Source of the DNA: Hydrogenothermaceae bacterium
GTDB lineage: Bacteria; Aquificota; Aquificia; Aquificales; Hydrogenothermaceae
Assembly: GCA_027030405.1 (NCBI GenBank)
Contig: JALVEZ010000007.1
Location: forward strand, 1-48,441
Reading direction: 5' to 3'
Length of the DNA: 48,441 bases
Shown: positions 1 to 48,441 of the stretch, one piece after another
Position numbering within the stretch: the first letter of the stretch is position 1
Layout: every line of letters starts with the position of its first letter
Translations under genes and position numbers: made by a program
Notes under the pieces: generated by a model
What the model saw: the letters and a program-made list of their open reading frames with translations, nothing else
Database searches by the model: none
What the model was told of the DNA's origin: nothing

Positions 1-362
1 TTGTAGGATTAAAATGTATAAAAATGGAGTTAGTTCCTGATGAAAAAGGTGGAAGACCAAGACCTAAGCCAGTTGAAGGCTCTGAACACGTTATAGAATG
101 TGACGCAGTTATAATGGCAGTAGGGCAAGGAGATAATCCACTTGCTTATAAAGATGTTGAAGGATTGGCAATAGATAAATGGAATAACCTTTCAACTGTT
201 GATGAGGGATATAGAACTAATATTGAAGGAATTTTTGCAGGTGGTGATGTTGTTAACGGTGGAGATACTGTTGTTACGGCTATTAAACACGGAAAAGAAG
301 CGGCACAATATATGCACGAATATTTAATGACAGGAAACTGGAATTACGCAGTTAAAAAATAA
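1..362 (+). CDS. gltD: Glutamate synthase small subunit-like FAD/NAD(P) oxidoreductase, C-terminal part (5' truncated)
   Basis: The reading frame is open from the window edge (first full codon at base 3) to TAA at 360-362, so only about the last 120 residues are visible. They match the C-terminal pyridine-nucleotide/FAD domain of the glutamate synthase beta subunit family: the AVGQGDNP strand, then GIFAGGDVV, the FAD-binding GD motif, then the helix beginning TAIKHGKEAA. In the family this protein passes NAD(P)H electrons through FAD and Fe-S clusters to a partner such as the glutamate synthase large subunit. Homologues also act as stand-alone oxidoreductases (NfnB-like or sulfide dehydrogenase subunits), and the missing N-terminus prevents choosing. 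A terminator hairpin follows the stop codon. Confidence 0.8.
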   Translation, partial: VGLKCIKMELVPDEKGGRPRPKPVEGSEHVIECDAVIMAVGQGDNPLAYKDVEGLAIDKWNNLSTVDEGYRTNIEGIFAGGDVVNGGDTVVTAIKHGKEAAQYMHEYLMTGNWNYAVKK

Positions 363-365
363 ATC

Positions 366-392
366 TAAAAAGGGAGCAGTTGCTCCCTTTTT
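366..392 (+). terminator. Rho-independent terminator, possibly bidirectional
   Basis: A GGGAGC stem with an AGTT loop (372-387) is followed by a T tract and preceded by an A tract. It lies between the end of the gltD-like gene and the convergent end of the gene at 395-1210, so it may serve both. Confidence 0.8.
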
Positions 393-394
393 CT

Positions 395-1210
395 TTAATT
401 AGCTCCATTATTTCCGAACATAGAAGACAATTTGTCCTGAAGCAGTTCAGCAACAATCTGATTGGAAGTCTGAATTGTAGTTGATTTAATCTCATCTTTG
501 AGTTCACTCTCAACCATCTGGATAATCTTCTCTTGAATATTTTCTTTTACAGCTTCTGTAATCTCATCCATACTATTTTTAACATCGTCCATTATATTTT
601 TCAAAATATAGGTAATGATCATTTCTTCAATTTTATCTTTATTAATAGAAAAAGATATATCTATTGAACTTGTGGATAATTTACTGTTGGTCAGTTCAGC
701 TACTTTTATATTAATTTCCTGTTCTATATTGCCTTCCTCTTTTTCAACCTGTTTCTCCTCTTTTTGAGCAATTTTTTCTTCGTCTTTTTCATTTTTATTT
801 TCTTTAAAAGATTCAAACTCTTTAACAGCTTTATTTATTTTTGAATCAACTACCTTTTTCTGAGGAAAAACAAATTTATTTAAATCTTTTACAAACTGCC
901 CAACTTCATCAGGAATAAGATAGCCTAAAACATTTTTCTTGAAAACATCCATCGGCAAAGGATATTTTCGTGATGTGAGTATATATATAGTTTTATCTTT
1001 AAATTCTGGCTTTTCTAAAAGGGTTGAGATATCATCTTTAGCAAATTTATTATTACAGGCATCATAAATAATAAGATCAGACTCTTTACTGGATCTATCT
1101 TTTAACATTGAAATTGTGTCTTGATAAAACTTAAGATTTTCAACAGACTTTAGCTGTTCTGAAATAAGGTTTACGGCTTTAACATTACAAGTAACCACGC
1201 TAATTCTCAA
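395..1210 (-). CDS. Degenerate receiver-domain protein with helical C-terminus
   Basis: This 271-aa protein is not a recognised named family. Residues 1 to about 115 have the alternating pattern of a CheY-like receiver: a first strand RISVVTCNV, then DLIIYD with Asp50 where the phospho-acceptor of a receiver normally sits, then a YILTS strand. The acidic pair after the first strand is absent, so it is probably a pseudo-receiver. Residues about 120-165 are Lys/Glu-rich and probably coiled coil. Residues 190-271 are strongly helical. No DNA-binding or enzyme motif is visible. It is transcribed divergently from the 65-aa gene at 1341, with a 10-bp inverted repeat between them. Confidence 0.6.
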   Translation of the reverse strand: MRISVVTCNVKAVNLISEQLKSVENLKFYQDTISMLKDRSSKESDLIIYDACNNKFAKDDISTLLEKPEFKDKTIYILTSRKYPLPMDVFKKNVLGYLIPDEVGQFVKDLNKFVFPQKKVVDSKINKAVKEFESFKENKNEKDEEKIAQKEEKQVEKEEGNIEQEINIKVAELTNSKLSTSSIDISFSINKDKIEEMIITYILKNIMDDVKNSMDEITEAVKENIQEKIIQMVESELKDEIKSTTIQTSNQIVAELLQDKLSSMFGNNGAN

Positions 1211-1246
1211 GTTCTTATCCTCATTTTATTGATTTATTTGCTAAAC

Positions 1247-1270
1247 TTTTTCGGAAAAGCTTCCGAAAAA
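1247..1270. repeat. Perfect 10-bp inverted repeat between divergent genes
   Basis: Arms TTTTTCGGAA and TTCCGAAAAA are separated by the 4-nt loop AAGC. The repeat sits 37 bp upstream of the minus-strand gene start (1210) and 70 bp upstream of the plus-strand gene (1341). It could be a shared operator or an RNA hairpin; the T/A tracts also resemble an intrinsic terminator. Confidence 0.65.
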
Positions 1271-1340
1271 CTTGAATTTGTCTTGATTTAATAAAAAAAT
1301 TCAGATAAGGTAATAAGAAAATAAACCAAGGAGGTTCATT

Positions 1341-1538
1341 ATGGCAGGAAAAGGACATCTCACAAGAGTTGCTATGTTTGAAGATGAATTGTTAGTAAGA
1401 TTAGAAGAAGAGGTTAACAGATTTTGTAAAGTTATTAAAGAAGATTTCAATGGATGTGAAATTAAAGACATCAAATTTACCGTAGATGAAGGGACAAAAT
1501 ATGCTATGGTTATTTACGAAAAATGTGAAGAAGAGTAA
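1341..1538 (+). CDS. Small conserved-looking protein of unknown function (65 aa)
   Basis: An ATG preceded by a strong AAGGAGG ribosome-binding site opens a 65-residue acidic protein. It has a helix-rich N-terminal half and two predicted beta strands (IKDIKFTVDE, YAMVIYEKC) near the end. I do not recognise the family. The strong SD and the separation from neighbours by likely promoter DNA support a real gene. It lies 42 bp upstream of the MrfA-like helicase, but that helicase seems to have its own promoter. Confidence 0.65.
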   Translation: MAGKGHLTRVAMFEDELLVRLEEEVNRFCKVIKEDFNGCEIKDIKFTVDEGTKYAMVIYEKCEEE

Positions 1539-1546
1539 TATTGGAA

Positions 1547-1591
1547 TTGAGTTCTTCCAAAATAGGTATATAATGTTTGAATGCAAACATT
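1547..1591 (+). promoter_or_regulatory. Sigma70-type promoter with hairpin spanning the helicase start codon
   Basis: TTGAGT at 1547-1552, a 16-bp spacer and a perfect TATAAT at 1569-1574 predict transcription starting at about 1581, the first base of the helicase ATG. Bases 1572-1591 form a perfect inverted repeat (AATGTTTG / CAAACATT) whose 4-nt loop contains the ATG at 1581-1583. A second repeat, TTGGAA/TTCCAA (1541-1560), surrounds the -35 box. No Shine-Dalgarno precedes the ATG. Confidence 0.6.
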
Positions 1592-4031
1592 AAAATACTA
1601 TAAATCAAGAATTGCATTTGAAAAAACATTAGAACCTATAAAACCTCAGTATAAAAATTTTAAGTTTGAAAATGAAAAACTTAATCAGTTTTTAAAAAGA
1701 AAAAAGATAAAGTTGTATTCCCATCAGATCGATGGGATTACAACGGTTAAAAATGATCAGAACATAGTTGTAACAACACCTACTGCCTCGGGAAAATCGT
1801 TCATTTATATACTTTCAGTATTAGAAAAATTAAAACAAAATCCATACACGAAAGCACTTGTTGTATTTCCGTTAAAAGCTCTGGCGAGAGATCAATATGG
1901 AAAAATTTTAGATATTCTCCTTGAAACAGAAATCCCTGCAACCGTTGATGTCTATGATGGAGATACGCCAAAAGAAATAAGACATAAAATAAAAAGAGAT
2001 CCTCCTAACTTTTTAATAACCACACCTGACATGTTAAATGCAGGTATATTGCCTTATCATCAAGGCTGGGCATCGTTTTTTGAAGATTTAGATTTTATAG
2101 TTCTTGATGAGATTCATGCTTATAGAGGAATTTTAGGTTCTCATATTTCTAACATTATAAAAAGATTAAAAAGAATTACAGCGTATTATAAAACAAAAAA
2201 ACCAGTATTTATAACCAATTCTGCCACAATACATAATCCTTCAAAGTTTGCATCGAAACTGATAGGTGAAGATGTAATAGAAATTTCAAAATCTGGTGCA
2301 GGTGCACCTGAAAGGGAAATCAAGATATTCAAACAGTTTAAATCAAATGAAATAGCCCAAATAATAGCAAATTCAATGGAAGAAGATTTATCAACAATAG
2401 TTTTCGTTGATAGTAGAAAAGAAGCTGAAATACTTGCATTAAGAATAAAAGATATTCTGAAAAAGAAAAACAGGGAAGACCTAATAGAGAAGGTAAGCCC
2501 TTATAGGTCTGGATATACACCAGAAGAAAGAAGAGATATCGAATTTAAAATAATGACAAAGAATATACTTGCCGTTATTTCCACAAGTGCCCTTGAACTT
2601 GGAATAGACATAGGAGATCTGGATTCGTGTATACTTGTAGGATATCCAGGAACTCTGGCTCAGGTATGGCAGAGATTCGGAAGAGCAGGAAGAAGGGATA
2701 AGAAAGCATACAACCTGCTATTCCCAAAAAGAAATGCATTAGACCAGTATTTTGTTAAAAATCCAGAAGAACTTTTCAGAAGACAGATGGAAGAGCCTAT
2801 TATAAATCCAGAGAACAAACATATACTGAAAAAACATCTTCCAGTTATGGCAAGTGAGATACCTATAAAAATATCTGAACTGTCAGAAACCGAAAAAGAA
2901 GTGGCAAGGGAGCTTTATAAAGAAAAAAAACTGAGATTCTCATCTAACAAACTCTATGCAAGTAGACAGGAACCTTTCAGTATCAGGTCGGCAGGTGATT
3001 CTTACAATATAATTGACATTGTAAAAAACAAAATTATTGGGCATATTTCTTCTGATCTGTTGATTTTTGAGACATATCCAGGAGCAGTTTATCTGCACAA
3101 CGGAGAACGATTCATTGTTGAAAGCATGGATCATGAAGAAAGGAAAGTTTTTGTTTTTAAAAGTAACGGAAGTTACATAACGGAACCTCTAAAAGAATCT
3201 GTTATTGATATTATACAGGTTAAAGAGCGTAAAAACGTTAAACAGTTAGAACTTTATAAAGGTATTGTAAAAGTAAAAACATCCGTTATCGGTTATTCAA
3301 CAAGAGATTTTGAAAATGACGAAATACTTCAGGATTATATTTTTGAAGAAAATAACGTGCTGACCAGAGAATTTGAGACAGAAGGATTCTGGTTCACAAT
3401 GCCAGATCAATGGGAAGATGAGATATTAAGAAGAAATTTAAAACATAATGTAAGATTACTGATCCAATTTTTAAGAAAAAAAGAGAGATTATACACAGGT
3501 GGATTTGTTTATTCAGACATAGCATTTGAACATCTGAAAAAGTTTGTAAAAACAGGAGAAACAGACGCACTGAATTTTGCATTAAAAGCAACAGAATCCT
3601 TTACAAATAAATTATCTGAAAAAGAAAAAGAAGAATACAGAGAAATAGTAAAAAGAATAAGAGAACGTAAAAACGGATTTTTAGGAGCATTGCACGGTGT
3701 GGAACATGCTCTAATCGGTATATACCCATTATTTGCCATGAATGATAGATGGGACATAGGAGGTTTATCAACTCCTTTTTATCCAGAAACAGGAAAACCA
3801 ACTATATTTATATATGATGGATATGAAGGTGGCGTTGGATATTCTGAAGTTGGTTTCCACAGATTAGACGAGATGATAAGAAGCACATATCTAAATATAG
3901 CTAAATGTCAGTGTTTATCAGGATGCCCTTCCTGTATATACTCACCTAAATGTGGAAATTCAAACGATTATCTTGATAAAACCGCTTCAATTTTATTATC
4001 AAACAAACTTATGAAAGAGTTAAAAGATTAG
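1581..4031 (+). CDS. DEAD/DEAH-box helicase with C-terminal DUF1998 Cys cluster (MrfA/YprA family)
   Basis: This 816-aa superfamily 2 helicase has a Q-motif-like region around residue 48, Walker A TTPTASGKS (65-73), Walker B DEIH (176-179), a SAT motif, and motif VI in GRAGRRDK. The C-terminus carries Cys776, 778, 782, 785 and 791, the metal-binding cluster of the DUF1998/MrfA domain. Bacillus MrfA unwinds 3'-5' and repairs mitomycin C cross-links independently of UvrABC, so DNA-damage repair is likely here by family. The start at 1581 is the only sensible ATG: the one at 1573 is out of frame and stops after six codons. The end overlaps pyrB by 4 bp, converging. Confidence 0.88.
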   Translation: MQTLKYYKSRIAFEKTLEPIKPQYKNFKFENEKLNQFLKRKKIKLYSHQIDGITTVKNDQNIVVTTPTASGKSFIYILSVLEKLKQNPYTKALVVFPLKALARDQYGKILDILLETEIPATVDVYDGDTPKEIRHKIKRDPPNFLITTPDMLNAGILPYHQGWASFFEDLDFIVLDEIHAYRGILGSHISNIIKRLKRITAYYKTKKPVFITNSATIHNPSKFASKLIGEDVIEISKSGAGAPEREIKIFKQFKSNEIAQIIANSMEEDLSTIVFVDSRKEAEILALRIKDILKKKNREDLIEKVSPYRSGYTPEERRDIEFKIMTKNILAVISTSALELGIDIGDLDSCILVGYPGTLAQVWQRFGRAGRRDKKAYNLLFPKRNALDQYFVKNPEELFRRQMEEPIINPENKHILKKHLPVMASEIPIKISELSETEKEVARELYKEKKLRFSSNKLYASRQEPFSIRSAGDSYNIIDIVKNKIIGHISSDLLIFETYPGAVYLHNGERFIVESMDHEERKVFVFKSNGSYITEPLKESVIDIIQVKERKNVKQLELYKGIVKVKTSVIGYSTRDFENDEILQDYIFEENNVLTREFETEGFWFTMPDQWEDEILRRNLKHNVRLLIQFLRKKERLYTGGFVYSDIAFEHLKKFVKTGETDALNFALKATESFTNKLSEKEKEEYREIVKRIRERKNGFLGALHGVEHALIGIYPLFAMNDRWDIGGLSTPFYPETGKPTIFIYDGYEGGVGYSEVGFHRLDEMIRSTYLNIAKCQCLSGCPSCIYSPKCGNSNDYLDKTASILLSNKLMKELKD

Positions 4032-4939
4032 TTGTTTAACAAGAATTTATAAATAGCCATACGCGTAAACAGTCCGTTTTCAACCTGTTCTAAAATAACA
4101 CTTCTGCTACCATAAACAAGTTCACTTTGCATTTCCACTCCACGATTAACTGGCCCAGGATGCATAATCAGGCAATCATCTTTCAGCATATCCACTCTTT
4201 TCTGGTTTAATCCGTATTTTATTGAATATTCGTTTAATGTTGAGAAAAAAACTTTCTTTTGTCTTTCTAACTGCATTCTTAAGAAAATAACAACATCTTT
4301 ATCTTTTATTGCATCTTCAACATCAGTTGTAAAATAATCAATATTTAAAGATTCAACATGCCTTGGAATTAATGTTAAAGGCCCACAAATAGTTACTTCT
4401 GCACCTAACTTTTTAAAAATTTTGATATCTGACCTTGCCACTCTGCTGTGGAGAATATCTCCGATAATTGCAATTTTTAGACCTTCTAAACTACCTTTAT
4501 GTTCCAAAATAGTAAAAGTATCAAGCAAAGCCTGAGAGGGGTGTTCGTTTTGACCGTCACCTGCATTTATAACATGTGATTTTACGTGTTTTGCAACCTG
4601 ATAAGCTGCACCTGACATTGAATGCCTTATAACAATAAAATCCGACTGCATAGCCTCTATGGTTTTTATGGTATCAAAAAGAGTTTCTCCTTTCGTGGTA
4701 GAGCTTGAAGAGCCGGATATATTTATTGTATCGGCTGACAGAAGTTTACCTGCAAGTTCAAAAGATGTTCTTGTTCTTGTTGAGCTTTCAAAAAAAGGAA
4801 GAAGAACTGATTTACCTCTGAGATCAGAGAACTTAGTTTCACCATTGTGATATCTATTTTTGTAATCTTTTGCATAATCTATAATCTGGTTTATATGGTC
4901 TTTTGTTAACTGTGTAATTGATATTAAATCTTTCACCAT
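4028..4939 (-). CDS. pyrB: Aspartate carbamoyltransferase catalytic subunit
   Basis: This is the second committed enzyme of pyrimidine synthesis, joining carbamoyl phosphate and L-aspartate to give N-carbamoyl-aspartate. The carbamoyl-phosphate loop ESSTRTRTSFE lies near residue 50, HPSQALLD near 130 and HPGPVNRG near 260; length (about 303 aa) is normal for the catalytic chain. No regulatory PyrI chain is adjacent. The frame can begin at GTG 4945, but ATG 4939 is preceded by AAGGTG at a 3-4-nt spacing and is the better start. The stop overlaps the convergent helicase stop by 4 bp, leaving no room for a terminator. Confidence 0.95.
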   Translation of the reverse strand: MVKDLISITQLTKDHINQIIDYAKDYKNRYHNGETKFSDLRGKSVLLPFFESSTRTRTSFELAGKLLSADTINISGSSSSTTKGETLFDTIKTIEAMQSDFIVIRHSMSGAAYQVAKHVKSHVINAGDGQNEHPSQALLDTFTILEHKGSLEGLKIAIIGDILHSRVARSDIKIFKKLGAEVTICGPLTLIPRHVESLNIDYFTTDVEDAIKDKDVVIFLRMQLERQKKVFFSTLNEYSIKYGLNQKRVDMLKDDCLIMHPGPVNRGVEMQSELVYGSRSVILEQVENGLFTRMAIYKFLLNN

Positions 4940-5012
4940 CTTCACCTTTTAAATTTTAGTTTTATACTATTTTAAATCAATAGTTGGAAAATTAAAAAAT
5001 ATACATAAATTA

Positions 5013-5042
5013 TTGACTTGAAGATGTGTTTTGCTTTATTCT
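5013..5042 (+). promoter_or_regulatory. Probable sigma70-type promoter for rpsU operon
   Basis: TTGACT (5013-5018), an 18-bp spacer and TATTCT (5037-5042) lie about 45 bp upstream of the rpsU start. It lies between divergent pyrB and rpsU. Confidence 0.55.
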
Positions 5043-5085
5043 ATTTAGATGATTTTATAAAAAATTAAGAGGAGGTCGTTTTTTA

Positions 5086-5286
5086 ATGGCTGTAGTTTAC
5101 GTTAAAGAAGATGAAAGCTTTGATAAAGCTTTAAAAAGATTTAAAAAAATATGTGAAAAAGAAGGTATATTAACAGAAGTAAAAAGAAGAGAGTTTTACG
5201 AAAAACCTTCAGTTAAAAGAAAAAGAAAACAAAGAGCTGCAAGAAAAAGATTAATCAAAACATTAAAGAAAAAAGGATTATTATAA
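5086..5286 (+). CDS. rpsU: 30S ribosomal protein S21
   Basis: This 66-aa, very basic protein is a typical S21: the [20 protein letters not shown] start and the Lys/Arg-rich C-terminal tail. S21 joins the small subunit late, close to the 3' end of 16S rRNA, and helps mRNA base-pairing during initiation. A strong GAGGAGG SD precedes the ATG. Only 3 bp separate it from yqeY, the frequent bacterial rpsU-yqeY arrangement; dnaG and rpoD, which often follow, are replaced by a cvpA-like gene. Confidence 0.95.
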
Positions 5287-5289
5287 TCA

Positions 5290-5733
5290 ATGTTACTTAA
5301 ACAACTCCAAAAAGAAATGAAAGAAGCTATGAAAAGCGGAGATAAAGAAAAACTCTCCGTGATTCGTATGCTTATCTCTGAGATAAAAAAAGTTCAGATA
5401 GATTCAAAAAAAGAATTAACAGATCAAGATATAATAAAAATTCTTCAAAAGTACGCAAAGCAACGAAAAGAAGCAATACAACAGTATAAAAAAGCAAACA
5501 GACCTGATTTAGCAGAAAAAGAACAAAAAGAGTTAGAAATTGTTCAGCAGTATTTACCTCAATCTCTTTCCAGAGAAGAACTTGAAAAAATAATAGATGA
5601 AACTATATCTGAGCTTGGTGCATCTTCCATGAAAGATATGGGAAAAGTTATGAAAGCTGTAACCGAAAAAGTTCAGGGAAGAGCCGAAGGTTCAGTAATA
5701 AGCCAGATAGTAAGAGAAAAATTGTCTAAATGA
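5290..5733 (+). CDS. yqeY: GatB/YqeY domain protein
   Basis: This 147-aa protein has the YqeY family features: an N-terminal helical half with VIRMLISEIKK and a C-terminal half with QQYLPQSLS, followed by DMGKVMKAV. The second half resembles the tRNA-binding tail of GatB, so tRNA or amidotransferase contact has been proposed for the family, without proof here. It follows rpsU by 3 bp and overlaps the cvpA-like start by 4 bp (ATGA), implying translational coupling. Confidence 0.9.
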   Translation: MLLKQLQKEMKEAMKSGDKEKLSVIRMLISEIKKVQIDSKKELTDQDIIKILQKYAKQRKEAIQQYKKANRPDLAEKEQKELEIVQQYLPQSLSREELEKIIDETISELGASSMKDMGKVMKAVTEKVQGRAEGSVISQIVREKLSK

Positions 5734-6170
5734 TAGATTTAGCCCTTGTAATAATTTTAATATATCTAATGATATTAGGATTATACAAGGGCTTTATAGA
5801 TATAATTTTTAAGTTTATTGGTCTCGGTGCTGGTTTAACACTTGCAATTCTATATTACAAACAGTTCGGTGATTTTCTATTAAAATATTTCAAAACAGAA
5901 CAGTTTATCATTTACTTCTTTTCATTTTTATTCCTTTTGTTTTTAGGATTATTTACATTTGTTATTCTTAATGCATTTTTATCTGCATTTTTATACAGGA
6001 TAAAGATTCTAAAAATCACAGATAAAATTTTAGGTATGATTTCTGGGGTTGGACTTTTCTTTGTAATACTTTATCTTTTAACATATTTATATTATCAAAG
6101 TGATATAATGCATGATATTCTTGCAAGTTCAAAAATTCTAAAAGAATTTGATAAATTTTTACAAAAATAA
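5730..6170 (+). CDS. cvpA: CvpA family membrane protein
   Basis: This 146-aa integral membrane protein has about four hydrophobic segments (roughly residues 2-18, 24-43, 56-87, 100-124) and the CvpA-like N-terminus IDLALVIILIYLMILGLYKGF, here given only to name its ends: Ile2 to Phe22. The family is linked to colicin V production and envelope or biofilm maintenance; the molecular function is unsettled. The start overlaps the yqeY stop by 4 bp, so it belongs to the rpsU operon. Confidence 0.75.
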   Translation: MIDLALVIILIYLMILGLYKGFIDIIFKFIGLGAGLTLAILYYKQFGDFLLKYFKTEQFIIYFFSFLFLLFLGLFTFVILNAFLSAFLYRIKILKITDKILGMISGVGLFFVILYLLTYLYYQSDIMHDILASSKILKEFDKFLQK

Positions 6171-6214
6171 TAAATCATTTATAATAAAAATAAAAAAATG
6201 GGGATAGGATACTC

Positions 6215-6652
6215 TTGGAAAAATTTACATTTAGAAGATTTATAGCAATTATATTAATTTTTATAGGTTTCTCAATAGCATGGGAAGGTACAAAAGAAAT
6301 AAATATAACCCAGTGCAAAATTGTAAAAAAATTTTCTAAAACCATGGATTTACAAAAGGAAGCTGTTGTTGTAAATAATGAAATGAAAGAATTTTACGGA
6401 AAGATTCAAAAGATTAATTGTAGTGGGACAAAAGCCTTTTTAACAATTCTTATTGATGAAGATCAGACCCAAATCATTCCTGTAGATGATATTTTTAAAA
6501 TAAATGATATAAAAATACAAAACATAATACTTAACAAAGTTACAGATATAACTATGTCAGGTGTGTTGAAAATAGTAATAGGTAGTTTTATCTTGATTTT
6601 AGTTGTATCTTTCAGGACTTTTTTCTGGAAAAGAAAAAAAGCCAGTATTTAA
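6215..6652 (+). CDS. Small two-helix membrane protein of unknown function
   Basis: A TTG start preceded by GGGGATAGGA opens a 145-aa protein with one transmembrane segment near the N-terminus (about 8-24), a soluble middle domain of about 90 residues with predicted beta strands, and a second transmembrane segment (about 117-134) followed by a basic tail (WKRKKA). Both ends would be cytoplasmic and the middle domain extracytoplasmic. No family recognised. It is probably the last gene of the rpsU operon, and a terminator overlaps its stop codon. Confidence 0.65.
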   Translation: MEKFTFRRFIAIILIFIGFSIAWEGTKEINITQCKIVKKFSKTMDLQKEAVVVNNEMKEFYGKIQKINCSGTKAFLTILIDEDQTQIIPVDDIFKINDIKIQNIILNKVTDITMSGVLKIVIGSFILILVVSFRTFFWKRKKASI

Positions 6653-6665
6653 ACTGGCTTTTAAA
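6639..6665. terminator. Bidirectional intrinsic terminator
   Basis: Stem AAGCCAGT / ACTGGCTT (6639-6646 and 6653-6660) with a 6-nt loop, A-rich on the left and T-rich on the right. It contains the stop codon at 6650-6652 and abuts the end of the convergent DsrE-like gene (6661). Confidence 0.8.
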
Positions 6666-7140
6666 AGTTCATTACAATAGGTTTATCTGCTGAATTTATA
6701 AAATTCAAAAATGTTGCAGCTCCTGCTGGTTTTTCTACACCTTCAATCAGGTCTTCTTCTTTATATCCAAAAAGAGTCATAGCCGTTTGACACGGATAAA
6801 GTTTTACATCTAAATCAATGGCATCCTGAACTAATTTTTCAATGGAAGGCATATTGTGCTTTTCCATCATTTTTTTCATCATATTTGTAGAAAAATCCAT
6901 CATACCAGGCAAGATTGTAACAATCTGAGGAACAGGAAAAGGCATAGGCATAGCTGGATTACCTACAGGAGAGACTTTTAGTTGTTTTAATTTTTCTTTA
7001 TGTATAGCATTTAAACCGTAAAAACTAAAAAACATTCCAACTTCCATTCCCATTGCTGCTGCAGTAGTAGAAAGTATGAAAGCAGGTAATACCTTATCAA
7101 GTGTTCCGCTTAAAACAATAATTCCAACTCGTGTTGCCAT
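6661..7140 (-). CDS. DsrE/DsrF-like (DsrE2-type) sulfur-transfer family protein
   Basis: This 159-aa protein has the DsrE-like alpha/beta fold: the N-terminal RVGIIVLSGTLDK strand, then AAAMGMEVGMFFSFYGL and a Met-rich middle region. A single conserved Cys lies in KLYPCQTAM near residue 117. In DsrE2/DsrE3 relatives this Cys carries persulfide or thiosulfonate sulfur during oxidation of reduced sulfur; that role is family knowledge. The sequence shows only the Cys context and length. The SD AGGAGAGG lies just upstream of ATG 7140. It follows rseP by about 40 bp on the same strand; no sulfur-oxidation genes are adjacent. Confidence 0.8.
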   Translation of the reverse strand: MATRVGIIVLSGTLDKVLPAFILSTTAAAMGMEVGMFFSFYGLNAIHKEKLKQLKVSPVGNPAMPMPFPVPQIVTILPGMMDFSTNMMKKMMEKHNMPSIEKLVQDAIDLDVKLYPCQTAMTLFGYKEEDLIEGVEKPAGAATFLNFINSADKPIVMNF

Positions 7141-7180
7141 TTTCCTCTCCTATATAATAGAAATATATTTAAATATAAAA

Positions 7181-8503
7181 CTATGATAACACCCGTAATA
7201 TATCATTGAAAATGACAAATATCATTAAGGTACCTAAAAGTGCAAATCCTATATAAGCAAGATATTCTTTTGCTTTTTCTGGTAACGGTCTTCTTATTAT
7301 CATCTCAATTAATAAAATAGCTATCAATCCACCGTCAAGAACTGGAATAGGTAAAAGGTTAAGATAACCTAATTGTAATGAGATAAATGCAATTGTAAAC
7401 AGATATGTTGCCAAACCAGATTCAAGAGCCTGCCCAGAAAACTGTGCAATAGCTATAGGTCCACCAAGTGTTTTAAATGAAACTTCACCTGTAATAAGAC
7501 CTTTAATAACCTTTCCGATCATAACCGTAAGTTCCCAGGTTTTCTCAAAACCTTTCTTTGTAGCTTCTGTAAACGGATATTTAACAGTTATAGTTTCCAT
7601 CATAGGTGATATACCTATAACATATTTATTCAGAGAATCATTCCACTCTGGAGTAACAGTAACTGTAAATACCTTATCTCCTCTTTTGATCATAAGATTT
7701 AAAGGTTTTTGCTCTTTTAATGAAGAAATATAATTAACAAACTCGAACCATGTTCTTATAGGTTTACCATTTACTGCAATAATTTCATCTCCTGGCTTTA
7801 AACCTGCTTTTTCTGCAGGAGTATCTGGAAGGACTTTTCCAACTTTTGCAGGTAACACAGGAGAAATCCCAATGGTATCTTTTGTTATATCCTCTGGAAC
7901 TTTAATCGGAACAAAAGCTTTTTCACCGTTTCTCTCTATGGTAAGAACAACTGTCTGTCCTGCTTTCATTCCTATCATAATGGTAAAATCTTTCCATGTT
8001 TTAACAGGTTTCCCATCAACTGCAATTATCTTATCAAAAGGTTTAATACCTGCTTTAGCTGGAAATGAATCTGGCTGGACATAACCAACAACAACAGGTT
8101 GGTTTAAATATGCAGGTTCTTTAATTCCCATCATATAAACTGCCGAGAATAACACAACTGCAAGAATAATATTAAATAATGGCCCTGCAAGAGCAATTAA
8201 TATTTTTTGCCATCTTGGTTTTGAATGGAAAGAACGGGGATCTTCAAATGCCTGCTTATCTACCTCACCTTGAACAGGTTCAGTCATAGAGTCTTCCCCG
8301 TACATCTTAACATAACCACCTAAAGGAATAGCTGCTATTTGATAAACGGTTTCTTTACCCTTCCATTTAACAATTGGTGGGCCAAAACCAATAGAAAAAA
8401 CTTCTATTTTAACACCAAACATTTTAGCAACAATAAAATGTCCAAATTCATGAATAGTAATAAGAATACCAATCATAATTAAAAATGCTATTAAACTAAT
8501 CAC
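7181..8503 (-). CDS. rseP: Site-2 membrane metalloprotease RseP
   Basis: This 440-aa intramembrane zinc protease has the HEFGH motif (residues 18-22) in the first transmembrane helix, two tandem PDZ domains (about 120-200 and 205-290; GDEIIAVNGKPI marks the second), and the C-terminal PVLDGG motif supplying the third zinc ligand. RseP homologues cut anti-sigma factors in envelope stress signalling and clear signal-peptide remnants. GTG 8503 has a GGAGG SD 8-9 nt upstream. The 21-bp gap to dxr and shared strand fit the common dxr-rseP envelope/isoprenoid operon. No sigma or anti-sigma gene is nearby. Confidence 0.93.
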   Translation of the reverse strand: MISLIAFLIMIGILITIHEFGHFIVAKMFGVKIEVFSIGFGPPIVKWKGKETVYQIAAIPLGGYVKMYGEDSMTEPVQGEVDKQAFEDPRSFHSKPRWQKILIALAGPLFNIILAVVLFSAVYMMGIKEPAYLNQPVVVGYVQPDSFPAKAGIKPFDKIIAVDGKPVKTWKDFTIMIGMKAGQTVVLTIERNGEKAFVPIKVPEDITKDTIGISPVLPAKVGKVLPDTPAEKAGLKPGDEIIAVNGKPIRTWFEFVNYISSLKEQKPLNLMIKRGDKVFTVTVTPEWNDSLNKYVIGISPMMETITVKYPFTEATKKGFEKTWELTVMIGKVIKGLITGEVSFKTLGGPIAIAQFSGQALESGLATYLFTIAFISLQLGYLNLLPIPVLDGGLIAILLIEMIIRRPLPEKAKEYLAYIGFALLGTLMIFVIFNDILRVLS

Positions 8504-8524
8504 TACCGAGATACCTCCAAATTT

Positions 8525-9643
8525 TTAGACTGTAATATAATCTGCCATTTTTTGTGTTTCTTCTATGATATTAATGACATCTTCAATTGTTTCTGGTGTT
8601 TTAAAATTTAAACTTTCAATTATTTTTTCAATTAATACAGGAATCTTAATAAATGTTATTTCACCTTTTAAAAATTTATTAACAACTATCTCATCTGCAA
8701 CAGTCAAAACTATAGGGAAATAACTTTCTCTTTTTCCATATTCATATGCAAGTTTTAAAAGAGGAAATTTTTCAAAATCAGGTTTAAAGAAAGAAAGAGA
8801 GCCAAGTTGTGTAAAATCAAGGTAATCAACATGATTTTCCCATCGCTCAGGATAGGTCATTGCATATAAAATAGGTATTTTCATATCTGGATTTGACATA
8901 TTGGCAAGGATTGTTCCATCAACATATTCAACCATACCATGAATTATACTTTCAGGATGAATAATCACATCAATTTTTTCATAATCATAACCAAATAGAT
9001 AGTGTGCTTCTATAACTTCAAGACCTTTATTCATAAGTGTTGCACTATCTACTGTTATTTTTCTTCCCATTTTCCATTTAGGATGATTTAATGCTTCTTC
9101 TATCGTGATATCCTCAAATTCAGACATAGGTTTATTAAAAAATGGCCCTCCAGATGCAGTAAGAATGATTCTTCTTACATTTTTTCTATTTTTATCTTCC
9201 AAACATTGAAAAATAGCTGAATGTTCACTATCTATTGGAAAAATCTCATTGTATCTATCTTTTAAAATTTCACCTAAACAGATTATTGATTCTTTATTTG
9301 CTGTGGCCAATTTTTTATTGTTCTCAAGGAGGTAGTATGTCGGTTTTATTCCTGCTATACCTGATACTCCGTTAATAAAAAGATCTATATCGAGAGTAGC
9401 TAATTCTTTTAACCCTTCTTCGCCGTAAAGTATCTTTACACCTGAATCTATATTTACATTTTTATCATATTTTGCAACATACACAAATTCTGGATGAAAC
9501 TCATTTATTTGTGAAAATAATGCAGGTGATAATTTTGATGCTGATAAAAGTTTTACTTTAAACTTATCTTTGTACTGTCTTACAATCTCTAATGTTTGAG
9601 TTCCTACAGAACCTGTTGAACCTAAAATTCCGAGAGATTTCAA
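8525..9643 (-). CDS. dxr: 1-deoxy-D-xylulose 5-phosphate reductoisomerase
   Basis: This is the second enzyme of the non-mevalonate isoprenoid pathway, converting DXP to 2-C-methyl-D-erythritol 4-phosphate with NADPH and a divalent metal. Visible are the NADPH loop GSTGSVG near residue 8, the metal-site region IDSEHSA, the GGPFF loop and the MNKGLEVIEAHYLF segment. Length (372 aa) is normal. The start is TTG (9643) with AGGGGA about 10 nt upstream, embedded at the end of the preceding gene. Also known as ispC. Confidence 0.95.
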   Translation of the reverse strand: MKSLGILGSTGSVGTQTLEIVRQYKDKFKVKLLSASKLSPALFSQINEFHPEFVYVAKYDKNVNIDSGVKILYGEEGLKELATLDIDLFINGVSGIAGIKPTYYLLENNKKLATANKESIICLGEILKDRYNEIFPIDSEHSAIFQCLEDKNRKNVRRIILTASGGPFFNKPMSEFEDITIEEALNHPKWKMGRKITVDSATLMNKGLEVIEAHYLFGYDYEKIDVIIHPESIIHGMVEYVDGTILANMSNPDMKIPILYAMTYPERWENHVDYLDFTQLGSLSFFKPDFEKFPLLKLAYEYGKRESYFPIVLTVADEIVVNKFLKGEITFIKIPVLIEKIIESLNFKTPETIEDVINIIEETQKMADYITV

Positions 9644-9646
9644 CGA

Positions 9647-10261
9647 TTATATTTCCCCTATCGCCTTAACAATATATCCAAAATAATCGTTATCATCTTT
9701 CACACCGACAAACTCAATGCTGTCATTTATAACTGTTTTAGGAACAGATGATACGGTATATTTGTTTGCAAGATCTGGAAAATTATAACAATCAATAGCA
9801 GTAGCTGTGATGTAATCATTAACTAAAGCAAAACTGTAAGCCTTTAAAATAGCAGGTGGACACCATCCACACGAAGTGGTAACAAAAACTTTAATATCAA
9901 CAGGTTTATCCACTTCTTCAACGAACTCTTCAATTCTTTCTGATATATCATAATTATTAGTAGAAACCATTTTTATTGCAGTAATAAATGTGGGAAACTC
10001 TCCACCTGAAGGTAATCCCATATATCTTATTCCAAAATCTTTTTCTAAAGTTTCAATTGATATGCACGGATTTTCAAGACATTTTGTTCCTTCTTTTTCT
10101 TGAAAAGTTATTTTTTCTGAAAGCTGTGAAAGTTCAGTTAATAACTCTTTTATTTTATTTGATAAATCATCATTTTTTGAAAATAAAACAAGCTTCACAT
10201 CATCTTTTAATGAACTAAATTCATTTTTAAGTTTCTGTTTAACCTCTTCAGATAAAACCAT
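9647..10261 (-). CDS. Protein disulfide oxidoreductase, two thioredoxin folds
   Basis: This 204-aa protein resembles the glutaredoxin-like protein disulfide oxidoreductases of hyperthermophiles. The C-terminal fold has active site CGWC (131-134) with the matching cis-Pro in SSVPKT (174). The N-terminal fold keeps its cis-Pro-like GGEFPTF (Pro90) but has no CxxC; only Cys61 and Cys66 remain there, spaced CX4C. Such proteins help form or reduce cytosolic disulfides in thermophiles. Loss of one redox centre suggests a simpler thioredoxin-like activity. It overlaps no gene but ends 4 bp before the dxr start, so it heads the PDO-dxr-rseP series. Confidence 0.85.
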   Translation of the reverse strand: MVLSEEVKQKLKNEFSSLKDDVKLVLFSKNDDLSNKIKELLTELSQLSEKITFQEKEGTKCLENPCISIETLEKDFGIRYMGLPSGGEFPTFITAIKMVSTNNYDISERIEEFVEEVDKPVDIKVFVTTSCGWCPPAILKAYSFALVNDYITATAIDCYNFPDLANKYTVSSVPKTVINDSIEFVGVKDDNDYFGYIVKAIGEI

Positions 10262-10270
10262 GAATTTGAC

Positions 10271-10320
10271 ACCTGTTTTCTATTTTTTAATAATTTATTA
10301 TAACATGCAGGAAAACAGGT
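10271..10320. repeat. 10-bp inverted repeat flanking a putative minus-strand promoter
   Basis: ACCTGTTTTC (10271-10280) and GAAAACAGGT (10311-10320) are exact reverse complements separated by 30 bp. Between them, read on the minus strand, is a TATAAT that could be the -10 box of the disulfide oxidoreductase operon. The arms could be operator half-sites or a long-loop hairpin at the end of the parA transcript. Confidence 0.55.
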
Positions 10321-10328
10321 ATCTTTTG

Positions 10329-10610
10329 TTATGATGAAATTCCTTTTATAGCACTATCTATAATAAATTGAGAAAATGTGTATCGTCCTTTTTTACCATC
10401 TTTTTTTCTTTTTCTTTTTTCCTTTTGATACGCCATTAATAACTGATCGTATTCCTCTGCAGTAGGATACAGACTGACACGTTCTTTTTCGACTTTTAAA
10501 TCCTCTGTTTCATCTACTTCCTGCTCTATCTCCTCTTTTTTCTTGGTTTTCTTTTTTACCTTAACGATATCTTCCTTAAACATTTCATCATACGCCGTTT
10601 TCTTAGCCAT
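10329..10610 (-). CDS. Small basic ribbon-helix-helix-like protein, putative ParA partner
   Basis: This 93-aa protein has a highly charged Lys/Glu N-terminal half and a C-terminal part with a short strand (RVSLYPT), a helix, a basic loop and a second helix (TFSQFIIDSAIKG). This layout is typical of ribbon-helix-helix DNA-binding proteins. Two ATGs are adjacent; the second (10610) has AGGAG at 6 nt, whereas the first (10613) is only 3 nt away. The gene overlaps the end of parA by about 8 bp. By analogy with type Ib partition systems it could be the centromere-binding partner of ParA. No ParB-type gene is visible, so this is inference. Confidence 0.65.
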   Translation of the reverse strand: MAKKTAYDEMFKEDIVKVKKKTKKKEEIEQEVDETEDLKVEKERVSLYPTAEEYDQLLMAYQKEKRKRKKDGKKGRYTFSQFIIDSAIKGISS

Positions 10611-11355
10611 CATCCTCTCCTATGGTATTTATTCTTTTTTCTATTTGGTTCATAAGTTTTAGCATATCTAAAGATACAGCAGAACGTGGATCAAGTTCCC
10701 ATACTGGTACTCCAAGTGCCAGAGCTTCAGATATACGGATACTATCTCTAACTGGTTGTAAAAAGTTATCAGGAAAAGCGTTCTCCAGATTATTTAAAAT
10801 AGCCTTTGAAAAATTGGCTTTTTTATATCTCATAACAGCAATACCGGTAACATCCATCTTTTTTCTTCTAAACTTTTCAATTTTAGGTAATGTTTCCAAA
10901 AATATATTTAAACCTTTCAGAGCAGCTCTTGATGTATCAAGAGGAACTAAAACATGTGTTGAAGGAATAAGGGCATTTGCTGTAAATATGGACAAAGAAG
11001 GTGGCGTATCAATCACTACAAAATCATAACCGTCAAGATTCTCTAAAAATGTTTCAAGGGCATAAACATCCTGAACTCCCAACGCTTCAAATCTTGAAAG
11101 TTCGATATCAGAATAGATAATATCCAGATTCTTTTTTGCATTAAAAGGAGTTAGCTCTTTATTTTCAAAAATATTTTTTATATGGTGAGATTCATCTATT
11201 TCTTGATTGCCTAAAAACATCGAAGAGAAATTTCCTTGCATATCAAGATCAACTGCCAGAACTTTACCTTTACTTCTTAAGTGTTCGGCAAGATGAAATG
11301 CTAACGAGGTTTTTCCAGTTCCCCCTTTTTGAATACTTACTGTAATAACCTTCAT
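10603..11355 (-). CDS. parA: ParA/Soj-family partition ATPase
   Basis: This 250-aa ATPase has the deviant Walker A KGGTGKTS (residues 10-17), the A' motif VDLDMQGN, and Walker B VVIDTPPSLS. ParA proteins drive segregation of origin DNA by ATP-dependent binding to the nucleoid. The frame extends to TTG 11361, but ATG 11355, 6 nt after GAAGG, is preferred. It is transcribed away from the adjacent oriC-like region, as parA genes commonly sit at origins. Its downstream partner is a small RHH-like protein and not ParB. MinD-like roles are less likely because no membrane-targeting tail is seen. Confidence 0.9.
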   Translation of the reverse strand: MKVITVSIQKGGTGKTSLAFHLAEHLRSKGKVLAVDLDMQGNFSSMFLGNQEIDESHHIKNIFENKELTPFNAKKNLDIIYSDIELSRFEALGVQDVYALETFLENLDGYDFVVIDTPPSLSIFTANALIPSTHVLVPLDTSRAALKGLNIFLETLPKIEKFRRKKMDVTGIAVMRYKKANFSKAILNNLENAFPDNFLQPVRDSIRISEALALGVPVWELDPRSAVSLDMLKLMNQIEKRINTIGEDDG

Positions 11356-11460
11356 AACCAAACCTTCTCCCTAATTTTTCATTTTTTCGTAAAAAACATG
11401 AAATTCTTTAACGTTTTAACTTTAAAATGTTTATTTAGTTTATTCTAATTATTATATAAA

Positions 11461-11530
11461 AATATTTTCTATTTTTGTTTTTAAATTTTTTCTTTATTTT
11501 TATATTTATTTTTTATTTTATTTTTTTAAA
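11461..11530. other. T-rich DNA unwinding element
   Basis: Almost pure A/T with long T runs on the plus strand (for example around 11470-11500 and 11505-11527) lies immediately left of the DnaA-trios. Position and composition fit the duplex-unwinding element of oriC. Confidence 0.75.
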
Positions 11531-11532
11531 GT

Positions 11533-11556
11533 AAATAATAATAATAGTAATAATAG
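11533..11556 (+). promoter_or_regulatory. Eight consecutive DnaA-trios (basal unwinding motif)
   Basis: Read 3'->5' on the plus strand, away from the DnaA box at 11559, the bases give GAT AAT AAT GAT AAT AAT AAT AAA. All eight fit the published 3'-[G/A]A[T/A]-5' DnaA-trio consensus. Only two bases (TC) separate the first trio from the box. The trios are thought to capture single-stranded DNA in a DnaA filament. Confidence 0.82.
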
Positions 11557-11558
11557 TC

Positions 11559-11655
11559 TGTGGATAACTTTAAAAATTGGGTTTATAGCCTTTAATATCA
11601 ACGATCTGAGCCTGTGGATAACTATGTGGATAACCTGTGGATTTAATGTGGATAA
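11559..11655. repeat. DnaA boxes, left group (TGTGGATAA orientation)
   Basis: Perfect boxes lie at 11559-11567, 11613-11621, 11625-11633 and 11647-11655, plus a degenerate TGTGGATTT at 11636-11644. The last four begin 12, 11 and 11 bp apart, roughly one helical turn, so DnaA would load on one face as a filament. The first box abuts the DnaA-trios. Confidence 0.9.
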
Positions 11656-11737
11656 CTTTTTTTCAAAAAAATCTATATTTTAGAATACTTATACATTTTT
11701 AATTTGAAAACATTATTGTTTTTCAGATACTTAAACC

Positions 11738-11746
11738 TGTGGATAA
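11738..11746. repeat. Isolated DnaA box
   Basis: A perfect TGTGGATAA in the same orientation as the left group, 91 bp right of the previous box. Confidence 0.85.
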
Positions 11747-11764
11747 CTTTTTTTAAAGATTGAG

Positions 11765-11826
11765 TTATCCACAACTTATCCACAATTTTTTTGGAGTTAT
11801 CCACAATTTTTTGCCACTTATCCACA
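11765..11826. repeat. DnaA boxes, inverted middle group (TTATCCACA orientation)
   Basis: Four perfect boxes at 11765, 11776, 11797 and 11818 (9 bp each), with starts 11, 21 and 21 bp apart, that is about one, two and two helical turns. They are opposite in orientation to every other box. Confidence 0.9.
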
Positions 11827-11831
11827 ATTAA

Positions 11832-11940
11832 TGTGGATAACTTTTCATCCATGTGGATAACTTAAAAAGTTTATGTGGATAACTTGGATTTAGAATTGAG
11901 AATAGCTTAGAAACACAATGATTATCTCAATTGTGGATAA
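11832..11940. repeat. DnaA boxes, right group (TGTGGATAA orientation)
   Basis: Perfect boxes at 11832-11840, 11852-11860, 11874-11882 and 11932-11940. The first three begin 20 and 22 bp apart. Confidence 0.9.
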
Positions 11941-11966
11941 CTTTTCAATGCTCTAAAATTATGATA

Positions 11967-11984
11967 TATTAGGAAATCCTAATA
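11967..11984. repeat. Palindrome between oriC and the GGDEF gene
   Basis: TATTAGGA-AA-TCCTAATA: 8-bp perfect arms with a 2-bp centre, 27 bp beyond the last DnaA box and 104 bp upstream of the GGDEF start. Candidate operator of an unknown regulator. Confidence 0.5.
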
Positions 11985-12087
11985 ATCAAATTTTTGTAGA
12001 TATTGTAAAAATATACTTAATGTAGAAATAACAAAAAGCTAATCTTAGACGAATAAATAAAAATATAACAATAAGGGAAAGGTTAGA

Positions 12088-13143
12088 ATGAAACCTATAA
12101 GATGTTTATTATACGAAAAATTAAGAAGTCAAAAAGAGTTATCTCCAGAAGAAGTGAAGACATTAATGAATGTAGTTAGGAACGAGATAAATTTTTTAAT
12201 TCGAAATAATATTCTTCTAACGCCTGTAAACTATGAACGATGGTTTTATGTTTTTTGCTATGTTTATGAAAATAGAAGAGAGTTGACCGATCTAGAAATT
12301 TTTGGACTGTATAAGGAAGTTTATGGTTCAGAGGCTTCTTTCCAGACTTTTTCTGAAGAAATGCGTCCAAATGGATATGTGGAAAAATTAAAAGTTATAG
12401 CTTCTGAGATAGATGAAAAATTAAAGGAAATTGTTGATACTTTGACTGTTTATGAAGAAAATTTAGATAAACACACTGAAAAACTTGAAAAAGAAAAAGA
12501 ATGTTTGGATAAAACAAATATAGAAGATCTTTTGTCAAATATTCTTGAAGAACTGAAAGAAATTAAAAAGGAAAACTCTACACTAAAATCAGAAATTAAT
12601 CATTATCACTCTGAGATAAATAGATTGAAAGAAGAACTTTCCGTGGCTAAAAAAGAGGCAAATGTTGACCATCTGACAGGGCTTATAAATAGAAGAAGAT
12701 TTGAAAGAACTCTTTATACTATGCTTGAAGATTTTCATAAAAGAGGATATCCATTTTCAATAATTCTTTTAGATTTAGATGATTTCAAAAAGATAAATGA
12801 TACGTATGGTCATGCTGTTGGTGATGAAGTGTTAAAGGAAGTTGCATCTATTCTAAAAAATTATCTTAGAGCAAACACTGTTATCAGTAGAATAGGTGGT
12901 GAAGAGTTTGCTATACTGCTTCCTGGTGTTGAACTTGAAGATGCAGTTCATATAGCAAATAGGATAAGAAATCTTATTGCTAATCGAACAATAAGAGTGA
13001 ACGGATACGAAATTCATATAACAGCAAGTTTAGGTGTGACACAGGTTCAAAAAGATGATAACTTCAATAGAATAATGGAAAGAGTTGATTCATTGCTTTA
13101 TCTTTCTAAACGAGGTGGAAAAAATAGAGTTGAAGTTAGATAG
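12088..13143 (+). CDS. GGDEF diguanylate cyclase
   Basis: This 351-aa protein has a helical N-terminal domain of about 125 residues of unknown type, a coiled-coil linker (about 130-190, ELKEIKKE and similar), and a C-terminal GGDEF domain with DHLTGLINRR, LDLDDFKKIND and active-site GGEEF (270-274). The active site is intact, so it should make cyclic di-GMP from two GTP. The inhibitory I-site RxxD upstream reads RANT (261-264) and lacks the Asp, so product feedback is probably lost. No transmembrane segment is seen. The SD AAAGG precedes ATG 12088. The end overlaps the convergent ybeY by 8 bp. It is the first gene right of oriC. Confidence 0.9.
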   Translation: MKPIRCLLYEKLRSQKELSPEEVKTLMNVVRNEINFLIRNNILLTPVNYERWFYVFCYVYENRRELTDLEIFGLYKEVYGSEASFQTFSEEMRPNGYVEKLKVIASEIDEKLKEIVDTLTVYEENLDKHTEKLEKEKECLDKTNIEDLLSNILEELKEIKKENSTLKSEINHYHSEINRLKEELSVAKKEANVDHLTGLINRRRFERTLYTMLEDFHKRGYPFSIILLDLDDFKKINDTYGHAVGDEVLKEVASILKNYLRANTVISRIGGEEFAILLPGVELEDAVHIANRIRNLIANRTIRVNGYEIHITASLGVTQVQKDDNFNRIMERVDSLLYLSKRGGKNRVEVR

Positions 13144-13576
13144 TTCCTTCCACAGCCTCAATTAGCTCCTCTTCTTTTGAAAACATCTTTTTCGCTTCTT
13201 CTTCTGAAATCTCATGATCATATCCTAACAGGTGTAAAAGACCATGGGCAAGCAATCGTATTAATTCATCTTCAAATGTTTCACCTAAATTTTCTGCCTG
13301 TCTTTTAGCATAAGGAACAGAAATAATAATATCTCCTAATATTTTATAAGGATATTCAGGTGGATTTTCATCAACAGGAAAAGATAAAACATCTGTAGGT
13401 TTATCTTTCCCTCTCCATTCTTTGTTTAGTTGCTGTATTGTTTTGTCATCAACGAAAGATATACTTACTTCCACATTATCTAAATTAAGTTTTTTTAAAA
13501 ATTGCTCTATTATGTGTTTTATAAACTGTTCATCTATTTCTGGAAATTCATTACTTATCAGTATATTATTTGGCAA
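13136..13576 (-). CDS. ybeY: Endoribonuclease YbeY (rRNA maturation factor)
   Basis: YbeY is a zinc endoribonuclease for 16S rRNA 3' maturation and ribosome quality control. The zinc motif HGLLHLLGYDH is intact and GKDKPTDVLSFP is typical. The frame is open up to an ATG at 13609 inside phoH, but TTG 13576 has AAAGGTGAA 5 nt upstream and removes most of the overlap, giving a 146-aa protein of typical YbeY length. It follows phoH directly, the usual phoH-ybeY pair. Confidence 0.93.
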   Translation of the reverse strand: MPNNILISNEFPEIDEQFIKHIIEQFLKKLNLDNVEVSISFVDDKTIQQLNKEWRGKDKPTDVLSFPVDENPPEYPYKILGDIIISVPYAKRQAENLGETFEDELIRLLAHGLLHLLGYDHEISEEEAKKMFSKEEELIEAVEGTI

Positions 13577-14561
13577 TTTCTTCACCTTTCTGTTCTTTTT
13601 GTTGTTCATATCTGTCGTAAGCTACGATAATTCTTTGAACTACTGGATGTCTAACAACGTCTTTTTCTGTAAATTTAGTTACACCGATTCCTTTTATATC
13701 TTTTAACACTTCCAATGCCTCGATTAATCCTGATTGTGAAAGTTTTGGTAAATCTATCTGTGTAACATCACCTGTTATTACTGCTTTTGAACCGAAACCT
13801 ATTCTTGTTAAAAACATTTTCATCTGTTCTTTTGTTGTGTTTTGTGCTTCATCAAGTATTATAAATGCATCGTTTAGTGTTCTTCCTCTCATAAATGCCA
13901 ACGGTGCAATTTCTATTATTTTTCTATCAATCATATCATTTACTTTTTCAGGATCGATCATATCGTAAAGGGCATCATATAAAGGTCTAAGATATGGATC
14001 AACTTTTTCGGTTAAACTTCCAGGTAAAAATCCTAATTTTTCACCTGCTTCAACAGCTGGTCTTGTTAATATAATCCTGTTTACTTTTTGATTTTTTAAA
14101 TGGGCTACTGCAACTGCCATAGCAAGATATGTTTTTCCAGTTCCTGCAGGGCCTATTCCAAAGGTTATGTCGTTTTGTTTTATGGTTTCAACATACTCTT
14201 TTTGAGTCGGAGTTTTTGCCATTATTGGCTTTTTTCTGTGTGAAAATAAAATGGTGTCTTTATTTTCATGCACCGATGGTTGTTCTTTTTCTAATGAATA
14301 ACCTATTGCCATATTTCTTACATCTTCTGCACTTAAAACGTGACCTACTTCAAAAAATGAAGCTACTTTTGTCATGAATTCTTCAAATTTGTCTAAAGAT
14401 TGTTCTTCACCTTCTGCAATAATTTCTGTTCCCCTTGAGAATATTTTTAAATTAAATAAATCATTAAAGTATTTTAAATTTTCATCTCTTTTCCCAACCA
14501 CATTGAAATATGCTTCCTGTGGTATCTCTATTTCTAATCTTGAAATGGTTCTTACCTCCAA
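13566..14561 (-). CDS. phoH: PhoH-like ATPase
   Basis: This is a cytosolic RNA-linked ATPase: Walker A GPAGTGKT near residue 137, Walker B IILDEAQNTT near 236, and a KH-like N-terminal region. The open frame starts at TTG 14561, but the only good SD (GGAGGT) begins with the last base of that TTG. An in-frame ATT at 14546 lies 7 nt after the SD and fits the start of the family domain (ISRLEIEIPQ), so initiation at ATT giving 326 aa is possible. The gene runs into ybeY. Ribosome maturation context continues upstream with rimM. Confidence 0.9.
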   Translation of the reverse strand: MEVRTISRLEIEIPQEAYFNVVGKRDENLKYFNDLFNLKIFSRGTEIIAEGEEQSLDKFEEFMTKVASFFEVGHVLSAEDVRNMAIGYSLEKEQPSVHENKDTILFSHRKKPIMAKTPTQKEYVETIKQNDITFGIGPAGTGKTYLAMAVAVAHLKNQKVNRIILTRPAVEAGEKLGFLPGSLTEKVDPYLRPLYDALYDMIDPEKVNDMIDRKIIEIAPLAFMRGRTLNDAFIILDEAQNTTKEQMKMFLTRIGFGSKAVITGDVTQIDLPKLSQSGLIEALEVLKDIKGIGVTKFTEKDVVRHPVVQRIIVAYDRYEQQKEQKGEEIAK

Positions 14562-14612
14562 ACTTTGTTTGCTTTTGTTGATAATTTATTCATTTTTTTA
14601 GATTTTCAAGAG

Positions 14613-15128
14613 TTATAAATTAAACCAACCTTCTGGGAGTTCGACGATTATTTTGTTGTTTTTAAGATCAACTTCTTTCACGAATTCGCTAATAAACGGT
14701 AAATGTCTGATTTTATCATCGATACACTTTATTAAAAGATACGCATGACTGAGCCTATCATCTATTTTCTCTATTTTACCTATGATCTTACCTTTATATT
14801 CAACATCCATACCTAATAACTGATATTCGTAGAACTGTTCTTTTTCAAGTTTGGGGAGTTTTTCTTTTGGAAGGTAGATATATGTATTTGTAAATTTTTT
14901 AGCGTCTTCTTTATTGTTTATGCCTTCTAATTGAACTAATCTTTTTGTTTTTGAATATCTTTCTATATTTATAGGTTTTATGTTTCCTTCTTTATCTTTT
15001 ATAAAAATCTGTTTAGGAAGTTTTAATTTGGGAGGATATATTTCAACTCTTAAATCACCTTTAACTCCGTGTGTTCCTAATAATCTTCCTACGATTACGT
15101 AGTCTTTATCTTTGACTTCTTGTTGCAA
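14613..15128 (-). CDS. rimM: 16S rRNA processing protein RimM
   Basis: This 171-aa protein binds ribosomal protein S19 and helps assemble the 30S head. The RimM N-terminal barrel begins YVIVGRLLGTHGVKGDLRV, and the PRC-barrel with YEYQLLGMDVEY follows near residue 95. The TTG start (15128) lies 8 nt after AGGA and overlaps the 3' end of exbD by 23 bp. The usual rpsP/trmD/rplS partners are absent; here rimM sits between exbD and phoH. Confidence 0.93.
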   Translation of the reverse strand: MQQEVKDKDYVIVGRLLGTHGVKGDLRVEIYPPKLKLPKQIFIKDKEGNIKPINIERYSKTKRLVQLEGINNKEDAKKFTNTYIYLPKEKLPKLEKEQFYEYQLLGMDVEYKGKIIGKIEKIDDRLSHAYLLIKCIDDKIRHLPFISEFVKEVDLKNNKIIVELPEGWFNL

Positions 15129-15501
15129 TATTTATTTCCTCTATGCCGTTCATTTTAGCTATATCCATTAAATGAACAACTCTTTCAAACTTAACATCTT
15201 TATCTGCAAGAATAACGAGCTGTTTTTCCTTTTTCTGCTTTAAATACTGAGCTATTTCTTTATCTGTAACTTTTCTTCTATTTATATAGTAATCTCCTCT
15301 TTTATCAACACTTATTTTTAAAGGTTTAGTTTCTTTTGCTTTTAAAGATGCTTTTGGTAGTTCAACATCTATTACAGAAACAGGTGCTAAACTTGCTACA
15401 ATTCCTAAGAACAATATGATTATAAATGCGATATCAACCAATGCTGTCATATCTATCGTAAAGGTTTTATCATTAGTTGATAAATATTTTTTAAAATCCA
15501 T
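15106..15501 (-). CDS. exbD: ExbD/TolR-family biopolymer transport protein
   Basis: This 131-aa inner-membrane protein has a short cytoplasmic N-terminus, one transmembrane helix (about 19-41) containing the functional Asp (Asp23 in TALVDIAFI), and a periplasmic domain with LVILADKDVKFERVV. With ExbB it forms the proton-driven motor that energises TonB- or Tol-type systems. It sits 9 bp after exbB; no tonB or tolA gene is in the window. Confidence 0.92.
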   Translation of the reverse strand: MDFKKYLSTNDKTFTIDMTALVDIAFIIILFLGIVASLAPVSVIDVELPKASLKAKETKPLKISVDKRGDYYINRRKVTDKEIAQYLKQKKEKQLVILADKDVKFERVVHLMDIAKMNGIEEINIATRSQR

Positions 15502-15510
15502 ATTGACCTC

Positions 15511-16146
15511 TTATTCTTCTTTTTCTTTATAATCAGCTAAATCATAAACGATGTTTATAACAATATTTTCAAGTTCAAGGGCAAGATATTCCACTCTGGA
15601 TTTAAAGTACCAGTAAGCAGCTAAAGAAGGAATTGCTATTGATAAACCAAATGCAGTTGTTAATAACGCCTGTGAAATCCCAGCAGATAAAACCTCTGGA
15701 TTTCCTAATCCTTCTACAGATAATGCCTCGAAAACCTGAATCATACCTGTTACCGTTCCTAAAAAACCTAAAAGAGGGGCAATTGCTGCTATAGCTCCAA
15801 TTGCGTTTATATAACCTTCTAACTTTGGTAATTGAATTTTTGCAGCTTCTTCTGCTATTGTTGTTAATTCATCTTTAGCTCTTCTTCCTGTAACAAATGC
15901 ATTTAAAACAGCAGCTATTATTTCTGTGGCCAGAGAATCTTGATGTCTTGCAACTGCAAATGCATCTTGAATTCTTCCTTCTTTTATAAAAAATATTATC
16001 TCTTCTACGGTTTTCTTAGGTATAACTTTAGATTCTCTTAAAGAATAAGCCCTTTCAATAATTAAACCAATAACTATAGCACCTAAGAGAAGTAACGGAT
16101 ACATTAATGGCCCGCCTTTTTGGAACATTGAAATAATAAATTCCAC
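15511..16146 (-). CDS. exbB: ExbB/TolQ/MotA proton channel protein
   Basis: This 211-aa protein has three hydrophobic helices (about 13-32, 105-130, 155-180) and the conserved GLLGTVTGM-like loop (here PLLGFLGTVTGMIQVF). It is the pentameric proton channel that works with ExbD. GTG 16146 follows AGGAGG at 6 nt. It is preceded by a large TPR gene by 11 bp, so the TPR protein, ExbB and ExbD probably form one machine. Confidence 0.92.
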   Translation of the reverse strand: MEFIISMFQKGGPLMYPLLLLGAIVIGLIIERAYSLRESKVIPKKTVEEIIFFIKEGRIQDAFAVARHQDSLATEIIAAVLNAFVTGRRAKDELTTIAEEAAKIQLPKLEGYINAIGAIAAIAPLLGFLGTVTGMIQVFEALSVEGLGNPEVLSAGISQALLTTAFGLSIAIPSLAAYWYFKSRVEYLALELENIVINIVYDLADYKEKEE

Positions 16147-16157
16147 TTTCTTCCTCC

Positions 16158-18971
16158 TTATTTATTACATCTTGGCAGTTCTTTAAGTTTTTGAACAGTA
16201 AGGTTAAATATATTTTCGTCTTCAGCTTTAAGTAATGGTTTTATTATACACGAAGCTTCCATATCTTTTCCCTGTTCTTTTAAAATATCGGATGCTTCTA
16301 ATCTTGATTTTACAACAAATTCTTTTGCTTCAGGATAAAGATAAATGACATTTAAATAGTTATTTAGTGCTTTATCTTTTGCACCAGTCTGTTTATAAAT
16401 TTCTGCTAAAAGATAATAACTTTCAGCAACATGTTTATAATCACCGCCCTGTGTAGCTTCATTTAAATATTTGATTGCAGCTTTTAAGTTTCCGAGTTTA
16501 TATTCGATTTTACCTAAATAATATGCAAGATCACTTTTCATATCTGGATACTTGTTATACAGTTCTAAGAAATATTCTTTTGCTTTTTCATAATCTCCTG
16601 CTTTAAATAAAAGAGTTGCCAATTTAAACACGTTGTTATCGGTTTTTGGCAATGATTCATAATATTTAATGGCATCTTGAATATTACCTTCTTCTTCATA
16701 AATCGTTGCCAACAGTTCTTTAGCAGAAATTGCAAAGTTACCGTCTTTGTATTTTTTCAAATAGGCTTTTAATACTCTTTTTGCCTTATCTAAATTACCC
16801 ATCTTATAGTAAAGATATCCTAATTTATACCATGCGTATTCAGATTCATTTGCTTTTGATTTGATCAGATCGATATAAATCTTTTCTGCTTTTTGGTACT
16901 CACCTTTATCAATGTATGCTTCAGCAAGCTGTAATTTTAAAAGATTTACAAATGGATAATTTGGATATTTTTTTATAAAATCTTCTATCTGTTGTTCCAC
17001 AGAACCTTTTGATGATTTCATCTCTAAAACAGTTAGCTGATAAGCTGCATCTATTGCCTCAGGAGAATTAGCATATTTTTTTATGAAATTTTTATAAATC
17101 TTTCTTGCTTTTTCTACCTGTCCTAAATTGTAATAACTATCTCCGATTCTTAAAATACTTTTTTTAGCAAGGTCTGTATTCGGATATTTTTTTATAAATT
17201 TTTGAAACTCTTTTATAGCCCTTCTGTAATCACCAGTTGCAAAGAAAGAATAGGCGTAAAGATACGCAGATTTTACTGCAATATCGTCATTTCCTCTAGC
17301 TAATTTCTTTAAAATATCTCTTCTTTTTTGAATATCACCTTTGCTTAAATGTATATAACTTTTTAAGAATAAAGACTTTCTATCTTTTTTATCTTTAATT
17401 AATTTATAGGCAGTATCTATCATTCCTGCATTGAATGCACTTACAGCCTTCATGTAATTATCGTGGAAGTATTGGTAGGCTTTTTTATAATCTCCCTTTT
17501 CAAAGTAATACCATCCTAATAAGTCGTCTGCATATGCAGGATCGTATTTCTTTAGAACTTTAGCTACGCTTTTTAAAAGCTCAAGCTGTTTATTTTGATA
17601 ATAAATTTCAGCTAAAAACTTAAGAGCCTGTTCTTTTATTTTAGGATCTTTTGCATGATAAAAAGCTTCTTTGAGCATTTTTTCTGCTGTTTTGTAGTCT
17701 TTTGCATAAATTGCGGCATATCCTGCATAAAGTTTAAATAATGGATCATTTATTGTTTTCATGATATTAAGTGCATACTTGTATTTACCTATGTTGTAAG
17801 CAGAGATTGCCACTTTTTTCTTGATTATCTGCTTGTATTCAGGTGAAACATTCAATGCTTTTTGGATAAGAATATAAGCAGTTTCGTAATCACCTTGATT
17901 TGCATATTTTTCTGCTAATTTTACGTAAATATTTTGGGATAACACATCATCTCTCGTTTCTAAAATAGAAGCCATTTCTTCTGCACTTTTTAAGTCTCCT
18001 TTATTTAGATAAACAAATCCCAATCCATATAATGCATAGTCAGAGAGTTTATCAACTTTTCCAAAGTAAACTAAGAATTTATTGAATTTGTCTTCAGCCG
18101 TATCATAATCACCAATTCCAAGATAATCGAATCCAGAAATCAGTAATATATGTTTAAAGTAAGGAGATTTTTCACCGAAATCTGTAGTGTATTTTAATGA
18201 ATCGTTGTATAGTTTTTTGTAAAGATATATATAGCTTTTTGTGTATCTACAATAGTTAACAGTGTTTATCTCTACATCTGTGCATTTTAAAGGCTTTAAA
18301 AGTTCAAATGCTTCATCTTTTTTGTTATTTAAAATCAGTAAAACACCTTTCCATAAAAGGTAGTCGTTTTTATACTGTGGAAGATAAATTTTTGAAAATG
18401 TTTTTTGAGCTTTTTCGTAATTCTTTGTTTTTAAATACATAATAACTGCAGATAAACAACTTTCTTCTTTTAACTCAAATTCACCTTTAAAATTACATGC
18501 CAGCTCAAAATATTTCTGGGATTTTTGCTCATTTTTCAGTTTATATTCTATTAATCCTAAAAGATATAAAGCTTTCGCAGTAATAGGATCTTCTGTATAT
18601 TTTTCAATTATTTTTTTTAGTTTATCTTCAGCTGAAATGTATAGACCTTTTTCATAATCATCTATTGCAGAAGCAAGTAATGCATTTTTTCTTGGAAATC
18701 CGAATGTTACTTTAGGTTTATTTAGTTCACCAATGACAGGTGGAACATCTTTAGGTGGATAAGGCGGTATCTCTTTTGATATTATTATCATACTGAGATT
18801 AACTTGATAATTTAATTTTTTCGGTGGATACACAGGTGTTCTGTGTTCTATCTTTTTATTTTCAATTTCAATAGGAAATACAACTTCTGGAACTTTTATC
18901 TGGGAAACTTTTCCAAAGGAAACATAAACAAATCCTATTAAAGCAATGATTAATAGATTAATTTTCTTCAA
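16158..18971 (-). CDS. Large exported TPR-repeat protein
   Basis: A signal peptide (residues 1-20, ending FVYVSFG) precedes a Pro/Lys-rich stretch (about 50-90, PPYPPKDVPP) and then more than 20 tetratricopeptide-like helix pairs to the end of 937 aa, such as YSFFATGDYRRAIKEFQKF and YKLGYLYYKMGNLDKAKRV-type units. The start is TTG (18971) with AGAGGT 8 nt upstream, overlapping the ribF end by 14 bp. The product is probably periplasmic or outer-membrane anchored by other means, as no lipobox Cys is seen. With exbBD next to it, it may be the load-bearing partner of the proton motor, in the manner of CpoB or gliding-motor TPR proteins; this is inference. Confidence 0.8.
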   Translation of the reverse strand: MKKINLLIIALIGFVYVSFGKVSQIKVPEVVFPIEIENKKIEHRTPVYPPKKLNYQVNLSMIIISKEIPPYPPKDVPPVIGELNKPKVTFGFPRKNALLASAIDDYEKGLYISAEDKLKKIIEKYTEDPITAKALYLLGLIEYKLKNEQKSQKYFELACNFKGEFELKEESCLSAVIMYLKTKNYEKAQKTFSKIYLPQYKNDYLLWKGVLLILNNKKDEAFELLKPLKCTDVEINTVNYCRYTKSYIYLYKKLYNDSLKYTTDFGEKSPYFKHILLISGFDYLGIGDYDTAEDKFNKFLVYFGKVDKLSDYALYGLGFVYLNKGDLKSAEEMASILETRDDVLSQNIYVKLAEKYANQGDYETAYILIQKALNVSPEYKQIIKKKVAISAYNIGKYKYALNIMKTINDPLFKLYAGYAAIYAKDYKTAEKMLKEAFYHAKDPKIKEQALKFLAEIYYQNKQLELLKSVAKVLKKYDPAYADDLLGWYYFEKGDYKKAYQYFHDNYMKAVSAFNAGMIDTAYKLIKDKKDRKSLFLKSYIHLSKGDIQKRRDILKKLARGNDDIAVKSAYLYAYSFFATGDYRRAIKEFQKFIKKYPNTDLAKKSILRIGDSYYNLGQVEKARKIYKNFIKKYANSPEAIDAAYQLTVLEMKSSKGSVEQQIEDFIKKYPNYPFVNLLKLQLAEAYIDKGEYQKAEKIYIDLIKSKANESEYAWYKLGYLYYKMGNLDKAKRVLKAYLKKYKDGNFAISAKELLATIYEEEGNIQDAIKYYESLPKTDNNVFKLATLLFKAGDYEKAKEYFLELYNKYPDMKSDLAYYLGKIEYKLGNLKAAIKYLNEATQGGDYKHVAESYYLLAEIYKQTGAKDKALNNYLNVIYLYPEAKEFVVKSRLEASDILKEQGKDMEASCIIKPLLKAEDENIFNLTVQKLKELPRCNK

Positions 18972-19920
18972 TTTTTAGTACCTCTTTAGTTTGGATTATA
19001 TCTTTTTTTATTTGATTGGTTAAATCTTCTAAGCTATTGAATTTCATCTCTGGGCGTAAAAACTTTTTAAACATAACTTTTACAAGATTAAAATCTTTCT
19101 GTTCAAATTTTCCAATTATATGAACTTCAATAACAGGCTCTTTTCCATCTACTGTTGGTCTAATTCCGTAGTTAATTACAGCAGGATATCTCTTTTCATT
19201 AATTATAGCATATCCTGCGTACACTCCTTTTTTTAAACAAAAATCTTCAGGGGGTTTTATATTAATTGTAGGAATTCCAATTCTCTGACCTAATTTATTC
19301 CCTTCTTGAACTTTTCCTAATATACAAAATGTTCTTCCTAATAGCTTTTCAGCTTCTTCTAATTTTCCTTCTTTTAAAAGACTTCTTATTTCTGTGCTGC
19401 TAACTTTATGTTTTTCTATTTGTATCGGTTCTATCTCTTCAACTTCAAAACCTAATTTTTTTCCAATCTGTTTTGCCAGTTTAACATCTCCACTTTTTTT
19501 ATATCCAAATTTCCAGTCCTTACCTACTAAAATTTTTGTACATCTAACTTTTTCTTTTAAAAATTTTAAAAAATCTTCTGGACTTTTTTTATAAAAATTT
19601 TTATCAAAATTTATAACCAATACATAATTTATTCCTTCTTTTGCGAATAGATAAGCCCTTGTTTCTAAATTTGTTATTGAACAGATATGCTTATCTGAAC
19701 TAAAAATTTTTTTAGGATGCGGGTTAAATGTGATAACAACAGATTTTTTTCCTTCTTTTTGGGCTTCTTCTTTTAATTTCTTTATAATTTCCTTGTGCCC
19801 TATGTGAAGCCCGTCAAAATTACCAATCGTGCATACAGTTTCATCTTTTAGTGGCAGATCTTTTTCTGAGATGATTATATTACTAATAATTTCTTCGATT
19901 TTGTCTAAAGATGTTTTCAT
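18958..19920 (-). CDS. ribF: Bifunctional riboflavin kinase / FAD synthetase
   Basis: The N-terminal adenylyltransferase domain has TIGNFDGLHIGH and the STEIRSLL motif; the C-terminal kinase domain has GIPTINI and GVYAGYA. Together they convert riboflavin to FMN and then FAD. The frame opens at ATG 19944 overlapping recX, but ATG 19920 has GGAG 4 nt before it and is preferred (320 aa). There is no FMN riboswitch upstream, consistent with its place inside an operon after recX. Confidence 0.93.
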   Translation of the reverse strand: MKTSLDKIEEIISNIIISEKDLPLKDETVCTIGNFDGLHIGHKEIIKKLKEEAQKEGKKSVVITFNPHPKKIFSSDKHICSITNLETRAYLFAKEGINYVLVINFDKNFYKKSPEDFLKFLKEKVRCTKILVGKDWKFGYKKSGDVKLAKQIGKKLGFEVEEIEPIQIEKHKVSSTEIRSLLKEGKLEEAEKLLGRTFCILGKVQEGNKLGQRIGIPTINIKPPEDFCLKKGVYAGYAIINEKRYPAVINYGIRPTVDGKEPVIEVHIIGKFEQKDFNLVKVMFKKFLRPEMKFNSLEDLTNQIKKDIIQTKEVLKIEEN

Positions 19921-19936
19921 TCTACTCCAGTTTAAG

Positions 19937-20344
19937 TTATTCATTAAGAAAAATTGCTGTAGCTTCTTGAATTACAGAATATTTAAAGCCTCTATTCTTT
20001 AAAAATTTTACTATATTTTGATAGTTTTTTTCTTTTTTGAATTTATTTCTAAGTAGATAAAGGGCAGATTCTAACTCTTCTTCATAACTGAAATTAATAT
20101 TTGAAATACCTTTTCTGAATAGTTTTGATTTTAGTTTAAGTTCACTTTCACCTTTTTGTATGGCTAGCTCTTTATATCTATTGAGGAGTTTTTCGTCGTT
20201 GATGTATCCTTCTTTTTTTAGATAATTTATGGTTTCTTCGATATCTTTTTCTGAAAATCCTTTTTGAAACAGTTTTTGACGAAGTTCTTTTTCAAAGTAA
20301 TCTTTTTTTGCTAAAAGTTTAAATGCGTAACTTAGTGTGTTCAC
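19937..20344 (-). CDS. recX: RecX-family regulator of RecA
   Basis: This 135-aa, all-helical, basic protein has the RecX repeat pattern (SEKDIEETINYLKKEGYIND, 20 residues, is typical). RecX caps or destabilises RecA filaments. The GTG start overlaps the pilT-like stop (GTGA). It is one gene away from recA, with the pilT-like gene in between; co-transcription with recA is likely. Confidence 0.85.
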   Translation of the reverse strand: MNTLSYAFKLLAKKDYFEKELRQKLFQKGFSEKDIEETINYLKKEGYINDEKLLNRYKELAIQKGESELKLKSKLFRKGISNINFSYEEELESALYLLRNKFKKEKNYQNIVKFLKNRGFKYSVIQEATAIFLNE

Positions 20345-21468
20345 TCATTACTACCTTGTTGTCTATAGAAAAACTCATCACTGAACTCACCTGATGAGAT
20401 ACCTTTCATTTTTAATGCAAGATCAGAAGGATTTGTTGCATACAAGAGGGCATCTTCTTTGGATATGTATCCTCTTTCATACAGATCCATTATTGATTGG
20501 TCGAAAGTTTGCATTCCATACTGTTTATGACCTTTTTCCATCAGTTCGTCGATCTGAACAAATTTATCTGGATCTTGTATAGCGTCAAATACGGCACCTT
20601 GATTAAGCAGAATTTCTACTGCAGGAACAAGTCCAGGCTGGTCGCTTCTCGGTATCAATCTTTGAGAGATAACTGCTTTTAATGTACTTGCAAGTAATAA
20701 TCTTATATGATTTTGAGAGTCTTTGGGAAATACATCAATTATTCTATTTATTGTTTCCTTAGCGTCTGTTGTGTGTAATGTAGAAAAAACAAGATGTCCT
20801 GTTTCTGCTGCTCTAAGAGCCGTTTCTATCGTTTCTAAATCCCTCATTTCCCCAACCATAATAACATCAGGGTCTTCCCTCAATGCAGCTTTTAAAGCAG
20901 TTGCAAATTCCTGTGTATCTATTCCAATTTCCCTTTGGACAATATATGATTTATTATCTCTAAATACATATTCTATAGGATCTTCAAGTGTAATTATGAC
21001 ATCATCTATCATTTTATTTCTATAATTTATCATTGAAGCAAGAGTTGTTGACTTACCTGTTCCTGTAGGGCCAGTTACAAGAACAATTCCTCTTTTTTCT
21101 AAAGCTATATCATAAAGTTTTTTAGGTAGATGTAGGCTATCTATATCAGGTATATCCATTTTAAGAGTTCTAAAAGCAAATGCGTATGATCCTCTTTGTC
21201 TGTAAATATTTACTCTAAATCTACTAACTCCAGATATTGAGTAAGAAAGATCAATTTCCCCAAATTCCTCCAAATGTTTTCTATGTCTTTCTGTTTGAAC
21301 TATATAATCAAGGAAAATATCAATATCATTTATATTAATTTCCTTATCTACAAGTTTAACTAACCTTTTATTAATTCTGACTAATGGCGGTGTGTTTATT
21401 TTTATATGTATATCTGATGCACCTTCATTTACAGCCATAGTTAATATTTCATCAAGGTTCATTTCCAT
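20341..21468 (-). CDS. pilT: PilT/PilU-type twitching motility ATPase
   Basis: This 375-aa secretion-family ATPase has Walker A GPTGTGKS (133-140), an Asp box (TLEDPIE), Walker B VGEMRDLET and a His box (STLHTTDA). The C-terminal GMQTFDQSIMDLYERGYI segment fits PilT/PilU, which retracts type IV pili. No pilus structural genes are nearby. ATG 21468 touches a GGGGGA tract, so ATG 21462 (6 nt further) may be the true start. It lies 24 bp after recA. Confidence 0.9.
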   Translation of the reverse strand: MEMNLDEILTMAVNEGASDIHIKINTPPLVRINKRLVKLVDKEININDIDIFLDYIVQTERHRKHLEEFGEIDLSYSISGVSRFRVNIYRQRGSYAFAFRTLKMDIPDIDSLHLPKKLYDIALEKRGIVLVTGPTGTGKSTTLASMINYRNKMIDDVIITLEDPIEYVFRDNKSYIVQREIGIDTQEFATALKAALREDPDVIMVGEMRDLETIETALRAAETGHLVFSTLHTTDAKETINRIIDVFPKDSQNHIRLLLASTLKAVISQRLIPRSDQPGLVPAVEILLNQGAVFDAIQDPDKFVQIDELMEKGHKQYGMQTFDQSIMDLYERGYISKEDALLYATNPSDLALKMKGISSGEFSDEFFYRQQGSNE

Positions 21469-21492
21469 TCCCCCAAAATTTAAGCAAATTGT

Positions 21493-22506
21493 TTATTGAT
21501 TTTCGATGTTAGCCATTATTTTCCTTTTCAATTCTTCGAAAATTTCAGGATTCTCTTTAAGGAACTCTTTTGCTTTTTCCCTTCCTTGACCAATTTTTTG
21601 ATCACCGTATGAATACCAGGCACCACTTTTTTTAATAAGACCGAATTTTTCACCTAAATCAAGAATTTCTCCTGTCTGAGAAATACCCTCTCCGTATAAT
21701 ATATCAAATTCTGCTTCTTTAAATGGAGGTGCAAGTTTATTTTTAACAACTTTAACTTTAACCCTACTTCCTACTCTTTCTCCTGAGTCTTTTATATCAC
21801 TTTTTCTGACTTCCAATCTTAAATCTGCAAAGAACTTAATAGCTCTTCCACCTGTTGTTGTTTCAGGATTTCCGAACATCACTCCAACTTTTTCTCTTAT
21901 CTGATTTATTAAGACTAAAGAAGTATTACTTTTATTTACTGCACCTTTTAAAACCCTCATAGCTTTTGACATCAATCTTGCATGTAGACCTATATTTGAA
22001 TCTTCTATGTCACCTTCAAGCTCTGCTTTTGGAACAAGAGCTGCAACAGAGTCTATCACTACAATATCAATAACACCACTTCTGATTAATGCTTCTGCAA
22101 TTTCAAGTGCCTGTTCACCATAATCAGGTTGAGAAATAATAAGATTATCTAAATCAACTCCAATTGCTTTTGCATATTTAGGATCAAATGCATGTTCAGC
22201 ATCAATGAAGACTGCTTTCCCACCATTTTTTTGAGCTTCTGCAATCATATGAAGTGTTAAGGTTGTTTTACCAGATGATTCTGGCCCATAAATCTCTATA
22301 ACTCTTCCTTTTGGGATACCTCCGATTCCTATTGCTAAATCAAGTGTTAGAGATCCTGTTGGAATTGCTTCAATATTTCTGACTGCATCAGATGAAAAGG
22401 TCATTACGGAACCTTTACCGAATTTCTTTTCAATTTGTGCTAACGCAGCTTCTAAAGCTTTTTTCTTAGCTTGAAGCTCTTTATCCATAACCTGTTCGTT
22501 ACTCAT
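21493..22506 (-). CDS. recA: Recombinase RecA
   Basis: This 337-aa protein has Walker [10 protein letters not shown] (74-82), the preceding [18 protein letters not shown], loop L1/L2 segments around [14 protein letters not shown], and Walker [10 protein letters not shown]. RecA forms the ATP-dependent strand-exchange filament and triggers SOS where LexA exists. GGAGG lies 6 nt before ATG 22506. I see no clear LexA box in the 88-bp upstream gap. It is followed by pilT-like and recX. Confidence 0.98.
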
Positions 22507-22550
22507 ATGTTTCCTCCAGATGAAAAATTAGATAAATCAATATACATTTA

Positions 22551-22588
22551 AAAATAAAAATTTCAATCTTTTTTAAGTGTTTGAAATT
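22551..22588 (-). terminator. Possible AT-only terminator after gatC
   Basis: On the minus strand AATTTCAA and TTGAAATT (8-bp perfect arms, 14-nt loop; 22581-22588 and 22559-22566) are followed by a T-rich tract (22551-22558). A/T-only stem, so modest confidence; it separates gatC from recA. Confidence 0.45.
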
Positions 22589-22594
22589 GCTTTA

Positions 22595-22885
22595 TTATTC
22601 TCCACCTACCACCCTTGGAACGATGAAGAAACCATCTTCAGCAAGAGGTGCATTTTTTAAAGAAAGTTCTTTTGGAAGACTTTCTTCTGGTTCATCTTCT
22701 CTCATTGGTGTTTCTATATTGATAAGTTCGTAATATGGTTCTACATCCTTTGTATTTAACTCTTCGAGCTTTTCTATGAAATCAATAATTTTAGGAAGTT
22801 GTTCTGAAAACATTTGGATTTCTTCTTCTTTTAATTCCAATTTAGATAGTTTTGCTACTTTAATAACTTCGTTTTTATCTAGCAT
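22595..22885 (-). CDS. gatC: Asp-tRNA(Asn)/Glu-tRNA(Gln) amidotransferase subunit C
   Basis: This 96-aa GatC has the N-terminal helices VIKVAKLSKLELKEEE, the middle region with EELNTKDVEPYYE, and the C-terminal segment with DEPEESLPKE and FFIVPRVV. GatC bridges GatA and GatB in the complex that amidates mischarged Glu-tRNA(Gln)/Asp-tRNA(Asn). gatA and gatB are not in the window, so the subunits are encoded apart. AAAGGAG precedes ATG 22885. Confidence 0.93.
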   Translation of the reverse strand: MLDKNEVIKVAKLSKLELKEEEIQMFSEQLPKIIDFIEKLEELNTKDVEPYYELINIETPMREDEPEESLPKELSLKNAPLAEDGFFIVPRVVGGE

Positions 22886-22984
22886 TCTAAAGCTCCTTTT
22901 CCGATTTTTTCATAATTATTAATAAGTTATGATGTTTGTCATTTTTTAATAAGATTATGCGTATTACATTATAGTATACAAGAA

Positions 22985-23012
22985 TTGATATGAAAAATCT
23001 TTATTTTATATA
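22985..23012 (+). promoter_or_regulatory. Candidate promoter for the C-rich small RNA
   Basis: TTGATA (22985-22990), a 16-bp spacer and TATATA (23007-23012) on the plus strand predict a start around 23019, at the beginning of the C-rich tract. Confidence 0.45.
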
Positions 23013-23018
23013 TAGTTA

Positions 23019-23073
23019 TCCCCCTCCCTCCCCTCCATTTCCTGCGGGTTGAGTTTCTCAACCCGCCTTTTTT
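23019..23073 (+). ncRNA. Candidate C-rich small RNA with intrinsic terminator
   Basis: The roughly 55-nt predicted transcript has three parts: a 5' pyrimidine tract (about 23020-23036) with three CCTCC motifs, an unstructured link, and a strong 10-bp GC-rich terminator stem followed by six T. No protein gene lies upstream on this strand, so the terminator needs its own transcript. CCTCC equals the anti-Shine-Dalgarno core of 16S rRNA, so the RNA could pair with GGAGG ribosome-binding sites, which many genes here use. Existence and role are inferred. Confidence 0.5.
23044..23073 (+). terminator. Strong intrinsic terminator, plus-strand orientation
   Basis: GCGGGTTGAG (23044-23053) and CTCAACCCGC (23057-23066) pair perfectly around a TTT loop, followed by six T at 23068-23073. 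The minus strand has no T tract after the stem, so it acts on plus-strand transcription. Confidence 0.85.
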
Positions 23074-23082
23074 ATAAGAAAA

Positions 23083-23355
23083 TCAAATTAATACACCTGT
23101 TTCTATGGTTGTTTTTATTATCAAGTCTACTTTTCTTTCTACTCCATAATCTTCAACTTTAACTAAAAATTTTATTTTATCTCTGTGGGAAATTTCTTTA
23201 TTAGTGATTATCAGCAAATCTATGTCTCCGCCTTTTATGTTTAAGTCTCTGTTTCTGCTCCCGAAAAGGTAAATTTTGACGTCTGTTCCAAAAACTTCTT
23301 CTCCAGCTTTTTTTATAGCCTCAATTTCTTGCTTTGAACGCCTTACCTTTGTAAT
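23083..23355 (-). CDS. Orphan MNT-type nucleotidyltransferase lacking a standard start codon
   Basis: The frame ending TGA at 23083-23085 encodes a minimal nucleotidyltransferase. It has FGSR, then GGDIDLL with the two catalytic Asp, and the third Asp in RKVDLII. The frame is closed upstream by TAG at 23368-23370 and contains no ATG, GTG or TTG before the conserved core. An ATT at 23353-23355 overlaps the topA stop by one base (TAATT), exactly where a TAATG coupled start would be, giving 90 aa. It is either an ATT-initiated gene coupled to topA or a gene that lost its start. No HEPN partner is adjacent, unlike the MntA gene at 42521. Confidence 0.7.
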   Translation of the reverse strand: MTKVRRSKQEIEAIKKAGEEVFGTDVKIYLFGSRNRDLNIKGGDIDLLIITNKEISHRDKIKFLVKVEDYGVERKVDLIIKTTIETGVLI

Positions 23356-25418
23356 TACTTTTTCTTTCTAAATCTTCCTTTAAAGTAGTTTGATATCCAT
23401 TTTAGAGCTTCTTCTGGTTTATCTAATAAATCTTCTCTTTTGTTTTTTATCAAAAGATTTTTTTGTTTTTCAGAAAGCTGATATGTTTTCATTGCTTCTT
23501 TTTTAGCTTTATCTATCCATTTTTTCATAACTTTTTTATCGTTTAAAGCTTCTTCTGTGAGAGGAATTCCTGTTTTTTCAGAGAGTGATTTTGCATAGGC
23601 TATCTGTTTTTCCGTTGGTTTTGTGTCCTGATATTTGTCTATAAACTGTTTTAATGCTTTTGGGTCTTCTAAAATGTCAGAGATGTCTTTGTTATGTTTT
23701 TTTGCGAGGTCTAATGCATAATCTCTCATTTTTTTAGAAACAACGCCTTTTTCCCTTGTTTGGGATTTTTCATACAGCTCTTTTACAAAATCTTTCCAGT
23801 TATTTTTTCTTTCTTCAACCTTATCAAGGAACTCTTCCATTTTTCTTGTAAAGTCATAATCAATAACCCATTTATACTTATCCCCTAAATAATCAACGAG
23901 ATGATATGCATTTTCAGTAGGTTTTAAAGAGCTACCTTCTTTCACAACATATCCTCTATCTTTTATCGTTTTTAAGATGGAAGCAAATGTTGAAGGTCTT
24001 CCAATTCCAAGCTCTTCAAGTTTTTTAACAAGGCTACCTTCCGTATATCTTGGTGGAGGCTTTGTCCATTTTTCTTCAAGATTTTCTTTAAGCTTTTTAA
24101 CTTTTTCACCTACTTCTAATGGCGGTAATTTTTGGGTTTTTGTTTCTTCCTGTGATTCTTCTTTATAGACAGCTTTATAACCTTCAAATTTCAATACAGA
24201 ACCTGTTGTTCTGAATAGATGACCTTTAATATCAAATGTTACGGTTGTTCTGTCGTAAAGTGCGTCTTTCATCTGACTTGCAACTGTTCTTTCGTATATC
24301 AGCTTTAAAAGTTTGAAATGATCTTCTGTTAATCCCTTTTCTTTTATAAGCTTTCTTTGTCCATCTAAATCAACAAAATGGGTTATTCTGATTGCTTCGT
24401 GGGCATCTGCCTGTGTATTTTTTGATTTATAAGATCTTGCCCTTGCAGGAAGATAATCTTTTCCGAACTTTGTTTCTATAAACTGTCTTATTCCTTTAAC
24501 TGCATCTTTTGAAATTCTTACGCTGTCTGTTCTGTGATAAGTAATCAATCCATTCTCAAATAAATCCTGTGCCAACATCATCGTTTTTTCAGGTGCAAAT
24601 CTGAGCATTGAGTTTGCTGTTTGCTGGAGTGTTGATGTGGTAAATGGTGGTTTTGGGGATTGTTTTACTTCTTTTTTCTCAACTTTTTTTACAACTGCGT
24701 ATTTTTCAGGTTTTATATCGTTATATATTTTTTCAGCTTCTTCTTTTTTTTCTATTTTTGCTTTTTGATATGTGGCTGTGAATTTTATCTTATCTTTTTC
24801 TAAATCTACAGTTAAAACGTAATAAGCAGTAGGTTTAAAAGCTTCTATTTCTCTTTCCCTTTCTACAATCAGTTTAACTGCAGGAGATTGGACTCTACCT
24901 ACACTAAATCTTCCACCGATTTCTCTTGAAGCTATCGGTGAAATCGTATAACCAACTATTCTATCTCCAACCCTTCTTCCTAAAAAAGCATCAAACAGTC
25001 CTAAATTAGTTTCTTCGAACTTCGGAGCTTTTTTTATTATGCTTTTTACGTGGTCTGGTGTGATTTCGTGGAATTCTGCCCTTTTTACATCTTTAGCGTG
25101 TTTTTTCAGTTCGTCAAACATGAAATAACCTATCGCATATCCTTCTCTATCAGGGTCAGTTGCTATATAAACTTCTGCATTTTTTGCTAATTTTTTTATT
25201 TCTGAAAGCATTTTTTTATGTTTTGCAGATTTTATAACAAATTTTGGTTCAAATGATTTCAGATCGACTCCCATCTCTTTTTCAGGTAGATCTTTAAAAT
25301 GACCTACCGTTGCTTTTACTGTAAAATCTTTTCCTAAAAATTTTTGTATTTCTCTTGCTTTTTTTGGAGATTCTACAATTACTATTTTCGGTGTTTTTTG
25401 TTTTGTTTTTGTCGCCAT
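23355..25418 (-). CDS. topA: Type IA DNA topoisomerase (topoisomerase I)
   Basis: This 687-aa enzyme relaxes negative supercoils by breaking one strand. The Toprim domain begins IVIVESPKKA and contains DPDREG (88-93); the active-site Tyr294 lies in LITYHRTDS; VGRVQSPAV is also typical. I see no Cys in the protein, so the usual C-terminal zinc ribbons are missing. In their place are roughly three helical repeats of about 45 residues (from about 565), such as TEKQIAYAKSLSEKTGIPL and SEKQKNLLIKN. It has its own promoter (25490-25518) and GAGGA before ATG 25418. The stop overlaps the putative nucleotidyltransferase start. Confidence 0.93.
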   Translation of the reverse strand: MATKTKQKTPKIVIVESPKKAREIQKFLGKDFTVKATVGHFKDLPEKEMGVDLKSFEPKFVIKSAKHKKMLSEIKKLAKNAEVYIATDPDREGYAIGYFMFDELKKHAKDVKRAEFHEITPDHVKSIIKKAPKFEETNLGLFDAFLGRRVGDRIVGYTISPIASREIGGRFSVGRVQSPAVKLIVEREREIEAFKPTAYYVLTVDLEKDKIKFTATYQKAKIEKKEEAEKIYNDIKPEKYAVVKKVEKKEVKQSPKPPFTTSTLQQTANSMLRFAPEKTMMLAQDLFENGLITYHRTDSVRISKDAVKGIRQFIETKFGKDYLPARARSYKSKNTQADAHEAIRITHFVDLDGQRKLIKEKGLTEDHFKLLKLIYERTVASQMKDALYDRTTVTFDIKGHLFRTTGSVLKFEGYKAVYKEESQEETKTQKLPPLEVGEKVKKLKENLEEKWTKPPPRYTEGSLVKKLEELGIGRPSTFASILKTIKDRGYVVKEGSSLKPTENAYHLVDYLGDKYKWVIDYDFTRKMEEFLDKVEERKNNWKDFVKELYEKSQTREKGVVSKKMRDYALDLAKKHNKDISDILEDPKALKQFIDKYQDTKPTEKQIAYAKSLSEKTGIPLTEEALNDKKVMKKWIDKAKKEAMKTYQLSEKQKNLLIKNKREDLLDKPEEALKWISNYFKGRFRKKK

Positions 25419-25489
25419 AGTTCCTCGCTTTATTTAGTAAAAATTTTAGTTTTAATATAACGTTAACTTTAAAACTTTCAAGATACCTA

Positions 25490-25518
25490 AATCTATATGG
25501 AAAATTATTTTTAGTCAA
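25490..25518 (-). promoter_or_regulatory. Promoter of topA
   Basis: On the minus strand TTGACT (25513-25518), a 17-bp spacer and TAGATT (25490-25495), about 65 nt before the topA ATG. Confidence 0.5.
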
Positions 25519-25561
25519 ATCTGAGTTATTCTAAAATTAAACTGAATTGTTTTATTTTTGA

Positions 25562-26206
25562 CTAAGAAAGTAGTTTTGAAAGATTTTTTATGAGTTTTCT
25601 GACAGCTTTTCCTCTATGGGAAATTTTGTTTTTTTCTTCAGGTGTTAATTGTGCCATAGTTTTATCATATCCTTCAGGTTTAAAAATAGGATCATATCCG
25701 AAACCTTCTTCTCCATAAGGCTGTGTAGTTATTTCACCGTAACAATAACCTTCAGACCACAGACCAAAGCCTTTATCTATTTCTTCTTCTGTTGAGTTTT
25801 CTGGATTATAAAAGACCACATTACTGACAAATCTGGCTTTTCTGTTTTCCTGATTTTCCAATAATCTTAAAACTTTGAGAATGTTTGCTCTATCTTTATT
25901 GTCCTGAACAGGTTCTTCCCCACCAAATGTTGATAAAGCAAAAAATCTTGCAGAATAAACACCAGGAAATCCACCTAATGCTTCTATTTCAAGTCCTGCA
26001 TCTTCTGCTATCACAGGTAACTTGTAAAAATCTCCATACTCTTTAGCTTTTTTAATTGCATTTTCAATGAATGTTGGTCTGTCTTCTTCCACTTCAAAAG
26101 TGTTATTCATATCTTTTAGAGATAGAACTTCAATATCTAAATCTTTAAGTAATCGTTTAAATTCTTTTAATTTCCCCTGATTTGTTGTGGCAATAAGAAT
26201 TTTCAT
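25562..26206 (-). CDS. rdgB: XTP/dITP pyrophosphatase (RdgB/HAM1)
   Basis: This 214-aa house-cleaning enzyme hydrolyses dITP, XTP and ITP to monophosphates. [41 protein letters not shown] and the C-terminal SHRGKA are the family motifs. GGTGA precedes ATG 26206. It lies between topA and the beta-propeller gene on the same strand, separated by 140 and 83 bp. Confidence 0.95.
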
Positions 26207-26249
26207 AAATCACCTACAATTGGATTTTATGAAAATTATAATACGAAAT

Positions 26250-26278
26250 AAAAAAGAAAGGAGGCTTAGATGGCCTCC
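26250..26278 (-). terminator. Terminator of the beta-propeller gene
   Basis: On the minus strand GGAGGC, a 7-nt loop and GCCTCC (26260-26278) are followed by a T-rich tract (26250-26259), 12 bp after the stop codon. Confidence 0.8.
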
Positions 26279-26289
26279 CTATTTAATTT

Positions 26290-28848
26290 TTATTTTCTGA
26301 ATAATCTTTTTATACCTTTTTTGAGTCCTATTAAGAATGGTATTAGAAGATATAAAGGTAATGCTCCTGAAGATACTGGAACCATTGAACAAGCTGAATC
26401 TTGGATATAGCCAAAATCTACACCGTCGTCACCTGTATCAAATCCATCATCACCGTCATCTTTTTTCTTTAGAGTTATAGATTCCACAGGTATTGTATAT
26501 GATGGTTTACCATCTATATAAACAACAACTTCACCTTTCTTGTTTCCAGCTTCATCAGGTTCAAAATATAGATCAAATGAACATTTTTCTTGAGGATAAA
26601 GTGTTATTCCAGAACAGTTGTCATCTTCTATTTCGAATTCATCGTCTCTTAATCCTTTAATTTTTATTTTGGTTATATTTAATTTTGATTTTCCCGCATT
26701 TTTAAGTGTTATTTTTTTCGATACTTCATCTTCATCTGCAGTAACTGTTCCAAAATTTACAACCATAGGGTCTGAGCTTAGAGCTGATAAAGATTTATCA
26801 AATTTAGAGATAAATCCATCATTAGATCCACCATTGTAAATAACATCATATGATTTAGTATCCACAGGGAAGTTATTTGAGCCTGTTCCACCAGCAACAT
26901 ATATTACATTATCATCAATTAAAATATCCCATATTTCATCTTTACCATTTCCACCTAAATATGTGGAAGCTATAAGTTTATCTAAGTTAGGAGATAATTT
27001 AGCAATAAAGCTATCTGTATAATCTTCAGAACTATCCTGAAATGCTCCTGTTGTAACTGGGAATTGCTTAGATTGTGAAAATCCACCTATAACATAAACA
27101 TTTCCATCCTCATCTATTCCAAAGTTGTAAGCTCTGTCATCTCCATAACCACCTAAATAAGTAGAAGCAATTAGGTATTGTAAATTTTTGTCGAATTTTG
27201 AAACAAAAGTATCATGATATCCACCATTATAAGTTTTATCATATGCATGGTTTGTTACTGGAAAATCACGTGAGCTGGTAAATCCATCTACATAAACAAA
27301 ATTTTGTGTAATTTTTATATCAAACCCTCTATCATCTCCTGAACCACCTAAATATGTGGATGCTTTTAAATTTTCCAAATTAGAATCTAATCGTGCTACA
27401 AATGCATCACATGGTTTATTGCTATAATTAGTATCATATGCATTTGAAGTTGTAGGAAAATCATCTGATTCTGTTCTTCCTACTACAAAAATATCTCCAC
27501 TTTGTGGATCAATATCTATTCCATAAACTTTATCTCTATGAGATCCGCCTAAATAAGTAGATGATAATATTGTAGATATATCATTAGATACTTTTATAAT
27601 GTATCCTTCTGTTTCTCTACTCTTTCTATTAGGCTGGTAAGTATTTGATGTGGTTGGAAAATTTATAGATGTAGTATAACCTGCTATATAGATATTATCG
27701 TTATTATCTAATGCCATATCTAAAACCCAATCTATTCTACTTCCACCAAAAAGTGATGAAACTTTTAAAGATGAGAGGTTGTTATCTAACTTTAAAACAA
27801 AACCAGTAAGTTTATTATGTAAATTTGCTCCATCTAAATTTGAAGTTGTAGGAAAATCAAATATTGATTCGGTCATACCTGATACAATTACATCGCCATT
27901 TGAATCTATTCTAATTCTATGTCCTTTATCTTCTTTAGACCCACCTATATAAGTTGCAGCTTTCAGTTCTTTTAAATTTGAATCTAATTTTGCTACGAAT
28001 ACATCCTGTTTATCATTTCCGTGATAGACTGTATCATATCCACCTAAAACAGGAAAATCATCAGATTTTGTTTTACCAGTTACAAATATATTCCCAGAGT
28101 TATCTTTTGTCATTGCTATAATAATATCATTATCACTACCGCCTAAATATGTTGATGTAAGTAATGGATCAATAAATAAAGTCTTTGATTTATCATAGTT
28201 TCCAACAACAAAAGAGTATGAATCGTTATCTAATTTTTTGTAGCTAACTTTTACGAATTTCTTTTTACCGTTTATAAACTGATAAGCAATAGGTTTTGTA
28301 AATTTAGCAGTTTCTTTTCCTAAAAGAAGTTCTAACTCTCCATTGGAATTTACTTTAATATCTTTTACACCTTTTAGATTTACTTTAATCTCTGACGGTG
28401 AAAAACCTGGTTTGATTTTAAATATTTTTTCAACCTTTTGAGCATAAGCTTTGAGCTCCAAGTCTACACCGTTTGCAATGTTTTCAACTTCAACACTTTT
28501 GAAAGTTTTTAAATGTGAAAAATGTTTTTTACCTTTAAAGTAGTTGACGGTAGTTTTTGCCTCTTTTAAAGGTTTAACTACAGGAATACCTTTTGCTTCA
28601 AAACTTTCTGTGAAAAGTTTTGACTGGTTTTTTCCAGTTAGATAATAAGAAATAACACCGTTCTTATCTACTGCAGTTGTTCCGTAAAATGTTTTGGCAT
28701 AAAACTGAATATCACTGCTCACCTGTCCTTCATTCTGGATAAAAGGTATTGATAAATCTGATACATTTAAATGTTGTGTTGAAGCCTGAGACAACGAACT
28801 TAAAGCAGAAAAACACAATAAGCCTGTAACTAAAATTCCCTTCTTCAT
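26290..28848 (-). CDS. Secreted seven-repeat (SBBP) beta-propeller protein with C-terminal Cys/TM anchor
   Basis: A signal peptide (about 1-22) starts this 852-aa protein. An N-terminal domain (about 25-225) of the type often found before such propellers precedes seven SBBP repeats, each with a STYLGGSxxD-like strand and an FVAKLDxNL-like strand, about 60-65 residues apart. I count exactly seven GG(S/N/Y) units. A beta-sandwich of the choice-of-anchor-D (ASH/Hydin-like) type follows, then an Asp-rich linker and a tail with SACSMVP, a hydrophobic helix and a basic end (KRLFRK). That tail resembles Cys-containing CTERM sorting signals. Function is probably surface adhesion or scaffolding. A consensus promoter and a GGGAGG SD lie upstream. 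Confidence 0.85.
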   Translation of the reverse strand: MKKGILVTGLLCFSALSSLSQASTQHLNVSDLSIPFIQNEGQVSSDIQFYAKTFYGTTAVDKNGVISYYLTGKNQSKLFTESFEAKGIPVVKPLKEAKTTVNYFKGKKHFSHLKTFKSVEVENIANGVDLELKAYAQKVEKIFKIKPGFSPSEIKVNLKGVKDIKVNSNGELELLLGKETAKFTKPIAYQFINGKKKFVKVSYKKLDNDSYSFVVGNYDKSKTLFIDPLLTSTYLGGSDNDIIIAMTKDNSGNIFVTGKTKSDDFPVLGGYDTVYHGNDKQDVFVAKLDSNLKELKAATYIGGSKEDKGHRIRIDSNGDVIVSGMTESIFDFPTTSNLDGANLHNKLTGFVLKLDNNLSSLKVSSLFGGSRIDWVLDMALDNNDNIYIAGYTTSINFPTTSNTYQPNRKSRETEGYIIKVSNDISTILSSTYLGGSHRDKVYGIDIDPQSGDIFVVGRTESDDFPTTSNAYDTNYSNKPCDAFVARLDSNLENLKASTYLGGSGDDRGFDIKITQNFVYVDGFTSSRDFPVTNHAYDKTYNGGYHDTFVSKFDKNLQYLIASTYLGGYGDDRAYNFGIDEDGNVYVIGGFSQSKQFPVTTGAFQDSSEDYTDSFIAKLSPNLDKLIASTYLGGNGKDEIWDILIDDNVIYVAGGTGSNNFPVDTKSYDVIYNGGSNDGFISKFDKSLSALSSDPMVVNFGTVTADEDEVSKKITLKNAGKSKLNITKIKIKGLRDDEFEIEDDNCSGITLYPQEKCSFDLYFEPDEAGNKKGEVVVYIDGKPSYTIPVESITLKKKDDGDDGFDTGDDGVDFGYIQDSACSMVPVSSGALPLYLLIPFLIGLKKGIKRLFRK

Positions 28849-28918
28849 TTTTATAGCCTCCCAGCTAATTTATTTATCTTTTCGTCCTTTTATATTGTTA
28901 TACTTTTATTATAATATT

Positions 28919-28947
28919 AGTATATTCTTATATAGAGAATGTGTCAA
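28919..28947 (-). promoter_or_regulatory. Near-consensus sigma70-type promoter of the beta-propeller gene
   Basis: On the minus strand a perfect TTGACA (28942-28947), 17-bp spacer and TATACT (28919-28924), predicting an untranslated leader of about 63 nt. Among the strongest promoters in the window. Confidence 0.75.
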
Positions 28948-28951
28948 GATT

Positions 28952-28992
28952 TTGATTTTTCTGGAAAAATATGTCTAATGATTATTCTCATT
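28952..28992 (+). promoter_or_regulatory. Probable rhodanese promoter with overlapping inverted repeat
   Basis: TTGATT (28952-28957), 16-bp spacer and TCTAAT (28974-28979) face the rhodanese gene. AATGA/TCATT (28977-28992) overlaps the -10 box and weakly resembles a Fur-type site. Confidence 0.4.
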
Positions 28993-29046
28993 GTAGATTT
29001 TGTAAGTTAATGTTAATTTATTTCAAATTTAAAAAGGAGTTAAGGG

Positions 29047-29442
29047 ATGAAAAGAATTTTAAGTATTTTGACACTAATATTAGTTGTTAATATTTTTAGT
29101 TTTGCATTTGAAAATGTAAATGCAAAGCAATTTTTACAGATTTTAAAAAAGGAAGATAAGGTTATTTTGCTTGATGTAAGAACACCTGAAGAGTATGTGA
29201 AAGATGGTCATATCAAAGGGGCTAATTTATTACCTGTTCAGGTTTTACCGAGATATGTTAATGCATTAAAAAAATACAAAGATTACACTTTTTTAATTTA
29301 TTGCCATTCTGGAAATAGAAGTTCTATGGCAAGCAGATTTTTAGAAAAAGCTGGTTTCAAAAAGATTTACAACCTTAAAGGTGGCATAATTGAATGGAAA
29401 AAAGAAAGTTTACCTGTGGAATACGGTAAACCTTCAAGATAG
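29047..29442 (+). CDS. Exported single-domain rhodanese
   Basis: A hydrophobic signal-like N-terminus (1-20, ending FSFA) precedes one rhodanese domain: LLDVRTPEEY near residue 41, GHIKGA near 54, and active-site loop CHSGNR (86-91) with catalytic Cys86. Such proteins carry sulfane sulfur as a Cys persulfide, here probably in the periplasm, plausible in a sulfur-metabolising thermophile. AAGGAG lies before ATG 29047. The gene stands alone, divergent from the propeller gene, and its end overlaps the convergent 105-aa gene by 9 bp. Confidence 0.88.
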   Translation: MKRILSILTLILVVNIFSFAFENVNAKQFLQILKKEDKVILLDVRTPEEYVKDGHIKGANLLPVQVLPRYVNALKKYKDYTFLIYCHSGNRSSMASRFLEKAGFKKIYNLKGGIIEWKKESLPVEYGKPSR

Positions 29443-29751
29443 TCTTTTAACAAAATAAATATCCTCATTTCCTTCATAAAACAGTACAATCTGGAAATCC
29501 TGTAAATTTTGCAGGATTTCTAACATTTTTTCATTCTTAACCTGTAAATGTTTTCTTTTTTTCGTAAGATCTAAAACATCTTCTTTGTCTAATGTTTTTA
29601 CAGAAAATATTTCATTTTCAGTTTTCCATATTCTTTCAATCTCTCCCATGTGGGGATGTTCTTGTACTTCTATAGGAAACATTGAAACCAGTTGCTGAGG
29701 AGTTATATCTATTTCCATTTTTGTTGGGAACTCTCTAACTAATTTAAACAA
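29434..29751 (-). CDS. Unknown cytosolic protein, 105 aa
   Basis: TTG 29751 is preceded by AAGGAGG at 6 nt. The protein has predicted beta strands at both ends (about 10-18, 85-101) and a charged helical middle (KKRKHLQVKNEKMLEILQNL, 20 residues). No signal, membrane segment or recognised motif. It lies about 40 bp downstream of lon on the same strand but beyond a terminator hairpin, so it may be read partly from the lon transcript. Confidence 0.6.
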   Translation of the reverse strand: MFKLVREFPTKMEIDITPQQLVSMFPIEVQEHPHMGEIERIWKTENEIFSVKTLDKEDVLDLTKKRKHLQVKNEKMLEILQNLQDFQIVLFYEGNEDIYFVKRLS

Positions 29752-29764
29752 CTAGAACCTCCTT

Positions 29765-29791
29765 AAAAAATAAAGGGGAAATATCTTCCCC
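29765..29791 (-). terminator. Terminator of the hsp20-lon unit
   Basis: On the minus strand GGGGAA, a 5-nt loop and TTCCCC (29775-29791), directly after the lon stop codon, followed by a T-rich stretch (29765-29774). Confidence 0.75.
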
Positions 29792-32233
29792 CTATGCTTT
29801 TGCTTTTTCTTTTGATTTCGATTTAGATTTTTTCTTCTTTGATTTTGCTTTTTTCAGAAGGTCTTCAAAACCTTTTATAGCAATAGGTAAAACCTGATCT
29901 ATATGGTTAACGAATATCAGTTCCATTGATTTTTTCACAAACGGTGGTAAATCTTCTAAAACTTCTTCTTTATTACCTTCAGGAAGTATAACAGTTTTTA
30001 TGTCTGCTCTTTTAGCCGCTAATATCTTTTCCTTCAAGCCACCTACAGGTAATACTTTTCCTCTTAATGTTATTTCTCCTGTCATAGCTACATCTGCTCT
30101 AACAGGAAGTTCTGTAAATAGAGATACTATGGCAGTTGTGATTGCTACACCTGCTGATGGCCCATCTTTTGGAATCGCACCTGCTGGAACGTGAATGTGT
30201 ATGTCATACTTTGTAAATTCTTTTGGATCTATACCATATTCTTCTGCCTTTGATTTTACGTAGGATAATCCTGCCATTGCAGACTCTTTCATAACATCAC
30301 CTAAAGAGCCTGTTAGAATAAGCTGTCCCTTTCCAGGCATTTTTGTTGCTTCTATTTTTAGTATTTCTCCACCGACTTCAGTCCACGCAAGTCCTGTAAC
30401 AATTCCGACTTCATCTTCTTTCTCTTTCTCTGGTATATAAATAGGTGCTCCGAGGGCTTTCCTAACAGTTGTTTTTGTTATTCTGTATTTTTTCTTTTTA
30501 CCTGTTAATGCTATTTCTTTAGCTATCTTTCTTAACACTGCTCCAATTTGTCTTTCTAATGTTCTTACCCCTGCTTCTCTTGTGTATCCTCTGATTAAAA
30601 ACTGAAGTGCTGAATCTGTAAACTCTATATATTTTGGCTTTAGTCCATTTTCTTTTAACTGTCTTGGAATAAGATAATTTTTAGCTATGTATAATTTCTC
30701 TTCTTCTGAATATCCCGGAATTCTTATTATTTCCATTCTATCTAATAAAGGTCTTGGAATTGTATCTATTCTATTTGCCGTACAGATAAATAAAACTTCT
30801 GAAAGATCAAAAGGAACTCCTAAATAATGATCTACAAAATCTTTATTCTGTTCTGGATCTAAGACCTCAAGGAGTGCAGATGCAGGATCTCCTCTAAAGT
30901 CTGCTCCTATTTTATCTACTTCATCAAGCATTATTACAGGATTTTTAGTTCCTGCCTGTTTTATAGCCTGTATGATTCTTCCAGGCATAGCGCCTACATA
31001 AGTTCTTCTGTGTCCTCTAATTTCTGCTTCGTCTCTAACACCACCTAAGGACTGTCTGACAAACTTTCTTCCGATGGCTTTTGCTATAGATTTACCTAAT
31101 GATGTTTTCCCAACACCTGGAGGCCCAACAAAGCATAAGATAGGGCCTTTCATGGCTTTATCTTTTTTAAGTTTCTGAACTGCTAAATATTCTAAAATTC
31201 TTTCTTTAACTTTTTCTAAATCGTAATGATCTTGATCTAAAATCTTTTTGGCCCTTTTTATATCAAGTCTATCTTTTGTTCTCTTGTTCCACGGAAGTTC
31301 AACAAGCCAGTCAAGGTATGTTCTTATTACTCCTGCTTCTGCAGAATCTGGATGCATTTTTTCTAATCTTTTTAACTGTTTTAATGCCTCTTCTTTTACT
31401 TCTGGAGGCATTCCAGCTTCTTCTATTTTCTTTTTATATGTTTCTATTTCTTCTTTTCTCTCGTCTATTTCACCTAATTCTTCCTGAATCGCTTTTATCT
31501 GCTGTCTTAGAAAATATTCTCTCTGGTCTTTTTCCATTGACTCTCTTGCAGAAACTCTGATTTTGTGCTGTATTTCTAAAAGTCCAATTTCTTTCAGGAA
31601 AATATCATGGACGGCTCTTAATCTTTCAACAGGATCGATGATCTCTAATATTTCTTGAGCTTCGTGAGATTTTATATCCAATATAGAAGCAACGAGATCC
31701 GCTAACCTTCCAGGTTCTTCAACAGATTTTATAATTTCCAATAAGTCTGGAACAATCTGTTTACCTAATGAGACTGCCTTATCCAAAAGGTCTTTTATAG
31801 AATGGATTAAAGCATCAACTTCTACATTTCCTTCTATTTTTTCTTCTTCACTTTCTAAAACTTCCACCTGAACTTTGTATAATTTATCTTCTTTAATAAA
31901 TTTTTTTATTCTTCCTCTTGCCACACCTTGAACGAGGATCTTTATCCTGTTGTCTTCCAATTTCATCATTCTAAGAATAGTGGCAATTGTTCCGACTTGA
32001 TAAATATCGTCTTCACCTGGTTCTTCTATATCTTTATCCTTTTGAAGGGCTAAAAATATGTATCTATCATTATTTTCAATAGCTTCCTCTATTGCTTCTA
32101 TTGAAAAAGGTCTTCCTACAAATAAAGGAAACACCATATATGGAAATACAACTATATCCCTTAACGGTAGTAGTGGATACTCTTCAGGTAGTTGTAAATC
32201 TTCTAACTGTTCTTCTGATTCAAATGGGGTCAT
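29792..32233 (-). CDS. lon: ATP-dependent protease Lon
   Basis: This 813-aa protein has the LonB-type order N-domain, AAA+, protease: [20 protein letters not shown] at the start of the substrate-binding domain, Walker [10 protein letters not shown] near residue 366, Walker [10 protein letters not shown], and the Ser-Lys catalytic site in [14 protein letters not shown] near 690. The last about 20 residues are a Lys/Ser-rich tail beyond the usual end, possibly for DNA contact. GGAGG precedes ATG 32233. hsp20 ends only 3 bp upstream, giving a heat-stress unit of holdase and protease. Confidence 0.97.
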
Positions 32234-32236
32234 AAA

Positions 32237-32575
32237 TTACCTCCTGATTATTATTTCTATGCAGTTCTCTACAATAAATTCATTTGTAGCTTTTGGAATT
32301 TCTAATATTAAAACACCATCTTTCAATGTTCCAACTGTATTTGTTATATTTATGTATGTGTTGAAATGTATCGTTCTTTTTACTTTTCCTACAAAACGTT
32401 CCATTCGTATGTATCTTCCTGTAAACTCATTTATTTTGATTCCAGATACTGTTATTGAATTTTCTGTGGCTTTTATACTTAAATTTTCAGGTTTTACACC
32501 TGGTAAATCCATAATTATTATAAATTTATCAGCTTTTTCTATAATATCTACAGGTGGTTCTGCTATATTTTGCAT
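32237..32575 (-). CDS. Small heat shock protein, Hsp20/alpha-crystallin family
   Basis: The alpha-crystallin domain fills most of this 112-aa protein: VDIIEKADKFIIIMDLPGV, the GTLKDGVLILEIPKA strand and VKPENLSI. It lacks a long N-terminal arm and a clear C-terminal IXI tail beyond IEIIIRR. The frame is open to ATG 32614, but ATG 32575 has AGAGGA 4 nt upstream and fits the domain. It would hold unfolding proteins and pass them on; lon follows directly. Confidence 0.88.
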   Translation of the reverse strand: MQNIAEPPVDIIEKADKFIIIMDLPGVKPENLSIKATENSITVSGIKINEFTGRYIRMERFVGKVKRTIHFNTYINITNTVGTLKDGVLILEIPKATNEFIVENCIEIIIRR

Positions 32576-32655
32576 TTTTCCTCTTGATTTTTGAATGAAA
32601 ATTTTAAAAATCAAATGATTTTAGTCTATTTTAACATAAAATATGCAGTTTCATT

Positions 32656-34227
32656 TTATTTTCTACCTACTGCTTTTTTAATTTCATCCATTGAAATCTT
32701 ATAATAAATTGGTCTTCCGTGAGGACATAAATTCGGATTATCTGTCTTTATCCATTCTTCTAAAAGACTTTTTGCTTTTTCATAATTTAGTCTATCTCCT
32801 GCTGTAACTGACTGTTTACAGGCTATATTGCTTATTATATCTTCTATTGGAACAAATATATCTTCTGATTCTAATATTTCCATCAGAGCACTTTCTGCTG
32901 CTTCTACACTTATGTCAGCAGGCGTTCCTTCTAAAAATACATTTGGAGTGGTTATTTTAAATTTATATCCTAATTTTTCCAATCTATCTTTAATATTCTC
33001 TAATTTCCCTATCTGATCTGGTGTAAGAGATAATGGAATTGGTGTTAAAAGTCTTTGGGAAGGTATATTTCCTTCTTCTTTATATTTTTTCATTAAAAGC
33101 TCAAAATGAATTCTTTCATGGGCAACATGCTGGTCTATTATATAGAGCTCATTATTGTAATAAGCAACCAAAAAAGTATCTTCTATCTGTCCTACTATTT
33201 CAAATCGGCTTTCTTCCTGATTGTATCTGCTTACTGGCTGGTTTAACTCAAAGCCGATAGGATTAGTTTCTTTTTTAAAAGGATTGAGATTTTTTTCAAT
33301 TCCTGCTTTGACAAGATTTAAAACCTGAGATTCTTTTTTGAATTTCACTTCTATCTTTGCAGGATGAACGTTTTGATCAATAAAATATGGAGGAAGTTCT
33401 AAAAATAAAACAAAGAAATTATCACCGATAATATTTTTTATTGTTTTTGTAATCAGATAGTTTCTTACAGGTCTATCATTTATAAAAAGATATCCTTTTT
33501 TATTTATGCTGTTTGATAATGAGATGTAACCTGTTATTTTTCCTAAATTATTTTCATACTCGATAGGTATCAGATCTTTTTTTATATCTTTATTCAAAAG
33601 CAGATTTAAACGTTCTTCCAAGGTTGATGGATAGAAGTTATACAACTCTTTTCCATCAACTGTAATTTTAAAATGTTTGTCAGTATGTTTTAAAACATAT
33701 TTTGTGAAAACATCTAATATATGTATCAGCTCTGTTCTTTCTGTTTTTAAAAATTTTTGTCTTGCAGGAACATTAAAAAATAGATCTTTAACCACCACTT
33801 CTGTTCCTATAGGACAGCCTGTTTCTGAGAGATGTTTAAATTTTCCACCTTCTATATAAAGTTCGTTTCCTATCGGCTCATCTAATGTCCTGCTTTTTAT
33901 AAGGAATTTTGAAACTGCTGATATACTTGATAAAGCTTCTCCTCGAAATCCATAGCTGTTAATGTAATAAAGATCTTCTTCTGTTTTTAGTTTACTTGTT
34001 GAATATCTCTCAACAGCTAACAAGAGATCATCTTGGTGGATACCTTCTCCATTATCTTTCACGGAAATTAGTCTTTTTCCACCTTTGTCCACTGAAATCT
34101 CTATTTTTGTAGAACCTGCGTCTAAAGAATTTTCTATCAATTCTTTTAATACACTTGATGGTCTTTCTACTATCTCTCCTGCTGCTATTTTATTGATGAT
34201 TTCTTCTGGAAGTTTTTTAATTTTCAA
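32656..34227 (-). CDS. mutL: DNA mismatch repair protein MutL
   Basis: The N-terminal GHKL ATPase has IAAGEIVERPSSVLKELIEN, DNGEGI and GFRGEAL. The C-terminal domain has the endonuclease motif DQHVAHER, plus ACKQSVTAGD and CPHGRP, so this MutL should nick DNA itself as in bacteria without MutH. At 523 aa it is short, mainly through a reduced linker (about 315-350). The TTG start (34227) follows GAGGGA. mutS is not in the window. Confidence 0.95.
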   Translation of the reverse strand: MKIKKLPEEIINKIAAGEIVERPSSVLKELIENSLDAGSTKIEISVDKGGKRLISVKDNGEGIHQDDLLLAVERYSTSKLKTEEDLYYINSYGFRGEALSSISAVSKFLIKSRTLDEPIGNELYIEGGKFKHLSETGCPIGTEVVVKDLFFNVPARQKFLKTERTELIHILDVFTKYVLKHTDKHFKITVDGKELYNFYPSTLEERLNLLLNKDIKKDLIPIEYENNLGKITGYISLSNSINKKGYLFINDRPVRNYLITKTIKNIIGDNFFVLFLELPPYFIDQNVHPAKIEVKFKKESQVLNLVKAGIEKNLNPFKKETNPIGFELNQPVSRYNQEESRFEIVGQIEDTFLVAYYNNELYIIDQHVAHERIHFELLMKKYKEEGNIPSQRLLTPIPLSLTPDQIGKLENIKDRLEKLGYKFKITTPNVFLEGTPADISVEAAESALMEILESEDIFVPIEDIISNIACKQSVTAGDRLNYEKAKSLLEEWIKTDNPNLCPHGRPIYYKISMDEIKKAVGRK

Positions 34228-34323
34228 TACTTTCCCTCTTTTTTATTTAATGCAAATCAAAAATATAACATCGTGAAACATTTTATCAAGTATTAAAGAG
34301 AACTTAAGAATAAGCGAATAAAC

Positions 34324-34352
34324 TTGACAAGGCTATTTAATATAAATAATAT
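34324..34352 (+). promoter_or_regulatory. Promoter of the first fadL-like gene
   Basis: TTGACA (34324-34329), 17-bp spacer, TAATAT (34347-34352), about 45 nt before the SD. Confidence 0.65.
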
Positions 34353-34402
34353 AAGAAAATATAAGAAATATATTTTTATTTTTATAAAAGGAGGTTTTTC
34401 GG

Positions 34403-35635
34403 ATGAAAAGATTGGCAAAGTCAACGGTAGTTCTTGCTACGGCTCTTCTTTCAACAGCAGCACTTGCTACAAATGGGGATAACTTAATAGGTCAAGGCCC
34501 TGTTACCCGTGGGATGGGGGGATTAGGAATTGGTCTTCCTGTGGAAACAGATTCAATATTCAAAAACCCAGCGTGGATGTCTGAATATGAAGGAACAATT
34601 GTTTCTTTTGGTGGAACTTTATTCATGCCTAATGTTAAAGCAAAAGTAGCAAGATATTCAGGAAATCCAGTAATGTCTAATTATGAAAAAAGTCAGGCAG
34701 ATACATTTTTAGTTCCAGAAATAGCTCTTATAAAAAAGATTGGAGATAACCTGACATTTGGATTAGGAGCATTTGGAGTTTCTGGACTTGGTGCTGACTA
34801 TAGAAACAAATTTGTAGACCCTGGACATGGAAATGCATCTCCATTAGCTCATATGAATACACTTTTTCAATACTTGAGTTTTGTTCCATCTATTAGTTAT
34901 AACACAGATGGATTTTATTTAGGTGCTGGTTTAAATATAGCTTATGGAATGTTATCTATTGGAATGCGTGATAATACGAATAAACAATTAGGTGGTGGGC
35001 CTTCTTCAGATATAGGAACAGGATTTATTGTTGGTGCTGGTTATAAAATTGGAATTTTCACTGTTGGTTTAAATTATCAATCTGAAGTTGCTATGACATA
35101 TGAGAGAGTTTTTGATAGAGATGGAAATGGATTATATGATGACCAAAAATTAAATCAACCGGCTGAATATGGTATAGGTATTGGTGTTAATTTTGGCTCA
35201 TTAAGATTAGGTGCTGATTGGAAGCAGGTTAAATGGTCGGAAGCTGATGGCTATAAAGATTTTGGATGGGATGATCAAGATGTTATAGCAGTTGGTGCAG
35301 AATATAAATCAGGAAGAACTACATTAAGATTAGGTTATAATCATGGCGATAGTCCAATTAAAGATGTTGATAAAATTGGGGCAGGTTGGGGTTCTTCTGA
35401 TGTACAACTTTCATTCATGAATCTTGTTGGTTTTCCTGCAATTGCAGAGGATGCATATACTGTAGGCTTAGGATATACATTTACTGGTGGATTTAGCCTT
35501 GACTTTGCTTACACTTATATACCTGAAGCTACAGTAACCCATAAATATGGAGTTTCAAGTTCAGGTGATCAGTTTGAATTTTCTGCAAAGAACCAACAAG
35601 ATGCAATCACAGCAGCGTTTAGATATAATTTCTAA
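34403..35635 (+). CDS. FadL/OmpP1-family outer-membrane channel
   Basis: A 22-residue signal peptide ends at ALA, and the mature N-terminus TNGDNLIGQGPVTRGMGG is the FadL hatch. The remaining amphipathic strands end in Phe (RYNF), typical of an outer-membrane barrel (410 aa). FadL proteins take up hydrophobic compounds such as fatty acids or aromatics by lateral diffusion. Residues 238-247 (DRDGNGLYDD) form an EF-hand-like loop with DxDxNG, probably in an external loop. AAGGAGG precedes the ATG. An SCP2-like secreted protein and a second fadL-like copy follow. Confidence 0.9.
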   Translation: MKRLAKSTVVLATALLSTAALATNGDNLIGQGPVTRGMGGLGIGLPVETDSIFKNPAWMSEYEGTIVSFGGTLFMPNVKAKVARYSGNPVMSNYEKSQADTFLVPEIALIKKIGDNLTFGLGAFGVSGLGADYRNKFVDPGHGNASPLAHMNTLFQYLSFVPSISYNTDGFYLGAGLNIAYGMLSIGMRDNTNKQLGGGPSSDIGTGFIVGAGYKIGIFTVGLNYQSEVAMTYERVFDRDGNGLYDDQKLNQPAEYGIGIGVNFGSLRLGADWKQVKWSEADGYKDFGWDDQDVIAVGAEYKSGRTTLRLGYNHGDSPIKDVDKIGAGWGSSDVQLSFMNLVGFPAIAEDAYTVGLGYTFTGGFSLDFAYTYIPEATVTHKYGVSSSGDQFEFSAKNQQDAITAAFRYNF

Positions 35636-35658
35636 TATAAAAAATTTGGAGGATGGCT

Positions 35659-36144
35659 ATGAAAAAGTTTCTTTTAGCACTGATTATGGTGTTTGGATTT
35701 GGCGTAGCGAATTCGTTTGCAGCACCGCCTTTATGGAGTGTAGATTACGCAAAGCAGTACTGTGATTTATGGAATAAGTCTTCTTTAGCAAAAGATTTAA
35801 AAGACTGGGCAAAGTCTAAGCCAGTAAAAGTTATTCAGATTTATAGAACTGATTGTGGGGCTGATAAAAAAGTTGAACTCCAGATAAAATATGAAGATGG
35901 AATGGCGAAATGTGTTTATGCTGGGCCTCCTAAAACTAAAAAACCAGATTTCTTAATGTACACTTCTACTAAAAAATGGGAGGAACTTGGAAAAGGTAAG
36001 TTTGGTTTCGGTGGTTTTAGAGTTGCAATGATGAGAAAACTTAAATTTGAAGGTTCTATGAAAGAAGCTATGTCAAACATGGGTGCTTTCAAAACTTTCT
36101 TACTAAATATCGGAAAAATACCTTATTCAAAACAATGTCCTTAA
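35659..36144 (+). CDS. Secreted SCP2-like (sterol carrier) protein
   Basis: A signal peptide (about residues 1-20, ending NSFA) precedes a small domain. Its C-terminal half, with DFLMYTSTKKWEEL and KLKFEGSMKEAMSNMGAF, resembles the SCP2 lipid-binding fold. Three mature Cys are visible (near 35, 66 and 81), plus one in the final KQCP. SCP2 domains bind lipids in a hydrophobic tunnel, so it may carry a hydrophobic molecule across the periplasm for the neighbouring FadL proteins. ATG 35653 touches the GGAGG, so ATG 35659 (6 nt away) is chosen. It sits 23 bp after the first fadL-like gene and ends at a terminator. Confidence 0.75.
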   Translation: MKKFLLALIMVFGFGVANSFAAPPLWSVDYAKQYCDLWNKSSLAKDLKDWAKSKPVKVIQIYRTDCGADKKVELQIKYEDGMAKCVYAGPPKTKKPDFLMYTSTKKWEELGKGKFGFGGFRVAMMRKLKFEGSMKEAMSNMGAFKTFLLNIGKIPYSKQCP

Positions 36145-36147
36145 TCA

Positions 36148-36171
36148 AAAAGGGGCTTATTAGCCCCTTTT
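36148..36171 (+). terminator. Intrinsic terminator after the SCP2-like gene
   Basis: AAAAGGGGCT and AGCCCCTTTT pair perfectly (10 bp) around a TATT loop, followed by T-rich sequence. It ends the first fadL/SCP2-like transcript. Confidence 0.9.
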
Positions 36172-36348
36172 GTTTTTAAATCTAAAACTTAAAAACATCC
36201 TAAAATTTCAAAATTATTAACAACTTCAGTTAAAGTTTCTTGTTAAACCCCCTTCGGTTAAAACATTGTAGTGTTTCAACGTTGGTAAATTTATGTTATA
36301 AAATTGTTTCATAACTGTCGAAGTGTGTTTAATGGAGGGTTTTTTATA

Positions 36349-37695
36349 ATGAAAATTATTAAAAAAATAATATTATCTTCCCTAATATTTTCTTTACCAT
36401 CTTTTGCTACAAATGGAGATAACCTTATAGGTCAGGGGGCAGTTAACCGTGCCCTTGGAGGACTTGGAATAGGTCTTCCTGTGGAAACAGATTCTGTATT
36501 TAAAAATCCTGCCTGGATTTCTGATTATAGAGGGACAATATTTTCTTTTGCTGCAACTGTATTTTTACCTAAAGTTAAAGCAAGAGTTGATAAAATGCGT
36601 TTTCGTGTAGATGGTGATAATTCTGGAAGATTTGGTGACTCTGGAGAAGATTACTATATGCCAGCAATGTTTACTTATGGAGCAATAAGAAGTCGTGCAG
36701 ATATATTTCCTATTCCTGAAATCGCTTTAATTGAAGAACTTAGTAAGCACTGGACGTTTGGATTAGGAGCTTTTGGTGTTTCTGGACTCGGTGCTGATTA
36801 TAGAAATCGTTCTATTATGGCAGGAATGTCTGTTTTATCCCACGTTAACACTTTATTCCAATATATGAGTATAGTCCCAGCTTTGAGCTATGATACAGGG
36901 AATCTGTATATAGGTGCAGGGCTTAATATAGCTTACGGTAATCTTTCGATTAATGCAGTTACATGTGATATGAATGATGATGGTTCTTTAAGAGTGAATC
37001 CAGATACAGGTAAACCTATATGTTCACAGGCAGGTGCAGGGCCTTCTTCTCACATCGGGCTTGGTTATATTTTTGGAATGGGATATAAGTTAGGTTTTCT
37101 TAGATTAGGATTTAATTTTCAATCGCAAGTTGCTATGAAATATAATCGAGTTTTTGATTTTGATAGGGATGGTAGATACGATGCTGAAAAACTGAATCAG
37201 CCATCAGAAATAGGAGCAGGTATAGGTTTTGATTTTGGTTCTGTTAGGTTTGGTGTAGATTGGAAAAGAATAAACTGGGCACTTGCACCTGGTTATAAAG
37301 ATTTTGGCTGGAATAATCAAAATGTTTTTGCTTTTGGAATTGAGTTTAATTTTTCAAAAGTTGAATTTAGATTTGGTTACAATCATGGAGAAAGTCCTAT
37401 TAAGGAAGTAAACAAAATAGAGAAAATTACATATAAGAATGCAGAGGAGATTGCTAAAGAAATTAATAATTCTTATATGGATTTAGTTGGGTTTCCTGCT
37501 ATCGCAGAAGATACATTTGCTGCAGGTATGGAGCTAAAGCTATGGAGAAACTTCAGTTTAGATTTTGCTCTGACTTACGTCCCAGAAGCAGTTTTAACAC
37601 ATAAGTATGGAGAATATACTGAAGGGGACTTAATGGATGTTACTGCTTATAACCAGCAAACTGCTATAACTGTCGGATTTAAAGTGTTTTACTAA
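36349..37695 (+). CDS. FadL/OmpP1-family outer-membrane channel, paralogue
   Basis: The product (448 aa from ATG 36349, which follows GGAGG) has a 20-residue signal peptide and a hatch (TNGDNLIGQGAVNRALGG) nearly identical to the first copy. The two share long segments such as GLGIGLPVETDS and FGLGAFGVSGLGADYRN. This copy has two extra Asp/Gly-rich insertions (near residues 88-101 and 207-222) besides the DFDRDG loop (270-275). The 173-bp gap before it contains no gene but has an imperfect repeat, GTTAAAACA/TGTTTCAAC (near 36258-36281), that could be an operator. It overlaps the convergent LysR gene by 17 bp. Confidence 0.9.
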   Translation: MKIIKKIILSSLIFSLPSFATNGDNLIGQGAVNRALGGLGIGLPVETDSVFKNPAWISDYRGTIFSFAATVFLPKVKARVDKMRFRVDGDNSGRFGDSGEDYYMPAMFTYGAIRSRADIFPIPEIALIEELSKHWTFGLGAFGVSGLGADYRNRSIMAGMSVLSHVNTLFQYMSIVPALSYDTGNLYIGAGLNIAYGNLSINAVTCDMNDDGSLRVNPDTGKPICSQAGAGPSSHIGLGYIFGMGYKLGFLRLGFNFQSQVAMKYNRVFDFDRDGRYDAEKLNQPSEIGAGIGFDFGSVRFGVDWKRINWALAPGYKDFGWNNQNVFAFGIEFNFSKVEFRFGYNHGESPIKEVNKIEKITYKNAEEIAKEINNSYMDLVGFPAIAEDTFAAGMELKLWRNFSLDFALTYVPEAVLTHKYGEYTEGDLMDVTAYNQQTAITVGFKVFY

Positions 37696-38584
37696 GCTTT
37701 TCCTTTAGAAAAGATACAAATCTATTTTCAAGATTTGAAAATCTTATATTTTTTTGTGTAATTAAAGAAAAATATCTTTCTAAGTTTAGACCTTCTATTT
37801 TGACTTCTTTTAAAAGTTTTTCTTGAATGCCCCTTTCTGCTATAAGTTTAGATATGAATGCTATATATTCATTTGAATTTTCTAAAATGTGAAAGATTGC
37901 CGTAGAGCTTGATACTTCCATAACAATATTCATCTTTTCGAGCATTCCTAAGTTTTTTAACTGATTTTCTAAAATGTTTCTTGTTCCTGAACCAACTTCA
38001 CGGAATATGAATTTGTATTTTTCTATTTCTTCTTTTTTAATTACTGGAGGAATTTTATTTTTATAAGATGTTACAGGGATAATTTCATCTGCATAAAGCT
38101 CTTTCAGGTTGATTTTATTTGATTTTATTTTGTCCTCAATAAGACCGATATTAAAACTTTTAGATAAAATGCCTTCTTCTATTTCTTTTGAATTCCCTAT
38201 GAATAGATTTATTTTTGCGAAAGGATATTTATCTAAAAATTCTGGTAAAACCTTTGGAAGAAGATACTCTCCTATTGTTGAACTTGCTCCGATTGTAAGA
38301 TTTTTTTCTATGTCTTCCTTTAGTTTGGAAAGTTCAGCTTCCATTACAGTGTAATCATCTAATATCTTTGAGGCGTACTGATAAAATATTTCTCCTTCTC
38401 TGGTGAGAACTATTTCATTTTTCTTTCTCTGGAAAAGTGTTATTCCTAAATAGTTTTCTATTTTTTTAATTTGAAGTGTGACGGTAGGTTGAGCTAAAAA
38501 AAGCATTTCTGCTGCTTTAGAAAAACTTTTAAGGTCTGCTACTGCTTTAAATATTTTTAGTTTATGATAATCAAGTACTTCCAT
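37679..38584 (-). CDS. LysR-family transcriptional regulator
   Basis: The N-terminal winged helix-turn-helix has YHKLKIFKAVADLKSFSKAA and the recognition helix AQPTVTLQIKKIE. The C-terminal effector domain begins about residue 90 (LTIGASSTIGEYLLP), a form seen in CysB/CbbR-like members. ATG 38584 has GGAG 6 nt upstream and matches the family start; longer upstream ATGs lie inside tlyA. It gives 301 aa. It overlaps tlyA by 14 bp, so it is co-transcribed with it. Its target is unknown, though the adjacent fadL-like genes are candidates. Confidence 0.9.
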   Translation of the reverse strand: MEVLDYHKLKIFKAVADLKSFSKAAEMLFLAQPTVTLQIKKIENYLGITLFQRKKNEIVLTREGEIFYQYASKILDDYTVMEAELSKLKEDIEKNLTIGASSTIGEYLLPKVLPEFLDKYPFAKINLFIGNSKEIEEGILSKSFNIGLIEDKIKSNKINLKELYADEIIPVTSYKNKIPPVIKKEEIEKYKFIFREVGSGTRNILENQLKNLGMLEKMNIVMEVSSSTAIFHILENSNEYIAFISKLIAERGIQEKLLKEVKIEGLNLERYFSLITQKNIRFSNLENRFVSFLKEKLSKTL

Positions 38585-39413
38585 TTTTTGCTCCATTTTT
38601 AGTTTCTTGAAATTTTTCATGGGCTTTTTCAATAATTTCCCAGATTTTGTCATCTGAAATAGAAGACTTACTATCAGGATTATACTCTATATAAGCTAAA
38701 AACTCTATATTTCCTTCTGGCCCCCATGTCTCTGAAAAAGTCAGATCTTTTACTTTAAAACAACTGTTATCCAATCCTTCTATAACTTTTTTAATTGCTT
38801 TAAAATGAAGGTTTTTATCTTTTACAACTCCACCTTTGACTTCTTCTTTTGAAAGTTCAAATTGAGGTTTTATAAGGATTATTCCTTTTGCATTCTCATT
38901 AAAAAGATCACAAAGATTGGGGAGAATTTTTAAGATTGAGATAAAAGAAACATCTGAAACAACAAAATCTATTTTTTCAGGGATCTCTTTTTGTGTTAGA
39001 TATCTTGCGTTTGTTTTTTCTAAAGATATAACTTTCGGATGATTTCTTAATTTTTCGTGTAGTTGATTTGTTCCAACATCTACTGCATACACTTTTTTGG
39101 CATTGTTTTGTATCAGACAGTCGGTAAATCCACCTGTTGAAGAGCCTATATCAAGGCAGATTTTATCTTTCACGTCAGGTTTAAATGTTTTTAAACCTTT
39201 TTCAAGCTTAAAACCTCCTCTTGAAACATAAGGCATTTTTTCTTTTATATAAATGTTAGAATCAACAGGGACTTTAGTTCCTGCTTTGTCAACTTTTTGA
39301 TTATTTACAAAAACAACACCAGACATCAATAATCTCTGGGCTTTTTCCCTGCTTTCAACCAATCCTTTTTCAACAAGTAGTTTATCTACTCTTTCTTTTT
39401 TTACTTTTCCCAT
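38571..39413 (-). CDS. tlyA: TlyA-family rRNA 2'-O-methyltransferase / hemolysin-like
   Basis: An N-terminal S4 RNA-binding domain (ERVDKLLVEKGLVESREKAQ, 20 residues) is followed by an FtsJ-like methyltransferase domain with CLDIGSSTGGFTDCL and the SAM loop VYAVDVGTNQL. TlyA methylates 16S C1409 and 23S C1920 in species where studied and underlies capreomycin sensitivity. The open frame extends into the divergent aroC, but ATG 39413 with AGGTG at 5 nt is the sensible start (280 aa). Confidence 0.9.
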   Translation of the reverse strand: MGKVKKERVDKLLVEKGLVESREKAQRLLMSGVVFVNNQKVDKAGTKVPVDSNIYIKEKMPYVSRGGFKLEKGLKTFKPDVKDKICLDIGSSTGGFTDCLIQNNAKKVYAVDVGTNQLHEKLRNHPKVISLEKTNARYLTQKEIPEKIDFVVSDVSFISILKILPNLCDLFNENAKGIILIKPQFELSKEEVKGGVVKDKNLHFKAIKKVIEGLDNSCFKVKDLTFSETWGPEGNIEFLAYIEYNPDSKSSISDDKIWEIIEKAHEKFQETKNGAKNGST

Positions 39414-39496
39414 AAAACACCTATTTATCAATTTTTTAACAATACTAAAACAGAGTATAATATACGTTGAAAATTTTTCAATAAAGGATGAATGAA

Positions 39497-40672
39497 ATGG
39501 GAAGATTACGATTTTTAAATGCAGGTGAATCACACGGGCCGGCATTAACTGCAATAATAGAAGGAATGCCTTCAAACCTGAAACTGTCCCACGAAGATAT
39601 AAATAAAGAACTGGCAAGAAGACAAAAAGGTTACGGCCGCGGCGGTCGTATGAAAATAGAAAAAGATAAAGCAGAGATACTTTCAGGTATTAGATTTGGA
39701 TATACATTAGGAACACCTATAACACTAATGGTGAGGAATAAGGATTGGGAAAACTGGACAGATATTATGGCAGTTGAAGGTGAACCTACTGATAAAAGAG
39801 AAATATCTAATCCACGTCCTGGGCATGCAGATTTAGTTGGAGGTATCAAATACGGGTTTTATGATCTCAGAAACGTTTTAGAAAGAGCAAGTGCGAGGGA
39901 GACAACAACAAGAGTTGCAGTAGGTGCAGTATGTAAAGCCCTTTTAAGAGATATAGGAATTAATATCGGAAGTTATGTTGTTTCTATAGGTGAATTGTCA
40001 GTTAGAGAACTAATAGAACCTATACCTTTAGAAGAAAGGGCGAAGTTCGCAGAAGAATCAGAAGTTAGAATCCCAGTTCCATCAGAAGATGATAAATTTA
40101 AAAGATTAATAGATCTGGCAAAAGAAGAAGGTGAAAGTTTAGGTGGTATTTTTGAAGTGTTTGCAACAGGTGTTCCTATGGGGCTTGGAACATACGCACA
40201 ATGGGATAGAAGATTAGACGGCAGGATTGCTCAGGCTATGATGAGTATTCAGGCGATGAAAGGAGTAGAGATAGGAGATGGATTTGAGCTTGCTAAAAAG
40301 TTCGGTTCCCAGGCCCACGACGAGATATTTTATGATGAGGAAAAAGGATTTTATCACAAGACAAATCATGCCGGTGGTTTAGAAGGTGGAATGACAAATG
40401 GAAATCCTATTATCGTTAGAGTTGGTATGAAGCCTATTCCTACACTTATGAGAAAGAAATCTTTAAGGTCTGTCAATGTAAGAACAAAAGAGCCTTTTGA
40501 TGCAGCAAAAGAACGTTCTGACGTTACAGCAGTTCCAGCAGCAGCAGTTGTAGGGGAAGCTATGCTTGCTATTGTTTTAGCAGACGCAATTTTAGAAAAA
40601 TTTGGGAATGATAACTGGATAGAAATCAAAAAACGCATTCAGGAGTATGTTGAATATACTAAGAAATATTGA
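39497..40672 (+). CDS. aroC: Chorismate synthase
   Basis: This is the last common enzyme of aromatic amino acid synthesis, converting EPSP to chorismate with reduced FMN. RFLNAGESHGPAL at the start, RRQKGYGRGGRM, RPGHADL, RASARETTTRVAVGAV and SDVTAVPAAAVV are signature segments; length is normal. ATG 39488 abuts the AAGG, so ATG 39497 (9 nt away, three codons shorter) is preferred. It stands alone, divergent from tlyA, and its stop abuts the stop of the convergent membrane-protein gene. Confidence 0.96.
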   Translation: MGRLRFLNAGESHGPALTAIIEGMPSNLKLSHEDINKELARRQKGYGRGGRMKIEKDKAEILSGIRFGYTLGTPITLMVRNKDWENWTDIMAVEGEPTDKREISNPRPGHADLVGGIKYGFYDLRNVLERASARETTTRVAVGAVCKALLRDIGINIGSYVVSIGELSVRELIEPIPLEERAKFAEESEVRIPVPSEDDKFKRLIDLAKEEGESLGGIFEVFATGVPMGLGTYAQWDRRLDGRIAQAMMSIQAMKGVEIGDGFELAKKFGSQAHDEIFYDEEKGFYHKTNHAGGLEGGMTNGNPIIVRVGMKPIPTLMRKKSLRSVNVRTKEPFDAAKERSDVTAVPAAAVVGEAMLAIVLADAILEKFGNDNWIEIKKRIQEYVEYTKKY

Positions 40673-41884
40673 TCATTTATAACTGGTTAAGCTTCTAATA
40701 TAGGACAATAAAGAGTATATACCTAATATAAAAAACATTCCTAAAAATCCATCAATGATATGGTTTGTAGTGATGTCTAATAAATGGTCTATTATTTTTG
40801 TATCTCCCATTAAAAATTTAAAGATTAGAAATCCTGAAAATAAAAAGGAAACAAAGACTATTCCATAAAGAAAATTAGTAAATATTCTTATTTTTCTCTT
40901 TTTTTCTTCAGGTTTACTTTTATTTATACTTTTTAAATAGAAATAAAGAGGAAGAAAAAACAGTAGAATAATCAATAATCCATAAATTAGAGTGTAAAAT
41001 ATTTGTAATTCAATCTCTTTTATTGTTTGTCCTCTGTATCTTAGTAGAAACCAAAAAAATGCAGGAAAAATAATCACAAACAGTATGCTTATTATATTTA
41101 AAATAGGATTTTTAACCCTATTTTGAACTATTATATCTCTGGAAGTTTTAGAATCTTTTGATATCGGTTCTTCTAAAAGTTCATCTAAAGTTATGTCTTC
41201 AACAGCTTTGCCTTTTGATTCTAAAACAAAAGTATCGACTCCTATATTTTCATCTTCAACCACTAAAACAAGTTCATAATCTTCTTCCCAATCCTCTGGA
41301 AAATCTTCTTTTATATCAAACTCAAAAGGAATTTCCATATAATTCTGAAATATGTATGGATAGTTTTCTACTGTTTGAGACCAAATTGCTTTTTCTCCAA
41401 TTTCCGTTTCTCTATTTGAAATTATGTAAACTTTTTGAAGAATAAGATGAATTTTTACAGGTTTTCTTTCTTTGATATTTATGCCTGAATATATTATCTT
41501 TCCTTTTAAAACTCCACCAGAAAGAATCTCTTTTTTTTCAATAATTAGATTTTTTGATATCCTTTTCTCTTTTATATATGCGTATATTCCATAAAATAAA
41601 AAACCGAAACCTATAAGCAAAAAAAGTAAAAACATAAGGGTTGCTGGATTTTCAATAAAAGAATCAGTAAAATTCTTTTTTTCTACATAAAAAAACGGTA
41701 ATACAAAAAGAATAGTAAAAAGTCCAACTACTATATACATATCAGCATTTTTTGAATATCTTACTTTTAAACCTTTATCAGAAAGTTTTCTGTATAGTTT
41801 CTTATTTCTATAAGAAATATAGATAAAAGAAATAACAACAAATATGCTGACAATGATATACAGCCCGATTAAAAGTTTATCCAT
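40673..41884 (-). CDS. Multi-pass membrane protein of unknown function
   Basis: This 403-aa protein has about three N-terminal transmembrane helices (about 4-25, 48-67, 80-105), a soluble beta-rich domain (about 115-250) with several acidic segments (EDFPEDWEEDYELVLVVEDE, 20 residues), then about four more helices (about 263-285, 295-318, 335-355, 375-398). The large domain between two helix bundles would be on one side of the membrane. No family is recognised and no neighbour gives a role. The gene ends base-to-base against aroC. Confidence 0.6.
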   Translation of the reverse strand: MDKLLIGLYIIVSIFVVISFIYISYRNKKLYRKLSDKGLKVRYSKNADMYIVVGLFTILFVLPFFYVEKKNFTDSFIENPATLMFLLFLLIGFGFLFYGIYAYIKEKRISKNLIIEKKEILSGGVLKGKIIYSGINIKERKPVKIHLILQKVYIISNRETEIGEKAIWSQTVENYPYIFQNYMEIPFEFDIKEDFPEDWEEDYELVLVVEDENIGVDTFVLESKGKAVEDITLDELLEEPISKDSKTSRDIIVQNRVKNPILNIISILFVIIFPAFFWFLLRYRGQTIKEIELQIFYTLIYGLLIILLFFLPLYFYLKSINKSKPEEKKRKIRIFTNFLYGIVFVSFLFSGFLIFKFLMGDTKIIDHLLDITTNHIIDGFLGMFFILGIYSLLSYIRSLTSYK

Positions 41885-42084
41885 TGTAGACCTCAGAAAA
41901 GTCTATCTTTTTGAGTTTAAAGTTTTTTCGCCTAAAGAAATTATAAACTTGAACAAATTTTTTATATACAAATTTTTTAACATAAAAAATCATAGCTTCT
42001 TGTAGTAGTAAGTTATCTTACAAAATTATTCGAAATAGAAAGATATCATTTATAGATTTTGATGAGTTAGGTTAAAATATCATT
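41885..42084. other. AT-rich gap upstream of the HepT/MntA pair
   Basis: A 200-bp stretch between divergent genes with no coding frame worth calling. An 8-bp direct repeat ATATCATT occurs at 42043-42050 and 42077-42084, the second copy touching the hepT start codon. A TAAAAT (42073-42078) could be a -10 box starting transcription at the ATG; no Shine-Dalgarno is evident. Confidence 0.4.
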
Positions 42085-42537
42085 ATGAAAAAATTAAATC
42101 TTATAATCAAAGAAATAGAGAAGCATATTGAAACTTTAAATTATGAAGTACAAAAGTTAAAAAATTTAAAGTTTACGGAAGAAAGTTTAGAAGATTACGA
42201 AACAATTATTATATTAGACGCTTTCATTTTTAGATTTATAAAGTTGCAAAGTGCTATTGGAGAAAAATTATTTCCAATATTTTTTGAAATTTTAACAGGT
42301 AAAAGTCATACAGAAGTTACTTTTATAGACATATTAAATACTCTTGAAAAATATGATTTTTTAGAAAATACTGATGAATGGAATAAATTAAGAAAGTTAA
42401 GAAATGAATTTGTTCATATCTATCCATGGGAAACAGAGTTGAAATTAGAAGCTGTTAAAAAAGCATTAGAAGAATTTAACTATCTTAAAAATATTTTTTA
42501 TAAAATAAAAAACTATTTAGATGCGAAACATATATGA
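42085..42537 (+). CDS. hepT: HepT-like HEPN-domain toxin (ribonuclease)
   Basis: This 150-aa all-helical protein has the catalytic RX4HXY motif, here RNEFVHIY near residues 109-116, that marks HepT-type HEPN toxins. The Tyr is the one modified by the MntA partner in studied systems. HEPN toxins cut RNA and are neutralised when MntA adds AMP to the Tyr. The paired MntA gene overlaps its 3' end by 17 bp. The low-GC codon use and cluster of toxin modules suggest an accessory segment. No clear SD is seen before the ATG. Confidence 0.85.
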   Translation: MKKLNLIIKEIEKHIETLNYEVQKLKNLKFTEESLEDYETIIILDAFIFRFIKLQSAIGEKLFPIFFEILTGKSHTEVTFIDILNTLEKYDFLENTDEWNKLRKLRNEFVHIYPWETELKLEAVKKALEEFNYLKNIFYKIKNYLDAKHI

Positions 42538-42838
42538 AAAAGTCAGGCTTTCTGAATATGTGATTAATGAAATTATAAACCTTACCCAAAAATATTTTGG
42601 AGACGACTCTCATATTTGGATTTTTGGTTCAAGAGCAGATTTAACAAAAAAAGGCGGAGATATAGATATTTATATTGAGACACCTGAATATAAAGGTATT
42701 CTTGATAAAAAATTAAATTTTTTAGTAGAACTTGATAAAAAAATAGGTGAACAAAAAGTAGATTTAGTAGTAAAGCCTTTAAATAGTAATGATTTTATTT
42801 CACAAGAAGCAAAATCTAAAGGGGTTAAAATTTATTAA
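42521..42838 (+). CDS. mntA: MntA-like nucleotidyltransferase antitoxin
   Basis: This 105-aa minimal nucleotidyltransferase has FGSRADLTKKGGDIDIYIE (GS motif plus DxD) and the third Asp in KVDLVVKP. The family transfers AMP from ATP to the Tyr of HepT, which turns the toxin off. It overlaps hepT by 17 bp and has no SD of its own, so it depends on coupling. An orphan relative without partner occurs at 23083. Confidence 0.87.
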   Translation: MRNIYEKVRLSEYVINEIINLTQKYFGDDSHIWIFGSRADLTKKGGDIDIYIETPEYKGILDKKLNFLVELDKKIGEQKVDLVVKPLNSNDFISQEAKSKGVKIY

Positions 42839-42965
42839 ATGACTTTAGTTTTTCTTTCCTAAATAATAAATTTTGAAAAAGTTTTTCAAAAACCTGAAAA
42901 ATTCTTTGAAATTTTGCTGAAAAATCGTATTATAACTTATAACATTATTGTTTAAAGGGAAAATT

Positions 42966-44309
42966 ATGGAAAAACAAATTGATCAACTTTTAAATGATAT
43001 AAATATGCAACTTCCAAAGCTTAAAAAAGAGTTTCAAAGTTATATAGACCTTAACTCCTTGATTACAGATGTTGATAAGATAGAAGAAAAGTATGACGAT
43101 TTACTTTTAAACTACGGCACAGCCAAGATGAAAGAAGTTGTGGGGTTACTCTCTGCAATCTTTTATAACCTTGAAATGAAGGGCTTTGATGCTTTACATC
43201 CTCTTTTTGCTATGTGCGAAAAAAATGGTCAGTGGGATGTAGAAGTTTTTTATTGTAAACAGATTTTGGAAAGATATACAGATGATTCTGAAGAAACTGT
43301 GATCATCAGACTGAAAACATACAAAAAAATATTTGACACGCTTGTAAATAATGAAGATAAAATAAATCAGCTTAATTATTTGATCAAATATTTAGAGTAT
43401 TTTTCTCAAAAATATTATTTAATCTTAAATCCAAAACATAAAAAAGATTTAAATCTTATTATTTCAGATATTTATACATCTTTATTCACTATCAATGTTA
43501 CGGTTTTAAACGATGAAAAATCAGCACTCTTTTATCTGATAAAAGCCTACAATTTAAGAAAAGAACTTGTTGAAAAAGGTTTAATTTCTTGGGAAACATC
43601 AAATCTTATTTTTATTTTAATAAACATAGTAGGACTTTATACAAAACTTGTTAATGATGACGAAGAAGATTTATCTGAATTTGATATTTCTCCTATTATA
43701 GAAGAAGATGTTATTACTCAGTTCAAATTTTTGAGAACAGGACTGGAAAATTCTGTGGAATTCAACAAGTATTTTAGATCTTCAAATTTAAAGAACTATC
43801 TTCATCAACTGTTAACTAATATTTATATTTTAGGATATTCAGAAATCCAGAAAAAGGCATTAAAACTACTACCTGTTCTTAATACTCTTGAATATACGCT
43901 TCTTATAGATTTTGATTCTCTTTCAAAAAATATTCATAACTATTCTTTTGAAGAAGCTGAGAAACGTTTAAACGAATTAAAAAATACATTTGATAGACTA
44001 TCTAATAACCTGACAAAACATAAGAAAGAAATGATTTTTTATGCATATTATAGTGCGGTTATAAATGTGTATTCATCTTTTGGAAAAATAGAAAAATTAG
44101 AAGAATTAAAAACAGATCTTGAAAATAAAAGCGATAAATTTGAAAATCAATTTTCTATAAAAATTCCTCTTTTAAAAGTTTATAAAGAGTTAGGCGAAAT
44201 TGATAAGGTAGCCGAACTTGCACGAGAACTTAAGCAAAAGGCAATTTTCTCAGGTAGAAAAAGTATAGAAAAAATAATTGATTCTATTGTTGAAGATATA
44301 GAGTTGTAA
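42966..44309 (+). CDS. Unknown helical protein, about 448 aa
   Basis: The open frame begins at 42948, but ATG 42966 has AAAGGG at the right spacing, so that start is used. The product is acidic and almost entirely helical, with repeated helix-turn-helix-like pairs (for example around 60-120, 300-350, 370-440) suggestive of TPR/HEAT-type solenoids. No enzyme motif, signal peptide or membrane helix is recognised. It lies between two toxin-antitoxin pairs, with AT-rich gaps on both sides, and may be cargo of the accessory segment. The start region contains a TTTTTCAAAAA-type repeat (around 42876-42890). Confidence 0.6.
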   Translation: MEKQIDQLLNDINMQLPKLKKEFQSYIDLNSLITDVDKIEEKYDDLLLNYGTAKMKEVVGLLSAIFYNLEMKGFDALHPLFAMCEKNGQWDVEVFYCKQILERYTDDSEETVIIRLKTYKKIFDTLVNNEDKINQLNYLIKYLEYFSQKYYLILNPKHKKDLNLIISDIYTSLFTINVTVLNDEKSALFYLIKAYNLRKELVEKGLISWETSNLIFILINIVGLYTKLVNDDEEDLSEFDISPIIEEDVITQFKFLRTGLENSVEFNKYFRSSNLKNYLHQLLTNIYILGYSEIQKKALKLLPVLNTLEYTLLIDFDSLSKNIHNYSFEEAEKRLNELKNTFDRLSNNLTKHKKEMIFYAYYSAVINVYSSFGKIEKLEELKTDLENKSDKFENQFSIKIPLLKVYKELGEIDKVAELARELKQKAIFSGRKSIEKIIDSIVEDIEL

Positions 44310-44318
44310 CTTTATAAT

Positions 44319-44344
44319 GCTTCAACTTTTTAATGTTGTAAAGC
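44319..44344 (+). terminator. Possible imperfect hairpin terminator
   Basis: GCTT-CAAC and GTTG-(TA)-AAGC pair with a small bulge and an 8-nt loop, followed at a distance by a T run (44352-44357). Weak. Confidence 0.35.
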
Positions 44345-44422
44345 TGAAATTGTTTTTTGATAAACAAGTAATCACAATCTTCTGTTATTTAGAAAGATAC
44401 CATAATACTTTTACTCTGTGAC

Positions 44423-44450
44423 TTGATATAGAATAAAATATACTTATAAT
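44423..44450 (+). promoter_or_regulatory. Promoter of the RHH/RelE pair
   Basis: TTGATA (44423-44428), 16-bp spacer, perfect TATAAT (44445-44450), followed by AAGGAG and ATG 44489. Confidence 0.7.
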
Positions 44451-44488
44451 AAAATACACATAATTTTACACAAAAAGGAGTATGGACG

Positions 44489-44719
44489 ATGGCACATGTA
44501 AGATTGAATATATCTTTGGAAGAAGATTTGGCAAAAGAACTTGATGAAATAGCAAAAGAGCTTGGAGAAAAGAAAAGCCATATAATTAGAGATGCACTTA
44601 TGTATTATTTTGATTATTTGGATGTGAAATTAGCAGAAAAAAGACTAAAAGAAATAGAAGAAGGAAAAACTGAATTAATACCTGCCGAAGAAGTTTTCAA
44701 AAAGCTTGATTTGGAGTAA
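44489..44719 (+). CDS. Ribbon-helix-helix antitoxin (RelB/CopG-like)
   Basis: This 76-aa protein starts with the RHH strand VRLNISLEED, then two helices KELDEIAKEL and KSHIIRDALMYYFDYL, and a C-terminal acidic tail that would wrap the toxin. It should bind DNA as a dimer and repress its own promoter. AAGGAG precedes the ATG and 3 bp separate it from the toxin gene. Confidence 0.85.
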   Translation: MAHVRLNISLEEDLAKELDEIAKELGEKKSHIIRDALMYYFDYLDVKLAEKRLKEIEEGKTELIPAEEVFKKLDLE

Positions 44720-44722
44720 AAA

Positions 44723-44983
44723 GTGTATAAACTCTATTTTGAAAAAGAGGCAGAAAAAGAATTTTCTAGGCTTCCAAAACATATACAAAAAATTATAAAA
44801 GATAAATTATATATACTTTCACAAAATCCTAAACTTCTAAAAAACAATATTAAAACTTTAAAAGGAAAATATAAAGGGTTAAAAAGATTAAGAGTTGGAA
44901 AATTCAGGATAATCTTTAAAGAAAAAGAAAAAGAACTGATAATTTTAATGATCAGAATAGCTCATAGGGGAGAGGTTTATTAA
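44723..44983 (+). CDS. RelE/ParE-family toxin
   Basis: This 86-aa basic protein has the RelE/ParE fold: YKLYFEKEAEKEFSRLP at the N-terminus, a KGLKRLRVGKFRIIFKE strand pair and an IRIAHRGEVY end. RelE-type members cleave ribosome-bound mRNA; ParE-type members target gyrase. The RIAHRGEVY ending favours the RelE-like branch of Aquificota and archaea. The GTG start (44723) is 7 nt after GGAG. It is encoded after the RHH antitoxin. Confidence 0.87.
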   Translation: MYKLYFEKEAEKEFSRLPKHIQKIIKDKLYILSQNPKLLKNNIKTLKGKYKGLKRLRVGKFRIIFKEKEKELIILMIRIAHRGEVY

Positions 44984-44995
44984 AAGAAATCTAAA

Positions 44996-45024
44996 TTGAC
45001 AACTATCGCCAAATAACTTAAATT
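44996..45024 (+). promoter_or_regulatory. Promoter of the third toxin-antitoxin-like pair
   Basis: TTGACA (44996-45001), 17-bp spacer, TAAATT (45019-45024), followed by GGAGG and a GTG start at 45046. Confidence 0.55.
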
Positions 45025-45045
45025 AAATCAACGGAGGTTTTAATT

Positions 45046-45408
45046 GTGAGTCCATTAGCTAATGATATTTCTTTAGAAGTAGAGAAACTATTAAAAGAAA
45101 CCAAAAAAATTATATACGAACTTTACAATTTATATAAAAAATACAAAGATGAAGACTTAATTGAAGTAAAACTTATAGAAATGTTTAATAAATCTCCTAA
45201 AATAAAACAAACTTTAAAAACTCTGATGATAGAAGCATTGAAAGAAACTGATATTCCAGAAAAAGATAAAATCATCTTGAAAGAAATCGTAGAAGAAGCC
45301 TACCTTACTGCCAATATTCAAAAGAATTTAACAACAAACACTAAACTCGGAAACTTATTAGAGAGCGTAATAGATAAATGCAGTTCTACGAATGCAAAAA
45401 ATTTATAA
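45046..45408 (+). CDS. Unrecognised helical protein, putative antitoxin
   Basis: A GTG start preceded by ACGGAGG opens a 120-aa, mostly helical protein with no ribbon-helix-helix, HTH or AbrB strand I can see. Its 3' end overlaps the RelE-like gene by 31 bp, the organisation of a toxin-antitoxin operon, so I infer it neutralises that toxin. It has its own promoter. The family is unfamiliar to me; it could also be an unrelated regulator. Confidence 0.6.
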   Translation: MSPLANDISLEVEKLLKETKKIIYELYNLYKKYKDEDLIEVKLIEMFNKSPKIKQTLKTLMIEALKETDIPEKDKIILKEIVEEAYLTANIQKNLTTNTKLGNLLESVIDKCSSTNAKNL

Positions 45409-45719
45409 CGGATTTGAAAAATCTACAGAAAAAGTGTAAAGGCAAAGATTTAAATAAAGCCATCAAAGAAGAAATCAAAACATTAATAAAAACAAGAAAA
45501 ATAGAAGAAATTAAACCTGTGCTTTATAGATATAAAGATTTAGTAATGTTTAAAACAAGAATTGAAGGATGTCAAAAAGGAAAAAGAGGAGGATATAGAT
45601 TAATATGGGCATTTTCTAAAAAGAAAAATATTGTTTTATTTATCAGAATTTACTCTAAATCAGAAATGTCAAATATATCAAACAAACAGTTAGAAGATGA
45701 CTTAATTGACTGTTTATAA
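45378..45719 (+). CDS. RelE/HigB-like toxin
   Basis: The C-terminal half of this 113-aa basic protein reads KRGGYRLIWAF, then NIVLFIRIYSKSEMSNIS, the pattern of RelE-superfamily toxins with a core sheet and the YSKSE(x)(x)(D/N)IS motif. The first half is Lys-rich helices. It should be an mRNA interferase. The start lies inside the preceding gene (31-bp overlap) with no strong SD, so translation is probably coupled. No conventional antitoxin sits beside it. Confidence 0.75.
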   Translation: MQFYECKKFITDLKNLQKKCKGKDLNKAIKEEIKTLIKTRKIEEIKPVLYRYKDLVMFKTRIEGCQKGKRGGYRLIWAFSKKKNIVLFIRIYSKSEMSNISNKQLEDDLIDCL

Positions 45720-45857
45720 GATTGAACCTATTTTTTCTGGTTTTTAAAAGAATGTGCTTTTGGACAAAAAATTAAAATTATGAAACATATAAAATTAACC
45801 GAAACGTGATAAAATATTGTATTATCAGTATTTTAAAGCAAGTGGAGGAATAAATAG

Positions 45858-46946
45858 TTGGAATTAGTCATTGATAAAAATGAATTTCAAAACATCATAA
45901 AAAAAGCCATTTCTGCGACAGAAAAAAAATCAGCACTTCCGATTCTTTCAAACTTTTTACTTGAAGCTAAAGATGATAAACTCACAATCCAGGGAACAGA
46001 CCTTGAAGTTCATGTTTCAATATCAGTATTTGCAAAAATAGAACAGGAAGGACAAGCCTGTGTAAATGCAAAAAGACTTTCTGATATTGCAAGGGTTTTA
46101 CCGAGTAATGAAGTTCACATAAAATTGGAAGATTCAACGTTGAAAATAAAATCTGGTAAAACAAAATACAGTCTTCCTGTGGCACCTTCTGAAGATTTTC
46201 CTACAATGTATCCATTCCCAGAAGAAAATGCTTTTATCATATCTGGAGATCATTTACAAAAAGCAATATCAAAAACCAGCTATGCAGCATCAAAAGAAGA
46301 GGGAAGATATGCACTTCAAGGGGTATTATTTAGATCTACAAATGATGAAATTGATGTTGTTGCCACAGATGGACATAGACTTGCTTTATACACGATAGAT
46401 AAAAGAGGATCAGGCGATGTTAATATGCTCATTCCTCAAAAAGCATTAAATGAACTTAAAAAACTTTTATCTGGAATAGAAGATGTAGAAGTTGCTTCCA
46501 CAGAGCAGTATGCATTTTTTAGAACGAAAGAATGGATCCTTATGTCCAGACTTTTAGAAGGTGCTTTTCCAGATTACACGCAGGTTATACCTAAAGAGTT
46601 TTCAATCGAAATAAAATTAGATAAAAAAGAGTTTTTAGATGCAGTAAAAAGGGTTTCTGCAGTGGTAGAAGGAGATATAAAACCTCTTAAAATAACTTTA
46701 ACAACAGGAAAAATGGAGTTAAGAGCATTTTCTTCAGAATCAGGTGAAGCAACTGACGAACTTCCTGTTGAATATGAAGGTGAAGAATTTGCAATAAGCT
46801 TTAATGCTAAATATATTATAGAGGCAGTTGAAGTAATAGATGGTGATGAAGTGTTGCTCAGATTTACAAATCCAAATGCTCAAACTCTTATATTACCTGC
46901 TAATGAAGAAAAATATAAAGCAATTATAATGCCTATGGATATTTAA
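45858..46946 (+). CDS. dnaN: DNA polymerase III beta subunit (sliding clamp)
   Basis: This 362-aa clamp has the three-domain beta fold: KKAISATEKKSALPILSNFL near residue 11, ATDGHRLALY near 170, and the C-terminal peptide LILPANEEKYKAIIMPMDI (MPM motif). It tethers polymerase to DNA. TTG 45858 lies about 9 nt after GGAGG. gyrB follows after 27 bp. The usual dnaA and recF neighbours are missing here, and oriC lies about 34 kb to the left. Confidence 0.96.
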   Translation: MELVIDKNEFQNIIKKAISATEKKSALPILSNFLLEAKDDKLTIQGTDLEVHVSISVFAKIEQEGQACVNAKRLSDIARVLPSNEVHIKLEDSTLKIKSGKTKYSLPVAPSEDFPTMYPFPEENAFIISGDHLQKAISKTSYAASKEEGRYALQGVLFRSTNDEIDVVATDGHRLALYTIDKRGSGDVNMLIPQKALNELKKLLSGIEDVEVASTEQYAFFRTKEWILMSRLLEGAFPDYTQVIPKEFSIEIKLDKKEFLDAVKRVSAVVEGDIKPLKITLTTGKMELRAFSSESGEATDELPVEYEGEEFAISFNAKYIIEAVEVIDGDEVLLRFTNPNAQTLILPANEEKYKAIIMPMDI

Positions 46947-46967
46947 AAAATTAAATAAAGGAGTTGA

Positions 46968-48441
<1,474 letters not shown>

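Follow-up and report, generated by a model that had tools for sequence, protein, structure and literature searches.

A predicted chromosomal replication origin with DnaA-trios and a family-wide DnaA-box array in Hydrogenothermaceae

A 48,441-nt stretch of a Hydrogenothermaceae genome (hereafter, the window), which forms contig C7 of a 253-contig assembly, carries a dense array of DnaA boxes between two genes, and this raises the question of whether replication of the chromosome starts there. Replication origins in the Aquificales are hard to place because their chromosomes show little overall skew and dnaA has no fixed linkage to oriC. No experimentally mapped origin for the family was found in the open-access literature; predictions for some relatives may exist in DoriC, a resource outside the scope of that search. 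Based on the sequence, the gap at 11362–12087 is predicted to be the chromosomal replication origin (oriC) with a probability of about 0.93. The preliminary description had regarded it as a probable origin, and this reading is supported by DnaA-trios, the uniqueness of the locus, the family-wide occurrence of the array and a switch of strand asymmetry.

DnaA boxes and unwinding elements in the gap

The gap extends from the start of a parA-like ORF on the minus strand (bounded at 11361) to a GGDEF gene beginning at 12088, and no ORF of at least 80 aa was present inside it. An exact-match scan revealed 13 perfect TTATCCACA DnaA boxes at 11559–11940, distributed as nine on the minus strand (written forward as TGTGGATAA) and four on the plus strand (TTATCCACA). 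The chance expectation in these 382 bp is 0.0068 boxes (P ~1e-38). One further exact box was located in the window (671–679). The whole 2.03-Mb assembly contained 49 exact boxes, and the 36 outside the array can be considered background, since the reversed box pattern used as a control occurred 41 times genome-wide. Closely spaced tandem exact boxes were found at the array locus only.

The array begins with box 1 (11559–11567), which is followed after 54 bp by box 2 (11613–11621) and then by box 3 (11625–11633), a near copy, TGTGGATTT, having two mismatches (11636–11644) and standing in an 11-bp register with its neighbours, and box 4 (11647–11655), all on the minus strand. A 91-bp step leads to box 5 (11738–11746, minus strand). 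The inverted block opens 27 bp later with box 6 (11765–11773) and includes box 7 (11776–11784), box 8 (11797–11805) and box 9 (11818–11826) on the plus strand, the last three being spaced at 21 bp. The first direction is resumed by boxes 10 (11832–11840), 11 (11852–11860), 12 (11874–11882) and 13 (11932–11940), on the minus strand. An Rfam scan over the window returned no matches.

The G+C content decreased to 8.5% in a 140-bp tract at 11400–11540, compared to 30.5% for the whole window, and judging from its composition and sequence this tract may serve as the duplex-unwinding element. The number and orientation of the exact boxes, the single near copy, the lack of genes and the AT-rich tract had all been given in the preliminary description, and each agreed with the present scans.

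Seven DnaA-trios, TAATAATAATAGTAATAATAG, occupy 11536–11556 on the plus strand and are separated from the exact, trio-proximal box 1 by the 2-bp spacer TC (11557–11558). Read away from box 1, the tract is 3'-GAT-AAT-AAT-GAT-AAT-AAT-AAT-5', which is the DnaA-trio motif; published trios are 5'-TAG/TAA-3' repeats (PMC10316083). Such TAG/TAA repeats in the origins of B. subtilis, H. pylori and T. maritima are required for opening or bound by DnaA (PMC10316083, PMC6669920). The published search rule for a basal unwinding system (BUS) requires three or more trios no farther than 16 bp from a DnaA box (PMC8287927), and TAATAATAATAGTAATAATAG-TC-TGTGGATAA combines a box, a spacer of no more than 16 bp and at least three trios. 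A complete BUS consisting of seven trios, a 2-bp spacer and a box could thus be assigned to 11536–11567, beside the 140-bp AT-rich tract. The DnaA-trios are the most specific element of the locus and had played no part in the argument of the preliminary description.

Comparison with the B. subtilis oriC and its BUS revealed an exact box, a short spacer, repeated TAG/TAA trios and an AT-rich tract beyond them in both (PMC6669920, PMC8287927). The spacer is 2 bp long here, whereas 13 bp is the commonest length (PMC6669920, PMC8287927), and a single box lies next to the trios here, while B. subtilis has a tandem pair; relatives of genus g7 carry an overlapping pair. In contrast to the B. subtilis oriC, the locus lacks an adjacent dnaA and has 13 perfect boxes, of which the central block is inverted. 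The oriC of T. maritima is likewise a thermophile origin with TAG repeats in its unwinding element and boxes in both directions, although the boxes that T. maritima DnaA recognises in its minimal origin number five, compared to 13 E. coli-type boxes here (PMC10316083). A further origin that was compared has a similar mixed TAA/TAG trio tract but is bipartite and split by dnaA, unlike the single array described here, which is far from dnaA.

Conservation of the array and its distance from dnaA

The array was compared across 61 genomes, comprising the genome itself and 60 relatives; the family accounts for 37 genomes in ten genera, and the order includes at least three families. Tandem exact boxes occurred in 26 of the 61 genomes, and 24 of these are among the 37 family members (own genome included). 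All ten genera were represented, genus g9 by a single pair only. When the arrays were oriented by their trio side, the 54-bp distance from box 1 to box 2 was common to genera g1, g2, g3, g5 and g7, and the other spacings kept were steps of 11–12 (or 22) bp after it, a long gap of approximately 91 bp and a turn to the inverted boxes at 27–28 bp. The spacings of box 5 and box 6 in the window belong to this conserved pattern, and the adjacency of trios and box is retained in most relatives. Genera g6 and g10 and parts of g4 and g8 carried more divergent arrays.

The genes flanking the array vary between genera while the spacing holds; the array is therefore conserved more strongly than its neighbours. 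On one side, a thioredoxin-domain protein gene (9647–10261, minus strand), retained beside the array in three further genera, is followed by dxr (8525–9643, minus strand). This thioredoxin-dxr pair adjoins the array in the window, in G011 (g4), in G005 (g6), and in G028 and four more genomes of g8. Core chromosomal genes, namely rseP, dxr, ybeY, phoH, rimM and pyrB, make up the flank, and the best solved-structure match of YbeY was AQ_1354, whose locus tag is one of Aquifex. The gene that borders the array on its other side, encoding a GGDEF protein (diguanylate cyclase; 12088–13143, plus strand), is not a conserved neighbour.

A small gene pair (84–87 aa and 129–132 aa) of toxin-antitoxin-like appearance was observed beside the origin in genus g7, at 10976–11616 of stretch L088 in G024 and also in stretches L104 and L106. 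Outside the family, a search allowing up to three mismatches gave no clear orthologue of the array in family f2 of the order. One possible cluster was noted there in G059 (C1, around 1,673,300); it contains TTATCCACA and TTTTCCACA in steps of 11 bp and lies upstream of a gene resembling those for response regulators.

Adjacency to dnaA, which is common at an oriC and not required for one, is not seen at the array. The genome's own dnaA is on contig C114, and the distance between dnaA and the array ranged from 47 to 861 kb in relatives with both on one contig (dnaA at 868,042 on G001:C2, 886,602 on G024:C1 and 194,714 on G003:C11). The preliminary description held that a denser box cluster beside dnaA would speak against the locus. 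No such cluster was found, as the examined dnaA stretch of C114 contained no boxes at up to one mismatch. The standard box-binding domain is present in the DnaA of the family.

By analogy with B. subtilis, H. pylori and T. maritima, DnaA would bind the box array, and an oligomer of ATP-DnaA starting from box 1 (11559–11567) would be laid onto the plus-strand trios just to its left. The oligomer on the trios would then open the AT-rich tract at approximately 11400–11556, after which the helicase would be loaded, as in those three bacteria, and two forks would depart in opposite directions. As the spacing is conserved, the layout of the array, with two same-direction blocks around an inverted block, may matter for assembly of the complex.

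Strand asymmetry, neighbouring genes and alternative readings

Raw GC skew of the window and of sampled stretches of G001 and G024 was dominated by gene orientation and was set aside. Because raw skew follows gene orientation, the asymmetry was evaluated at fourfold-degenerate sites after correction for the coding effect. When ±11 kb around the array were pooled over 22 genomes (eight of them from one genus), the fourfold TA asymmetry was negative to the left and positive to the right of the array. The pooled TA value was +0.054, and it was positive in 19 of 22 genomes, whereas random control sets of 22 stretches drawn from two genomes gave a mean of −0.003 with an SD of 0.007; the difference of approximately 8 null SDs should not be read as a strict probability, since two genomes supplied all the controls and a single genus contributes eight of the 22. 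GC asymmetry pointed in the same direction weakly (+0.021 compared to +0.004 in controls, SD 0.011; positive in 15 of 22; t 1.2 over genomes). A skew inflection at the locus, which had been named as a check in the preliminary description, was thus observed as a fourfold TA switch in the pooled genomes, with a weak GC component.

The sampled data of G024 showed no clear global switch. The chromosome of G001 (1,930,284 bp, 99.6% tiled) could be evaluated as a whole. As assembled, one strand appears to be leading over most of it, and the best origin fell at 1.30 Mb with a score of 15.6. The sign changes, near 1.09 and 1.85 Mb, coincide with the two copies of a 5,090-bp inverted repeat (99.9% identity; C2 at 1,091,099–1,096,186 and 1,849,000–1,854,089), which is longer than any other near-identical inverted repeat in this chromosome and corresponds to the 16S-23S-5S operon. 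Between these copies the asymmetry is reversed, pointing to a 0.76-Mb inversion between the rRNA operons that is either recent or flipping. Near-unidirectional replication was also considered for G001 and was rejected because both sign changes sit at this inverted repeat.

With the inversion undone in coordinates, G001 resolved into two clean arms having a terminus at approximately 1.0 Mb and a score of 22.1, compared to a random-sign maximum of 8.4. The origin bin was 10 kb (bootstrap 5–95%, −20 to +10 kb), and the array, at 6.6–6.9 kb, lies within approximately 20 kb of the best origin. The dnaA gene of G001 (868 kb) is nearer to the inferred terminus than to the origin. Flipping roughly the other half of the chromosome instead scores nearly equally (21.6 compared to 21.8), and the G001 fit is therefore used together with the independent pooled test.

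These results also bear on the possibility that the array is a DnaA-titration or timing locus, similar to datA or the DnaA-box clusters of B. subtilis, which would bind DnaA and not be opened, the origin being elsewhere. A high box density away from dnaA would suit such a locus, but the trios and AT-rich tract are correctly placed for opening, the asymmetry switches at the array (within approximately 20 kb in G001), and G001 has no second cluster, its densest other 500-bp window containing 4 boxes at up to one mismatch compared to 15 at the array. A titration role in place of an origin is accordingly considered very unlikely.

Several results concern the neighbouring genes. The ParA-family ATPase next to the gap (10603–11361, minus strand) is plasmid-like, lies outside the origin and is not conserved there in relatives; no close match was found in the 60 relatives at 1e-30. 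Its best plasmid relative, with 34% identity, is encoded on plasmid pATS1 of Athalassotoga (Thermotogota), where an RHH gene overlaps the end of parA. Here, the end of parA is likewise overlapped by a 94-aa ORF (10329–10613, minus strand), which has the position of the RHH partner and gave no family match. No ParB-domain partner was found beside this parA, and a canonical parS was found neither near the array nor, at up to two mismatches, in the own genome, of which contig C2 carries a standard parA-parB pair. The claim of the preliminary description that parA helps to define the origin could not be upheld, and linkage to a partition gene was dropped as an argument, the adjacent parA being plasmid-like and the chromosomal-type pair lying elsewhere. 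Its sequence relationships suggest that a plasmid-type partition cassette probably landed beside the origin, and it is possible that parA and the 94-aa ORF (10329–11361), absent from the relatives, form a second partition system.

Control of parA or the GGDEF gene by DnaA might be proposed for an array between two divergent genes with nine promoter-like sites (6.4 expected from shuffles), but conservation extends to the array and to neither of the two genes, and relatives carry the array without them, which makes this reading highly improbable. The Thermotogota plasmid ParA and the RHH gene next to it would point to an integrated plasmid that has its origin and partition site here. This reading is given a negligible likelihood, as the neighbours scanned included no plasmid replication gene, the flank consists of core genes (dxr, rseP, ybeY, rimM), and conservation of the array in relatives without parA contradicts it.

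Box and initiator in genus g8 and meaning for the family

In genus g8, four genomes (G025, G021, G031 and G015) carry TTATCAACA arrays at the orthologous locus, with the same thioredoxin-dxr flank. Position 6 was A or G and never C in every box-like 9-mer counted in these four arrays. For Mollicutes, the sequence TT(T/A)TCAACA was put forward as a DnaA box (PMC3322544). The DnaA of the same four genomes reads KKKNHST, compared to KDHST or KDHTT in the other DnaAs examined; the signature Asp (DHTT/DHST) is replaced by Asn in these four and is present in all others examined. In E. coli this Asp (D433) makes contact with the position-7 base and has been termed highly conserved (PMC8235120). G028, also of g8, keeps both the TTATCCACA boxes and the Asp, with C at position 6 in all but one 9-mer. 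The DnaAs of G007 and G033 have the Asp, and the origins of both were not located; many degenerate box-like repeats, TTATTCACA and TTAATCACA, were observed in G007 (g8) on C1 around 493,900.

From these sequences it appears fairly likely that the origin in its entirety and its initiator changed together within g8, a natural and still traceable switch of initiator specificity. The co-variation was seen in few genomes and may reflect a single event on one branch.

The predicted origin is of an ordinary kind, a bacterial oriC with a BUS; its interest is in the family-wide architecture, alongside the co-change of box and initiator in g8. An array that has trios, keeps its spacing and occurs throughout the family provides a testable origin for these deep-branching thermophiles, and the rRNA-operon inversion of G001 gives one tangible cause for the failure of skew methods. 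If the switch is true, g8 would be a natural experiment in which an initiator and about a dozen sites changed specificity together.

Follow-up and report, generated by a model that had tools for sequence, protein, structure and literature searches.

A BUS-type element with eight DnaA-trios in a probable chromosomal origin of the Hydrogenothermaceae (Aquificota)

Among the closest described systems to the locus reported here are origins that carry a basal unwinding system (BUS), for which the rule is that at least three in-register 3'-NAN-5' trios lie within 16 bp of a DnaA box (PMC8287927). A survey of 2070 origins predicted such elements in 85% of them, and they have been reconstituted with the DnaA proteins of six species besides Bacillus subtilis; tandem boxes beside the trios are the commonest form (57% of the predictions), although they are not required (PMC8287927). 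Two models of origin opening are under discussion, one in which a filament runs from a box (B. subtilis) and one in which the strand is recruited by looping (Escherichia coli, Thermotoga maritima). In many trees the phylum Aquificota branches deeply, and a key crystal structure of DnaA with single-stranded DNA reportedly comes from Aquifex aeolicus. In the origin literature that we searched by term, no Aquificota origin was described; the supplements of the broad BUS prediction may list some.

Here, we analyzed a window of 48,441 nucleotides from a thermophilic Hydrogenothermaceae bacterium (contig JALVEZ010000007.1), the genome of which is a draft of 253 contigs. Pattern searches, on which the genome-wide statistics given below rest, placed 13 of the 49 perfect DnaA boxes of the genome within 382 bp of intergenic sequence. 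No other dense cluster was found in the genome, and this one is flanked by a ParA-like gene (10603-11361, - strand) and a GGDEF gene (12088-13143, + strand). We consider it probable that the region from about 11400 to 11940 is the chromosomal oriC of this bacterium and that 11533-11567 is its strand-capture (BUS-type) element. The features of the region are listed in window coordinates, with genera of the family denoted g1 to g10.

11400 to 11532 (left limit approximate), + strand: T-rich tract beyond the trios, a probable DNA unwinding element (91% A+T, 62% T).
11533 to 11556, + strand: eight DnaA-trios, read 3'->5' from 11556 to 11533, seen in the sequence, reached in 0 of 20,000 shuffles and kept over ten genera.
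11557 to 11558, + strand: separator TC, 2 bp; the near box is also 2 bp from the first trio in g2, g3, g5, g7 and g10.
11559 to 11567, + strand: trio-proximal DnaA box (BUS box), a perfect match to TGTGGATAA.
11596 to 11608, + strand: IHF-like motif TATCAACGATCTG at +37 from the BUS box, one mismatch to WATCARnnnnTTR.
11613 to 11655, + strand: DnaA-box group with perfect boxes at 11613, 11625 and 11647 and a degenerate TGTGGATTT at 11636; its start is 54 bp from that of the BUS box, a distance shared with g2, g3, g5 and g7.
11721 to 11733, + strand: second IHF-like motif TTTCAGATACTTA, one mismatch to the consensus in the motif scan.
11738 to 11746, + strand: DnaA box, 91 bp from box 11647, a spacing kept within 1-2 bp in relatives.
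11765 to 11826, - strand: inverted array of four DnaA boxes (11765, 11776, 11797, 11818), mostly at 21-bp spacing (20-22 bp in relatives).
11832 to 11940, + strand: four further DnaA boxes (11832, 11852, 11874, 11932), with no trios beside them.

The + strand at 11533-11567 consists of AAATAATAATAATAGTAATAATAG (11533-11556), TC (11557-11558) and TGTGGATAA (11559-11567). Read 3'->5' off the box at 11559, which is the outermost of the 13 perfect boxes in the cluster, it gives GAT AAT AAT GAT AAT AAT AAT AAA, that is, eight in-register triplets, each with A in the middle, which end 2 bp short of a perfect box, exactly as the first-pass annotation had stated. The preferred 3'-GAT-5' makes up two of the eight trios and the remaining six begin with A. 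This number of trios and a 2-bp spacer lie within the BUS rule. The trios lie 5' of TGTGGATAA on the same strand, so that strand and side are those of the B. subtilis BUS, and the adjoining 100 bp (11433-11532) are 94% A+T and 67% T on the + strand, compared with 69.5% A+T for the window. The same annotation spoke of a "full" basal unwinding motif, which overstates the case, since a single box adjoins the trios here, compared with two in tandem in B. subtilis, g2 and g7. Likewise, the "very short" separator is indeed 2 bp long but not peculiar to this genome, because most genera of the family have 2 bp.

We scored runs of 3'-[GA]A[TA]-5' triplets that start at a spacer of 0-16 bp from a perfect box. 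The longest run was eight at 11559, against zero to four at the other perfect boxes of the window (n = 14 perfect boxes). A functionless (TAA)n microsatellite that came to lie beside a box by chance might be suspected in A+T-rich intergenic DNA, all but two of the eight trios being TAA or AAA when read 5'->3'. We regard this as extremely unlikely: when the intergenic sequence was dinucleotide-shuffled 20,000 times around fixed boxes, a run of seven trios arose next to a box once and a run of eight never; across the 2.03 Mb assembly, runs of eight trios give 11 overlapping matches at about eight sites, a single one of which is beside a box and by the origin; and both the fixed spacing and the leading GAT are kept across genera.

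The box cluster could also represent a site that titrates or regulates DnaA, of the datA or DARS type, rather than an origin. The datA site too joins DnaA boxes with IHF binding (PMC10380432), and GC skew is uninformative, in that it does not mark the cluster, which also counts against the origin reading. The cumulative skew minimum of the window lies at 34,272 (about 34.3 kb), 23 kb from the cluster, and that of the relative G024 lies 43 kb from its cluster within the 400-kb stretch covered (C1 1,411,501-1,811,500); skew was patchy in the two relatives examined, one of which (G001) was sampled too coarsely. The presence of an A+T-rich tract with trios, together with the uniqueness of the dense cluster in this genome and the single such cluster, apart from isolated pairs, in each of the relatives, makes a datA- or DARS-like role very unlikely in our judgment. 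We note that the skew minimum is displaced to the array side in both the window and G024. A separate observation concerns dnaA, which is separated from the conserved cluster by hundreds of kilobases in G001 and G024 and is thus not next to oriC in these genomes.

Further evidence for the origin reading comes from 60 relatives. The ParA-like neighbor, used as a query, found no relative among the genome contigs searched, and the origins were therefore located by DNA patterns. Searches for a box with trios and for tandem boxes recovered the cluster in most of the better-assembled genomes of the family. The three-base pattern in related origins had been proposed as a check on the element, and it was found in all ten genera (g1-g10), where the lower strand reads CTA TTA TTA TTA... 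outward from the box. Most relatives have four to eight trios, G013 has three and G007 has only two strict ones. A distance of 2 bp separates the near box from the first trio in g1, g2, g3, g5, g7 and g10; in the tandem form of g2 and g7 the perfect box is the farther of the two and the near one is a weaker TATCCACA. A strict form of the element gave only four matches among 84,980 species genomes, on contigs of a Hydrogenothermaceae bacterium, Persephonella sp. (two) and an Aquificota bacterium. The claim of a BUS-type unwinding element in an Aquificota origin is thus well supported by its anatomy and by the comparison of ten genera. Close pairs of perfect DnaA boxes were absent from several g8 genomes and from most of the neighboring family f2, the origins of which may use degenerate sites.

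The gene context of the cluster differs within the family. In g4 (G011), g6 (G005) and g8 (G028, G007) it adjoins the PDO and Dxr genes that are also found here, joined in g4 by RseP and DsrE2, and other genera have different neighbors; the element, with its trio pattern and 2-bp distance, has hence been kept through changes of gene context and of flanking sequence. As for the local arrangement, G011 and G028 have no more than about 100 bp between the PDO gene and the origin, whereas the ParA-like gene and a 94-aa orphan ORF (10329-11361) stand between the two here, and this pair therefore looks like an insertion in the present lineage.

The pattern of substitutions bears on which strand is captured. 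The lower strand, CTATTATTACTATTATTATTATTT, is rich in TTATT, and E. coli DnaA binds TTGT/TTATT in the single-stranded DUE (cited in PMC10316083), which would allow a reading in which DnaA grips the repeated TTATT, as it does in E. coli oriC, and the trios are merely the complement of TTATT. In an alignment of 20 genomes, which share descent and are not independent counts, trios 2 and 3 are invariant, trio 1 is CTA on the lower strand in most (with C in 15 of 20) and the changes in trios 2-5 fall on positions 1 and 3, never on the base paired with the central A. These changes fit the trio code, with C at trio 1 and at trio 4 here and with T or C at position 3, whereas G, which TTGT would allow, is not seen in trios 1-5. 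Conservation of the partner of the central A favors trio recognition over both TTATT capture and a plain microsatellite, and capture of the lower strand appears unlikely to us.

Inward of the trios, a common layout recurs in the family: BUS box, 54 bp, box group, about 92 bp, box and an inverted 21-bp array. The next box on the same strand follows the BUS box by 54 bp in g1, g2, g3, g5 and g7 and by 55 bp in g10; further boxes come at 11-12 bp, then another after about 92 bp and an inverted array of three or four boxes, most of them at a spacing of 21 bp. In the interval that separates the BUS box from the following group, Hydrogenothermaceae origins contain a repeated motif, WWTCAAnnACTTA, in one orientation. 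It was spotted by eye first and compared afterwards with the published IHF consensus, WATCARnnnnTTR (PMC8407004, PMC10380432). Across 18 origins, the exact consensus matched 28 times on the forward strand, where shuffles gave an expectation of 0.87, and five times on the reverse strand. The best match behind the BUS box has zero or one mismatch and stands at +27 or +37/38, positions one helical turn apart, in 17 of 20 aligned origins, a result that a random interval reaches in about 10% of cases. The copies in the present genome, at 11596-11608 and 11721-11733, have one mismatch each, the former placing an IHF-consensus-like site in the interval that follows the DUE-proximal box. A reading of the repeated TATCAATNACTTA as a weak DnaA box was rejected, since DnaA boxes do not vary at the bases that correspond to its two most variable positions, 6 and 7. 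As a close exact, iteron-like repeat the motif was found in G009 only. In a genome of another family of the order (G059), several TATCAATAACTTA-like copies occur beside a few DnaA boxes at about 1231-1450 of L064, upstream of a response-regulator-like gene, and the IHF-like motif may accordingly extend beyond the Hydrogenothermaceae.

The protein that binds the motif is putative. Four genes of the HU/IHF family are present in the genome, two of which fit IHF models better than HU models (92 vs 38 bits and 73 vs 42 bits), with all scores below the equivalog cut-offs. To our knowledge, IHF has been described as absent from the Aquificota, and a phased IHF-like motif in a family of this phylum is the part that is unexpected to a specialist.

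The DnaA protein of the family is consistent with trio capture. DnaA of G001 aligns with the B. subtilis DnaA of structure 8btg (E=1.5e-111), and the family keeps R202, K222, E223, E228, R264 and mostly I190 (B. subtilis numbers), single-strand-binding and arginine-finger residues that have been tied to trio capture or filament formation (PMC10721633, PMC8287927). As a point against capture, two residues that contact the trio adenine in B. subtilis differ in the family, with N187 replaced by S and E183 by D. A contig end truncates the dnaA gene of the present genome beyond the I190 region, and I190 is present.

From the observed sequence, geometry and conservation of the element, and from the DnaA residues of the family, we predict DnaA binding, unwinding and a bend at this origin. 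Domain IV of DnaA would bind box 11559 and seed a head-to-tail filament of ATP-DnaA leftwards on the + strand, each protomer interface capturing the first two bases of one trio, from 11556 towards 11533. The captured strand would be pulled off its partner, and the T-rich tract would open for helicase loading. The same-strand group at 11613-11655, 54 bp inwards, probably feeds or stabilizes the filament through a bend at the phased IHF-like motif at 11596-11608. Two results from other species have to be weighed here. When all six trios of the B. subtilis origin were 3'-AA-5', replication was poor (PMC10721633), and only two of the eight trios begin with G here, which weighs against the capture reading, as do the single box beside the trios and the two strict trios of G007. 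In T. maritima, the annotated trios proximal to the box helped but could be dispensed with, the strand being bound by TAG repeats at a greater distance (PMC10316083); box-proximal trios can thus be auxiliary, which we count against the function assigned here.

The distal boxes may also be viewed differently. As in E. coli and T. maritima, a loop bent by IHF or HU could bring DnaA on 11613-11655 to the unwound tract, with the distal oligomer holding the trio strand and box 11559 mainly setting the loop. The 54-bp distance kept over genera, the IHF-like motif at either of two positions one helical turn apart and the HU/IHF-family genes are all in line with such recruitment, and in T. maritima the TAG repeats are employed in the same manner, with HU presumed to bend the DNA that separates box 1 from box 2 (PMC10316083). 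The fixed 2-bp register between the near box and the first trio better fits a filament that runs on from the box, and we regard recruitment by looping as possible but rather unlikely as the main mode; a running-on filament and a looped distal group may both act. Clean trios, a fixed box distance and a phased bend motif within a single family make the relation of the two models directly testable.

The element itself is of a known type, and eight trios are not a record, as eight are annotated in Helicobacter pylori too (PMC10316083). Those of H. pylori oriC2 include AAT- and TAG-type trios and lie by DnaA boxes, as they do here (PMC10316083, PMC8287927). The H. pylori origin is bilobed around dnaA, unlike the present one. 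We know of no conserved IHF-like motif in H. pylori oriC2. The T. maritima oriC is likewise a thermophile origin in which trios lie by box 1 and the interval to the following boxes would accommodate a bending protein, but it has a different DnaA box, ACCTACCAC, and its strand is bound by three TAG repeats apart from the box (PMC10316083).

The incC region of B. subtilis (boxes #6/#7 and six trios) has in common with our locus the strand, the polarity, a perfect box, several 3'-GAT/AAT-5' triplets and an A+T-rich tract beyond them. Its tandem-box form is found in the sister genera g2 and g7, whereas one box stands by the trios here; the separator is 2 bp, compared with a GC-rich 5-mer in B. subtilis (PMC10316083) or 4 bp on average (PMC8287927). 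Furthermore, GA-type trios are fewer here and dnaA is not beside the origin. E. coli oriC (DUE - R1 - IHF site - R5M/tau2 ... R4) shares the A+T tract, a TGTGGATAA box, an IHF-like core, same-strand boxes and an opposed array. Its core GATCAACAACCTG, which we take to be the primary IHF site, starts at +27 from R1, while the motif is at +37 here and at +27 in sister genera. In contrast to the many weak sites of E. coli, the boxes are perfect throughout and a clear trio run adjoins the box. We tentatively suggest, as an idea that is plausible but doubtful, that Hydrogenothermaceae origins combine trios of the Bacillus type with a helically phased IHF-like bend and opposed box arrays of the E. 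coli type; bend-assisted orisome looping would then exist in the Aquificota, and a single ancient mechanism would comprise both trio capture and recruitment assisted by a bend, instead of the two being alternatives.
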